Source: Clostridia bacterium
Lineage (GTDB): Bacteria > Bacillota > Clostridia > Oscillospirales > CAG-272
DNA length: 45,473 bases
Assembly: GCA_017508425.1 (NCBI GenBank)
Contig: JAFVYZ010000033.1
Coordinates: 1 to 45,473, forward strand
Direction of reading: 5' to 3'
Shown here: positions 1 through 45,473 of the stretch, in pieces
Layout: each line of letters opens with the position of its first letter
Numbering within the stretch: the stretch's first letter is position 1
Position numbers and translations under genes: made by a program
The notes under the pieces: model-generated
Told to the model about the DNA's origin: nothing
Database searches by the model: none
What the model saw: only the letters and a program-made list of their open reading frames with translations

Positions 1-12
1 AATTGTTTGATA

Positions 13-35
13 TCGGCGGCGGTTGCCGCCGCCGA
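13..35. repeat. GC-rich perfect hairpin after tRNA-Thr
   Basis: A 10-bp perfect inverted repeat (13-22 with 26-35, 3-base loop) lies just past the tRNA 3' end. There is no clear T-run on either side, so it may be a weak terminator, an RNA-processing hairpin or a REP-like palindrome. It resembles the GGCGGC-type hairpins near 25.6 kb. Confidence 0.5.
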
Positions 36-42
36 ACATCAC

Positions 43-117
43 TGGAGCTGGTGATCGGAGTCGAACCAACAACCTGCTGATTACAAATCAGCTGCTCTGC
101 CATTGAGCCACACCAGC
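43..117 (-). tRNA. tRNA-Thr (anticodon TGT)
   Basis: Read on the minus strand, a full cloverleaf is visible. The acceptor stem pairs GCTGGTG with CACCAGC, the D-arm contains GGCTCAATGGCAGAGCAG, the anticodon stem-loop is CTGATTTGTAATCAG with TGT in the middle, and the T-arm contains GGTTCGACTCC. The discriminator base is T and the CCA end is encoded (43-45). TGT reads ACA and related threonine codons. A consensus promoter lies directly upstream. Confidence 0.95.
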
Positions 118-135
118 GAATTCGGAACGAGATAG

Positions 136-164
136 ATTATATCACGTTTCGCCCCCGTTGTCAA
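136..164 (-). promoter_or_regulatory. Consensus sigma-A promoter of tRNA-Thr
   Basis: On the minus strand, TTGACA (164-159) and TATAAT (141-136) are separated by 17 bases. This is a perfect match to the housekeeping consensus. The expected transcript start is about 10 bases before the tRNA 5' end. Confidence 0.9.
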
Positions 165-222
165 CCCCTTTTTTGAAAATATTTTATTTTCTTGCAACGG
201 GGGCACACCGTTACCGCGCGCC

Positions 223-251
223 TTGACTTTTCGCCCCTAAAATGCTATAAT
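223..251 (+). promoter_or_regulatory. Sigma-A promoter of gpsA
   Basis: TTGACT (223-228), a 17-base spacer and TATAAT (246-251). The expected start near 258 leaves a leader of about 37 bases before the gpsA ATG. This also argues against the earlier TTG codon at 256. Confidence 0.85.
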
Positions 252-294
252 TCTATTGCTTATTGCTTCACAAATGTTGAAAGGAAAACCACAA

Positions 295-1263
295 ATGAGT
301 ATAAAAAATATTACCGTGATCGGGTGCGGCAGATGGGGTAGCTTTATTGCCAAGCATCTCTTCGATCTCGGCTTCAACGTGACTCTGTATGGACGCGAAA
401 ATTCCCCCCATATGAGGGCGTTTCTTGAAAACGGAAAAAACAACCTGATGACATTGCCAACGGGTATTCATCTTTCTTGCAATTTGAAGGAAGCGATTGA
501 CGGGCTTGACGTGTTGATCATTTCCATCGGCTCGCAAGGGCTCCGTGCGCTGTGCCGCGAGCTGCGTGCCGTGGGCTTTGAACGCGGCACTGCCGTGCTT
601 TGCATGAAGGGCCTTGAGGTCGGCACGGGCAAGCGCCTGACCACGGTCGTTCGCGAGGAGCTCGGCGATGCCGTTAAGGCGGCCGTTTGGCTCGGCCCCG
701 GACACGTGCAGGATTTTTGTGCCGGGATCCCGAACTGTATGGTCATTGACAGCGACTGCGAAGATGCCAAGCAAGCCCTTGTAACGGCTTTTTCAAGCAA
801 GCTCATCCGCTTTTATTACGGGCAGGACCTCATTGGCAACGAGATCGGTGCGGCGGCCAAAAACGTGATCGGCATCGCCGCGGGGCTCCTCGACGGTATC
901 GGTCTTTCGCCCTTGAAGGGAGCGTTGATGTCGCGCGGCACAAGAGAAATCGCACGCCTCATCAAAGCCCTTGGCGGCAATGAGCTGTCGGCCTACGGTC
1001 TTTGCCATCTCGGAGACTATGAGGCCACCGTATTCTCGCCCCACTCGCACAACCGACGCTTTGGCGAGGCCTTTGCTAAGGGGGAGGACTTCCTCGACCT
1101 TGCGGAGGGCTACTATACGGTACGCGCCCTGAACACGCTCAGTGACATAACAGGCACCGAGCTGCCGATCTGCCGCACCATTGAAGATGTGCTCTATCAC
1201 GAAAGACCCGCCAAAGAGGCTCTTTTCGGGCTCTTTGAACGCAGCCTAAAAAATGAATTTTAA
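295..1263 (+). CDS. gpsA: Glycerol-3-phosphate dehydrogenase [NAD(P)+]
   Basis: This 322-residue protein reduces dihydroxyacetone phosphate to sn-glycerol 3-phosphate, the backbone for phospholipids, in the cytoplasm. It opens with a Rossmann motif (ITVIGCGRWGSF, GxGxxG). Mid-protein it has EIGAAAKNVIGIAAG, which holds the family's conserved lysine, and later GDYEATVFSPHSHNRRFG, the counterpart of the GD.xxT...NRRFG signature. Length is usual for GpsA. The ATG at 295 follows AAAGGA at good spacing; an upstream TTG at 256 would fall at the transcript start. It appears monocistronic, between its own promoter and a terminator. A glycerol kinase gene lies at the far end of the window. Confidence 0.95.
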   Translation: MSIKNITVIGCGRWGSFIAKHLFDLGFNVTLYGRENSPHMRAFLENGKNNLMTLPTGIHLSCNLKEAIDGLDVLIISIGSQGLRALCRELRAVGFERGTAVLCMKGLEVGTGKRLTTVVREELGDAVKAAVWLGPGHVQDFCAGIPNCMVIDSDCEDAKQALVTAFSSKLIRFYYGQDLIGNEIGAAAKNVIGIAAGLLDGIGLSPLKGALMSRGTREIARLIKALGGNELSAYGLCHLGDYEATVFSPHSHNRRFGEAFAKGEDFLDLAEGYYTVRALNTLSDITGTELPICRTIEDVLYHERPAKEALFGLFERSLKNEF

Positions 1264-1266
1264 GAT

Positions 1267-1296
1267 AAAACGGCCCCCACGTGGGGGCCGTTTTTA
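1267..1296. terminator. Bidirectional intrinsic terminator gpsA/queT
   Basis: A perfect 20-base palindrome (1271-1290, CGGCCCCCAC and its complement) is flanked by AAAA on the left and TTTTT on the right. It can therefore stop transcription from gpsA (+) and from the folT-folC-queT operon (-). Confidence 0.9.
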
Positions 1297-1794
1297 TATG
1301 CGAAAAATTTGTTTCCTGTGCTTTTGCAGGGACAGGAGCAGCAATGTACCGAACACGCCGATCGAAATGATCTCACCGATACCGACGGTAAGAAATAAAA
1401 AGGGCAAGCCCTCCGTGACGTCCGTGTACGCATACCGAATGACAAACGGAATGATCAAAGTATTCGAAACGATCGGCGGCACAGCGGCCAAAAACCGATA
1501 ACGTCTCAGCTTTCTTGTGCCAACGGCACCCAAAAACGTAGCCAACGTGCCGAAAATAATATCGGGGAGCGCGGCGCCGGTAAGAATGTTGGAAAGCAGG
1601 CACCCGACCGTCACGCCGGGCACGGCCGCCGCCGTAAAGTACGGCAAAACGCAAAGCGCCTCCGAGAGACGGAGCTGGATCGCGCCCATGCCCGAAAGGC
1701 CGAAAAGGAACGTGAACCACGTGAGGGCCACATACAGTGCGGCAATAATACCGGCATAGGTCAGGTAGAGAACAGTGGTACTTTTTTTCATCAT
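1294..1794 (-). CDS. queT: Queuosine-precursor ECF transporter S component (QueT)
   Basis: A 166-residue membrane protein with about five to six hydrophobic segments. The conserved QLRLSEALCVLPYF stretch and the DIIFGTLATFLGA segment are typical of the QueT family, the substrate-binding subunit of an energy-coupling-factor transporter that takes up queuine-type bases. It would share the ECF module with FolT, also in this operon; no EcfA or EcfT gene is in the window. The start has a close in-frame alternative (ATG at 1794 or 1791) behind AAGGAG at 1801-1806. It is the last gene of folT-folC-queT, 53 bases after folC. GluQ, which modifies queuosine in tRNA-Asp, is encoded at 26 kb, so salvage fits. 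Confidence 0.85.
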   Translation of the reverse strand: MMKKSTTVLYLTYAGIIAALYVALTWFTFLFGLSGMGAIQLRLSEALCVLPYFTAAAVPGVTVGCLLSNILTGAALPDIIFGTLATFLGAVGTRKLRRYRFLAAVPPIVSNTLIIPFVIRYAYTDVTEGLPFLFLTVGIGEIISIGVFGTLLLLSLQKHRKQIFRI

Positions 1795-1800
1795 TTTAAT

Positions 1801-1842
1801 CTCCTTAGTTTTGATTAAGGTGAGGATGGTTTCGAACTCACC
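1801..1842 (-). promoter_or_regulatory. Possible preQ1-I-like riboswitch before queT
   Basis: In the 53-base folC-queT gap, minus-strand GGTGAG (1842-1837) pairs with CTCACC (1824-1819) around a 12-base loop. A tail TTAATCAAAACTAAGGAG follows, containing the Shine-Dalgarno. The A-rich tail ending in CTAAGG closely resembles the 3' tail of preQ1-I aptamers, and queT is a known preQ1-regulated gene. The loop partner for the expected pseudoknot is not clean, and CCTTA can also pair with TAAGG to hide the ribosome site. The call is moderate. Confidence 0.45.
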
Positions 1843-1847
1843 ATGGG

Positions 1848-3131
1848 TTACAAAATCAGGCCGAGGGCCTCCAGTGCCTCGGTCACCTCGGCATACATAT
1901 AAAGCGAGCCGAGTGAAAAAAGCGGGAGTCCGCGCTCACGCGCCGTCTCAACAGCGGCGCGCACGGCCTCTTCTACCGTAGAAAATCCGGTAGCATGAAC
2001 CCCCTGCTCGCGCCAAACTGCGGCAAAATCGTCGGCAGGCAGGGCACGGGGATTGTCGGGTGTGAGCGTAAAGACCTCGGCGGCAAGGGGAGCGAGGGTT
2101 TTTACCATACCGTGGTAGTCCTTATCGGCCATCACAGCTGTGAGCAGTAGCACACGTGTATCGGGAAAATAGGTCTTGATCCCCTTGGCGGCGGCGGCGA
2201 TCCCCTCGGGATTATGCGCCCCGTCCGAGATGATCAGCGGAGACTCGCACAGCTTTTCAAATCGGCCGGGCCACTTCACACGCGCGATGCCGCGACGCAC
2301 CGTTTCCTCATCGATTCGAATGCCGCGAAGCGCAAGCATCTCAAAAAGGGTGAGCACGGTCGCAAGATTCCCCGGCTGATAGCTGCCGAGCAGGGGCAAA
2401 TGCATGGACTTGTATTTTCCAAAATCCACCACCGTCCCCGAAAGATCGCTCTTCAACACACAAACAGGGGTATCCTCCGCGGCGGCAAAGGGCACGGCGG
2501 CGGCCTTGGCCGCCGACTCGATAACGGCACGGGCTTCCCGATCCCTACCACCCCAAACAACGGGCGCACCCGGCTTGATGATGCCGGCCTTTTCGGCTGC
2601 GATCTTCTCGACGGTATCCCCCAAAAATTCGGTGTGATCCAAGGCAATGCCCGTGATGACCGTCGCCAAGGGATCTTGAATCACATTGGTGGAGTCAAGG
2701 CGTCCACCCAACCCCGTTTCGAGCACTACGATATCACAACACATCTTTTTGAAATAACAAAATCCGATCGCGGTGATCAGCTCAAATTCGGTGGGAGGAT
2801 CCTCCATTTGATCGGCAAGGGGACGCACCTCGGCCGTGATCTCGGCCAGCGACGCATTGTCGATCGGCTTGCCGCAAAAGGCTATGCGCTCGTTAAAGGA
2901 TTTGATGTACGGTGATACAAAAAGACCGGTTTTATACCCCGCCTCGCGGAGCACCGACTCGGTCATTGCCGACGTCGAGCCCTTGCCGTTGGTGCCTGCA
3001 ATGTGAATAAACCTCATCCCGTCCTCGGGGTTTCCGAGCAACGACAAAAGCTCCCTGATGCGTGAAAGCCCCGGACGACTCCCGCGCCATACGACCGAAT
3101 GAATGTAATCTATAGCCTCACGATACGTCAT
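1848..3131 (-). CDS. folC: Bifunctional dihydrofolate synthase / folylpolyglutamate synthase
   Basis: A Mur-ligase-type ATP-dependent ligase of 427 residues. It adds glutamate to dihydropteroate and then to folates, trapping them in the cell. FIHIAGTNGKGST is the family P-loop and LETGLGGRLDSTN the second signature; the C-terminal half has ISDGAHNPEGIA. The ATG at 3131 overlaps the folT stop as ATGA, and AAAGGA lies about ten bases upstream. A GTG at 3140 would sit almost on that ribosome site, so it is less likely. Co-expression with folT couples folate import to polyglutamylation. Confidence 0.93.
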   Translation of the reverse strand: MTYREAIDYIHSVVWRGSRPGLSRIRELLSLLGNPEDGMRFIHIAGTNGKGSTSAMTESVLREAGYKTGLFVSPYIKSFNERIAFCGKPIDNASLAEITAEVRPLADQMEDPPTEFELITAIGFCYFKKMCCDIVVLETGLGGRLDSTNVIQDPLATVITGIALDHTEFLGDTVEKIAAEKAGIIKPGAPVVWGGRDREARAVIESAAKAAAVPFAAAEDTPVCVLKSDLSGTVVDFGKYKSMHLPLLGSYQPGNLATVLTLFEMLALRGIRIDEETVRRGIARVKWPGRFEKLCESPLIISDGAHNPEGIAAAAKGIKTYFPDTRVLLLTAVMADKDYHGMVKTLAPLAAEVFTLTPDNPRALPADDFAAVWREQGVHATGFSTVEEAVRAAVETARERGLPLFSLGSLYMYAEVTEALEALGLIL

Positions 3132-3712
3132 TTTCGGCACATCCTTTCAAGCAAAGCGACAAAGCTTTTGTTTTTGTATATGGCACACAAAAGATAGCTT
3201 TCACAAATGGCAATGCCGAGATAGATCGGCACACGGAGTAACAAAAGCAAGGGGGCGTATCCGTAATATACGTGAAGCGCAAGACTTTTAAGAAGGACCG
3301 AGCCAAGGAACTGCGCCGCAAGCTCCACCCAAAACAGCGACCACCATTGCTTCTTTTTCAACACGTAACGGCCAAGCACACCTGCCGTCACACCGACCGC
3401 GGCCGCCCCCACCAAAATAAGCGGATTGGGGGCCTGTGCCGCCCAAAGGCAGCTGCAAAGATCGGCCACAATGGCCACCAGAGCCCCGGCCAATGGCCCG
3501 AACGCAATACCGCCAAAGATGATGGGGAAATTTTCAAAGGTCACGCGTAAGGCGCCAAGACCAAACACCAGCTTAGCCAGGTATGCCAGCACCACGCTCA
3601 TGGCGGAAAGCATGGCACAAAGGCAAAGCACCCGCACCTGTCCCAGTGCTGTGACATCCTTCAAAACGGCACCCCGTATGCCGCTTGATTCTCTTTTTTT
3701 GTATTCCTTCAT
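3128..3712 (-). CDS. folT: Folate ECF transporter S component (FolT)
   Basis: A 194-residue integral membrane protein with about six hydrophobic helices. The stretch LGALRVTFENFPIIFGGIAFGPLAGALVA and the following AIVADL are typical of FolT, the folate-binding subunit of a group II ECF importer. A strong ribosome site (GGAGG) precedes the ATG. The identity is backed by the upstream THF riboswitch and by the ATGA overlap with folC. The energizing module is not in the window. Confidence 0.9.
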   Translation of the reverse strand: MKEYKKRESSGIRGAVLKDVTALGQVRVLCLCAMLSAMSVVLAYLAKLVFGLGALRVTFENFPIIFGGIAFGPLAGALVAIVADLCSCLWAAQAPNPLILVGAAAVGVTAGVLGRYVLKKKQWWSLFWVELAAQFLGSVLLKSLALHVYYGYAPLLLLLRVPIYLGIAICESYLLCAIYKNKSFVALLERMCRK

Positions 3713-3769
3713 AAAAAACCTCCTTCCCGAAACTCATTCGAAAAGGAGAGAAAAATCACTCTTATTCAA

Positions 3770-3866
3770 ACGAAGCGGGATGCAAGCCCTTGGCCGCGGA
3801 AAATCCTTCGTCCGACCGGCAACTCCCCGTCCCGTCGGCACTTAACGCCAAGAACCTTACTCTTCA
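3770..3866 (-). promoter_or_regulatory. THF (folT) riboswitch
   Basis: The folT leader contains the conserved blocks of the tetrahydrofolate aptamer in the right order: GAAGAGTA, then GCGTTAAGTG, a GGGACG...GGACGAAG hairpin region, CCGCGGCC, and CTTGCATCCCGCTTC closing the outer stem with GAAG. The element sits between the promoter (3875-3903) and the folT ribosome site. Known elements of this class repress folate uptake genes when reduced folates are plentiful, mostly at translation initiation. Confidence 0.88.
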
Positions 3867-3874
3867 ACGCTCTT

Positions 3875-3903
3875 ATTATAATACCGATAAACCAAAATGT
3901 CAA
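3875..3903 (-). promoter_or_regulatory. Consensus promoter of folT-folC-queT
   Basis: Minus strand TTGACA (3903-3898), 17-base spacer, TATAAT (3880-3875), directly upstream of the THF aptamer. It is divergent from the esterase promoter, which begins 18 bases away. Confidence 0.9.
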
Positions 3904-3920
3904 TACTTGGTGAAATTTTC

Positions 3921-3950
3921 TTGACACAATGGGAGGGCGTATGCTACAAT
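3921..3950 (+). promoter_or_regulatory. Promoter of the esterase gene at 3982
   Basis: TTGACA (3921-3926), 18-base spacer, TACAAT (3945-3950). It gives a short leader of about 25 bases. Confidence 0.8.
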
Positions 3951-3981
3951 GGCTTTAGTACAAAAAAAGGAGCGCTGTGCT

Positions 3982-4803
3982 ATGATATTTGAACCCGTTT
4001 TGTTTGAAAAATTTCCCGAGGCCACCCTCACGCCGATGTGCTTTACCAACCCCGACGGAAAAATGTTTACCCCCCGTCGTGCCGTGATCGTTTGCCCGGG
4101 TGGTGGCTATAATCACGTCTCCCCCCGCGAGGCGGAGCCCGTGGCCGCACAGTTTTTAGCGGCCGGCTGTGCGCCCTTTATTTTGAATTACGGTGTGGGC
4201 GAAAATGCCAAGGACTTCAGACCCTTAAAGACCCTTGCCCGTGCCATCCGTTACCTGCGCGAGAATGCTGAAGTGTACAGCATTGATCCCAATTACGTAT
4301 TCGTATGCGGATTTTCGGCCGGTGGGCATCTTGCCGCCTCGTCGGGCGTTTTGTGGAGCTCCCCCGTGCTGGATGAAATTGCCGAGGGCGCGCCGCGTGA
4401 CGTGGTACGTCCGACGGGTATGATCCTCGGTTATCCCGTGATCAGCGCAGGTGAATTCGCACACCGCGGCAGCTTTAAGCAGCTATGCGGAAAGGAGGAG
4501 CCGAGCGAGGCGGAGCAACGCGTATTTTCGCTTGAGCTTCACGTGGACTCCACCACGCCCCCGACCTTTCTTTGGCACACCTTTGCCGACCATGCCGTTC
4601 CCGTTCAAAACAGCCTTTTGATGGCCGAGGCCATGAGCAAGGCCGGCGTTCCCTTTGAATTGCACGTGTTCCCCGAGGGACGGCACGGTCTTTCGCTTTG
4701 CAACGATCTGACGGCCTCCCGAAAGCCCGAGATCAACATTGTGCCTCATACCGCGCAATGGCTGCCTCTGGCACTCCGCTGGGTCAAGGATTTTAACATT
4801 TAA
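3982..4803 (+). CDS. Alpha/beta hydrolase, acetyl-esterase (BD-FAE-like)
   Basis: A 273-residue cytoplasmic esterase with no signal peptide. The oxyanion region reads VIVCPGGGYNHVSPRE. The nucleophile elbow is GFSAGGHLA, the acid lies in WHTFADHAVP and the histidine in FPEGRHGLSL, giving the full Ser-Asp-His triad. This arrangement matches the family that removes acetyl or feruloyl groups from plant oligosaccharides after import, but the substrate is inferred. The ATG at 3982 follows AGGAG. It has its own promoter and terminator, divergent from folT. A second, different esterase sits in the galacturonate operon. Confidence 0.82.
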   Translation: MIFEPVLFEKFPEATLTPMCFTNPDGKMFTPRRAVIVCPGGGYNHVSPREAEPVAAQFLAAGCAPFILNYGVGENAKDFRPLKTLARAIRYLRENAEVYSIDPNYVFVCGFSAGGHLAASSGVLWSSPVLDEIAEGAPRDVVRPTGMILGYPVISAGEFAHRGSFKQLCGKEEPSEAEQRVFSLELHVDSTTPPTFLWHTFADHAVPVQNSLLMAEAMSKAGVPFELHVFPEGRHGLSLCNDLTASRKPEINIVPHTAQWLPLALRWVKDFNI

Positions 4804-4810
4804 AAAAGAA

Positions 4811-4849
4811 ACGACCGCTTTACGAAAACCCGTAAAGCGGTCGTTTTTT
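4811..4849. terminator. Intrinsic terminator (esterase / hpf)
   Basis: A 14-bp perfect stem (4811-4824 with 4831-4844) is followed by TTTTTT on the plus strand and preceded by AAAAAA. It can serve the esterase (+) and the convergent hpf gene (-). Confidence 0.9.
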
Positions 4850-4876
4850 ATGTTCCCGCACAGGTCGGGAATGCTT

Positions 4877-5392
4877 TTATTCTTCAACGATCAGGCCGTA
4901 ATCGCCGTCCTTACGACGATACACCACACAAGGGGTCTCGGCTTCGGCATCCCGAAATACGAAAAATTGATGGCCCAGGAGATTCATTTGCAAAATGGCT
5001 TCCTCCACCGACATCGGCTTTACGGGAATGTATTTGGTGCGAATACAAAATTCGCCCTCTTCCTCCTCCACATCGTCGGCCTCCACCTCAAATGCGCCGC
5101 TGCGAAGACGCTTTTCAAGACGGGTCTTGTTTTTGCGAATTTGCCTTTCAAGCGATTCAAGGGCCTCGTCTATGGCCGTTTGGAAGGTATCGGCCCCCTG
5201 CTCACAGCGAAAAATGGTTCCGCCATAATAAATGGTGATCTCCACGTACTGCAGGTTATGACGGCAGGAAAAACAAACGGCGGTCTCGGCATCATCCCCA
5301 AAAAAGCGTTCAAATCTTATCAGCTTTTTTTCGGCAAGATCCCGAAGAGAGGGGCGTAGGGTCATTTGCTTTGCACTCACGGTAATTTTCAT
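4877..5392 (-). CDS. hpf: Ribosome hibernation promoting factor, long form
   Basis: A 171-residue protein with two parts: an N-terminal S30AE/YfiA-type domain (MKITVSAKQMTL to about residue 95) that binds the 30S decoding region, and a C-terminal domain (about 115-171, KYIPVKPMSVEEAILQMNLL) that dimerises ribosomes. The linker is acidic. This long form is the usual one in Firmicutes, making 100S ribosomes in stationary phase. The ATG at 5392 has AAGGCGG eight bases upstream; a GTG at 5398 is too close to that site. It stands alone behind a TATAAT promoter with an inverted repeat. Confidence 0.93.
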   Translation of the reverse strand: MKITVSAKQMTLRPSLRDLAEKKLIRFERFFGDDAETAVCFSCRHNLQYVEITIYYGGTIFRCEQGADTFQTAIDEALESLERQIRKNKTRLEKRLRSGAFEVEADDVEEEEGEFCIRTKYIPVKPMSVEEAILQMNLLGHQFFVFRDAEAETPCVVYRRKDGDYGLIVEE

Positions 5393-5408
5393 ATACACTT
5401 CCGCCTTT

Positions 5409-5445
5409 CTGTACCGGGGTTATTACTTGGTACAGTTTTATTATA
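5409..5445 (-). promoter_or_regulatory. hpf promoter with operator-like inverted repeat
   Basis: A minus-strand TATAAT (5445-5440) lies upstream of hpf; the -35 is weak. Overlapping the expected start is a perfect 7-bp inverted repeat, CTGTACC-N13-GGTACAG (5409-5435). Its position suits a repressor site or a 5' mRNA hairpin. No regulator is identified. Confidence 0.5.
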
Positions 5446-5511
5446 GCACGGAATTTGTGAAAAATAAATAGGTTTTTAAAAATTTTATCTATTTTTTTGT
5501 GAAAAATGCAG

Positions 5512-6210
5512 TCATTTTTCGAGATTTTCCTCGTTTTGCCCTTCTTCTTCGATGCAATAAAGGTCCATACCAAGATCACGCTCTCGACGCCAAAGGAAAA
5601 GCGAAAGCGCCACCGTCAGCAAAAGCAACGCCGCAGCTACCACAGCCGTGACGTTACAACGCACGGAAAACAAACGCCCCTGCACCAAGGCTTGCCCGGC
5701 ACTGATGAGCGAAAACACCTCGGGGAAAAATGCCAGCGGCAACAGCAAAAGATTGGAAAAGGCCATGGCCTTTCGGTTTGGCAAAAAGGTGCAAAGAAGT
5801 ATTTTGGCGCGTTTTTCCTCTTGTCGCTCACCCTGCTCCCTTGCTTTTTTTACACGCCATACCGTATAAAGCGCGAAGGCCGAGAGCACCACCGATGCCA
5901 AAAACAACAATATAAGCACGAGCGAGACCGAGAGCAAAAGAATGTAAAAATTGCGAACTGCGGGCGTAGGTGAAGCCCCCAAAAGGTACTCACGCGCATT
6001 TTTCAGGGCACTGAAAAGCAGTCTCCACACCGACAAGCGCATCGGGCGACCCGCCTGTGTGCCATACACGTTGTAAAAGGCACCCAGCACCACCAAGGTA
6101 CAAGCCGTGACAAGCGGCAACACGTACCGAAGGAGCAGCAGCACACGCCAACGGCGCGCGGTCAAGGCATCCGTCGGTGTCACTTTGGAATTCAAGTACT
6201 TCCCTTCCAT
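5512..6210 (-). CDS. Uncharacterised multi-pass membrane protein
   Basis: A 232-residue protein I do not recognise. About five hydrophobic segments are visible: residues near 25-45, 90-115, 145-165 and 185-205, with a weaker one between. A basic stretch (RVKKAREQGERQEEKRAK) separates the middle helices, and the C-terminus is acidic (CIEEEGQNEENLEK). The ATG overlaps the stop of the upstream HD-domain gene by one base (TAATG), so the two are translationally coupled. No enzymatic motif is seen. Confidence 0.75.
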   Translation of the reverse strand: MEGKYLNSKVTPTDALTARRWRVLLLLRYVLPLVTACTLVVLGAFYNVYGTQAGRPMRLSVWRLLFSALKNAREYLLGASPTPAVRNFYILLLSVSLVLILLFLASVVLSAFALYTVWRVKKAREQGERQEEKRAKILLCTFLPNRKAMAFSNLLLLPLAFFPEVFSLISAGQALVQGRLFSVRCNVTAVVAAALLLLTVALSLFLWRRERDLGMDLYCIEEEGQNEENLEK

Positions 6211-6836
6211 TACTTTTTCTCACTGCCCTCGAGAAAGTAGGCCGCCTCCATATCGGCGGTCGCCAATGCCATAGCGAGCGGGAACTTGGCAAAGGCCGAG
6301 CCGACGGTGTTGTTATCCTCACACCCCGAAAAGCCCATGTGATAACGAATGGCAAAGGCCTCGTCGCGCGTCAGGCGCATAAAGCCCGACACGATGTAAA
6401 CCGACTTCTCACCGTGGCCGTAGGGCAGCTCATCCTCAATGGTATAAAAGGGCACCGACTTCCACACGCCGTTCTCCTTGACGTTACGAGTGCTCTCCTT
6501 GTAAAAATTGACCTTGCAAAGATCGTGCAGGAGTGATACGATCGCAATGCTCTCCTCGGAATAATTCAGCCCATAGACCTCGCGCACGCGCGGTCTTGCC
6601 AAATAATCCACCAGGCAATCATAAACGTTAAGGCTATGCTCCAAAAGACCGCCCGGATACGCACCGTGATAGCGCGTGCTGGCGGGTGCTGTGAAGAAAT
6701 CGCAATTGTCCGAGCAAAGATAATCAAGGAGCTTTTCGGCGCCCTCACGGTGGATCTTATTTTTAAAGATCGAAATAAAGCGCTCCTCCTGTGATAGCGT
6801 AGGCTCCGAGGTGCTGCGGTCAAAAAACATTTCCAT
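6210..6836 (-). CDS. HD-domain phosphohydrolase-like protein
   Basis: A 208-residue protein with an HD-type metal site. H57 (STRYHGAY) and H67 (GLLEHSLNV) are followed by the HD pair at 104-105 (SLLHDLCKV), and another histidine lies in AIRYHMGFSG. HD proteins hydrolyse nucleotides or phosphate esters, and this layout resembles small HD hydrolases of Clostridia, but the substrate cannot be read from sequence. The ATG at 6836 follows GGGGAGG at seven bases; codons further upstream lack a ribosome site. It is the first gene of a two-gene unit with the membrane protein. Confidence 0.8.
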   Translation of the reverse strand: MEMFFDRSTSEPTLSQEERFISIFKNKIHREGAEKLLDYLCSDNCDFFTAPASTRYHGAYPGGLLEHSLNVYDCLVDYLARPRVREVYGLNYSEESIAIVSLLHDLCKVNFYKESTRNVKENGVWKSVPFYTIEDELPYGHGEKSVYIVSGFMRLTRDEAFAIRYHMGFSGCEDNNTVGSAFAKFPLAMALATADMEAAYFLEGSEKK

Positions 6837-6945
6837 TTCAAAACCTCCCCTTAATTTTTCCAATTTTTATAAATTATTTTCCATTTTTGAAACGAGATAT
6901 CGCAAAATTTTCTATTTTTAATTTTTATTCTCCCGTTCTTTTCTC

Positions 6946-6974
6946 ATTATATCATGACAGCGACGCAAAGGCAA
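6946..6974 (-). promoter_or_regulatory. Promoter of the HD-domain gene
   Basis: Minus strand TTGCCT (6974-6969), 17-base spacer, TATAAT (6951-6946). It leaves an AT-rich leader of about 100 bases, in which I see no riboswitch. Confidence 0.7.
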
Positions 6975-7006
6975 CTGTTTTTCGATGCAAAAAAATCTTT
7001 TTTATA

Positions 7007-7035
7007 TGGACAAGTATAAAATTTTATGTTATAAT
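7007..7035 (+). promoter_or_regulatory. Promoter of hisS operon
   Basis: TGGACA (7007-7012), 17-base spacer, TATAAT (7030-7035), divergent from the HD-gene promoter. The leader is about 42 bases, too short for a T-box. Confidence 0.8.
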
Positions 7036-7083
7036 ATACTTTGTATATTTATGTCCGTTAAAAGACGGGAAAGGACACTTTTT

Positions 7084-8436
7084 ATGGATTTTAAGCTTTC
7101 CACACAGCCCTACAAGGGCACACGCGATTTCTATCCGCGCGAAATGCGCCTGAGAAACTGGTTTTTCGGTAAGATCAGAGATGCACTTGAGCTCGCCTGC
7201 TTTGAGGAGTACGAGGGCCCGATGCTCGAGTCCCTTGACCTTTACGCCGCAAAAAGCGGTGAGGAGCTTGCCAAGGAGCAAACCTATAATTTTGAGGACC
7301 GCGGCGGCAGAAGCCTTGCGATCCGCCCCGAAATGACCCCCACCGTCGCCCGTATGGTGGCGGCAAAAATGGGGGAGCTGAACTACCCCTTAAAATGGTT
7401 TTCCATTGCCAACATGTACCGCTACGAGCGTCCCCAGCGCGGCCGACTCCGCGAGTTCTGGCAGTTAAACGTCGATATTTTCGGGTGCGACACCTTTGAG
7501 GCCGATCTTGACGTGATCAAGAGTGCCATCACCGTTCTTCGCGCATTCGGTGCCGATGAATCCATGTTCCTCGTGCACATCAACAACCGCCGCTTCTTCA
7601 ACGATGCGATCGCCGCGATCGCCGGCACCGACACCGAGGGAGCGCGCCGCGTTTCCAAGGTAGTGGACCGCAAAAACAAGGTGCCGCGCGAGACCTACGA
7701 GGCCGACCTGAAGGCCTTAGGCTTGACCGATGAGCAAATTGCTAAGATCGACGCGCTCTACACCATGAACGTGACCGAGGCAACCGCCCTTTGCCCCGAC
7801 AGTGTGGGGGCCACCGAGCTCCGCGCACTCTTTGACGCGCTGGAGAAAACAGGGCTTGCCAAATACTGCACCTTTGACTTTGGCATCATTCGCGGTCTGG
7901 ACTACTACACCGGAACGGTCTTTGAGGTGTTTGACAACGCCCCCGAAAACAACCGCGCCATGTTCGGCGGCGGACGCTACGACAACCTGGTGGGGCTCTT
8001 CCAAAAGAACGCCTCGATCTCGGGAGTCGGCTACGGCATGGGTGACGTAACGCTGGAAAACTTCCTCACCACCCACAACCTCATCCCCGACTTTAACGTT
8101 GGCAAGACCAAGGTACTCATCACGCGCTTTGCCGACGTGCCCCTTGAAGCCTACAATCAAATCGCGGACACGTTGTTTTCGAGCGGCGTGCGCGCGTGCC
8201 TGTACCTCGGCAACAAAAAGTTTGGTAAGCAAATTGATTTCGCCGCAAAGGAGCATTACAGCCACGTCATCATTATGGGTAGCGATGAGCTGGCAAGCGG
8301 TACGGTCAAGGTAAAAAACCTTGGAACGCGCGAGGAAAACGTCGTAAAGATCGAAGCACTCGATAGCTTTTTTACTGACGGTGCCGTGCCCTCTGACATC
8401 ACCTGGGATGATATTATGAACGGCGTGAAGGAGTAA
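7084..8436 (+). CDS. hisS: Histidyl-tRNA synthetase
   Basis: A 450-residue class II synthetase that charges tRNA-His. The N-terminus has YKGTRDFYP, followed by RPEMTPTVARMV and motif 2 as YRYERPQRGRLREFWQLN. The histidine-specific GLDYYTGTVFEVF and motif 3 GGGRYDNLVGLF are present. The C-terminal about 100 residues form the anticodon-binding domain. The LREFWQLNVDIFG wording is closer to the archaeal/eukaryotic-like HisRS branch than to the common bacterial REFHQ form. The ATG at 7084 follows GGAAAGGA; upstream in-frame codons lie before the transcript start. It is the first gene of a four-gene plus-strand operon. Confidence 0.95.
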   Translation: MDFKLSTQPYKGTRDFYPREMRLRNWFFGKIRDALELACFEEYEGPMLESLDLYAAKSGEELAKEQTYNFEDRGGRSLAIRPEMTPTVARMVAAKMGELNYPLKWFSIANMYRYERPQRGRLREFWQLNVDIFGCDTFEADLDVIKSAITVLRAFGADESMFLVHINNRRFFNDAIAAIAGTDTEGARRVSKVVDRKNKVPRETYEADLKALGLTDEQIAKIDALYTMNVTEATALCPDSVGATELRALFDALEKTGLAKYCTFDFGIIRGLDYYTGTVFEVFDNAPENNRAMFGGGRYDNLVGLFQKNASISGVGYGMGDVTLENFLTTHNLIPDFNVGKTKVLITRFADVPLEAYNQIADTLFSSGVRACLYLGNKKFGKQIDFAAKEHYSHVIIMGSDELASGTVKVKNLGTREENVVKIEALDSFFTDGAVPSDITWDDIMNGVKE

Positions 8437-8439
8437 GCC

Positions 8440-8982
8440 ATGATCTATTTGTTTTTGGCAAACGGATTTGAAGAGATCGAGGCACTTTGCCCCCTTGATC
8501 TTTTGCGCCGTGCAGGTCTTGAGGTCACCACCGTCGGCATCGGCGGCGATGCCATTATGGGAGCTCACGGCATTACGGTTATGGCCGACATTCCCGAGGG
8601 AATGTATGCCGACAGCACCCCCGATATGCTGATCCTGCCGGGCGGCATGCCCGGAGCCAAGCACCTCGACGAGAGCCAAGTAGTGGACACGGCCCTCAAG
8701 GCCGCCGCCCGAAACGGCAGCTTTCTTGCGGCCATTTGCGCGGCACCGATGATTCTCGGACACCGCGGGCTGCTGGAGGGAAAGCAGGCTGTTTGCTACC
8801 CCGGATTTGAATCACACCTCACGGGTGCCACGCTCGCACAAGCTCGCGTGGTGCGCGACGGTCGGATCATTACGGCCGCCGGTATGGGCGTTGCGCTGGA
8901 ATTCGGCCTTGCGTTGGTCGAGGCCTTAAAGGGCAAGGAAGCGGCCGAGGCGCTGCGCCGTGCCGTGCTTGCGGACCAATGA
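8440..8982 (+). CDS. DJ-1/PfpI family protein
   Basis: A 180-residue DJ-1-type Rossmann-like protein. It begins MIYLFLANGFEEIEA, with the conserved glutamate next to the active site, has LILPGGMPGA, and carries the nucleophile cysteine in the elbow AAICAAPMILG. The family covers glyoxalase/deglycase-like stress proteins and YajL-type chaperones; the specific activity is not decided here. It starts three bases after the hisS stop behind GAAGGAG and overlaps the next gene by ATGA. Confidence 0.88.
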   Translation: MIYLFLANGFEEIEALCPLDLLRRAGLEVTTVGIGGDAIMGAHGITVMADIPEGMYADSTPDMLILPGGMPGAKHLDESQVVDTALKAAARNGSFLAAICAAPMILGHRGLLEGKQAVCYPGFESHLTGATLAQARVVRDGRIITAAGMGVALEFGLALVEALKGKEAAEALRRAVLADQ

Positions 8983-9572
8983 TGGACACGAAAAAAGCCA
9001 TACGTACGGTACTTTTGGCAAAAAGAGCCGGCATATCGGACAAAGAAAGGCCCGCCCTGGATGGCGCTCTTTGCCGCCAAATCGAGGCACACCCCTTCTT
9101 TCGCGATGCCGATGCCGTTTTGCTGTATTTTCCCATGCGCGGTGAGCCCGATCTCACGCCGTTGCTCTCTTTGCTTGACGCGCGAGAGATCCCTGTTTAT
9201 CTGCCCCGCTGTGAGGGCGACAAAATGCGTTTCCTTTTGTACACCGGAAAGGCTGCCCTTGAAAAAGACCGTTTTGGCATTTTAGCACCCGCAGGGTGCG
9301 CGCCGGAGTCCTGCCCTACCGAGCACACGCTTTGTGTTTTGCCGGGGCTTGCCGCCGATCAAAGCGGAACACGCCTGGGCTACGGGGGTGGATTTTACGA
9401 CCGTTTCTTGCCCCACTTCAAGGGCAAGCTGCTTTTTCCCCTTTATCACCAAATGGTGTGCGACACCCTCCCGCGTGAGGAATGCGATTTTCTCATCCCG
9501 AAATCGTCGATCATAACCGAGAAAGGAGTGCTTGAAAATGCCCAAATGGATACCCGAACGCCCCAGCTATAA
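8979..9572 (+). CDS. 5-formyl-THF cyclo-ligase
   Basis: A 197-residue enzyme that converts 5-formyl-THF to 5,10-methenyl-THF using ATP. The C-terminal signature LPGLAADQSGTRLGYGGGFYDRFL is split here as PGLAADQSGTRLG and YGGGFYDRF; the N-terminus has the basic KKAIRTVLLAKRAGIS typical of the family. The ATG overlaps the preceding stop as ATGA; a second ATG follows at once at 8982. It is the third folate-related gene in the first 10 kb, with folT and folC. Its 3' end overlaps the next gene by 35 bases. Confidence 0.9.
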   Translation: MMDTKKAIRTVLLAKRAGISDKERPALDGALCRQIEAHPFFRDADAVLLYFPMRGEPDLTPLLSLLDAREIPVYLPRCEGDKMRFLLYTGKAALEKDRFGILAPAGCAPESCPTEHTLCVLPGLAADQSGTRLGYGGGFYDRFLPHFKGKLLFPLYHQMVCDTLPREECDFLIPKSSIITEKGVLENAQMDTRTPQL

Positions 9573-10464
9573 AAAAGAGCGGCGTACCGTGGGATTTATG
9601 GTACTGTCCGCCTTCCTTCTCTTATTTTTTGGCCGTCTTTTCGGGGAACGCTTACCCTTTTCGCACATGATCGCGCTGAAAATCCCTTTTATGGCGGTGG
9701 TGGCGCTCCTGCTCCCTGCCCTTGGCTATTTCTTATACCGTGGCGAGGGATATCGGGCGAGCTTGCGGTTGCATCTCCCTGCGGCCAGGTACATTCCCCT
9801 GCTTGTTGCGGCTTTTTTTGCTCTTGTGTCGGGGAGCCTTTTGCTCTCCCGTCTCACAGGTGGTGCCGACACGCTCGGCAATACCGTTGTGCCCTTTGAT
9901 ACCGCCCCTCCAAGCACGGTGTGGGAAATGATCCTGTTCTTCCTTGGTGGGGGTATTTTGCCCGCGTTGCTTGAGGAATTTTTCTTTCGCGGCATTGTAA
10001 CGGTTGAGTACGAGCGCCGTGGCGCGGTGCGCGCGGTTTTGATGAGTGCCGCACTTTTCGCACTCCTGCATTTTGATGCACCCAATCTCCTCGCACACCT
10101 TTTTTCAGGCGTCCTGCTTTCGTTGCTGTTGTTTGCCACCAACTCCTTGGTGGCTACCGCGATCGTACACGCGGCCATGAGCCTACTTTTGCTTTTCGCA
10201 CAGCATTACCTAAACGCCCTTTACGATTATACCGGCACCGTACAGCTGTATCTTTTCATTTTCACCGCCATCCTCCTCGTATCCCTTTTGTTTTTCACCC
10301 GTTCGTGTGCGCGTATTTATCGCACCCGTGACGAGCGAGGGCTCGACGATCCCCGTCGTGCGGTTCCCTACAACGTACAGTTTTACACCGTGCTGGATGC
10401 ACTTTGCGACCCCACCGTTATTGTATGCCTCGGGCTTGCGATCGCGGGATTTGTGATTTTCTAA
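9538..10464 (+). CDS. CPBP-family intramembrane metalloprotease
   Basis: A 308-residue membrane protein with about eight hydrophobic segments. The CPBP (Abi/CaaX-protease-like) motifs are present: EEFFFRG near residue 155, and a later histidine region FALLHFD, with a third in VATAIVHAAMSLLL. Members cleave prenylated or membrane-bound substrates, or confer bacteriocin immunity; the substrate here is unknown. ATG 9538 lies nine bases after AAAGGAG, while the earlier in-frame TTG at 9532 is too close to it. It is the last gene of the hisS operon. Confidence 0.85.
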   Translation: MPKWIPERPSYKKERRTVGFMVLSAFLLLFFGRLFGERLPFSHMIALKIPFMAVVALLLPALGYFLYRGEGYRASLRLHLPAARYIPLLVAAFFALVSGSLLLSRLTGGADTLGNTVVPFDTAPPSTVWEMILFFLGGGILPALLEEFFFRGIVTVEYERRGAVRAVLMSAALFALLHFDAPNLLAHLFSGVLLSLLLFATNSLVATAIVHAAMSLLLLFAQHYLNALYDYTGTVQLYLFIFTAILLVSLLFFTRSCARIYRTRDERGLDDPRRAVPYNVQFYTVLDALCDPTVIVCLGLAIAGFVIF

Positions 10465-10469
10465 TAAAA

Positions 10470-10526
10470 GAAAGCTCCCCTTGGGGTGCCTGCCGCGGTG
10501 CGGGTCGCCCCAAGGGGAATTTTTTA
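10470..10526. terminator. Intrinsic terminator of hisS operon
   Basis: CTCCCCTTGGGG (10475-10486) and CCCCAAGGGGA (10508-10518) form a long stem with a structured loop, followed by TTTTTTT. It separates the plus operon from the convergent spoIIR, whose stop lies inside the T-run. Confidence 0.85.
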
Positions 10527-11117
10527 ATGAAAAAGCTCTAAAATCTTAAAACGTAATTTATATTTTGTGTTCTCACTGTCGGTAATGATGCGATACTGCT
10601 CCTCCGAAAGCCCTGCCGACAAAAAGACCTCCTCGGCCTTGGCCTTGGTGGTGGCCGCCGAAAGGCAAAGGGGCGGAAAAAGCACACACCACCAATTTTG
10701 CCCCTCGGCCTCTCCGATCAGGACACGAAGAGAAAGATATTCACCCGAAGGAAACGCGAGATTTTCATAAACCCTGGTAGGGTATTGCTCCTTGCCGAGC
10801 GTCACCCTTACGTCATCCTCGCACCCGTTTTGCACAAGACAATCGCGCGCCTCCCTCTCGATCGCATCAAGACTTTGTAGGAGCAGGGTCTCGGCCTCAT
10901 CACGTGTAGTGACCCCCTTTAATATTTCCTGCGTTTTATGGAGCACGGCATCGCGAACGGCGAGCTTTAATGCTTGGTCCTCTTCACTGTCGGAATTGGC
11001 CAGCACGTGCAAGCGTATCACACTATCGTAGATCTCCCCTTCACCGTGAATGGGCAAAATGGCAAAAGCGGCGATCAAAAGCATTGCCGCCAAGAAAAAT
11101 CCAACTGCGCGTTTCAT
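10524..11117 (-). CDS. spoIIR: Stage II sporulation protein R (SpoIIR)
   Basis: A 197-residue protein with an N-terminal signal/anchor segment (residues 4-21). It is made in the forespore and secreted to the intermembrane space, where it triggers SpoIIGA to process pro-sigma-E in the mother cell. The family signatures are clear: SVIRLHVLANSDSEEDQALK and, later, EQYPTRVYENLAFPSGEYLSL and NWWCVLFPPLC. The ATG follows AAAGGAG. This is one of the best indicators that the organism forms spores. I could not identify a convincing sigma-F promoter in the 80 bases upstream. Confidence 0.93.
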   Translation of the reverse strand: MKRAVGFFLAAMLLIAAFAILPIHGEGEIYDSVIRLHVLANSDSEEDQALKLAVRDAVLHKTQEILKGVTTRDEAETLLLQSLDAIEREARDCLVQNGCEDDVRVTLGKEQYPTRVYENLAFPSGEYLSLRVLIGEAEGQNWWCVLFPPLCLSAATTKAKAEEVFLSAGLSEEQYRIITDSENTKYKLRFKILELFH

Positions 11118-11215
11118 AAAATACTCCTTTTTTATCGATATAAAAAGGATGCCCCGGGGCGTTGTATTTTATTCGAAAATTGGAAATATTTTCTTTTTTT
11201 GCCTGCAAAACACAA

Positions 11216-11250
11216 GGGTGGCGGCTGAAAACAGCCTCCACCCTTTTTTT
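11216..11250 (-). terminator. Terminator of dxs/ThyX-like operon
   Basis: On the minus strand, GGGTGGAGGCTG pairs with CAGCCGCCACCC (one bulge), followed by TTGTGTTTTG. Placed directly after the stop at 11249. Confidence 0.75.
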
Positions 11251-11875
11251 AATTTTCTTTGACAGCGATCAATTCCTTTGCATAGGGCAAGGACATGATC
11301 CAATCGCAAAGCATGTGCCACTCGGCCAGCTTGTGCGAACGGCGTGCATAATAAATATTGATGAGATTTTCGTAATTAAGGGTCACCGTACGCATTTGAT
11401 TGTAGGAGGAGGGCAAAAGCTGGATCATATTGTGCCAAGCCTGCTTATTGGCCTTGTTAGCAACAAATTTTTCGCGCTCGACCTCAAGATACGCGATCAT
11501 GGCATCAAGCGCCACAAGCCCGCCCTCATCGAGGCGATCGTGCGAGAAATCGGCACGCTCAAAGGCCTTTGCGTGGATCTTATGCATTGTCGAGGTAGAA
11601 TTGGCAACCGTGCCTACCTTATAGGTGTCAAACTCCTTCCACCAATAAAGGGGGGCTGTAATATCGACCGACACGAAGATCTGACGCAGAAACTTGCGAT
11701 GATCACTGCCTGCGTGCGCGAGACGCTTGGCAAGGTCAAGATCATTTTCACCCAGACAAAAACGCCCTTCTTCATCGTAAGTGCTGTCCATACGCGCCCA
11801 GCTGTTCATCGGGTTTCTTGCACCGCGAATGGCGTTTTCAAAATTCATCACCGAGGTACGTTCAATGTTGATCAT
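11249..11875 (-). CDS. ThyX-like (FAD-dependent thymidylate synthase fold) protein, motif-divergent
   Basis: A 208-residue protein that aligns along its length with flavin-dependent thymidylate synthase. SDHRKFLRQIFVSVDITAPLYWW (split: SDHRKFLRQIF, VSVDITAPLYWW) matches the strand before the ThyX motif, and LPSSYNQMRTVTLNYENLI plus YYARRSHKLAEW match the C-terminal catalytic helix. The signature RHRxxSxNxxS is replaced by TYKVGTVANSTS (residues 84-95), so the RHR dUMP/flavin-binding triplet is lost while N92, S95 and an arginine near 178 remain. It may use another nucleotide or cofactor. ATG follows AAGGAG and sits ten bases after dxs, so they are co-transcribed. Function is unknown. Confidence 0.65.
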   Translation of the reverse strand: MINIERTSVMNFENAIRGARNPMNSWARMDSTYDEEGRFCLGENDLDLAKRLAHAGSDHRKFLRQIFVSVDITAPLYWWKEFDTYKVGTVANSTSTMHKIHAKAFERADFSHDRLDEGGLVALDAMIAYLEVEREKFVANKANKQAWHNMIQLLPSSYNQMRTVTLNYENLINIYYARRSHKLAEWHMLCDWIMSLPYAKELIAVKEN

Positions 11876-11885
11876 AGTCGTCTCC

Positions 11886-13778
11886 TTACTGCTTCTTCTT
11901 TACAAGGTCCAACACGGCGCCGACCAGTGCATCGCTGTCCACACCGGCTGCCTGCCACACCGACCTTCCGGCATTGGCTACGGCAAAGCCACTTTGCGCC
12001 GCCACGATGGCGTGGGGCTTGGCGAGAAATTCCGGATCCCCGGCCAGTGCCGCCGCAAGATTTTCACCAAAACCGCCCGAGCGGACTTCCTCTTCATAAA
12101 ACACCACAGGGCCGTCCGAAAGCAAGGGGGCAACCTCAGCGGCAAGCTCGGCGTAGGGCGCGAGATACTCACACAAAAGCACACGAACGCCAACCCCTTG
12201 GCGGGACAGCCGATCTGCGGCCTTGAGCGCCTCAGCGGTAATGCGCCCATGCGTTACCACCGTAGCAGCCACCTCTTTTTCGGCATCAAAAACGCGCACA
12301 CGGGGTCTGCCGATTACCGCATCAATGGGGTAAAAAGCCGCGCGGATCCGCTCGTCCTCGGTGGCATTCGGATAACGAATGGCACAAAGACCGCCGCGCT
12401 CCTTGGCCGCCCTCAGCGAGGCGGCAATGCCCTCTCCCGTCACGGGAGCAAAAATGCAAGCCCCGTCAATCGCGGACAAAAGCGACACGTCATAAACTCC
12501 ATAATGGGTGGGACCGTCACCGACGTTAAAGCCGGCGCGATCTACCGCTAAGATCAAGGGTAATTTTTGCAGGGCTGCATCGTGCAAAACATTATCGTAG
12601 GCGCGTTGCAGGAAGGTAGAATACAGCGCCACCACGGGGTGCTTGCCACCGGCGGCAAGGCCTGCGGCAAAGGTCACGGCATGCCCCTCGGCAATACCAA
12701 CGTCAAAGAAACGATCGCCGTGCACCATACGAAAGCCCTCAAGACCCGTACCGTAGCTCATGGCGGCGGTAATGGCAACAAGCGAATCATCCTCCTTAGC
12801 CATGTGGCAAAGTGCGCTACCAAAATGCTCGGAAAAGGTCGGTGCATTTTGCTCTTTTTCACGCGGCGCGACCCCGTGATAAAGATCGGGGTTGGCCTCG
12901 GCCTCAGCATCACCTGCACCCTTTTGCGTCTTCACGTGCAGGACCGTGCTGCCGGGATATGCCTTGGCATCCGACAGTGCAGCCACCAGCGCATCCGTGT
13001 TGTTGCCATCCATGGGACCCACATAGCGAAGCCCCAACTGCTCAAAGACATTCTCTTTATAAAGAAGCGATTTGAGCTGTTTTTTCACAAAGCGCAGGAA
13101 CGCGTAAATGGGACGGCCCAAGAGGGGCACGCGGCGCAAGGTGCGCGAGGTAAACTTCTTTGTGCTGATATATCCTCTTGAATTTCGAATGCGGGAAAGA
13201 TGCCGTGAAAGCCCACCCGTGTTGGGGGAAATCGACATTTCGTTTTCATTGATAATGATAACCAGACGCAAATGATGACGGCAATTGTTAAGACCCTCAT
13301 AAGCCAGTCCACCCGTGAGTGCGCCATCACCGACCACAGCTACGGTATAATTTTCTCGGCCGTCCATCGCGTCGGCCGTCGCCATGCCGATGGCGGCGGA
13401 AATGGCCGTGGAGCTGTGCCCTGCGCCAAAGGCATCGTGTACGCTCTCCGTCATTTTGGTAAAACCCGAAAGTCCGCCCGGCATACGCAATGTATCAAAG
13501 CGTTCCTTGCGTCCTGTTAAAAGCTTATGCACGTAGCTTTGATGCCCCACGTCAAAGATCACGTGATCGGTGGGGCTGTCAAACACGCGATGAATGGCCA
13601 CGGTCAGCTCGACCACACCGAGATTGGAGGACAAGTGCCCACCATTTTCGCGCACGCGGTATGCAAGATATTTTCGGATCTCCGCGGCAAGCTCGGGGAG
13701 AAACTCTTGGGGGATCGCCTTCACGTCATCGGGCCCGTTAATGCCCGAAAGCCATTGATAATTGTCGAAATTTTCCAC
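11886..13778 (-). CDS. dxs: 1-deoxy-D-xylulose-5-phosphate synthase
   Basis: A 630-residue thiamine-diphosphate enzyme that condenses pyruvate and glyceraldehyde 3-phosphate, the first step of the MEP isoprenoid pathway, and also feeds thiamine and pyridoxal synthesis. Visible marks: GGHLSSNLGVVELTVAIH, VGHQSYVHKLLTGR, the ThDP motif VGDGALTGGLAYEGLNN with INENEMSIS, and FDVGIAEGHAVTFAAGLA with the catalytic glutamate. RAGFNVGDGPTHYGVYD is also present. The start is GTG at 13778 behind GGGGGGA. Length is normal. The ThyX-like gene follows in the same transcript. Confidence 0.94.
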   Translation of the reverse strand: MENFDNYQWLSGINGPDDVKAIPQEFLPELAAEIRKYLAYRVRENGGHLSSNLGVVELTVAIHRVFDSPTDHVIFDVGHQSYVHKLLTGRKERFDTLRMPGGLSGFTKMTESVHDAFGAGHSSTAISAAIGMATADAMDGRENYTVAVVGDGALTGGLAYEGLNNCRHHLRLVIIINENEMSISPNTGGLSRHLSRIRNSRGYISTKKFTSRTLRRVPLLGRPIYAFLRFVKKQLKSLLYKENVFEQLGLRYVGPMDGNNTDALVAALSDAKAYPGSTVLHVKTQKGAGDAEAEANPDLYHGVAPREKEQNAPTFSEHFGSALCHMAKEDDSLVAITAAMSYGTGLEGFRMVHGDRFFDVGIAEGHAVTFAAGLAAGGKHPVVALYSTFLQRAYDNVLHDAALQKLPLILAVDRAGFNVGDGPTHYGVYDVSLLSAIDGACIFAPVTGEGIAASLRAAKERGGLCAIRYPNATEDERIRAAFYPIDAVIGRPRVRVFDAEKEVAATVVTHGRITAEALKAADRLSRQGVGVRVLLCEYLAPYAELAAEVAPLLSDGPVVFYEEEVRSGGFGENLAAALAGDPEFLAKPHAIVAAQSGFAVANAGRSVWQAAGVDSDALVGAVLDLVKKKQ

Positions 13779-13811
13779 AAACGTCCCCCCTTTTTTACAT
13801 TATTATATTAT

Positions 13812-13839
13812 AGTATAGCATAAAAAAAGGCTTTTGCAA
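13812..13839 (-). promoter_or_regulatory. Probable dxs promoter
   Basis: Minus strand TTGCAA (13839-13834), 16-base spacer, TATACT (13817-13812). It lies between the uxaC terminator and the dxs start. Confidence 0.55.
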
Positions 13840-13854
13840 AGCCCTTTTTCAAAA

Positions 13855-13897
13855 GTTTTAAAAACGCCGCTTATGAGACGTCTCATAAGCGGCGCAA
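13855..13897 (-). terminator. Terminator of the uxa operon
   Basis: A 30-base perfect palindrome (13865-13894, arm CGCCGCTTATGAGAC) lies eight bases after the uxaC stop and is followed on the minus strand by TTTTTAAAA. Confidence 0.9.
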
Positions 13898-13904
13898 AAT
13901 CACT

Positions 13905-15296
13905 TTAGTCCTTCATGCCAAAGTAGGCAACCGAGTTGTTGTAGCTGATATCCTCAACCACCTTACCAACGAGTGCCATATCGTTTGTCATTTGACCCTT
14001 CTCCATCATATCGCCGAGGTAGTTGCAAAGGATACGGCGGAAATAGTGGTGACGGGGGTAGGAGAGGAGCGAACGGCTGTCGGTGAGCATGCCAACGAAT
14101 ACGGCAAGGTGACCGGTAGCGGTGAGGTCCTCGAGGTGTCTTTCCATACCGACCTTGTTGTCAAGGAACCACCAAGCGGGACCGTACTGCATCTTACCAC
14201 GTGCCTCGCTCGACTGGAAGCAACCGATAAGCGTCATCATCTCACAGTTCATCTTGGGGTTGAGATTGAAAAGAATGGTCTTGGGCAGGCTCCCCTCGAC
14301 ATTGAGACGGTCGAGAAGGCGAGAGAGCAGACCGATGCTGTTTGTATCGGAAATGCTGTCAAAGCCCGTGTCGTGCCCGAGACGCTCCATCATAATGGCG
14401 TTGTTATCGCGCATTGCACCAAGGTGAAGCTCGGTGGCGATGCCGTACTTCGCGTACAGCTTCATGAGGAAGTAGGTGAAATAGCCCTTGAAGGTCTCAG
14501 CCTCAGCGGCCGTGGGTGCTTCACCTGCCATGACCTTTGCAAATACTGCGGCCGCATCGGCAGGGTCGGCCACGGCGCAAACCTTTTCAAGCGCAATGTC
14601 GCTCGCGCGGCAACCAACGGCAATGAAGGCCTGCAGGCGCTGCTCAATGGCTGCTTCAAGATCGGCGAGCGTCTTGATGGGGTGCGTCAATGCCTCCACG
14701 CGTGCGATATAGCTCTTGTAGGGTGCGGCATCAATATTCATGATGCGGTCGGCGCGGAAGGCGGGGTTGACGGTAAACTTATAATCCTTCTTGGCGATCT
14801 CCTCAAAGGTGGTGAGGTCGTCAAAGATCTCGTTGGTGGTGTAAACGTGCCTCACGTTCGAGCACTCGATCAGCTTTTGGGGCGTGACGGCGTTTGCCTT
14901 GATATAGGCGTTGCACTCATCCCAGATCGCCTCGGCGTTTGCCTCGTTGATCTCGCGCTCACAACCGAAGAAGTCCTTCAGCTCCACCTGCGACCAGTGA
15001 TAAAGGGGGTTGCCGAACGCAGTGCCGAGCACGCGGCAGTAGGTGAGGAACTTCTCCTTATTCGAAGCATTACCCGTGATGTACTGCTCGTCAATGCCGT
15101 AGTTGCGCATCAGGCGCCACTTGTAGTGGTCACCCGCAAGCCATACCTCAAAAACATCATTAAAGGGCTTATTTTCAAGGATCTGCTTTTCGGGCAGGTG
15201 GCAATGATAGTCAAAGATGGGCATGTTCTTGGCATGCTCGAAGTAAAGCTTTTCAGCAGTCTTGTTGGTAAGCAGGAAATTATCCTTAATGTACAT
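13905..15296 (-). CDS. uxaC: Uronate (glucuronate/galacturonate) isomerase
   Basis: A 463-residue enzyme of the amidohydrolase-like superfamily that isomerises D-galacturonate to D-tagaturonate and D-glucuronate to D-fructuronate. The metal-site HxH appears as FDYHCHLPEKQI near the N-terminus, followed by DVFEVWLAGDHYKWRLMR, as in known UxaC. WFLDNKVGMERHLEDL and HYFRRILCNYLGD occur near the C-terminus. Start ATG at 15296. It is the last gene of the operon uxaB-uxaA-esterase-uxaC, 15 bases after the esterase. Confidence 0.94.
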   Translation of the reverse strand: MYIKDNFLLTNKTAEKLYFEHAKNMPIFDYHCHLPEKQILENKPFNDVFEVWLAGDHYKWRLMRNYGIDEQYITGNASNKEKFLTYCRVLGTAFGNPLYHWSQVELKDFFGCEREINEANAEAIWDECNAYIKANAVTPQKLIECSNVRHVYTTNEIFDDLTTFEEIAKKDYKFTVNPAFRADRIMNIDAAPYKSYIARVEALTHPIKTLADLEAAIEQRLQAFIAVGCRASDIALEKVCAVADPADAAAVFAKVMAGEAPTAAEAETFKGYFTYFLMKLYAKYGIATELHLGAMRDNNAIMMERLGHDTGFDSISDTNSIGLLSRLLDRLNVEGSLPKTILFNLNPKMNCEMMTLIGCFQSSEARGKMQYGPAWWFLDNKVGMERHLEDLTATGHLAVFVGMLTDSRSLLSYPRHHYFRRILCNYLGDMMEKGQMTNDMALVGKVVEDISYNNSVAYFGMKD

Positions 15297-15311
15297 ATCC
15301 GTTTCTCCTTT

Positions 15312-16358
15312 TTATTTCCAGCCGAGCTTTTCCGCCTCGGCGTTGATGGCAGGCCATACGATATCCACGCACCACCAGTGCTCGCGGGGCGTTTCCACCA
15401 GCTGGCAGGCATCGGCGGCACCCGCCGCCTCGTAGATCCTCGAAACAGTCTCATAGCCGCGTCTTACCGCCTCGATGGGGAAGATCTTATCCTCGCGTCC
15501 CGTAACGATGGTAAGAGGACGGGGGGCGATGAGCGCCGAGAGATCCTGCATCTCAAAGTAACGGTAAGCCGCGGGGATATAGTTGCAAGCGCAATGGTAA
15601 ATGTCAAGGATCGACTCCTTGTAGGGGCAGAAGGAGCAGCTGGGAACAGAGAGCTTGATGCGCTCGTCATAGCAAGCACAGTAAAACGATGCCGTACCGC
15701 CGCCCGAGTTGCCCGTGATGAGGATCTTATCGGTGTCGCACGGCGCGAAATCGGCGAGAACGTCGATCGCACAGCGCACATCAAACATGCGCTCGCCGAT
15801 CAGCGTTCTGCCAAGCTGGAGCGCCGTCAGTGCCGAATAGGTGCACCCGGGGGCTTTACGGGTGGGGGTGGTGGGCTTGCGCTCCCCCATGCCGCGCTGC
15901 TCAATGCAAAGCGCCGCATAGCCGTTTTCTACCGCCTGAATGCCAAACTGTCCGCGAGGCTGATAGTCTGCATCCTTTTCAAACTTAATTTCACCCACCG
16001 AGTTGTGCGCGCCCGTGGAGTGCCCCTGCAGCGTGATCGCCACGGGGTATTTCTCCTTGCCCGTATCAGGCACAAGCAACCAGCAGGGCACGCGCGTGCC
16101 GATCTCGCTTTCAAAGGTAAAGCGGATCTTGGTGTAGCCCTCCATTTTTTGCTCATATTCGATCTTGACATTACGAGAGGGCGCGGCGTTCTTCTCGATC
16201 TCGGTAAGACCTGTGACCGCATAAAACCTTGCACGCAGCTCCTTTTTCCAGGCCTCAAAATCAGCGCCCTCGGAAAATGCCAGCTCCTGCTTCATATTTT
16301 GGTAAAGCAGATCGTGGCAGGGCTCACCGGGAAACAGTTCTACAACTTCGTTACTCAT
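15312..16358 (-). CDS. Alpha/beta hydrolase (acetyl-xylan-esterase-like) in uxa operon
   Basis: A 348-residue predicted cytoplasmic serine esterase. The nucleophile elbow is ITGNSGGGTASFY, the acid is in VTGREDKIFP and the histidine in ETPREHWWC, making a full triad. The central YPVAITLQGHSTGAHNSVGE and AALCIEQRGMGER regions resemble large carbohydrate esterases of the acetyl-xylan or glucuronoyl esterase type. Being between uxaA and uxaC suggests it removes acetyl or methyl groups from imported galacturonate oligomers before isomerisation; this is inference. No signal peptide is visible. Confidence 0.78.
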   Translation of the reverse strand: MSNEVVELFPGEPCHDLLYQNMKQELAFSEGADFEAWKKELRARFYAVTGLTEIEKNAAPSRNVKIEYEQKMEGYTKIRFTFESEIGTRVPCWLLVPDTGKEKYPVAITLQGHSTGAHNSVGEIKFEKDADYQPRGQFGIQAVENGYAALCIEQRGMGERKPTTPTRKAPGCTYSALTALQLGRTLIGERMFDVRCAIDVLADFAPCDTDKILITGNSGGGTASFYCACYDERIKLSVPSCSFCPYKESILDIYHCACNYIPAAYRYFEMQDLSALIAPRPLTIVTGREDKIFPIEAVRRGYETVSRIYEAAGAADACQLVETPREHWWCVDIVWPAINAEAEKLGWK

Positions 16359-16375
16359 AATATATCCTCCGTGAG

Positions 16376-17752
16376 TTACAGTGTTACGCCGTCCTTGAAG
16401 ATGGCAATATCGTAATAACCGCGTGCCTCACTTTTGGTTTCCTCACCGTTAGCCACGGCAAGACAGAGATCAAAAAGGCCCTTTGCAAGATCGTTCATAT
16501 CCGCGCCGTCCATCAAAGACCCGGCGTTATAGTCGATCCAATGCGGCTTTTTCTCGGCAAGGGCGGTATTGGTCGCGATCTTCATCGTGGGCACAACACC
16601 CGAAAGCGGCGTGCCGCGACCCGTGGTAAAGAGAATGATGTGTGCGCCCGATGCCGCAAGGTTGGTCACAGCCACCATGTCGTTGCCGGGGCCGTTCACA
16701 AGGTAAAGGCCGCCGTCGGCGGGGGGCACCTCACCAAACTCAAGCGCGCCGCAAAGCGGCACCTTGCCTGCCTTTTGTACACACCCGAGCGACTTCTCCT
16801 CAAGGGTGGAAATGCCGCCTGCGATATTACCGGGCGAGGGATTATCGGCAATGCCCTCTCCGTGGTCGATAAAGTACTGTCTAAAGCGACGGATCATGGC
16901 AGCACCGCTGTCAAACGCCGCCTTGTCCTTACTGAAGGACAGCAGCAGCTGCTCCGCACCGAACACCTCGGGCATTTCAGTCATCAACACGGTCGAGCCG
17001 TACGCGGCAAAGAGCTCCATGGTTCGACCAACCAGCGGGTTGGCGGTAATGCCGCTGTACCCGTCACTGCCGCCGCATTTTACGGCGACGCGAAGCTTCG
17101 AGAGCGGCACCTCGGTGCGCACGTCGCCCTTCATTTGCTCCTTCAGCTCCTCGAGGATCGCAAGGCCCTCGGCCATCTCATCCTCACACTCTTGAATAGT
17201 CAGGAAGCGCACACGCTTTTTGTCGTATTCGCCAAGCACGCGCTTCTGGTCGGCCATGATGTTGTTCTCACAACCAAGGCCGAGCACGAGCACACCACCC
17301 ACGTTCGGGTGCTTAATGAGACCCGCCAAAATTCTCTGCGTGGTCTCAAGGTCACCGCCGAGCTGGGAGCAGCCGTAGGGGTGCGTCAGGGCCTTGGCAC
17401 CGCTCTTGTTGGCGAGTGCCTTGGCTACGTCGTTGATGCAGCCGACCGTGGGCACAACGAAAAGGTCGTTACGCACGCCAACGTCGCCGTTGGCGCGCAC
17501 GTAACCCATAAACGTGCCCGATTTCGTACCAACCTCAACGGTGGCGGCAGGGTCATAGACCCAGTCGCCCATGCCCGCAAGGTTAGAGCGAAGGTTTGCG
17601 GGGGAAACACGATCGCCCACCGCGATATCCTTGGTGGCGTGACCGATGGGAAAGCCGTATTTGATGACGTTCTCGCCCGCCTTAATGGCGACAAGCGCGT
17701 ATTTGTGCCCGTCGGCACGAACCTCTACGTTATCGGACTCATGTATTCTCAT
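16376..17752 (-). CDS. uxaA: Altronate dehydratase
   Basis: A 458-residue full-length UxaA that dehydrates D-altronate to 2-keto-3-deoxy-D-gluconate with an iron centre. The N-terminal SAF-like domain (about 1-75) contains KYGFPIGHATKDIAVGDRVS. The catalytic region has NDLFVVPTVGCIND, THPYGCSQLGGD, LGLGCENN and KCGGSDGYSGITANPLVG, with the conserved cysteines. It starts at ATG 17752 after GAGG and overlaps the uxaB end by 14 bases. It is somewhat shorter than the Escherichia coli enzyme at the N-terminus. Confidence 0.92.
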   Translation of the reverse strand: MRIHESDNVEVRADGHKYALVAIKAGENVIKYGFPIGHATKDIAVGDRVSPANLRSNLAGMGDWVYDPAATVEVGTKSGTFMGYVRANGDVGVRNDLFVVPTVGCINDVAKALANKSGAKALTHPYGCSQLGGDLETTQRILAGLIKHPNVGGVLVLGLGCENNIMADQKRVLGEYDKKRVRFLTIQECEDEMAEGLAILEELKEQMKGDVRTEVPLSKLRVAVKCGGSDGYSGITANPLVGRTMELFAAYGSTVLMTEMPEVFGAEQLLLSFSKDKAAFDSGAAMIRRFRQYFIDHGEGIADNPSPGNIAGGISTLEEKSLGCVQKAGKVPLCGALEFGEVPPADGGLYLVNGPGNDMVAVTNLAASGAHIILFTTGRGTPLSGVVPTMKIATNTALAEKKPHWIDYNAGSLMDGADMNDLAKGLFDLCLAVANGEETKSEARGYYDIAIFKDGVTL

Positions 17753-19028
17753 ACTTCTCTACCTCGGGAATCAGCGCCGTGAGATCCTCGCCCCAAAGCT
17801 CCTTGTTCGACAGGATCTCAGCGACGGTCGATTTTTGCATGTACTCTACCACGTCAGCGGCATCGTTGGGTGTGCCCTTCTTGTAAAACTCAATGAGCTT
17901 GGCAAAGGAAAAGAGGAGATGCTCGGGCATCTTGCCAAACTTCTTGATATAGCCAAGGATCGAGGGCAGCACGCGCACCTTAAACTTGCTCACGGAATTG
18001 AGCACGATCGAGGAAAGGTAGTGCTTGATATAAGGATTCGAGAAGCGCACCAGCACGTCCTCGGCGTAGGCGGTAAGCTCATCCTTTGACATATCAAGCG
18101 AGGGGATGATCTCCTCAAACAGGCAAGCGGAGAGGAAATCGTGCATCTTTTTGTCCTCGATGCAGTCCTTCACGGTTTCAAGGCCCGAGAGCATAGCGTA
18201 GGGCACCATGGAGGTGTGTGCACCATTTAAGATGCGCACCTTTCTCGTGCGGTAGCGCTCAAGGGCGTCCTTCGTGACGATCACATTAAGGCCTGCCGCC
18301 GTGAAGGGCAGCTCCTTTTCAAGATCGTAGTCGGTTTCAATGACCCACAGGTGGAAGAACTCCGAGGTGTTGACCATGTTGTCCTCGTAGCCAAGGTCAA
18401 GCTCCTCACCCTTGGGGTAGCCGGTGTTGATGCGGTCAACCAAGGTGTTGCAGAACACGTTTTCCTTTTCAACCCACGCGGCGAAATCAGCACCGAGATT
18501 CCAGAGGTCCGCGTACTGAAGCACCGTCTTTTTGAGGTTGTCGCCATTGCGGTCAATGAGCTCGCAAGGGATCAGAATAAAGCCGCCAAGACCCTTATCA
18601 AAGCGGCGCTTCATAAGGAGCGTGAGCTTTGCGGGGAAGCTGGCAGGGGGTGCATCGGTCATTTTGTCCTCGGCACGGAAGACAATGCCCGACTCCGTGG
18701 TATTCGAGATAATGAAGCGCGCATCGGGGTTGTCAGCCAGTGCGAGGTAACCCTCGAAATCCTCATAAGGCTTTACACAACGGGAAATGACGTCAACGAT
18801 CGTCTTCTCCACGCCCTCGGCACCGCGAATGATGTGCGTATAGTTGCAATTTTGCGCGGTAAGCATATCGCACATGCCCATCTCAATGGGCTGTACGACC
18901 ACCACGTTACCCTCAAAATCGGTTTTCTCGTTCATTTTCTGGATCATCCAATCGGCAAAGCCGCGCAGGAACCCGCCCTCGCCAAACTGAATAAACCGTT
19001 CTTTGCGTTGTACTTTTTCTGTTTTCAT
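17739..19028 (-). CDS. uxaB: Tagaturonate reductase (altronate oxidoreductase)
   Basis: A 429-residue mannitol-dehydrogenase-family enzyme reducing D-tagaturonate to D-altronate with NADH. The N-terminus RFIQFGEGGFLRGFADWM is the nucleotide-binding glycine stretch; FIISNTTESGI and KVRILNGAHTSMVPYAML carry the conserved lysine and NGxH catalytic block. The ATG at 19028 follows AAAGGCGA; upstream codons have no ribosome site. It is the first gene of the uxa operon behind a clear promoter. Genes for KDG kinase and KDPG aldolase, needed to finish the pathway, are not in the window. Confidence 0.9.
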   Translation of the reverse strand: MKTEKVQRKERFIQFGEGGFLRGFADWMIQKMNEKTDFEGNVVVVQPIEMGMCDMLTAQNCNYTHIIRGAEGVEKTIVDVISRCVKPYEDFEGYLALADNPDARFIISNTTESGIVFRAEDKMTDAPPASFPAKLTLLMKRRFDKGLGGFILIPCELIDRNGDNLKKTVLQYADLWNLGADFAAWVEKENVFCNTLVDRINTGYPKGEELDLGYEDNMVNTSEFFHLWVIETDYDLEKELPFTAAGLNVIVTKDALERYRTRKVRILNGAHTSMVPYAMLSGLETVKDCIEDKKMHDFLSACLFEEIIPSLDMSKDELTAYAEDVLVRFSNPYIKHYLSSIVLNSVSKFKVRVLPSILGYIKKFGKMPEHLLFSFAKLIEFYKKGTPNDAADVVEYMQKSTVAEILSNKELWGEDLTALIPEVEKYENT

Positions 19029-19066
19029 AATTGTCGCCTTTCTTAACAAAAAAGTTTTACAAGCGT

Positions 19067-19102
19067 ATTATAATATATTTTAAAATTTTATACAAGTATA
19101 AA
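19067..19102 (-). promoter_or_regulatory. uxa operon promoter with operator-like palindrome
   Basis: Minus strand TTGTAT (19095-19090), 17-base spacer, TATAAT (19072-19067). The inverted repeat TTTATAC-AA-GTATAAA (19087-19102) covers the -35, a typical place for a sugar-acid repressor (GntR or LacI type). No regulator gene is adjacent. Confidence 0.65.
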
Positions 19103-19187
19103 TTAAAATTATCGATAACATTATTTTTAAAATTTACAAATTATTGACATATTCAACGGGTACAAACCGTTTTAAAAAGCAAAAATT

Positions 19188-19250
19188 CCGCGTGCAACCG
19201 CCGCACGCGGCGACAAAAAGAAAAACGCCCCCGATTGGGGGCGTTTTCTT
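19188..19250 (-). terminator. Two hairpins including a terminator
   Basis: A hairpin CCGCGTGC/GCACGCGG (19188-19210) is followed by AAAACGCCCCC-GATT-GGGGGCGTTTT (19221-19250). The latter has T-runs on both strands and lies downstream of the minus-strand gene at 19387. The rest of 19029-19386 holds no gene; 19286-19295 (CCAAAACGCG) and 19356-19365 are a 10-bp inverted repeat about 60 bases apart. Confidence 0.7.
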
Positions 19251-19386
19251 TTTGTTGGCTGGTGTGGTCAATTTAGATGCATCTGCCAAAACGCGAAAAA
19301 CCAGTGTTTTCAAGGGGTTTGGCGGTTTGTTGATCACTAAATTTTACAAAAAATCCGCGTTTTGGTGATTCCTGTGCTTTCTTCTA

Positions 19387-19833
19387 TTAGGCAACCTTCA
19401 ATATCGCCAAAGCAATCTTTGCAAGTAAGTCTTCCGCATCCTTTTGGTTAACATCTTCCCTTTCCTTCAAAGATAATTTAACCTGCTTTTCAAGAATTTC
19501 GCAAATATCGGGTGCAGCCCAGTTTGTTAGTGTTGTAACAAACGATTTGTGGCAAGCGCAAACAAAGATGTCACAGATATTCAAGTAATCTTTCACATCT
19601 TTTTGGATTTCAGGAATTGAATCACCCATAGTCGTTACAAAAATATGCACGCCACGATAACAAAACAGCGCCCAAATATCGGAGTCGTTTGAAAATTCTT
19701 TTCTTTCGTCATAATTTTTTGGACTATGCGTGATACAATCTACGCCTTCCTGCTGTTCGAGCAAAGCAATCAACCGCTTTAATGTTTCTGTTTTTCCGCT
19801 CTTGTCTTTTTCACATAACGCAATAATTTTCAT
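19387..19833 (-). CDS. Small protein with degenerate P-loop, unknown function
   Basis: A 148-residue protein not assigned to a family. Residues 1-20 (MKIIALCEKDKSGKTETLKR) form a strand followed by SGKT, like a Walker A motif lacking its first glycine; further on, DIFVCACHKSF could be a Walker-B-like strand. It ends in a helical region rich in Lys and Glu. Such single-domain proteins may bind a nucleotide. ATG follows AGGAGATATAAA. Base composition is more AT-rich than the neighbouring uxa genes, consistent with acquisition. It follows the surface lipoprotein gene on the same strand. Confidence 0.65.
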   Translation of the reverse strand: MKIIALCEKDKSGKTETLKRLIALLEQQEGVDCITHSPKNYDERKEFSNDSDIWALFCYRGVHIFVTTMGDSIPEIQKDVKDYLNICDIFVCACHKSFVTTLTNWAAPDICEILEKQVKLSLKEREDVNQKDAEDLLAKIALAILKVA

Positions 19834-19885
19834 TTTATATCTCCTATAAAATTATTTTTTGGTTTTCAGTTGTGTCAGCATAGTG

Positions 19886-19903
19886 CGGGCGGCTTCCCGC
19901 CCG
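19886..19903. repeat. GC-rich hairpin between two minus-strand genes
   Basis: CGGGCGG-CTTC-CCGCCCG, a 7-bp stem with a tetraloop, in the gap after the lipoprotein gene. There is no T-run, so it may be a weak terminator or an mRNA-end stabiliser. Confidence 0.5.
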
Positions 19904-19922
19904 AGGTTGGTTTTGTTTTTGT

Positions 19923-22900
19923 TTAACTACGTTCCCAATAGTAGCCAACGTAAGTGTCGGTCAAATAGGTTGCTGCGGTAGATTTGTTTGCAAGACTGTT
20001 GCTGGAAATGCTTTTATAGTTCCCGCCATAGTATGTTGCATACTGCCATCCGTTTGTGTTTTCAAATGTTACACTCTTCAAGCTACTGCAACCGCCGAAC
20101 GCAGAAGAGTCGATTCTCGTCACGCTATTCGGGATTGTGATCGACGTGAGTCCACTGCAACCGTAGAAGGCAGACATGTCGATTTCCGTCACGCTGCCGT
20201 CAGTAGGAATCACACTGTTCTTACAACCAAGCACAAGCTTGCACGGCCGGATTTCGATTAAGCAATTCCCTTCACTACGATATTTTGTATTTCCACTTGC
20301 AACGATAATACTTTCAAGCCCGCTACACCTTAAAAAAGCCCACTCGCCGATGGACGTCACACTCGAGGGAATCGTGATAGATACGAGTCTGCTACAATTG
20401 TAGAACGCTTCATCACCAATGGATGTTACGCCTTCAGAGATTGTAATCGATGTGAGGTTGCTACAATTGCAGAACGCTCCATCACCAATGGATGTCACGC
20501 TTGATGGCATCGCAATCGAAGTAAGACCGCTCCAATCACAGAACGCATAATCGCCGATTGTGGTCACGCCCGACGGGATTTCCAACGAGGTGATTTTATT
20601 TCCGTTCAAATACAAATTTTTATTACCATCCAAAGGATTAGCATTACTTCTATCAAACTTTATATTGCACCAAGCCGCAAGATCGGTAATATATATGTCC
20701 GTAAGATTGCTACACTCCTGGAACGCACCATCGCCGATGAAGGTCACACTCGCCGGAATTGTGATCGACGTGAGATTGCTGCACCCATAAAATGCACAAT
20801 AGCGGATGGCCCCAAGTTGGCTGTTTTCGACTATAATAACGCTTTTTAGACTACTACAGCTTGCAAAGGCGCGTGCACCAATGAAAATCACACTTGCAGG
20901 AATCGTTATTGAGACAAGATTCACGTGCCTATTGAAAACATCATCCGCTATACCTCTAGTATTAGATCGCAAGGTCACATTGGCAATGGCAGAATCATGT
21001 CCAACTACCCATCTATCCACGTAAGAAACACCGTTTTCTGTTTGTATCAATTTTGTGCAACCGTTGAACGCCCCGCTTAAAATGGAAGTGACACTATCAG
21101 GAATTCCAAAATCTGTAAGACTGCTACAATCAACGAACACACCGTCTTCAATGACGGTAATACCAAATGGAATCGTAATTGATGTCAATTTGCTACATCC
21201 CAAAAATGCATAATCTTCGATGCGAGTTGTTTTACTATTTTCTCCAAAGGTTACAGTAACGAGCCCATCACAGCCGCTAAACGCGCGCTTTCCAATAGAA
21301 GTAACACTGTCGGGAATGACGATATTTGTGAGAGCACTGTAACCAGAGAAAGCATAAGATTTGATCTCTGTTATGCCATTTGGAATTTCTAAAGCTGTAA
21401 GTTTATTGCCATCCAAATACAGATTGTTTGCATACTTCAACGGATTTGAACCTTCTTTAAAGTCAATTTCAAACCACGCCCAAAGATCTGCAATATAAAC
21501 GTCTATTAAACTACTGCAATTATCAAATGCATAATAACCAATTTTAGTGAGACTTGATGGGAGGATAATGCTCGTTAGTTTTTTGCAATTTCTAAACGCA
21601 TAATTATCAATGGAGATGACACCTTGCGGAATAGTAATGTTCGCCAGAGAGGAGCAATTATCAAACGCCCCATAATTAATCGAAGTAATACTCGATGGAA
21701 GAATAATAGTAGTCAAATAACTACAATCACGAAATGCTTCCCAACCAATGCTTGTAACGGACACACCTTTATATGCAGAAGGAATAATGACTGTAGCCGC
21801 AGAGCCCGTGTAATCAGTTACGGAGTAAGTTCCGCTTGACAGGGTGAATTTTACACCCTTATCCTTGTAGTCTCCACAAACGCTGCAAGTATTTTCACTG
21901 TTATAAGTATGTGCAGTCTTTTTCAACTCCGCACTGCAGCCCTCTTGTGTGCAGGCGTGCCAATGGTAGGTGCCGTCGCCTGTCCATTCGGCAGCGGGGG
22001 CGTGTGCGTCCTCGTCAATGGGGATCGCCTCAACGAGCGTATATTCACAAATCGAACACTCCTTGTAATGGCTGCCCTCTGCCACACAGGTGGAGGCAAG
22101 GGTTTCTTGCCACTCGCCATAGGTATGTGCGCCCTCATTAAATTTCACAGTGCATCGGGTGCATGTATGCCAATGGTAAGTGCCGTCGCTCGTCCATTCT
22201 GTAGTGGGGGCGTGTGCGTCCTCGTCAATGGGGATCGCCTCAACGAGCGTATATTCACAAATCGAACACTCCTTGTAATGGCTGCCCTCTGTCACACAGG
22301 TGGAGGCAAGCGTTTCGTGCCATTCACCGTAGGTGTGCTCCGCTTTGTTTACGTGTGCGTTACACCCTGTTCGAGTACATTTGTGCCAATGGTAGGTGCC
22401 GTCAGTCGTCCATTCGGATGCAACCGCATGTTCATTCACATCAACCGGAATCGCCTCGGTCACCTTATGTGAGCAAATCGCACACTGCTTATAGCGACTG
22501 CCCTCTGCCACACAGGTGGGTGCGAGAGTTTGTTGCCATTCACCGTAGGTGTGGGTGTGTTGATCCAAAATGGCATCACAGTCCTCATAAATACAAGTAT
22601 GCCAGTGATTGGTTTCGTCTTTGTGCCATTCGGCGGCGGGGCTATGCTCTGCCACGATGTTGAGTGTGACGGTTGCGATATATCCACCGTAGATCACTGT
22701 CAATTCGTGCGTGCCCACGGTTGCAAGCTTGGCAATGTCCGCAGGCGTAAGAAGATCGGCAAGATCTGCCGCGAGCGGCGTACCGCCTATGCATACACGG
22801 ACACTCGAAGCCGCAGAAAGGCAAGCGGTGTCGGCAGAAAGCGTCACAGCACCATCCTGATTGACTACCAAGCCCTTTGGCAGATAGTATGCGGTCATAC

Positions 22901-23213
22901 GCACCTTTTGGGGAACGCTATACGACTCTATTCCGAGTCGTGCATCGGTCTGCCAAGTCAGCACGTTGGCGCGCGGAATGATGCTGTCCTTTACGTATAC
23001 GTCAACGCCGTCCAAAATAAACCAATTATCGTCCGTCCAAAGCACCCAATCGGTGTTGCTTGCGGGTACCTGATAGATCGGAAAGCCGCTCATTCCACTA
23101 TACGCACCCGCCACCGTGCGAACGGGACCAAAATCATCCAAGCCGCCCGTCCATTCGATCTGCACAGAGCCAAACAGGTCGCCTACGTAATTATATTCCA
23201 CGTTGGGGATCAC
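19923..23213 (-). pseudogene. C-terminal part of a BspA-like leucine-rich-repeat surface protein, cut off by a stop
   Basis: This 1096-residue frame continues in phase, after a TAA at 23240-23238 and eight codons, from the lipoprotein gene upstream. Order: a beta-rich region (about 1-115), an Ig-like stretch (about 118-188), three and a half Cys/His-rich repeats of 70-72 residues with HTYGEW, CSICEYTLVEAIP and DGTYHWH (about 194-453), then a long series of LRR_5 (BspA-type) repeats of about 23 residues (SITIPSSVTSIGEWAF style) to the end. No LPXTG or membrane tail is seen. The GTG at 23213 has no good ribosome site, which favours a broken gene over a separate one. LRR_5 proteins bind host or matrix proteins in other bacteria. 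Confidence 0.8.
21855..22634 (-). repeat. Tandem Cys/His-rich repeats, about 216 bp
   Basis: Three units of 72, 72 and 70 residues plus a partial fourth. Each has EW..DGTYHWH, C...C, HTYGEW, TCV.EGS.YK.C.IC and an EAIP.DE.AHA ending. Units two and three share long identical DNA stretches (for example near 22010-22080 and 22225-22300), so recombination between them could change repeat number. Confidence 0.85.
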
Positions 23214-23237
23214 CAGCTCCTGGAGTCCCGAGCAATT

Positions 23238-25247
23238 TTACAAGCAACCGTCGGGGATATTGGTCACATTCTTGCCGATATGCAGCTTTTTGATGGTATA
23301 GCACTCCACACCAAAGCTACCGCTGCGAATGGCAGTAATAGGCAGCCCTTTGTAGGTGTCGGGGATGATCAACGTGTCGGGGGTAGCCGTCAGACCTGTT
23401 ACAACGTAACCCGAGCCGCTTCTTGCGTACACGATGCCCGCACCGTTTTCCACGATGACACAAAATTCTTTAGAAACGCTACCCGCAGAAACCGTAATAA
23501 CAGCAACGCCGTCACTCACGCCGATAATCGTGCCGTTTTCTACCTTAGCAATATTCTCGTTTGAGCTTTGCCAAGTCAGTGAAGTCAGCGTTGCGTTCGC
23601 AGGGGTTACGGTAACCTGCGGCGTTGCGCTTGAACCAACGTCTACGTATAGTAACGTTTGATCCACGGTAACATCGGTCACGGGAATGAATTGACAGGTC
23701 ACCGTACAACTTGCACTTTTACCGTTTGCGGTCGTCACGGTGATCACTGCCGTTCCCTCGGCAAGGGCGGTCACCACGCCGTTTTCTACCTTTGCAATGC
23801 TTGGTGCGGAGCTTGACCAAAGCACACTCTTATCGGTGGTATAGTCGGGCAACACCGTTGCTGTCAGCGTTTCCTGCTTTCCAATGGGCAGGCTAAGCGT
23901 AGTTTTGTTCAGGGTAACGCTTTCCGCATAATAGGTTTTGGGAGAAATTTGAACAAGACAGGTTGCAGTCTTTCCGTTTGCGGTCATGGCAATTGCCGTT
24001 GTTGTACCCGGCTTGATAGCAATGATCACGCCGTTTGTGACCGTTGCAACGGTGGGGTCGGATATGATCCAAGAAACACTTTGATCTGTCGCGTTTGCAG
24101 GAGAAAAAGTGACGCTCAGAGTTTCTGCATCGCCCACCTCAAGCGAGATCGCGCTCTTGTTCAATGTAATACCGGTTACAGGAATGTCCAAAGTTGTACC
24201 GTAAGAAAAGCTATCGCTGCCCTTTGCTCCACACATGCAGGAATAATGATACTGCGCGGGGGCAGTAGCAGTAGCGGGGGATTTTAAATAAGTATCGTTG
24301 ATAACCTGCTGATTGAAATGATGTGCATTGGGATTGATCGCTACGTCGCGCGTTTCACTATGTCCACAAGCACAGGTGCGGGTATCTACACCCATTGCTT
24401 GGCAGGTGGATGCAGTGGTCTCAATCCAATCACCCCACGCCACGTGGTTGTTCATATTCTTTGCGGTGTCGCGCGTTTCGCTATGTCCACAAGCGCAGGT
24501 GCGGGTATCTACACCCATTGCTTGGCATGTGGGCGCAGCGGTCTCAATCCATTCACCCCAAGCGACGTGGTTGCTCATATTCTTTGCGGTGTCGCGCGTT
24601 TCGCTATGTCCACAAGCGCAGGTGCGTGTTTCTTCGCCCTTGGCTTGGCAGGTTGCAGGCGTGGTTTCGCCCCATTCGCCCCACGCAACGTGGTTGTTCA
24701 TATTCTTTGCGGTATCGCGCGTTTCGCTATGTCCGCAAGCGCAAGTGCGCGTATCTACACCCATTGCTTGGCAGGTGGCAGGCGTAGTGACACCCCACTG
24801 CCCCCACGCCACGTGGTTGGCCATGTCCTTTTCAGAGTCGCGCGTGTCATTCTCACCGCAAGCGCAGGTGCGAGTATCTACACCCATTGCTTGGCAGGTG
24901 GGCGCAGTGGTCTCAATCCATTCACCCCAAGCCACGTGGTTGCTCATATTCTTTGCGGTGTCGCGCGTTTCGCTATGTCCGCAAGCGCAAGTGCGAGTTT
25001 CTACACCCTTTGCTTGGCAGGTTGCAGGCGTGGTGACACTCCAAGCACTCCACGTATGTGTATGCTCCGGCATGACATCTATACCGTCAGTATAGCTCTC
25101 GGCACACTTGTCGCAAAGAGAGTTGTCGTCCGCGTCGCGGTGTTGGCAGACCGCAGGCGGCGTCACGTCTGTGTCGCCCTCGTCACATGCACAAAAAATG
25201 CCAAGACAAAGCAAAGCTACGGCAAAAAACGCAAGTAACCGTTTCAT
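23238..25247 (-). CDS. N-terminal part of giant repeat-rich surface lipoprotein
   Basis: A 669-residue frame starting at ATG 25247 eight bases after GGAGG. Residues 1-20 are a signal peptide (KRLLAFFAVALLCLGIF) ending in a CAC lipobox-like site, so it is likely a lipoprotein. A Cys-rich linker follows, then six 41-residue repeats (about 66-304), a short spacer, and three Big_2 bacterial Ig-like domains (ITLNKSAISLEVGD..., VTLNKTTLSLPIGK..., VTVDQTLLYVDVGS...). The start of an LRR_5 domain (IIPDTYKGLPITAI) breaks off at IPDGCL-stop. In frame, the next codons are NCSGLQELVIPN, which fits an LRR with the stop in place of Tyr or similar. Confidence 0.85.
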   Translation of the reverse strand: MKRLLAFFAVALLCLGIFCACDEGDTDVTPPAVCQHRDADDNSLCDKCAESYTDGIDVMPEHTHTWSAWSVTTPATCQAKGVETRTCACGHSETRDTAKNMSNHVAWGEWIETTAPTCQAMGVDTRTCACGENDTRDSEKDMANHVAWGQWGVTTPATCQAMGVDTRTCACGHSETRDTAKNMNNHVAWGEWGETTPATCQAKGEETRTCACGHSETRDTAKNMSNHVAWGEWIETAAPTCQAMGVDTRTCACGHSETRDTAKNMNNHVAWGDWIETTASTCQAMGVDTRTCACGHSETRDVAINPNAHHFNQQVINDTYLKSPATATAPAQYHYSCMCGAKGSDSFSYGTTLDIPVTGITLNKSAISLEVGDAETLSVTFSPANATDQSVSWIISDPTVATVTNGVIIAIKPGTTTAIAMTANGKTATCLVQISPKTYYAESVTLNKTTLSLPIGKQETLTATVLPDYTTDKSVLWSSSAPSIAKVENGVVTALAEGTAVITVTTANGKSASCTVTCQFIPVTDVTVDQTLLYVDVGSSATPQVTVTPANATLTSLTWQSSNENIAKVENGTIIGVSDGVAVITVSAGSVSKEFCVIVENGAGIVYARSGSGYVVTGLTATPDTLIIPDTYKGLPITAIRSGSFGVECYTIKKLHIGKNVTNIPDGCL
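24336..25052 (-). repeat. Six tandem 123-bp repeats in the lipoprotein gene
   Basis: Units begin at W71, W112, W153, W194, W235 and W276 (numbering from the GTG/ATG-extended frame), each exactly 41 residues. Pattern: W.EW..TT.PTCQA.G..TRTCACGHSETRD.AKNM.NHVA. Units are nearly identical in DNA, so slippage or recombination could vary the copy number. Confidence 0.9.
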
Positions 25248-25263
25248 TCCTTTTACCTCCAAA

Positions 25264-25292
25264 CAAAAAAGGCGCTAACCGAAATTAGCGCC
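25264..25292 (-). terminator. Leader terminator just before the lipoprotein ribosome site
   Basis: GGCGCTAA pairs with TTAGCGCC (25271-25292, 6-base loop), and TTTTTT follows on the minus strand. The GGAGG ribosome site starts only four bases later. A terminator placed in the 5' leader, before the start codon, suggests attenuation. Confidence 0.8.
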
Positions 25293-25314
25293 AAAAAACG
25301 CAAATTCCGATAGT

Positions 25315-25487
25315 CGCCAAACTAATTAATCCTTATGTAACGTAGCGCATAAAACGCTCACATTCTTATGTGGATGAAATTTGCATTTTTATCAAATTCG
25401 AACACATAAGAACGCAAAAAGGGTATAGAATCCCCTTGCAAAAAAGGAGTTGCGTTCTATACGTTACATTATTTAATTAGTTTGGCG
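25315..25487 (-). ncRNA. Highly structured leader RNA element (novel candidate)
   Basis: A 173-base element closed by a long stem: CGCCAAACTAATTAA (25315-25329) pairs perfectly with 25473-25487, and after an asymmetric internal loop ATGTAACGTA (25335-25344) pairs with 25460-25469. Inside are a hairpin with TTCTTATGTG/CACATAAGAA plus an inner ATTTG stem (25363-25412) and a competing stem AGAACGCAA/TTGCGTTCT (25409-25458). The two inner stems overlap, so they exclude each other. The predicted transcript start of the minus promoter falls at the very first base of the closing stem. I do not recognise the element as a known riboswitch class. Confidence 0.7.
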
Positions 25488-25492
25488 TTTTC

Positions 25493-25521
25493 AGTATATC
25501 ATATATTTAATATTTTTTCAA
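25493..25521 (-). promoter_or_regulatory. Promoter of the lipoprotein leader
   Basis: Minus strand TTGAAA (25521-25516), 17-base spacer, TATACT (25498-25493). The expected start is near 25486, at the edge of the structured element. Confidence 0.75.
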
Positions 25522-25531
25522 TATTTTTCAT

Positions 25532-25574
25532 AAAAAAGGGCAGAACCTTCACGAAGATCGTCAAAATTCTGCCC
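25532..25574 (-). terminator. Terminator insulating the lipoprotein promoter
   Basis: GGGCAGAA (25538-25545) pairs with TTCTGCCC (25567-25574); a small CTTC/GAAG hairpin is in the loop, and TTTTTT follows on the minus strand. It would stop transcription arriving from the tRNA-Leu side. Confidence 0.7.
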
Positions 25575-25593
25575 TCAAAATGGGTGGGTAGGA

Positions 25594-25775
25594 GTTCAAA
25601 AGATGGAACGTTGAACCGCTTTGGCGGCAAAGCCGCCACGCTTGAAGAATGCCTTGGCGGCTGAACGCCGCCACTTGCCGAGAGGCAAGCTCGGCATTCT
25701 TCTCTGCCGCCTCCACACCAACTGCAAATTTTGAAGTTCCGTAAGGCGGCAGGGGTTCAAGGCCGCACAGCGGCC
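25594..25775. repeat. Cluster of nested GC-rich palindromes, no gene
   Basis: Inverted repeats in order: GTTCAA/TTGAAC (25594-25616), TGGCGGC/GCCGCCA (25622-25638), GAAGAATGCC/GGCATTCTTC (25644-25653 and 25693-25702) enclosing two further hairpins TGGCGGC/GCCGCCA (25655-25673) and CTTGCC/GGCAAG (25674-25689), CTGCCGCC/GGCGGCAG (25704-25752), and GGCCGC/GCGGCC (25761-25775). This may be a REP/BIME-like mosaic or a structured RNA. Open frames here are short and unconvincing. Confidence 0.7.
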
Positions 25776-25780
25776 GTAAC

Positions 25781-25825
25781 AACGCAAAAAAAGAGCCCCC
25801 CGATTGGGGGACTCTTTTTTTGCGT
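25781..25825 (-). terminator. Terminator of tRNA-Leu
   Basis: A long stem, AACGCAAAAAAAGAG plus CCCCC, pairs across GATT with GGGGG and CTCTTTTTTTGCGTT, starting right at the encoded CCA end. T-runs are present on both strands. Confidence 0.9.
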
Positions 25826-25910
25826 TGGTGCGGACGATGGGACTTGAACCCATATGCATCGCTGCATTAGCTCCTTAGACTAACGTGTCTGCCAATTCCA
25901 CCACATCCGC
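25826..25910 (-). tRNA. tRNA-Leu (anticodon AAG)
   Basis: An 85-base class II tRNA on the minus strand. Acceptor GCGGATG pairs with CGTCCGC, D-arm TGGTGGAATTGGCAGACA, anticodon arm TTAGT-CTAAGGA-GCTAA with AAG at 34-36, a short variable arm (TGCAGCGATGCA), T-arm ATGGGTTCAAGTCCCAT, then A-CCA encoded. A34 in a leucine tRNA would normally be deaminated to inosine, so it reads CUN codons by wobble; this is uncommon in bacteria. Confidence 0.93.
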
Positions 25911-25924
25911 ATGGCAACGGTACT

Positions 25925-25953
25925 ATTATACATAACTGTGGGGCGGTTGTCAA
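25925..25953 (-). promoter_or_regulatory. Consensus promoter of tRNA-Leu
   Basis: Minus strand TTGACA (25953-25948), 17-base spacer, TATAAT (25930-25925), a perfect consensus 15 bases before the tRNA. Confidence 0.9.
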
Positions 25954-25998
25954 GAGGTTTCCCAAAAGTTTTTTAAAAAGTTTTTCGCTTTTTTAAAA

Positions 25999-26937
25999 TC
26001 AAAACCCTTCGGGCAGCTTTATGGCATCGCGCGGGAGCTTTTCCCACGCAAACAGCGAGAGCAGGTCAGGGAGCGTAACGGCCTCGGGCTTCGGCAAAAG
26101 TCCTAAAGCTGCCGCAAGTGCACCCAAAACAGGTGCAGCATTTTTATACTTCGCGCGCACGCTCTCCATGCATCCGTCGCCGTCGCGCTTTGAGAGTCTG
26201 CGCCCTGCGGCATCGGTGAGTAATGGAATGTGATAATAATTGGGCGTGGCAAGGCCAAGCGTTTTTTGCAAATAGATCTGGCGCGGAGTACTGAACAAGA
26301 GGTCGTTGCCGCGCACCACCTCCGTGACACCCGAAAGTGCATCATCCACCACCACGGCCAGCTGATAGGCAAACACGCCATCGGCACGGCGCACCACAAA
26401 ATCTGAGCAATCGCGCAGCAAATTCTCGCGATATTCTCCTTGAAGTCCATCAAAAACCGAGATCTCCCCGTCGGGCACCTTCACACGCCATGCGGGCCTG
26501 CGGCCCTCGGGCGGCATCTCGCCGCGCTCGGCACGAAGCAGGCACCTGCGATCATAGATAGGGGTATTATCCGAGAGGTGCGGGGCGGTCGTAGCATGAA
26601 GCTCCGCGCGGGAGCAATAGCAGGGATAGATCAATCCCCTCTCCTCTAATTGCTCAAAATAGCTCCGATAAATATCGGAACGCTTCGACTGATACAGCAC
26701 CTCGCCGTCAAATTCGAGCCCGAGCCACGCGAGATCATCGAGCATATATTTGGTATTTTCACCCATATAGGGGCATCTTGCGGCATCAAGATCCTCCACA
26801 CGGAGCAAGATCTCGCCGCCGCGGCTTTTCGCCGACAGCCAGGCGAGAAGCGCGCACATCAGGTTCCCCAAATGGAGTCTTGCGCTCGGCGTGGGGGCAA
26901 AACGCCCCACAACGGGGGGCTTTTTTCTATCACTCAT
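25999..26937 (-). CDS. gluQ: Glutamyl-Q tRNA(Asp) synthetase
   Basis: A 312-residue truncated class I synthetase related to GluRS but without the anticodon-binding domain. It places glutamate on the queuosine base of tRNA-Asp. RFAPTPSARLHLGN is the HIGH-type region, RRLSKRDGD the KMSKS counterpart, and the zinc-binding cysteines lie in YPCYCSRAEL and YDRRC. The lack of a C-terminal domain excludes a normal GltX. The ATG overlaps the stop of the metallo-hydrolase gene as ATGA. QueT at the left end would supply the queuosine precursor. Confidence 0.9.
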   Translation of the reverse strand: MSDRKKPPVVGRFAPTPSARLHLGNLMCALLAWLSAKSRGGEILLRVEDLDAARCPYMGENTKYMLDDLAWLGLEFDGEVLYQSKRSDIYRSYFEQLEERGLIYPCYCSRAELHATTAPHLSDNTPIYDRRCLLRAERGEMPPEGRRPAWRVKVPDGEISVFDGLQGEYRENLLRDCSDFVVRRADGVFAYQLAVVVDDALSGVTEVVRGNDLLFSTPRQIYLQKTLGLATPNYYHIPLLTDAAGRRLSKRDGDGCMESVRAKYKNAAPVLGALAAALGLLPKPEAVTLPDLLSLFAWEKLPRDAIKLPEGF

Positions 26938-27842
26938 AACGACAATCCTTTCATCTTCGGTGGGATCAGGCGGATCTCCTGCCCGTTGGTGCCGAACACC
27001 AACGTTCCGCTCTCATCGGTACGGTAAACGTACGCCCCTACGGCCGCGAGATTTTCAAGAGTCGGTGCGTGCGGAAAGCCGTAGGCGTTTTGCTTGCCGC
27101 AGCTGATCGCGGCGACGGTAGGCGTGGTCGCGAGCAAAAACGGCACCGACGTAGAGGTAGAGGAGCCGTGGTGCCCGACCTTTAGAAAATCACAGTCCAG
27201 CTTTTCACTGCCGTATGCCGAAATCAAAGCCGATTCGGTCGCGGCCTCGGCATCCCCCATAAAAAGAAACACTTGCGTGCCAAAGCAAACACGCAGAACC
27301 ACGGAGGCGTCATTGACGTCCCCATCCTTATCGCTCGTTGCGGTACCGGCCGATAAAACCTCGACCTTGGCATTCCCAAGTGCGAAATGCTGACCCGCCG
27401 TGGCCGTGAGGACCGAGGCGCTTTGAGCCACCGCGGCAAGGAACAGGGAGTACGCATAGTCCTCGCTGCCGACCGAGGGCAAAAGGACCGTGCCGACCGA
27501 AAGATTTTCCACGATGTACCGCGCATTACCGACGTGATCCTCGTGCGGATGCGTCAGGACCAAATAATCGATATGCTCGATCCCGTAACGCGCCAGTGCG
27601 CGGCGAAGGGCACGCTCTTCGGTGGCGGTGCCCGTGTCGATCAGGAGCGTGTGCGTTCCCGAGCGAAGGAGCACCGCATCGCTTTGCCCGACGTCCAATA
27701 CGTAAACGTACAAATGCTCCTCGCTCGGCACCACAGGGGCAAAGGAGGAGAACATGTGCCACAAAAGGAGTGCCGCAAGCAAAAACGCCAGCACGTGTAC
27801 CGCAATGCCAAGGACCTGTTTCCCGCCGCCCAAGCGCTTCAT
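26934..27842 (-). CDS. Membrane-anchored ComEC-like metallo-beta-lactamase-fold hydrolase
   Basis: A 302-residue protein with one N-terminal membrane segment (about 9-30) and an extracellular metallo-beta-lactamase domain. The domain has VYVLDVGQSDAVLLRS, LLIDTGT, the metal motif LTHPHEDHVGN and FLKVGHHGSSTST near the end, as in the C-terminal domain of ComEC. The ComEC channel domain is absent, so this is a stand-alone version; it may be a nuclease or phosphodiesterase at the cell surface. ATG 27842 lies seven bases after GGAGG; a GTG at 27848 is too close. It is coupled to gluQ. Confidence 0.88.
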   Translation of the reverse strand: MKRLGGGKQVLGIAVHVLAFLLAALLLWHMFSSFAPVVPSEEHLYVYVLDVGQSDAVLLRSGTHTLLIDTGTATEERALRRALARYGIEHIDYLVLTHPHEDHVGNARYIVENLSVGTVLLPSVGSEDYAYSLFLAAVAQSASVLTATAGQHFALGNAKVEVLSAGTATSDKDGDVNDASVVLRVCFGTQVFLFMGDAEAATESALISAYGSEKLDCDFLKVGHHGSSTSTSVPFLLATTPTVAAISCGKQNAYGFPHAPTLENLAAVGAYVYRTDESGTLVFGTNGQEIRLIPPKMKGLSL

Positions 27843-27962
27843 AGACACCCCTCCTTTTTTTCTTTATTGTACCATACAAAAAGAGCTTTGAAAAGAGGAA
27901 ACAAAATTTTTTCGAAACTGTACGGGCCCTCCCACATAGATTTATCCACGGGAGGTGATGTC

Positions 27963-28523
27963 TTGAAAATACGAATCGACCCCACACTCCTTTTTTTCCT
28001 TATATTTCTTTGGAACAGCGGTGAAGCCTGGCTCCTTGCCACCCTGCTTGCAGCCCTGTTTCACGAATGCGGGCACCTGCTCGCGGCAAGCGCATGCCGC
28101 ATTCCCGTGCGCCTTATGGAATTGGATCTTTTTGGCGCAAAAATACACCCGTACGGCTTCATTTCCTCTTACAAAAAGGAGCTGCTCCTTGCGGCATCGG
28201 GTCCCCTTTTTTCATTGCTTTTGGGCATTTTTTTGCTCCCGTATGGCGGGATTTTTGCCACGGCCCTGAAAAGCGCGACCTTTTCCCTGTTGCTTTTCAA
28301 TCTCTTACCGATCGGCGACCTTGACGGGGGACGGGTGCTGCGTTGTGCCCTCTCGAGCTGCTTGACGCAAGAGCGTTGCGACCGCGTGCTGGCGGTCACC
28401 TCCTACCTCTTTTTGTTTTTTCTTTTTTCCCTTTCCTCGTGTATGCTCCTGCGCTACGGGCAAAATTTGACCCTGACGTTACTTTGCGCATCGCTTTTTG
28501 CAAAGCTCTTTCTCTTGCAATAA
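27963..28523 (+). CDS. SpoIVFB-like M50 site-2 metalloprotease
   Basis: A 186-residue intramembrane zinc protease. The N-terminal HECGHLLAA is the HExxH site and NLLPIGDLDGGRVL the second metal ligand (aspartate), with about six hydrophobic segments. SpoIVFB cuts pro-sigma-K in the mother cell during sporulation; the size and lack of a PDZ or CBS domain fit that subgroup, but the exact role is inferred. The start is TTG at 27963 behind GGGAGGTGA; the nearby ATG at 27958 runs into a stop at once. The gene is divergent from the ComEC-like gene. Confidence 0.82.
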   Translation: MKIRIDPTLLFFLIFLWNSGEAWLLATLLAALFHECGHLLAASACRIPVRLMELDLFGAKIHPYGFISSYKKELLLAASGPLFSLLLGIFLLPYGGIFATALKSATFSLLLFNLLPIGDLDGGRVLRCALSSCLTQERCDRVLAVTSYLFLFFLFSLSSCMLLRYGQNLTLTLLCASLFAKLFLLQ

Positions 28524-28526
28524 AAA

Positions 28527-28555
28527 CACCCACGGCTTTCGCCGCGGGTGCTTTT
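28527..28555. terminator. Intrinsic terminator between M50 gene and potD
   Basis: CACCCACGGC-TTTC-GCCGCGGGTG (one mismatch) with AAAAA before and CTTTT after. It lies between two convergent genes. Confidence 0.8.
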
Positions 28556-28559
28556 GGGA

Positions 28560-29798
28560 TCAGCTCCAAAGATTTAATACCGTTTTGCGACGCTTGCGAG
28601 AGCGAACGGTAAGGTAGATACCGCCTCCCACGCAACCGCAAAGAATGGCTCCCGCCATCACAATGATCGAGGTGTTGATAGGGCTCTCGATCTTCAGATC
28701 CTCCCAAAGGGAGTTCACCATCATCAGGTGCTCCTCGGGAAGATTTTCGTAAAACTCCATCTTGATATCCTCGGTGCCGTAGAGAATATCCATGGCATCG
28801 GGGTGCATTTCCTCCATCGTGGCACGATAATCCTCATCCTCAAACACAAGCCTGTTGGGAGAAGCGTAGCAAATATACTCCGCATTGGCGATCGCCGCCT
28901 CCTTACCGAGCATGAAGTTGATATACCGCTCTGCGATCTCGGGATTTTCGCTCGACGTGGGCACGCACATCGCGTCCACGAAGACGTTCGTGCCCTCCTT
29001 GGGGTATGAGAAGCCCAGATCCTCATTATCGGCATACATGACAAAGAAATCACCCGCGTAATAGGGGGCAATAGCGGCGGAGCCATTCTCCATTTTATTG
29101 AAGATCTCATCCATCACGTAGCCCTGCACGATCGGCTTTTGCGCCATGAGCAGTGCCAGCGCCTCGCGCCATTCGGCCTCATTTTCGGTATTCACGCTGT
29201 ATCCGAGCTTAAAAAGCGCTGTGGCAAATGCATCGCGCGAATTGTTGAATTGCAACACGTTACCCTGGTATTTCTCATTCCACATGATATCCCACGAGCC
29301 AAGATCCGCCTCATCCACCATCGTTTTGTTGTAGATGATACCGACCGTACCGTAGGTATAGGGCACCGAATAAGCATTTTCGGGATCGTAATAGGGCGTT
29401 TTGTCGCCGAACATGACCGAATTATCAATATTCTCAATATTCGGGATGTTCGAGAAATTCAGCTTACGCAGCAGCCCCTCGCTGATCATACGCCCGATCA
29501 TGTAATCAGAGGGGATCACAATGTCATAATTTGCGGCACCGCTGCTGATTTTTGCATACATATCCTCGTTGGAGGAGTAGGTCGAATAGTTGACCTTCAC
29601 ACGCACACCATAGGTTTGCTCATACCACTCTGAAAACGCGGCGTTCACGTCCAGCGAGCCCTCGGTGCCGTCCGAAATATATTCGCCCCAGTTATACACG
29701 TAAAGCGTCACGGTATCCGTGCCGCCACAGGAGGCAAGCAAGGGTAACAGGAGCGCCAGGAGCGACGCGGCAAGGCAAAGGACCAGTAGTCTTTTCAT
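28560..29798 (-). CDS. potD: Spermidine/putrescine ABC transporter, substrate-binding lipoprotein
   Basis: A 412-residue type-2 periplasmic-binding-fold protein. It has a signal peptide with lipobox LLASC (Cys near 24), VTLYVYNWGEYISDG (the polyamine-binder opening), YDIVIPSDYMIGRM and PYTYGTVGIIYNK. Unusually compared with the E. coli protein, the C-terminus (about 380-400, IIVMAGAILCGCVGGGIYLTV) is a membrane helix followed by a basic tail, so it may be anchored twice. Its start overlaps the potC stop by four bases, and it is the last gene of potA-potB-potC-potD. Confidence 0.93.
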   Translation of the reverse strand: MKRLLVLCLAASLLALLLPLLASCGGTDTVTLYVYNWGEYISDGTEGSLDVNAAFSEWYEQTYGVRVKVNYSTYSSNEDMYAKISSGAANYDIVIPSDYMIGRMISEGLLRKLNFSNIPNIENIDNSVMFGDKTPYYDPENAYSVPYTYGTVGIIYNKTMVDEADLGSWDIMWNEKYQGNVLQFNNSRDAFATALFKLGYSVNTENEAEWREALALLMAQKPIVQGYVMDEIFNKMENGSAAIAPYYAGDFFVMYADNEDLGFSYPKEGTNVFVDAMCVPTSSENPEIAERYINFMLGKEAAIANAEYICYASPNRLVFEDEDYRATMEEMHPDAMDILYGTEDIKMEFYENLPEEHLMMVNSLWEDLKIESPINTSIIVMAGAILCGCVGGGIYLTVRSRKRRKTVLNLWS

Positions 29799-30610
29799 TT
29801 GGCCGCCTCCCTTCTGCGCTTGGTGCGATCTCCGATGCTACCGGCAAAGTTCACGGCCAGCAAAAGCACCAGAATGGTCACGATAATGAGGGTGCAAAGC
29901 GCATACATGCTGTACTTCACGTTATGTGCGGTTTGGTTATAGATGTAAAGAGGTAGGGTCTGGAAATCGGGGGAGCTCACAAAGTGGCTGATGACAAAGT
30001 CATCCAGCGACAACGTGAACGCCATCACCAATCCCGACACCACACCCGGCACGATCGCGGGAAGCTCCACCTTGAAAAAGCTTTGCGCGGGTGTGCAGCC
30101 AAGGTCCAGCGCCGCCTCACGCAGGGTTCTGTCAAACTGCTTGAAGCGCGGCAGCACCGACAGGATCACATAGGGCAGGCTGAACGTCGTATGGGCAATC
30201 AGCATGGTCCATTTACCAAGCACGTCCCCGAGGCCCAGCATACCGCCGAGCGCCACAAAAAGCAGCATCATCGACACACCTGTCACAATATCGGGGTTCA
30301 TCATCGGCACGTTGGTGACCGAGTTGATCGCGGCCTTGAGATAACGGTTTCTCATACGGTCAAGGCCCAGCGCGGCAAAGGTGCCGAGCGCGGTTGCCAG
30401 CAGCGACGAGGCGGTCGCGAGGAACAGCGAGTTCTTCAGGGATTCCAGCGCCACGCTATCACGGAACAGCTCACCGTACCAGCGCAACGAAAAGCCCGTA
30501 TAGGACGAAAGCGAGCCGCCGTCGTTAAAGGAAAAGACCACAAGAACCAAAATGGGGGCATACAGTAAGAGAAATACCACCCACATATACGCACGGGAAA
30601 GAATTTTCAT
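29795..30610 (-). CDS. potC: Spermidine/putrescine ABC transporter permease PotC
   Basis: A 271-residue permease with about six transmembrane helices. The EAA loop is EAALDLGCTPAQSFFKVELPAIVPG. The opening MVVFLLLYAPILVLVVFSFN-type helix and FSLRWYGELF match PotC. It overlaps potB and potD by ATGA. It pairs with PotB to form the channel. Confidence 0.93.
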   Translation of the reverse strand: MKILSRAYMWVVFLLLYAPILVLVVFSFNDGGSLSSYTGFSLRWYGELFRDSVALESLKNSLFLATASSLLATALGTFAALGLDRMRNRYLKAAINSVTNVPMMNPDIVTGVSMMLLFVALGGMLGLGDVLGKWTMLIAHTTFSLPYVILSVLPRFKQFDRTLREAALDLGCTPAQSFFKVELPAIVPGVVSGLVMAFTLSLDDFVISHFVSSPDFQTLPLYIYNQTAHNVKYSMYALCTLIIVTILVLLLAVNFAGSIGDRTKRRREAAK

Positions 30611-31434
30611 ACGATCATCTCCTCCCCGTCACCGTCGGAAAAGCGGTTCATTACGGCAATGGAAATGAGGATCAAGATCATCATCACCAAAGAGATCGCC
30701 GCACCGATGTGGTAGGTCGAGGCATATTTGAACTGACGCTCAATGGTATCACCAATGAGGTCAAAGTTGCCGCCTCCCAGCTTTTGAGAAATGTAAAAGG
30801 TCGAGATCGAGGGCACAAACACCATCGTAATGCCCGACACGATCCCCGGCACCGTCAAGGGCAGCACCACGCGGAACAGGGTTTGAAAGCCGTTGCAGCC
30901 AAGGTCGGCCGCCGCCTCAAGATAGCGCCCGTCCAGCTTGCTGATCGAGGTATAGATCGGGAGCACCATATACGGCAAAAAGTCATAAACCATACCGAGG
31001 ATCACAGCACCGCCCGTGCCCACCATAGATACCGGCTCAAGGCCCAGCGAAATCAGCAAGCTGTTTACAAGGCCGCCGTTGTCAAGCAGGGTCATTAAGG
31101 AATAGGTGCGAATGAGCAGGCTGATCCACATCGGGAGCATCAAAAGCAGCATCAAAAGCTTTTGCGTCGAGGGCTTGCAGCGTGCCATAAAAAACGCAAG
31201 AGGATAGCCGAGGAGCAGGCAAAAGGCCGTTGCCACCAAGGCAAAACAGATCGACAGGAAGAAAATGTGCGAATACGAAGAAAGGAGTTCAATATTGGAA
31301 AAGGAAAAACTCCCCTTGGTATCGGTAAAGGCGAAATACAGTACAAACAAAAGCGGACCGATCACAAACAGTGAGACCCATACCGCGTGAGGCACTGCCG
31401 CCGCCTTTTCAAGCAACGAGCGACGTCCCTTCAT
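30607..31434 (-). CDS. potB: Spermidine/putrescine ABC transporter permease PotB
   Basis: A 275-residue permease with about six helices; the EAA loop is [41 protein letters not shown] and [16 protein letters not shown] follow the PotB pattern. Start and stop overlap potA and potC by four bases each, so the operon is tightly coupled. Confidence 0.93.
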
Positions 31435-32564
31435 TCCTCCTCGCCCTCCTCATTGTCCACAGTGGGATCCGAAAGATGATCCATTTCCTCCGAAAAGGTG
31501 GAGTAGTCGCCAAAGCGACCCGAATACTCGGATTTTTTCATCACGTGAATGGCATCGGGCTCGATGTAAAGGCCGATCTTTTCGGCAGGAGCCACGTAGT
31601 CGGAGGTTTCGATCATCCACTTAAATCCTGCCACGTCCACGATAATTTCGTAATAATCACCCTTAAACGTGACCGACGTGACCTCGCCCGAAAGCATCCC
31701 CTTCTCTACCGGCACCACGTCCACGTCCTCGGGACGGATGACGATATCCACAGGCTCGTTTTTGGCAAAGCCGCCATCGACACAGTCAAACGTGTGCCCG
31801 GCAAAGCGTGCCTTATTGTCGGCCGGCATCACACCGTCGAGAATGTTCGACTCGCCAATGAAGTCGGCCACGAAGGCGTTGACGGGCTCGTTGTAAATAT
31901 CGGTGGGCGTGCCGATCTGCTGAATTTGACCGTCGGCCATAACGACCACGGTATCGGACATCGAGAGTGCCTCCTCCTGGTCATGCGTCACGTAAATAAA
32001 GGTAATGCCCGTGGCATGCTGAATGCGCTTAAGCTCGTTTTGCATATCCTTACGAAGCTTAAGGTCAAGGGCACCGAGCGGCTCGTCAAGCAACAGCACA
32101 CGGGGACGGTTGATCAGCGCACGGGCAATGGCCACGCGCTGCTGCTGACCGCCCGAAAGCGTGGTGGGCTTGCGCATTTCAAAGCCCTTCAGCCCCGTCA
32201 TTTTGAGCATCTCGCGCACGCGCTCGCGAATCTCATCCTCGTTGACCTTTTGAAGGCGAAGGCCAAAGGCCACGTTATCGTAAACGTTGAGGTGCGGAAA
32301 AAGCGCGTATTTTTGAAACACGGTATTGACCGCGCGCTTATACGGCGGCACGTCGTTGATGCACTTGCCGTCGAAAAGGACCTCACCCACGTCGGGCGTT
32401 TCAAAGCCTCCGATGATACGGAGCGTGGTGGTCTTGCCACACCCCGACGGGCCAAGAAGCGTCACAAACTCCTTGTCGTGGATGTCAAGATCGATGCCGC
32501 AAAGCACCTTCGTACCGTCAAAGGATTTTTCAATAGACTTCAGTTCTATCAGTTTGTTGTTCAT
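31431..32564 (-). CDS. potA: Spermidine/putrescine ABC transporter ATP-binding protein
   Basis: A 377-residue ATPase. Walker A is [13 protein letters not shown], the ABC signature [15 protein letters not shown] and Walker [13 protein letters not shown]; the H-loop is [11 protein letters not shown]-terminal TOBE-like domain begins near 240 ([18 protein letters not shown]). The tail is strongly acidic. The ATG lies about 12 bases after AGGGAG. It is the first gene of the pot operon, energising polyamine import at the inner face of the membrane. Confidence 0.94.
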
Positions 32565-32604
32565 TGCGTATTCGTACTCCCTATAAAAGCTTTCGGAATG
32601 GCTC

Positions 32605-32621
32605 GCTAAAACAAGGTTTTA
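32605..32621. repeat. Small hairpin in the pot leader
   Basis: CTAAAAC-AAG-GTTTTAG, a perfect 7-bp stem in the 80-base potA leader. Its role is unknown; it may be a leader hairpin. Confidence 0.45.
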
Positions 32622-32647
32622 GAGCAACGAAACCATATCACAGCGGT

Positions 32648-32676
32648 ATTGTAACATAATCCCGGAGAAAATGCAA
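32648..32676 (-). promoter_or_regulatory. pot operon promoter
   Basis: Minus strand TTGCAT (32676-32671), 17-base spacer, TACAAT (32653-32648). Confidence 0.7.
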
Positions 32677-32835
32677 TACTTTTTGCATAAAAAATCGCAA
32701 ACAGCCGAAATCTCGCGCAACCTGACCGAAAAAATCCGTACTTTCCCGATTTATTCTCTAAAAAACTCTTTTTTTCTCTTAAATCCTTTGAAATACTCGC
32801 AAATCCTCACTTTTTGTCATTGGCATATTGCACAA

Positions 32836-32880
32836 ACAAAAACGGCGCCGAGGCCCTTTTGGCTTCGGCACCGTCATTTT
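32836..32880 (-). terminator. Terminator of spoVAD-spoVAE
   Basis: A 14-bp stem (32842-32855 with 32861-32874, one mismatch) is followed on the minus strand by TTTTTGTTT. It begins 17 bases after the spoVAE stop. Confidence 0.85.
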
Positions 32881-32890
32881 TTTGTTTGAC

Positions 32891-33262
32891 TCAGGCACGC
32901 GGCTTGCCGCCACGGCAGATGGCAGCGGCAATAAGACCGAAGACCAACGCCGCGGCAGTCCCCCCTGCGGCGGCAGTCAAGCCCCCCGTAAAGGCACCGA
33001 TCAGGCCCCTTTGATCCACCGCCTCGCGCACCCCCTTGTAAATAAGGTATCCGAAGCCCGTCAAGGGTGTGGCGGCGCCGGCCCCCGCAAGCTCGATCAA
33101 GGGGCGATATACCCCAATGGCACCCAATAACACACCGGCAACGACATAGCTGACCAAAATGCGGGCAGGTGTCAGCTTGGTTTTATCGATCAGGACCTGT
33201 GCGATAACGCAAAGCGCACCGCCCAGCAAAAACGCCCATACAAGCCTTAACACAATTTCCAT
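32891..33262 (-). CDS. spoVAE: Stage V sporulation protein AE-like (SpoVAEB)
   Basis: A 123-residue membrane protein with three to four helices. GFGYLIYKGVREAVDQRG and LIGAFTGGLTAAAGG are the SpoVAE/SpoVAEB hallmarks. SpoVA proteins form the channel that moves dipicolinic acid into the forespore and out at germination. ATG 33262 follows GGAGGAGAAGGA; an upstream extension of about 60 residues in frame overlaps spoVAD and looks like a shadow. It overlaps spoVAD by 16 bases. Confidence 0.88.
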   Translation of the reverse strand: MEIVLRLVWAFLLGGALCVIAQVLIDKTKLTPARILVSYVVAGVLLGAIGVYRPLIELAGAGAATPLTGFGYLIYKGVREAVDQRGLIGAFTGGLTAAAGGTAAALVFGLIAAAICRGGKPRA

Positions 33263-34266
33263 TCCTTCTCCTCCTTTGCCGAAAGACACAAGAGATGTGC
33301 CACGGCAGGGATGCACTCCCCTTGTTGAATAATTTGCGGGCTCATCATCGCACCCGTGCCAAGAAACAGCACACGGCGCAGCTCCCCGCTTTTCAGCTTG
33401 GGGAGCAAATACGAGGCCAAGACCGCGGCGGAGCAGCCGCACCCCGACCCCCCTGCGTGCGTATCCTGCGTGTCGCGGTTGTAGATCATCATGCCGCAGT
33501 CGTTATAAACGTCACGGATCGGCACCCCGTCAATCGCCATAAGATCGCAAAGGATATCCCCGCCCTCATAGCCGAGATCGCCCGTTACAATAAGGTCGAA
33601 ATCCCCGGGAACGGTGTTGCTTTCGCGGAAAAACCGCAACAGCGTATCGGCCGCCGCCGGTGCCATAGCCGCTCCCATATTGGCGGCGTCTCTCACGCCC
33701 TTTTCAATTACCGTGCCGGGGAGTACGGCACGCACCAGAACATCCGATGCGGCCGACGGACCCACCACAAAGGCCCCTGCCCCCGTTACCGTCCACTGCG
33801 CGGTGGGCGCACGTTGCGCGCCGTATTCCAAGGGCGAACGATATTGACGCTCGGCCGTGCAATTGTGAGAGGAGGCCACCGCCGCCGCACGCACAAACGC
33901 CCCGTTTGATACCAAAAGCGAAGCGATCAGCAGCCCCTCGGCAGCCGTTGAGCAAGCCCCATAAAGTCCAAGATACGGCACGCTGAAATCTTTCAGACCG
34001 TATGCTGCCCCCACACACTGATTGAGAAGATCGCCCGCAAAAATGGCCTCAAGATCCCCCTCCCGAAGCTTGCCCTTGGCAAGCGCGGTGTTCAGGGCCA
34101 GGCGTTGCATCTCGGCCTCGGCCTTCTCCCACGTCCTTTGTCCAAAGCGGTCATCCTCCCCATGTAGGTCAAATACTCCGCCAATGGGGCCGTTTTTTTC
34201 GACCCTTCCGACAACGGATGCTGCAGCCTGTATGCCGCAATTCACAATCTTTAACGCTTGTTTCAT
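33247..34266 (-). CDS. spoVAD: Stage V sporulation protein AD
   Basis: A 339-residue thiolase-like protein of the SpoVA dipicolinic-acid machinery, which binds DPA at the inner forespore membrane. The family blocks are present: GRVEKNGPIGGVFDLHGEDD, GACSTAAEGLLIAS, GDLGYEGGDIL and THAGGSGCGCSAAVLA. Normally spoVAC precedes it; here a phage-derived island begins about 100 bases upstream and spoVAC is not in the window. A sigma-G-like promoter is directly upstream. Confidence 0.93.
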   Translation of the reverse strand: MKQALKIVNCGIQAAASVVGRVEKNGPIGGVFDLHGEDDRFGQRTWEKAEAEMQRLALNTALAKGKLREGDLEAIFAGDLLNQCVGAAYGLKDFSVPYLGLYGACSTAAEGLLIASLLVSNGAFVRAAAVASSHNCTAERQYRSPLEYGAQRAPTAQWTVTGAGAFVVGPSAASDVLVRAVLPGTVIEKGVRDAANMGAAMAPAAADTLLRFFRESNTVPGDFDLIVTGDLGYEGGDILCDLMAIDGVPIRDVYNDCGMMIYNRDTQDTHAGGSGCGCSAAVLASYLLPKLKSGELRRVLFLGTGAMMSPQIIQQGECIPAVAHLLCLSAKEEKEWKLC

Positions 34267-34291
34267 CGATCCACTTCCCTTCTTTTGCTAT

Positions 34292-34320
34292 TATTTTGGC
34301 GAGCCTGGGAAATTTTATGC
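34292..34320 (-). promoter_or_regulatory. Sigma-G-like promoter of spoVAD
   Basis: Minus strand GCATA (34320-34316), 17-base spacer, CAAAATA (34298-34292). This fits the forespore sigma-G pattern (GYATR and CAnnnTA). The start would be about 20 bases before the spoVAD ATG. Confidence 0.6.
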
Positions 34321-34365
34321 ATAAGATTTTAGCCGTTCTTGATCGTCACCAAGATCACCGCCCTG

Positions 34366-34400
34366 AAAAAAGTGAGGTGTGCGAAATTCGCACACCTCAC
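34366..34400 (-). terminator. Terminator of the phage-derived late operon
   Basis: GTGAGGTGTGCGAA pairs perfectly with TTCGCACACCTCAC (34372-34400), followed on the minus strand by TTTTTTCAGG. It lies just after the last gene of the island. Confidence 0.92.
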
Positions 34401-34410
34401 CGTGAAATAT

Positions 34411-34863
34411 TTACTCGGGCTTGTGAGCCAGCACAGCCTCAAGCACCGCGCGGAGATTGCAAAGAATGCCACAAAGCGCATCCTTTTGCTCCTTTACCAC
34501 GTCAAGCTCACTTTCGGTGGCAAAAAGAGCCTCCTCCAGCTCCGCTTGCTTCAGACGAAGCTCCTCGCACGCAGGACAATCCTCCTCGTGCCCCACTTCC
34601 TCACATACAGTGGGCATCTCCTCATCCTCCAAGAGGCAGGAGGCCTCCTCGGGGATATTTTGCTCCTCCAAGCCCGCATTGTATGCGGGATTTTCGAACC
34701 AAACCTCCCCCTCGCACTTAACATAATCGCCCTTGCCTTCATCCCATCCATAGGATTTGGTTTCGGTGTAACCGCGGTAATGCGACACACCGGGATCGTT
34801 TTTTACTTTTTGAAAGAGCACGCGTACATCCTGACGTGTGCTGACCTTTTCCTGGTAATTCAA
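34411..34863 (-). CDS. Island protein with Cys-rich middle and coiled-coil tail, unknown
   Basis: A 150-residue acidic protein I do not recognise. Residues 28-60 include YRGYTETKSYGWDEGKGDY, the middle has CEEVGHEEDCPACEEL (a possible metal-binding CxxC cluster), and residues 103-150 are heptad-like (LKQAELEEALFATESELDVV). The start is TTG at 34863, preceded by AAAGGAG at a long spacing. This start overlaps, as TTGA, a stop that ends an in-frame extension of the upstream gene. It is the last gene of the late operon. Confidence 0.6.
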   Translation of the reverse strand: MNYQEKVSTRQDVRVLFQKVKNDPGVSHYRGYTETKSYGWDEGKGDYVKCEGEVWFENPAYNAGLEEQNIPEEASCLLEDEEMPTVCEEVGHEEDCPACEELRLKQAELEEALFATESELDVVKEQKDALCGILCNLRAVLEAVLAHKPE

Positions 34864-34964
34864 AACAGTCTTTCCACTCCTTTCAAAATTTTTAACACAG
34901 CCTCAAGGATCTCGGCTCCCTGCTCTTGCCGACAAAGTGCTTCGGCGGCACGATGGAGCCTCAG

Positions 34965-35324
34965 TCACTCGAGCATTTCGCTTTTTCCAACACCGTTCAC
35001 GCCCTTTGAATAGGCAATATCGGATTCAATGCGCGCAACCATTGCACTTTCATCGAACTCGCAACCAAGCTCGGTTGCAAGCACACGCAAGCGGGAAAGC
35101 ACGTAATTGAGCTTTTCTGCCGACGTATAAGAGGTAAACTGCTCGGCCTGTAGCTCATATTCCCTTGCGGCATCAAAAAGTGCCGTCATGCTTTGAAGGG
35201 CCTTCAGCTTCCCCGCACGGCAAAACTTATACACATTGTAGGCAAGGCCTGCCGCGTTTACAAGAATACCGAAGCAAATACCGACCAGTTCCCAGTTCGC
35301 CGCGATCCACTCGAATACCGTCAT
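34965..35324 (-). CDS. Holin-like small membrane protein, probably truncated by TGA
   Basis: A 119-residue protein with one N-terminal membrane helix (about 9-30, ANWELVGICFGILVNAAGLA) and a helical C-terminal part (EKLNYVLSRLRVLATELG...), which resembles small holin-associated proteins of Clostridia phages. It starts at ATG 35324 (ATGA overlap with the gene before). The TGA at 34967-34965 is followed in the same frame by 34 open codons (34964-34863) with amphipathic sequence AAEALCRQEQGAEILEAV, ending in a TGA that overlaps the next start. The full gene was probably 34860-35324 with Trp at the stop. Confidence 0.6.
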   Translation of the reverse strand: MTVFEWIAANWELVGICFGILVNAAGLAYNVYKFCRAGKLKALQSMTALFDAAREYELQAEQFTSYTSAEKLNYVLSRLRVLATELGCEFDESAMVARIESDIAYSKGVNGVGKSEMLE

Positions 35325-35680
35325 ACCGATTCACCACCTTTCTTATTTCCTTTGGGAGATCCGCAAAGACGCTGCACGAAGCGTGCATACTCCCCGAACG
35401 CCTCCTTAAAAATACCGTTCATAAACTTATAGCCCTCGGCCGAGCCCGTGGTGAGCTCGATCATCGAAAGCAAATAGGTCCAGTAGATATTGTCGTAAGG
35501 CGCAGGAACGCTCAGCAGCTCCTCCGCCGAGGAGGCGGTGGGGTGTTGGCCCGGGATCGCATCGTAGATCTCACAAGCGATCCGTTGCTCGATCGTATCG
35601 AGCCAATAGAGCATCACCGCATCCTCAAGCTCGTGTGCACGCACACTTTTTACAAACGAAAGCACCTCTGCCCTGGTCAT
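35321..35680 (-). CDS. Head-tail connector / adaptor-like protein
   Basis: A 119-residue helical protein. PAPYDNIYWTYLLSMIELTTG and GFKEAFGEYARFV-type residues resemble the head-completion adaptors found just after capsid genes in many Clostridia phages. ATG 35680 lies after GAGGTG; a GTG at 35692 is the alternative, overlapping the preceding gene. Placement after the capsid gene supports a connector role, but the family name is not certain. Confidence 0.6.
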   Translation of the reverse strand: MTRAEVLSFVKSVRAHELEDAVMLYWLDTIEQRIACEIYDAIPGQHPTASSAEELLSVPAPYDNIYWTYLLSMIELTTGSAEGYKFMNGIFKEAFGEYARFVQRLCGSPKGNKKGGESV

Positions 35681-35688
35681 CGGGCACC

Positions 35689-36102
35689 TCACATCTCGTG
35701 ACGGCGACTCTCATCTGCAAAGCGATTTTCTTCGCGCTCCATCAGCTCGGCCGTGCGAAGATCCTGGATCTCGGATTGGTCGAGCAGCATCGCAAATTTA
35801 CGACGGATCCGTGTCCACACGCCGCGGCGGATCACGCAATTCTTTCCGTTGATGGCAACATATACGTCATCCTTGTATTTTTCGTTGTCCTTAAACAGGC
35901 GGATCTCCACGTATTCGTTCAGCCACGCCTCCTGGTCGCGCAAGAACCTTTTGAATTTTTCATGCTTCTCGCTGAGCGCCCTTTCGGCCGCGCTCTTGTC
36001 ATCACGAAGGGACGCGAGCTCCGCCTCATACGCAGTGCGCAGGGCCTCGATTTCGGATCGCAACGCTTCAAGCGTTACCGTTTCATTTTCTTTAGCTTGC
36101 AT
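35689..36102 (-). CDS. Capsid-operon protein with coiled coil and NGKN motif
   Basis: A 137-residue protein. Residues 8-55 form a coiled coil (EALRSEIEALRTAYEAEL and on). A small beta region follows with DDVYVAINGKNCVIRRG and TRIRRKFAMLLDQSE, a pattern seen in short proteins next to N4-gp56-type capsid genes. It may be a capsid accessory or maturation protein. ATG follows AAAGGAG. Confidence 0.55.
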   Translation of the reverse strand: MQAKENETVTLEALRSEIEALRTAYEAELASLRDDKSAAERALSEKHEKFKRFLRDQEAWLNEYVEIRLFKDNEKYKDDVYVAINGKNCVIRRGVWTRIRRKFAMLLDQSEIQDLRTAELMEREENRFADESRRHEM

Positions 36103-36176
36103 AGTATCTCCTTTCTTCTTTTAAGCCGTCACTTTGCAAAAACGGAGTGACGTTATTCGTTTTTTTGCAAACGGGT

Positions 36177-37571
36177 TTAGTTTTCGCCCACCTCAAAGGT
36201 CGAAGCAGTTTCAATACGGACCATAAAGGCCTCCACCAAGCGTGCGGCCGCCTTGGTAGCCTTCCAGCCGACCGTGGCGCGCTGATTGAGGGGGTCCGCC
36301 GTGCCGGCGGAGCCCAGCTGCTTGACGATGTGCTGCAGGCCGCCGTCCGTCAGCTCCGTGGTGCCGTACGCGTTATCGCCAAATACAAGCGTCGCGTACA
36401 CGTCTCTACCGGCCAGGCCGGCCTCGCCGGGATATATAATATCCTCGGTCGTAGGGATAAAGACCTTGTCACCCGTGCTGCCCGTAAACAAAGGGCGATC
36501 GAGATAAAAGAAGTTCGACCCCGTTTCGGCACGCACACCACCCATGACCTGGGCATACTGCCAAGTGCCCTCCGAGGCATCATACACCAAGATCGAGCGG
36601 CCAACCATTTCCGGCATCATTCGATGCCCTACGGATCCCTCACCGATCTTCAAGCGATGCCTGGTAGCCGTGCCGTAGCCGGGCGTGACCGAGCCGGGCT
36701 CTTCAAGATTCAGGTATCCGTCATTAAAGCACTGGATCGTACGCGAGGTCGAGGTCAGATCAGGCGCGTGGAACACCTTAGCCTCAGTGCTCTCCACAAA
36801 GCGCACGCCCTCGATCATGCCGATCTCACCCTCGTAAAGCTCCTTGGTATCGCAGTATTGGTGCGGATACTTCCAGTTCGCATCGTTGGTAAGATCATAG
36901 GCACAGTCGGGGTGAATGATGCAGGCGTAAGCACCGTTGATCTTCTCGGCGTTTTGATTTTTAAGAGAACGCACCGCACGCTTGATGCAGTCAACCGTCA
37001 TATAGTTGTTGCCCGACTCAAGGCCGCCGGCAAGCAGGTAACGCGCAGGCACGGCATCCTCGCCGTACTGAACGTTGGTACCGCCGCAAAGCACCTCACG
37101 CGTGATGGTATCCAGCGTCCTGCCCGCCTGCGAGCCGAGGAGCTTGGTTGCCATCACAAGATTGTTGTCGATGGCGGCCAGCAGCAAGAGATCGGAAAGC
37201 TCTACGTATCCACCGTACTGACGCACCACGGTCTCAACCGAGCCCATATTAAGGGACTGGCCCGTCGGAGTCACACCCTCCGAGAGTGCCTCGGTAAGCT
37301 TGGGGAGCGGATCGTACTTGCGGAAACGAATCGACTTGCCGCCGTTTTTGGGGATCGTGTGCTTTTGACCGAACTGATCGTGGATGAGGTTCGGCTCGGC
37401 ATTGTCAATGAGATAATCCGCGTAATAGGTTCGCATCTCATCGGAGAGTCCACCGCCCTCTACATAAGAGGTCTCGGTGCCGGTCGCGGCATTCACGTAC
37501 CCCGTTGTTGTGTTGATGTTTTCACCCGCGCCAAAACGGTGCAGGTCGAAGATTTTGTTTTGGTTGTTCAT
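36177..37571 (-). CDS. Major capsid protein, N4-gp56 family
   Basis: A 464-residue capsid protein. The central signature GGKSIRFRKYDPLPKLTEAL, EGVTPTGQSLN and VRQYGGYVELSDLLLL fits the N4-gp56 family of HK97-fold coat proteins. It begins MNNQNKIFDLHRFGAGE; residues 8-14 (FDLHRFG) match the scaffold leader FDLTLFG and the L27-type leader cleaved by Prp, so cutting after F13 is expected. ATG 37571 follows GGAAAAGG. The upstream in-frame extension of 47 residues is an artefact of overlapping frames. The product would form the shell that the terminase packages. Confidence 0.85.
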   Translation of the reverse strand: MNNQNKIFDLHRFGAGENINTTTGYVNAATGTETSYVEGGGLSDEMRTYYADYLIDNAEPNLIHDQFGQKHTIPKNGGKSIRFRKYDPLPKLTEALSEGVTPTGQSLNMGSVETVVRQYGGYVELSDLLLLAAIDNNLVMATKLLGSQAGRTLDTITREVLCGGTNVQYGEDAVPARYLLAGGLESGNNYMTVDCIKRAVRSLKNQNAEKINGAYACIIHPDCAYDLTNDANWKYPHQYCDTKELYEGEIGMIEGVRFVESTEAKVFHAPDLTSTSRTIQCFNDGYLNLEEPGSVTPGYGTATRHRLKIGEGSVGHRMMPEMVGRSILVYDASEGTWQYAQVMGGVRAETGSNFFYLDRPLFTGSTGDKVFIPTTEDIIYPGEAGLAGRDVYATLVFGDNAYGTTELTDGGLQHIVKQLGSAGTADPLNQRATVGWKATKAAARLVEAFMVRIETASTFEVGEN

Positions 37572-37611
37572 ACCTTTTCCTTTCTTTTTTCGTTGTGCAA
37601 AGGGAGGTCCG

Positions 37612-38247
37612 TCAGAACTCAATGCGTTCGCCCTTGGCCGCACGGCGTGCCATATCGGCCCGATCGGCACGAGACAAGCGCGAGGCCCCAAAGCGGCCCG
37701 CGGCAGCCCCACCGGGAGTCAGTGCGCTTTCAATCGGTCGCATTCCCCTGGCGCGGATACTGTTTGTCACCGCCTGCTCGGTCTCTTTTCTCGTTTGCAA
37801 AACAGCGGCCTTAACCGCCTCTTGGATCCTTTCCTCCATTACGGCACGGCTGACCGTATCACCAAAATCAAGGCCCGTCTCCGCCGGATCCGCCGACGCA
37901 TTTCTTTCCTTTTCCGCCCGTATGGCGGCGACAAGCTCTTGTTCGCCGGTCACGCCGTAATGCTCCCGTGCCGCGGCGACCACGTCACGAGCGCGTTGCA
38001 ATTCCTCTAACATTCCCTTTTGTTCTTTGAAACGGCGATTAAAGGTTTCTTGAAAGAAGGCTTGAAAGAGGTCCTTGTATTCGCCCTCCATCATTCTCCT
38101 GAAAGCCTCTTTTCGCGCGTTTTCATGGTTTTCCCCGGCGTCGGGAATGCTCCTATCGCCCGTTGCCTGAGGGGTGAGCTCAGGCATTTCTTCTCCACCC
38201 ATATCATCCTCGCCAAACAGCGTAAGATCAAAATTAAAAAATTTCAT
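37612..38247 (-). CDS. Capsid scaffold protein
   Basis: A 211-residue acidic, helical protein just before the capsid gene. It begins MKFFNFDLTLFGEDDMGGEE; the LF-G site at 11-12 is like the L27 leader. The middle (MLEELQRARDVVAAAREHYG) is coiled coil, and the C-terminus (SRADRADMARRAAKGERIEF) is basic and helical, as scaffold tails that bind the coat often are. Position, size and leader support the call. ATG 38247 follows GGAGG. Confidence 0.78.
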   Translation of the reverse strand: MKFFNFDLTLFGEDDMGGEEMPELTPQATGDRSIPDAGENHENARKEAFRRMMEGEYKDLFQAFFQETFNRRFKEQKGMLEELQRARDVVAAAREHYGVTGEQELVAAIRAEKERNASADPAETGLDFGDTVSRAVMEERIQEAVKAAVLQTRKETEQAVTNSIRARGMRPIESALTPGGAAAGRFGASRLSRADRADMARRAAKGERIEF

Positions 38248-38310
38248 ACTTCCTCCTTTCAGGATCAAGCAATAAAAACAGTAAGCGTTTGCAGTATGCT
38301 GCTGCCATAA

Positions 38311-38646
38311 TCAGAATAACAAATGAGCCCCCTCTTTGTCGTTGACTGAGAGATTCCCCGAAAAGCACATGTGATCCGGATATTCGATCGCAAGACGCCT
38401 TAAGGCCCCGACCGTCATATCAAAGGTATCGTGCAGGCCATAGCAACAGGACAAAAAGGCCAGTCCGCGCTCCACATATAGCCGTACGTGGCGGCAGTCA
38501 GGACGGCTTTTTGCATACAGACTCAACGCCTCGGTCAGCGCGGAGACGGCGGCACATACGCGCACCCCCTCCGCCGATTCCTTGGCATGGCCCACCACCA
38601 AAAGGCGGTATTTTTCGCCCCGTTTGCTGGCATAAACTCCAATCAT
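38311..38646 (-). CDS. Prp-like cysteine protease (capsid maturation)
   Basis: A 111-residue protein of the Prp (YsxB) family. VVGHAKESAEGVRVCAAVSALTE holds the active-site pair H20 and C31 in the order GHA...VCAAVSAL; here split as VVGHAKESAEG and VCAAVSALTE. Host Prp removes the L27 leader, and Prp also cuts scaffold and capsid leaders of Staphylococcus phage 80-alpha. A Prp gene between portal and scaffold suggests this is the island's own prohead protease. It overlaps the portal stop by ATGA. Confidence 0.82.
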   Translation of the reverse strand: MIGVYASKRGEKYRLLVVGHAKESAEGVRVCAAVSALTEALSLYAKSRPDCRHVRLYVERGLAFLSCCYGLHDTFDMTVGALRRLAIEYPDHMCFSGNLSVNDKEGAHLLF

Positions 38647-40355
38647 ACGGCCTGTGCTCCTTCGGCCTCATTTCGAATACGCCGAGCTCCCCTTTCCGCT
38701 TGCACCGCCAAGGGAGTTTCGGCCTTAAAGGTCCCTTTAGATGTCCCCGCTTCCAATCCCTTTCCCTCACGTACCCATTCTGAAATTTGTCCGCGCAGGC
38801 GTTCGACCCCCGGGAAATCCATTGCATCCAGCAAAACCTGTGCCGAGCGCGCATTGGCGGGATCGAATACGCCAAGCGAATACAGGCTTGTAAGCATTTC
38901 ATTGTAGGAATACTGCGTATAGGGGTTCTTTTTTCGTGCCTGCACATCGATGTCGAAAACAGGGCGTCGGGTCAAGAGGAGCCCTGCCTCGGTTTGACCG
39001 ACCGTGCGCTCCTTAATGTGCTCGTTGCACCACGAAAGATAACGGTGTCCATCATTCTTTCCAACAATGCGGAAGCACCGCACTTCACTGTAAAACTGAC
39101 GCACGCACTCCACGATCAAGCGTGCGACCTCCACAAATGCGCGGTAGGATGCACCGATGATGTCACGCATGCTCTTGTTGCCCGCCTCCTGAAGCGCGGC
39201 GATCGCGGCGGCCGCCGTTACCCCACTCTCGGTAGAGCCCTGCAGCATATCGCGGTTGGCCACGGTTTCCTTGAGCTCATTGACCTTGGCACGCTTGAGC
39301 TCCAGCCACAAGGGATCCAGCGCCGCGACCTCGATGGGACGAAGACGCTCCTCGTCGGGATCGCCCTCCACCGACACGATGCGGCGGGTAAGATCACAAA
39401 ACTCCTCCTCGTTGACGCCCGTGCTCCGTTTGGAAAAATAACGCACACGGGTGGCCCAATCCATGTACTCAAGAAGATTGCGGTCCATACGATCGATGTA
39501 CCCTTGCGGATCGCGCCCCACGGCAATGATGCCAAAGCCCAGTGTGGTTCCGGCAATGGGATAAAGCACATCCAGCACGAACGGGTATTTGCCGTGCTCG
39601 TACCAGCCACCGGGGTATGTCCCTTCGTTTTCGGTCGAAAACAACACCGTATCCCCGGCAAATTTACAATAGTGCAATACCTCGCGCCCACCGGAAGTGC
39701 GCTTTTTATAGTACCAATCGACCACGGCAACCGTTTCCTCACCGCCCCTTTGGCAAAACAGGCTTGAGAGCCCCTCGCATCCCGCCCCATCGAAACGGGA
39801 ATAACGGGTACGCAGATCCTGCGCGTCCACCTCCTCCACAAAATAAACCGATCTTGAATCCTGCAAGGAGCGAACACCAAGATCCCAATAGAGCCCCTCA
39901 AGGTCCACGCGGCGCACGTCCACGTCGCCAAGCCCGTTTTCAAGAGACGTATTCCAAAACACGCCCCACGCGCACACGCCATGCTTTAATTTGTACCACA
40001 TATTGTCGGAATAGGCCCCTTCAAACCCCGAACGGTCGAGGATCACGGGCAAGATCGCCGACAGCGCCCTTGCATCCTCCTCGTCGCTCTCCTCGCGCGG
40101 CAAGCACGCGGCTATAGGAATGTTTTCCATCAGATCCGCATGCTTTTGCATCAGGGCATTAAAAAGCCACCCTGACGTGGGGGCAATGACCTCACCCTCA
40201 CTGTTTCGACGCGCGTTGGGTGTCACACGCAAGCGATACCAATCCTCCTCCTCCCGCACACGTGCCAAAAAGCCCTCTCTTGCGCGGCGAAAGGCCATCA
40301 ATTCCTCGGTCGCGGCACGAAGCTGTACCTTCCCGATCACATTTTTCTTTCTCAT
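38643..40355 (-). CDS. Portal protein (P22-like)
   Basis: A 570-residue protein encoding the dodecameric DNA-entry vertex. SGWLFNALMQKHADLMENIP and YSDNMWYKLKHGVCAWGVFWN are typical of podovirus-type portals, as is YLSWCNEHIKERTVGQTEAG later. The C-terminal domain is rich in helices. ATG 40355 follows AAAGGAG; upstream in-frame codons overlap terL. It sits between terL and prp as expected. Confidence 0.85.
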   Translation of the reverse strand: MRKKNVIGKVQLRAATEELMAFRRAREGFLARVREEEDWYRLRVTPNARRNSEGEVIAPTSGWLFNALMQKHADLMENIPIAACLPREESDEEDARALSAILPVILDRSGFEGAYSDNMWYKLKHGVCAWGVFWNTSLENGLGDVDVRRVDLEGLYWDLGVRSLQDSRSVYFVEEVDAQDLRTRYSRFDGAGCEGLSSLFCQRGGEETVAVVDWYYKKRTSGGREVLHYCKFAGDTVLFSTENEGTYPGGWYEHGKYPFVLDVLYPIAGTTLGFGIIAVGRDPQGYIDRMDRNLLEYMDWATRVRYFSKRSTGVNEEEFCDLTRRIVSVEGDPDEERLRPIEVAALDPLWLELKRAKVNELKETVANRDMLQGSTESGVTAAAAIAALQEAGNKSMRDIIGASYRAFVEVARLIVECVRQFYSEVRCFRIVGKNDGHRYLSWCNEHIKERTVGQTEAGLLLTRRPVFDIDVQARKKNPYTQYSYNEMLTSLYSLGVFDPANARSAQVLLDAMDFPGVERLRGQISEWVREGKGLEAGTSKGTFKAETPLAVQAERGARRIRNEAEGAQAV

Positions 40356-40368
40356 TTTTTCTCCTTTC

Positions 40369-41778
40369 TTATGGCCGCGTTTCACTGCGGCGCACATAAC
40401 GAACGATCTCACGATCCAACGGATCGAGCATTTTTACCGTACACGTGTCGCATTTTTTGGTCGGCGACATCGGCACTAACATACAAAGATATCTCGTTTC
40501 ATCGGCAATATGATCCTCCATATCGCTATCCACGTCCTCGGCGTGCGTCCGACTGTATTGCAAAATGGGAACCGTGCGCACAAATTCACGGCAGGTGCTG
40601 AACACGTAAAGCATCGGCACCCCCCTTTCGTCAAAGGCAAGCCGATTGTGCAGCTGCATCCACCCCGCCACGCGCCGGTTATCGCCACGCTCGAAATATA
40701 CACCGAGTCGCTCCGCGGTCGCGGCGATCGCCTCACCGCGCGAGGCATCCCAAATGGCGGGATCGGCCACTCCCGTAACGGTTTTCCCCGCAAGCCACGG
40801 ATGCTCTCGCTCGATCCGTGCGATCTCACGGAAGATCTCCTCCGGGGTCATCTTCACCCCGACGTTGGCCTCATCCTTCACGCATCCGTAAAATTCAAGA
40901 ATGCGATACAAGCGCCCATCCGAATCCTTGGTCCACCATCCTACCGAAAAGGGCTTGGCGTACCCGAAGTCAAAGGAGCGGTATATGGGCCAACTCTCCG
41001 GGGGAATAAAGGGATCAATGACGTGCGTATAAAGTCGGTCGGCATAGTGTGAGGCGTCATTCCGAAATTCCTCAAAGACCTGCCCCTCATACACGTTCCA
41101 ATCCCCCTCAAGATGTGCCCTTCGCTTGTGAGCGGGCAAGGCTTCAAGCCGTCTTACGTATTCGGGATCGGCCTGCATCAGTGCGCGGTTGTCATACACC
41201 ACGGCAGGGATAAATACATAATCCTCGGGGCGCTCACATCCCTCAAAGCGACGGTCGATAAAGAGCCGCTTGATGTAGGCGTGCCCAACGCCCCCGGGAT
41301 TGCAGGTGTAATACACCCTCGGGCGAAAATAACCCTTGGTCGTACGAAGCGCCGTACAAATAAACACGATCCATTCTTCTTTAAAATGCGTGGCCTCCTC
41401 AAATCCAATGACGTCGTATTCAGCTCCTTGATATTGCAATACGTCGCTGTCGGTATCGCAATACCCCAGCACCAGGCGCGAGCCGTTCGGGAAAATAAAG
41501 GCACGCTCATCCTTTTTAAAGGTAGCAAAGCCAAGGAGCTCCGCTTGAAGAGGCAAAACGTGATTTTCACGCAGCTCCTGCAAGCTGCGCCGCAAAAGCA
41601 AAAGCCGCAGCTGCGGATAGCGCATGGCAAGCATTACCATTTTGCGGCGCATCGCCCAGGATTTTCCGCCGCCGCGCGCACCGCCATAAGCGGTATGACG
41701 CGCCTTGGAGCGAAAGAATTCCTGCTGGCGTTTGTTGGGAACCTCACGGCGCAAGCGGGAAAAGATCAACGGCTCCAT
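40369..41778 (-). CDS. Terminase large subunit
   Basis: A 469-residue DNA-packaging motor. Walker A is GGARGGGKS (32-40), with a conserved R in LLLLRRSLQELRENH. Walker B is YDVIGFEEATH (about 120). The C-terminal nuclease has IYRSFDFGYAKPF, TGVADPAIWD and VDSDMEDHIADETRY. All key residues look intact. ATG at 41778 overlaps the TerS-like gene by 13 bases. Confidence 0.92.
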   Translation of the reverse strand: MEPLIFSRLRREVPNKRQQEFFRSKARHTAYGGARGGGKSWAMRRKMVMLAMRYPQLRLLLLRRSLQELRENHVLPLQAELLGFATFKKDERAFIFPNGSRLVLGYCDTDSDVLQYQGAEYDVIGFEEATHFKEEWIVFICTALRTTKGYFRPRVYYTCNPGGVGHAYIKRLFIDRRFEGCERPEDYVFIPAVVYDNRALMQADPEYVRRLEALPAHKRRAHLEGDWNVYEGQVFEEFRNDASHYADRLYTHVIDPFIPPESWPIYRSFDFGYAKPFSVGWWTKDSDGRLYRILEFYGCVKDEANVGVKMTPEEIFREIARIEREHPWLAGKTVTGVADPAIWDASRGEAIAATAERLGVYFERGDNRRVAGWMQLHNRLAFDERGVPMLYVFSTCREFVRTVPILQYSRTHAEDVDSDMEDHIADETRYLCMLVPMSPTKKCDTCTVKMLDPLDREIVRYVRRSETRP

Positions 41779-41993
41779 TCTTCCAGCACCCCCTCAAAAA
41801 CGATCGAGCCGCCCCCGCTTGTCCCTCCCTCGAGGGCGTTTTTTCCACTGATACGGTCAAGGATGCTTTCCGCCGCCTTCAGGCGTAATTCGGGCTTTAC
41901 CTCTTTATCCTCCATCAAGGACACGATAACCTCGACCGCCGCGGCCCCCGAGCCAAGCAATAAGTCTCTGGCATCCCCCGTTCCCATCGGCAT
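41766..41993 (-). CDS. Small terminase-like protein
   Basis: A 75-residue protein directly before terL. The middle LKAAESILDRISGKNALEGG is a helical motif common in short phage packaging proteins. Position and overlap suggest a small-subunit role, but it is shorter than most TerS proteins and lacks a clear HTH. ATG follows GGAGGG. Confidence 0.5.
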   Translation of the reverse strand: MPMGTGDARDLLLGSGAAAVEVIVSLMEDKEVKPELRLKAAESILDRISGKNALEGGTSGGGSIVFEGVLEEWSR

Positions 41994-42005
41994 AAAACGC
42001 CCTCC

Positions 42006-42329
42006 TTACTCCTGCTCGCGGTAAAAACAGAGGCGGTACTCCTTTTCTTCACCGCTGGATTCTACCGCATAGGTGCCGAGCGCCTCACGCAGCGCCGCCT
42101 TGTCCACGAAAACGGTGTAGGTACCGTCCCCGGTCTCGGAGCGAATGCCCCGACAGGCCTCTTGATCCCCCGCCAAAGCCAGCGAAAGCAGGGCCGTGAA
42201 CGCCGAGGCAAGACGCACACTCTCTTGCCACCCCTTCACATCCTCACGCAGCGCCTTGATCTCTTTGGCACGCGAGGCAAGAAGGCGGTCTTTGGGGTCC
42301 TTCATTGACGTTTCATTTTCCTTTTTCAT
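42006..42329 (-). CDS. Unknown island protein
   Basis: A 107-residue protein with a charged helical N-terminus (AKEIKALREDVKGWQESVRLA) and a C-terminal part with GTYTVFVDKAALREAL. I do not recognise it. ATG overlaps the previous stop as ATGA; an internal ATG at 42305 is an alternative start. Confidence 0.55.
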   Translation of the reverse strand: MKKENETSMKDPKDRLLASRAKEIKALREDVKGWQESVRLASAFTALLSLALAGDQEACRGIRSETGDGTYTVFVDKAALREALGTYAVESSGEEKEYRLCFYREQE

Positions 42330-42523
42330 TGATAACTCCTTTCATAATATCCGTCAAGCGCACATTTAAAGGGGCAACGCTTGTAATCAGTCGGGTGGGC
42401 ACAGTAGGCATAGACGATATCACGTCTTGCCCCCTTATCGGGAAAGCGAAGCTCCCCACACTCACAATAAGTAACACCCGCCTTTTCGTAGCGAAAGTAC
42501 GGGCACATTCCGGCCAGCGGCAT
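42326..42523 (-). CDS. Small Cys-rich protein, first gene of the island operon
   Basis: A 65-residue protein with a zinc-ribbon-like set of cysteines: MCPYFRYEK, YCECGELRFPD, YCAHP and RCPFKCALDGYYER. Such small proteins occur near phage packaging genes; the role is unknown. ATG follows AGGAGG at eight bases. Another frame over the same stretch has no ribosome site. Confidence 0.65.
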   Translation of the reverse strand: MPLAGMCPYFRYEKAGVTYCECGELRFPDKGARRDIVYAYCAHPTDYKRCPFKCALDGYYERSYQ

Positions 42524-42549
42524 TTTAACAACCTCCTAATTCATCTTAA

Positions 42550-42748
42550 TTTTGGAACGGTCAAAGGAAAAACGCTGTCCCAATTTTGGTACGAAATTGA
42601 TGTAATTATTTCAATTTTCGCACAATCGTCCTCGTTTTTCTTTTTTGTCGTTCTATTTTTGGAACGACTTAAGCATACACCATCCCGTCGCATTTGTCAA
42701 GAACCGCAAAATGAACAAATTGTAAATTCGTATCATTTTTGGAACGAC
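42550..42748. promoter_or_regulatory. Four repressor-operator candidates (TTTTGGAACGAC)
   Basis: Copies at 42550-42562 (TTTTGGAACGGTC), 42584-42594 (TTTTGGTACGA), 42656-42668 and 42736-42748 (both TTTTTGGAACGAC). The third forms an inverted repeat GTCGTTC-N8-GAACGAC (42647-42668). The third lies at the start of the minus promoter and the fourth next to the -35 of the plus promoter, so one repressor could control both. Confidence 0.75.
42672..42700 (-). promoter_or_regulatory. Promoter of the capsid/packaging operon
   Basis: Minus strand TTGACA (42700-42695), 17-base spacer, TATGCT (42677-42672). The operator 42647-42668 covers the expected start. Confidence 0.75.
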
Positions 42749-42751
42749 CAC

Positions 42752-42781
42752 TTGACAAGTCGCGCATCATCTTGTTACAAT
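42752..42781 (+). promoter_or_regulatory. Promoter of repressor operon
   Basis: TTGACA (42752-42757), 18-base spacer, TACAAT (42776-42781). A small GGGTGC/GCACCC hairpin (42797-42810) follows in the leader. Confidence 0.8.
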
Positions 42782-42830
42782 AAATATGATAAAAAAGGGT
42801 GCCTGCACCCGTAAAAGAAAGGCAGTAATT

Positions 42831-43142
42831 ATGACTGTATCCGAGCGTATACGAAATCAAATGACCCTGCTCAACCTTTCCTACGGTGAGCTTTCGGCCA
42901 AAACGGGACTGACCAAGTCTGCCATCCACCGTTATGCCACAGGGCACACCGACAAGATCCCGACCGAGGCCCTTGAAAAGCTCGCACTGGCCCTTGGTGT
43001 GACCCCCGCATTTCTTACGGGCTGGGAGCAAGGGCACCCGCACACACTTGCCGCACACTTTGAAGGTGAAGAATTTTCCGAGGAGGAGTTAAAGGAAATT
43101 GCCGATTTCGTGCGCTTTGTCAAATCCAAGAGAATGCGCTGA
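42831..43142 (+). CDS. XRE/cI-like repressor
   Basis: A 103-residue DNA-binding protein. The N-terminal helix-turn-helix covers about residues 5-60 (LSYGELSAKTGLTKSAIHRYATG). The C-terminal part is acidic and helical (EEFSEEELKEIADFVRFVKS). It lacks a LexA-type peptidase domain, which fits cleavage by a separate ImmA-like peptidase, the next gene. ATG 42831 follows AAAGG. It probably represses the island operon through the TTTTGGAACGAC sites. Confidence 0.85.
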   Translation: MTVSERIRNQMTLLNLSYGELSAKTGLTKSAIHRYATGHTDKIPTEALEKLALALGVTPAFLTGWEQGHPHTLAAHFEGEEFSEEELKEIADFVRFVKSKRMR

Positions 43143-43153
43143 AAGGAGGCCCT

Positions 43154-43672
43154 ATGTACGAGAAGCTGCTTGACGAGGCCAATGAAAACGGGCTCACCGT
43201 CATTGAAAAATATCCCTTTTTATCCCCTCGCATCCGCGGGCTTTGTTGTGATGACACCATTGCCATCAGCGCACAGATCGACACTGAGGCCGAGCGGACC
43301 GTGGTGCTTTGCGAGGAGCTTACACACGCGCTCCACTCCTACGGCGACATCTTGAACGACCCCCGTATGGAGCACCGCACGCGCCAACAAATATTTGACC
43401 GTTTGATCGGCGTTCCAAGGCTGCTTGAAGCCGCCTTGAGCGGTTGTAAGGGCCCTTGGGAATTTGCCGAATATTTCAGCGTTCCCGAGGATTTTTTCCT
43501 CGCCGCGATGACCAATTACCGCGAACGTTACGGCACGATGACCAAGCTAAAAACCGAAAAGGGCGAATTTATCCTGTCCTTTGATCCCACCTTCCGTGTG
43601 CGCCGCGTCGTATCGACGAGAGGAAAGGAAGGCACCCGAAAACGAATGGTCCGAAAGGAAAACGCCGTATGA
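43154..43672 (+). CDS. ImmA/IrrE-like metallopeptidase
   Basis: A 172-residue protein. The zinc motif appears as [14 protein letters not shown] (EExxH form seen in many ImmA proteins), and [13 protein letters not shown] is a further conserved block. Such peptidases cleave the cognate repressor to induce ICEBs1 or prophages. The basic C-terminus ([15 protein letters not shown]) is unusual. ATG follows GGAGG, 11 bases after the repressor stop, and its stop overlaps the glpK start as ATGA. Confidence 0.82.
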
Positions 43673-45155
43673 AACAATACTTGATGGCACTGGACCAAGG
43701 CACGACCAGCTCGCGCACTGTGATCTTTGACCGCGAGGGACGCGTTGTTGCCAAGGCCTCGCGCGAATTTACGCAATACTTCCCGAATGGGGATGGGTCG
43801 AGCACGACGCCAATGAAATTTTTGAAAGCCAACTAAAAACCGCAAGGCAAGCCCTTGCGATGGCTGAGTTATCCCCTGCCGACATTGCCGCCATTGGCAT
43901 TACCAACCAACGCGAAACGACGGTGGTATGGGAAAAGGAAACCGGCGAGCCCATTTGCCCTGCCATCGTGTGGCAATGCCGCCGCACTGAGGATTTTTGT
44001 GCCGAATTAAAGCAAAACGGAAAGGATGCTTTGATCCGCGAAAAAACAGGCCTCACCCCCGACCCCTACTTTTCCGCAACAAAGCTCCGTTGGATCCTTC
44101 AAAATGTGGAGGGTGCCGAGGAACGCGCAAAAAAGGGCGAGCTGCTTTTCGGCACCGTGGATTCCTTTTTGATCTACAAATTAACGGGTGGGCGCGTGCA
44201 TGCCACCGACCCCTCCAATGCCGCAAGAACGATGCTTTTTAACATCCACACCCTGGAATGGGATGAGGAGCTCCTCACGCTCTTCGGCGTACCGCGCGCA
44301 ATGCTTCCCGAGGTGCGTCCCACCGTGAGTGTATTTGGCACTACCGACGAGTCGCTCCTCGGTGCTCAAATACCGATTGCGGGTGTTGCGGGCGATCAGC
44401 AGGCCGCCCTTTTTGGGCAGTGCTGCTTTGAGGCCGGCGACGTTAAAAACACCTACGGCACGGGTGGCTTTTTGTTGATGAACACCGGCACCACGCCGGT
44501 AACCTCCCAAAACGGCATGCTCACCACCATTGGATGGGAAATGAACGGAAAAATCACCTACGTGCTGGAGGGCTCCGTCTTTATTTGCGGCGCCGTCATT
44601 CAATGGCTGCGCGACGGACTGGGGATCCTTTCCTCCGCCGCCGAAAGCGAGGCGTTGGCCGCGAGTGTGCCCGACAGTGGCGGCGTGACCTTTGTGCCGG
44701 CCTTTGTCGGACTCGGAACCCCTTATTGGGATGCCGCAGCGCGCGGTACCGTTTGCGGCATCACACGCGGTACCACGCGTGCGCACCTGGTTCGCGCGGC
44801 ACTCGACGCCATTGCCCTGCAAACCGTAGATGTGATTGACGCCATGCGCCGTGATACGGGCCTTCCGGTACCGATCCTTCGCGTGGACGGGGGCGCCTCG
44901 GCCAACAACTTACTGATGCAAACGCAAAGTGATCTTTCGGCGCTTCCTATTGCGCGTCCCTGCCACATTGAAACGACCGCCTGGGGCGCGGCCGCTATGG
45001 CAGGCCTTTCGGTCGGTGTTTACCAAAATACCGATGATCTCACAGCGCTGACCAAAACCGCCAATATCTTTGAACCCAAATTAAGCGAAGGCGAGCGACA
45101 ACAGCAGCTTGCACGATGGCACCGCGCCATCGAAAGCGCCAAAGCCTTTACATAA
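43669..45155 (+). pseudogene. glpK: Glycerol kinase, frameshifted near 43783
   Basis: Glycerol kinase phosphorylates glycerol to glycerol 3-phosphate. The N-terminus [21 protein letters not shown] is in one frame; after REFTQYFP the reading jumps. Adding one C in CCC (43782-43784) restores [16 protein letters not shown] and the rest to 45155, giving about 495 residues, the normal length. Downstream motifs are intact: ITNQRETTVVWE, TDPSNAARTMLFN and FVPAFVGLGTPYWD. As written, the long downstream frame would start at ATG 43860. The start overlaps the ImmA-like gene by ATGA. A sequencing or assembly error is possible. Confidence 0.85.
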
Positions 45156-45158
45156 CAA

Positions 45159-45216
45159 AAAAACCGACCCACGCAGTTTCTCATAAGGATATTAACTGCG
45201 TAAGGCTCGGCTCGGT
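45159..45216 (-). terminator. Structured terminator, minus direction
   Basis: Outer ACCGA/TCGGT (45163-45167 with 45212-45216) and inner ACGCAGTT/AACTGCGT (45171-45201) are followed on the minus strand by TTTTTTT. It would end transcription coming from the right of the window. A gene-free stretch follows to the window end. Confidence 0.6.
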
Positions 45217-45220
45217 ATGT

Positions 45221-45248
45221 AGGACGGACAGTTTCGGCTGTCCGTCCT
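45221..45248 (+). terminator. Hairpin after glpK
   Basis: AGGACGGACAG-TTTCGG-CTGTCCGTCCT, a perfect 11-bp stem, followed by ATTTCGCTTT. A probable terminator for the repressor-glpK unit, though the T-run is weak. Confidence 0.6.
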
Positions 45249-45433
45249 ATTTCGCTTTGTGAGGTTAGGCAACTTCTTCGTGAGGGGCTTTATTCTAACA
45301 CAAGATTTTCACTTTATCAATACCTTTTTGAATAATTTTTTCGCTTTTTGGAAATAATTTTTAGTTTGGCACAATCGGTCTAAAACACCGTTAGTTCGCT
45401 TCCCGAATTGCCACGAATTTTTGAAGGCATAAG

Positions 45434-45469
45434 TAAAGCCCTCGCCGAACATTCAAGCGAAGGCTTTTT
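45434..45469 (+). terminator. Terminator-like hairpin at window end
   Basis: AAAGCCCTCGC and GCGAAGGCTTT form a stem with a loop of about 11 bases, followed by TTTTA. The 45250-45430 stretch holds no gene that I can see. Confidence 0.5.
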
Positions 45470-45473
45470 ATAT

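Follow-up and report, generated by a model that had tools for sequence, protein, structure and literature searches.

What is a set of genes for making and filling a phage head, joined to a repressor switch and with no recognisable tail, doing in a bacterial genome? Such a locus lies in the window, the whole 45,473-nucleotide stretch of Clostridia DNA that was analysed. The sequence-only reading had described a capsid-and-packaging island of twelve packed minus-strand genes with a divergent repressor/ImmA pair, and this observation was confirmed by the ORFs and by PHROGs and Pfam searches. The twelve ORFs occupy positions 34411-42523 and include terS, terL, portal, a Prp-like protease, scaffold, capsid, connectors, and a holin-like gene, and the Xre/ImmA pair lies opposite this operon at 42786-43672. 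The searches supported TerL, the portal, the major head protein, and the Prp-like peptidase, as well as, weakly, TerS; an NCBIfam scan gave just one weak Prp match (0.036), the remainder being at chance level. The arrangement is more than chance, since 17 other genomes share its gene order, frames, and catalytic motifs. The core does not look decayed, as had been proposed: the frames of the core genes are open in 18 of 18 loci, and the catalytic residues of TerL and Prp are intact. No integrase, replication, tail-fibre, or endolysin family was matched at E up to 1 by any of the 14 island proteins scanned, in agreement with the earlier reading; the part of that claim that concerns lysis may not stand, since one gene probably encodes a holin. 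We consider it likely that the island derives from a podovirus and has been domesticated as a DNA-packaging locus of the gene-transfer-agent (GTA) type, the best reading being that such a locus is in the course of losing its tail.

The first gene of this late operon, g1 (42326..42523; minus strand, as for all operon features below), encodes a 65-aa Cys-rich protein that is zinc-ribbon-like by eye. It matched no family in profile scans; HMM searches found it in 17 of the 18 loci, with the Cys pattern kept, and homologues also occur in L067 and L086. The next gene, g2 (42006..42329), encodes a 107-aa protein upstream of terS and was found by HMM in all 18 loci. The putative small terminase (terS, 41766..41993) is short, about 70 aa, and shows no N-terminal HTH. 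Its match to phrog_10899 (terminase small subunit) is weak (3e-4), being confined to the inner part of that profile; small proteins from across the genus likewise match the full phage TerS profile weakly (window E 0.019, at C-terminal positions 115-158 of 159). With the phage TerS HTH profile, none of the 18 island loci scored an E below 4, but this profile overlooks some HTHs, among them those visible by eye in L084 and L086. The profile matched 21 of the 64 loci compared, five of these being seeds and some near-duplicates, including 13 of the 15 IMG/VR loci L033-L047. Lack of an N-terminal HTH domain has been proposed as defining for GTA-type TerS (available part of PMC6854486), and the island protein, weak as its similarity to TerS is, appears to have this feature. 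DNA might be recognised by g1 or g2 instead. The large terminase gene, terL (40369..41778), is well supported (PHROGs E 6e-46), with Walker A/B and nuclease motifs kept in 18 of 18 loci and a median dN/dS of 0.085. The portal (38643..40412) is of the P22 type (phrog_156, 2e-55; Pfam P22_portal, 1e-21), and a PDB sequence search with it found nothing useful.

The Prp-type cysteine protease (38311..38646) matches phrog_4478 (6e-8) and, below the cut-off, Pfam Peptidase_Prp (8e-4), and its His and Cys are kept in all 17 aligned copies. The scaffold (37612..38268) was assigned by position; it matches the unnamed family phrog_13908 (4e-20) and carries a Prp-like motif, LxxFG, close to its N-terminus in 16 of 18 loci. 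The major capsid protein (36177..37571; phrog_1357, 1e-81) was listed as an ORF at 36177-37712, but the conserved N-termini place its start most probably at the ATG at 37571 (M48 of that ORF) and not at 37712. Its N-terminus bears the motif FDLHRF/GA, and the capsids of all 18 loci have a Prp-type motif. A similar L27-like motif, (D/N)L..F', lies at the capsid and scaffold N-termini of staphylococcal phage 80alpha and is cut by Prp (available text of PMC9405229). These motifs suggest that the capsid and scaffold of the island are trimmed by the operon's own Prp; by the same source, 80alpha relies on host Prp, whereas the island has a prp-like gene inside the operon.

After the capsid gene comes g9 (35689..36102), which matches the unnamed phrog_15239 (3e-22), is present in 18 of 18 loci, and by position would be a connector or a decoration protein. 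The protein in the connector/adaptor position, g10 (35321..35692), matches the unnamed phrog_12105 (2e-12), a family that also occurs in a phage and in a locus of a second genus. It was detected in 14 of the 18 loci and undetected in four, while all 18 carry the head, packaging, and holin-like genes. The 119-aa g11 (34965..35324), with an N-terminal hydrophobic segment and present in all 18 loci, is probably an LLH-type holin. Its members gave weak matches to Holin_LLH (6 of 16, best 0.0099) and to the holin families phrog_608 (6 of 16, best 0.0048) and phrog_6918 (5 of 16, best 1e-3), and the window's own copy fails to pass the holin profile thresholds. The last gene, g12 (34411..34863), is genus-specific, with 60 conserved N-terminal aa and a probable coiled coil; it was found in 14 of 18 loci, one of the four misses being a locus cut by a contig end, and searches elsewhere returned just island copies. 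A 32-residue match in G044 (E 7e-5) was set aside as chance, the ORF being glycosidase-type by eye. An intrinsic terminator-like hairpin (34371..34401) closes the operon.

The operon is preceded by a promoter-like, sigma-70-like sequence into g1 (TTGACA-17-TATGCT, 42672..42700, minus strand), and TTGAC[AT]-17/18-TATNNT is found upstream of the operon in all 18 loci. Operator-like dyads, too, lie ahead of it in every one of the 18. In the window, the dyad CGTTCC-AAAAAT-AGAACG (42649..42666) is located directly past the -10, and three others are at 42729..42746 (1 mismatch), 42576..42593 (2 mismatches), and 42542..42559 (1 mismatch), all on the minus strand. On the plus strand, an Xre/Cro-C1 repressor (42786..43142; HTH_3, 3e-9; PADLOC capH, 7e-10) is present in 18 of 18 loci. 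It is followed by an ImmA-like metallopeptidase, a putative antirepressor (43154..43672; phrog_87, 3e-19; Pfam M78, 0.0017, below the cut-off), with an EExxH-type motif in all 17 aligned copies.

Island TerL (at least 77% identity) was found in 18 of the 21 genus genomes, that is, in 17 of 20 relatives and the window. The named relatives are MAGs, largely from ruminant guts, and the others are fragmented assemblies. Gene order is common to the loci, ten core genes were detected in 18 of 18 by HMM, and glpK adjoins the island in 16 of the 17 loci reaching past ImmA, while one relative (G019) has an empty, island-free glpK|serC site. Flanking genes are of host type where the contigs reach, and no tail, integrase, or lysis genes, which the sequence-only reading had named as evidence against an island, were seen adjoining it. 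Median dN/dS ranged from 0.084 (repressor) to 0.37 (Prp), compared with 0.14 for glpK and 0.08 for spoVAD, at dS values near saturation (medians 1.1-1.9); g10 and prp of L059 were left out because the aligned stretch ran beyond a stop. Distances of the island and of host genes were correlated (Mantel r 0.72, 0 of 5000 permutations, 17 taxa), single genes giving r from 0.46 (capsid) to 0.76 (TerL), and the two trees differ at weakly supported branches, such as the placing of G017 and G004. The island is thus inherited vertically, stays at one site, and is held by purifying selection. As a separate observation, a frame break is present in glpK.

Related loci occur elsewhere. A second genus has a related ten-gene island at a different fixed site, with TerL in six of six genomes and the rpsP-ffh site in all five uncut loci. 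Podophages with the same module were also found (L039, L043, L046, L047), and since complete podophages carry it, the island is a derivative of such phages and not a fresh fragment of one. The Bacillus phages Pony and Page (Pagevirus) have a capsid homologue (about 36-37% identity over part; profile E 5e-60) and a similar head gene order, but they possess a complete phage set with tail, lysis, and replication genes. A large virion gene is present in 16 of 23 related loci, whereas among the 21 genus genomes a profile search located it in just two, G011 and G017, each time in cis; it has been lost in cis from most species. Its product (500-820 aa) belongs to phrog_511 and, from its position, may act in the tail or in ejection. 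The match of its profile to a virion structural protein of Pagevirus is weak (22.6 bits), and a PDB sequence search with it found nothing useful. The name 'nozzle' was rejected, as the PHROGs label for phrog_511 is 'internal virion protein'.

How does the island compare with known systems? RcGTA is likewise vertically inherited and under selection. It and other alphaproteobacterial GTAs are tailed, whereas the island has a P22/Pagevirus-like head. As far as the available parts of PMC6854486 and PMC7947584 describe them, these GTAs share with the island a TerS without N-terminal HTH and head and packaging genes without self-packaging. By its described features, the closest published system appears to be the podovirus-like FpGTA I/II of Faecalibacterium prausnitzii (Borodovich et al. 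2026, PMC12946183). According to the available text of that report, FpGTA was present in all twelve Faecalibacterium genomes examined, and its particles of about 40 nm without identifiable tails contain 8.4-8.9 kb of host DNA; a second operon encodes a tail fibre, RBP, holin, and endolysin, and GTA-like packaging was also seen in Oscillospiraceae (Onthomonas sp.). Both have a compact podovirus-like operon of about 10 kb with TerL, portal, scaffold, capsid, and a TerS without an obvious DNA-binding domain, and both lack replication genes as described there. They differ in that the island is in another genus and site, has its own Xre/ImmA switch, a Prp-like gene in the operon, and a holin-like gene in cis, and has lost the large virion gene in most species.

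If the island is a GTA-type locus, the ImmA-like protease would remove the Xre repressor, probably in response to DNA damage, and the operon would be turned on. Capsid would be made and, with the scaffold, processed by Prp; the TerS without a recognisable site-recognition domain and the intact TerL would fill it, most likely with host DNA, and the holin-like protein may help release. With the tail part lost in most species of the genus, either tail and lysis parts would come from a second locus or a tail-less, DNA-filled head would be released. Tail or other delivery parts, which a GTA should have, are not in the window; a non-homologous tail may be encoded in trans. That the large virion protein is found in two genomes only, and an ejection-type profile in none of the 21 (with no positive control inside the genus), speaks against the GTA reading, since it leaves the delivery of DNA to be accounted for. 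With the large virion gene lost in most species and the connector undetected in four loci, the product may be a tail-less head. Tentatively, then, selection might keep head making and filling while delivery is dismantled, and a naturally tail-less head would be released by lysis, its DNA either reaching other cells by a route other than injection, such as competence, or not being transferred at all. ComEC, found in 20 of the 21 genus genomes, is not peculiar to them, since 10 of 14 control genomes have it as well.

A sub-case of the GTA reading, to which we give limited credence, is a full two-locus GTA like FpGTA, with tail fibre, receptor binding, and endolysin supplied by a second chromosomal operon and the large virion gene replaced by a non-homologous one. 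It would fit a holin-like gene in cis without an endolysin, and the available text of PMC12946183 puts roughly 125 kb between the two FpGTA operons in one strain and reports the second as undetected in seven others. Against it, the large virion and ejection-type profiles revealed nothing in trans. Of the 31 exact matches to the operator pattern across the 21 genomes, 25 are at the island, in 13 of the 18 genomes that carry it; the 6 off the island compare with 11 for a reversed control pattern, and therefore no second locus can be named from the motif. With these two profiles and this one pattern, no second tail or lysis locus was found in the 21 genomes. Retention of the capsid for a role other than transfer, such as altruistic lysis, killing, or DNA storage or disposal, seems unlikely. 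In its favour, the loci retain head, packaging, and holin-like genes without the large virion gene in most species and without a detected connector in four cases, and a PBSX analogy was raised by the FpGTA authors (available part of PMC12946183), but nothing recognised in the locus suggests a cargo or toxin, and a TerL whose nuclease and ATPase motifs are both intact implies that DNA is packaged.

The earlier reading had offered three identities, of which only the domesticated particle agrees with the fixed site, vertical descent, low dN/dS, and HTH-less TerS. That the locus is a decaying defective prophage is very improbable: its kinship to the podophages and the missing large virion gene would be expected of one, but decay would not leave frames open and catalytic motifs in place over 18 loci, dN/dS low, and the regulatory region conserved. 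Capsid-forming PICIs are mobile; these satellites carry integrase and replication genes, package their own DNA, and borrow helper tails. They resemble the island in having their own head and packaging genes and no tail (available part of PMC12597102), and a repressor switch would suit them too; however, with neither gene type matched, no direct repeat found flanking the two ends, a single shared site, congruent descent, and a TerS without recognisable HTH, this identity is hardly credible.

If it is indeed a GTA-type locus, the island adds a genus to the podovirus-like GTAs newly described from gut Firmicutes, with a fixed site and a likely switch. As delivery parts vanish and head parts stay, its loci form a comparative series in which the usefulness of a tail-less phage head becomes testable. 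We suggest a short HTH-less TerS, fixed host flanks, and a Prp motif on the capsid as search criteria for GTA loci. Such loci may pass for viruses; for example, three IMG/VR 'viral contigs' bear the g11 and g12 of this island.

The window is the complete contig C18 of a 1.77-Mb assembly. At 34366–43672 it carries twelve minus-strand genes together with an Xre/ImmA pair in divergent orientation, as the sequence-only reading had described. Family scans identified TerL, a P22-type portal, a Prp-like protease, and the major head protein; the TerS match was weak, and the small proteins in the connector position came from two unnamed families. The divergent pair was recognized as a helix-turn-helix (HTH) repressor and an ImmA-like peptidase. 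Tail, replication, integration, and endolysin genes had been described as not recognizable. None of the 14 island proteins matched integrase, replication, tail-fibre, or endolysin families at E values up to 1, and this part stood; lysis is perhaps not entirely absent, as g11 is probably an LLH-type holin. PF09682 was matched weakly by 6 of 16 g11 members and two PHROG holin families by 5–6 of 16, with the window's own g11 below the limits used for PF09682 and both PHROG families. The operon ends in a hairpin with a T-run.

The locus is real and genus-wide. When the 147 genomes around the window's own were searched, a TerL copy at 77–100% identity was found in 18 of the 21 genomes of the genus, its own included. 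In the island-free genome G019 (93% complete), glpK and serC-serA-prfB are adjacent, about 0.8 kb apart, and the gap matched no island protein. G006, also without a TerL match, has a contig ending just upstream of glpK, and G014 is uninformative on the site because no close glpK or spoVAD turned up in it. The proposed comparison of flanks and gene order in relatives gave an identical order across 18 island loci, and the repressor/ImmA switch adjoins glpK in all but one of the 17 loci reaching so far (16 of 17). L066 has no glpK by the switch, yet its next genes match those of other loci. The opposite flank is spoVAD (six loci), serC (seven), a feoB-like gene (one), or a contig end (four). Sixteen named genus records, labelled Clostridia, Clostridiales, or Oscillospiraceae bacteria, name a ruminant gut source in nine titles and state none in seven. 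The window's glpK (43669–45155) is broken, its first ~40 codons being in a different frame from the remainder, and may be a pseudogene or an assembly error; the gene is whole in the relative L051. Three IMG/VR contigs (L031, L032, L183) are 8–11 kb pieces of the bacterial island catalogued as viral genomes.

Core gene frames are open in all island loci. In-frame stops were flagged in seven entries (repressor in L050–L052, capsid in L059 and L062, g10 and prp in L059), all at the edges of aligned stretches, before the gene start or past its end. Median Nei-Gojobori dN/dS over pairs with dS < 2.5, rough values because dS is high, was 0.085 (TerL), 0.084 (repressor), 0.148 (capsid), and 0.16 (portal), with Prp highest at 0.37; the host references glpK and spoVAD gave 0.14 and 0.079. 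A tree of five island proteins and one of seven host genes, the latter set with much missing data, were concordant in well-supported groups and conflicted on weakly supported branches, such as those of G017 and G004. Island and host protein distances were correlated (r = 0.72, 17 taxa; none of 5000 permutations as high), single genes ranging from 0.46 (capsid) to 0.76 (TerL). The position of G019, close to the outgroups, is weakly supported (58), so the island may have been gained once G019 had branched off or lost from that genome.

The catalytic residues of TerL and Prp, noted earlier as intact in the window, are retained across the genus: TerL Walker A, Walker B, and nuclease motifs in 18 of 18, and the Prp His and Cys in all 17 aligned sequences. 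The EExxH-type motif of ImmA is likewise retained in all 17 aligned. The capsid N-terminus carries [FLIM][DN]LxxFG in 18 of 18 loci, and the scaffold LxxFG in 16 of 18. The capsid motif is close to the L27/80alpha motif (D/N)LQ(F/L)F'A, reported as the Prp cleavage motif (PMC9405229).

The island and Pagevirus capsids are homologous, and by eye the same module occurs in podophage contigs with replication-type genes (L039, L043, L046, L047). A phrog_511-family protein of 500–820 aa, with a delivery role inferred from position, follows the connector in 16 of 23 related loci (L067–L089), with a 17th, L067, cut by its contig end, and likewise in 10 of the 15 loci L033–L047. An ejection-type protein, named from position, comes next in many loci. 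In a second genus of the same family, TerL was found in 6 of 6 genomes; five uncut loci carry a ten-gene island, from terS to the ejection-type protein, beside KH-rpsP-ffh, and two genomes have additional, more diverged copies (L203, L204). In this second genus, that of G023, the podovirus-type islands (L071 and L198–L202) keep the phrog_511 and ejection-type genes.

Within the window's genus, just two genomes, G011 and G017, have the phrog_511-type protein, in both at the island 3' end. Profile searches of the 21 genomes gave no further copy and no ejection-type protein, the latter with a profile that has no positive control inside the genus. The last island gene runs gap-free into host-type genes in twelve loci, and thus the absence of the phrog_511-type gene in cis is real there; the remaining loci are two with the gene and four that are cut. 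By HMM, g2, terS, terL, portal, prp, scaffold, capsid, g9, g11, and the repressor are present in 18 of 18 loci, g1 in 17, ImmA in 17 (the 18th cut), and g10 and g12 in 14 each (one of four g12 misses cut); g12 is known solely from this island. Selection retains the genes for head, packaging, and processing as well as the holin-like one, and has let the delivery side go. The phrog_511 copies of the two keepers, L061 and L066 (serC side), share 23–24% identity, against a median of 76% between genus capsids.

Absence of the N-terminal HTH domain has been proposed as the mark of gene transfer agent (GTA)-type TerS by Sherlock et al. (PMC6854486). The putative island TerS is short, at 57–81 aa across 16 named loci if the closest start is taken. 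A profile of the N-terminal HTH of phage TerS, whose sensitivity is limited since it missed HTH stretches visible by eye in L084 and L086, had no match below E 4 in the 18 genus loci; it matched 21 of the 64 loci given (five being profile seeds), including 13 of the 15 IMG/VR loci L033–L047. A full-length phage TerS profile aligned to the window TerS only at C-terminal positions 115–158 of 159 (E 0.019), and most genus TerS matched it at chance level. TerS of L071 (second genus), L074, and L079 align only from position 49, while HTH-bearing controls start at position 2–6. The HTH is present in L073, L075–L078, L081, L083, and L085, from the same family or order, and therefore only some of the related loci are GTA-like.

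Among published systems, the Faecalibacterium FpGTA (PMC12946183) comes closest. FpGTA is described as a 10.5-kb operon of ten ORFs, including TerL, portal, scaffold, and capsid, with a TerS without obvious DNA-binding domain, and tail and lysis genes in a separate operon; its particles, ~40 nm with no identifiable tails, contain 8.4–8.9 kb of host DNA (PMC12946183). Its authors also observed GTA-like packaging in Oscillospiraceae, and of the four named MAGs that they searched, one, of F. prausnitzii, is reported to have a strong candidate operon (PMC12946183). Judged by title and abstract, none of the open-licence PMC papers found on FpGTA, GTAs in Clostridia and Oscillospirales, capsid-forming phage-inducible islands, domesticated prophages of Oscillospiraceae, and tail-less domesticated capsids describes the present locus. 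The fixed glpK site, congruent descent, low dN/dS, and TerS without recognized HTH argue for the domesticated particle that had been raised as one possibility. We consider it likely that this is a domesticated packaging locus of GTA type, in a variant mostly without its delivery part. A second locus may supply the tail, or the head may travel alone.

Between the HTH gene and g1, a promoter-like TTGACA-17-TATGCT is directed at g1, and TTGAC[AT]-17/18-TATNNT is found there in 18 of 18 loci. The same region in the window has four dyads CGTYYY-N6-RRRACG (up to 2 mismatches), one immediately after the -10; the whole window has 9 matches where 2.85 would be expected, a number reached in 0 of 100 shuffles. 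Among relatives, 14 loci carry four dyads, two carry three, and one carries two. Genome-wide, exact off-island matches showed no excess (6 versus 11 for a reversed control). A further match of the repressor is to the capH model; as CapH/CapP pairs are responsive to DNA damage, such damage would probably induce the switch.

In two other loci, L068 (G032:C16) and L106, a TerL 68% identical is accompanied by g1/g2-like genes and by a protein of 83 aa in the TerS position, and the genes after this TerL cassette do not match the window head genes; a packaging cassette may have been combined with another head module. L086 (G087:C51), from a different genus, is a compact head island between host-type genes, with g1- and g2-like genes, a TerS-position ORF that seems HTH-bearing, and, by eye, a LexA/S24-like repressor and an XhlA-like 95-aa protein with a coiled coil and a C-terminal membrane segment. 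Elsewhere in the window, a minus-strand ORF of 1096 aa (19923–23213) has leucine-rich BspA-type repeats by eye, and GC around it is lower (0.37–0.45 in the 19–22 kb bins).
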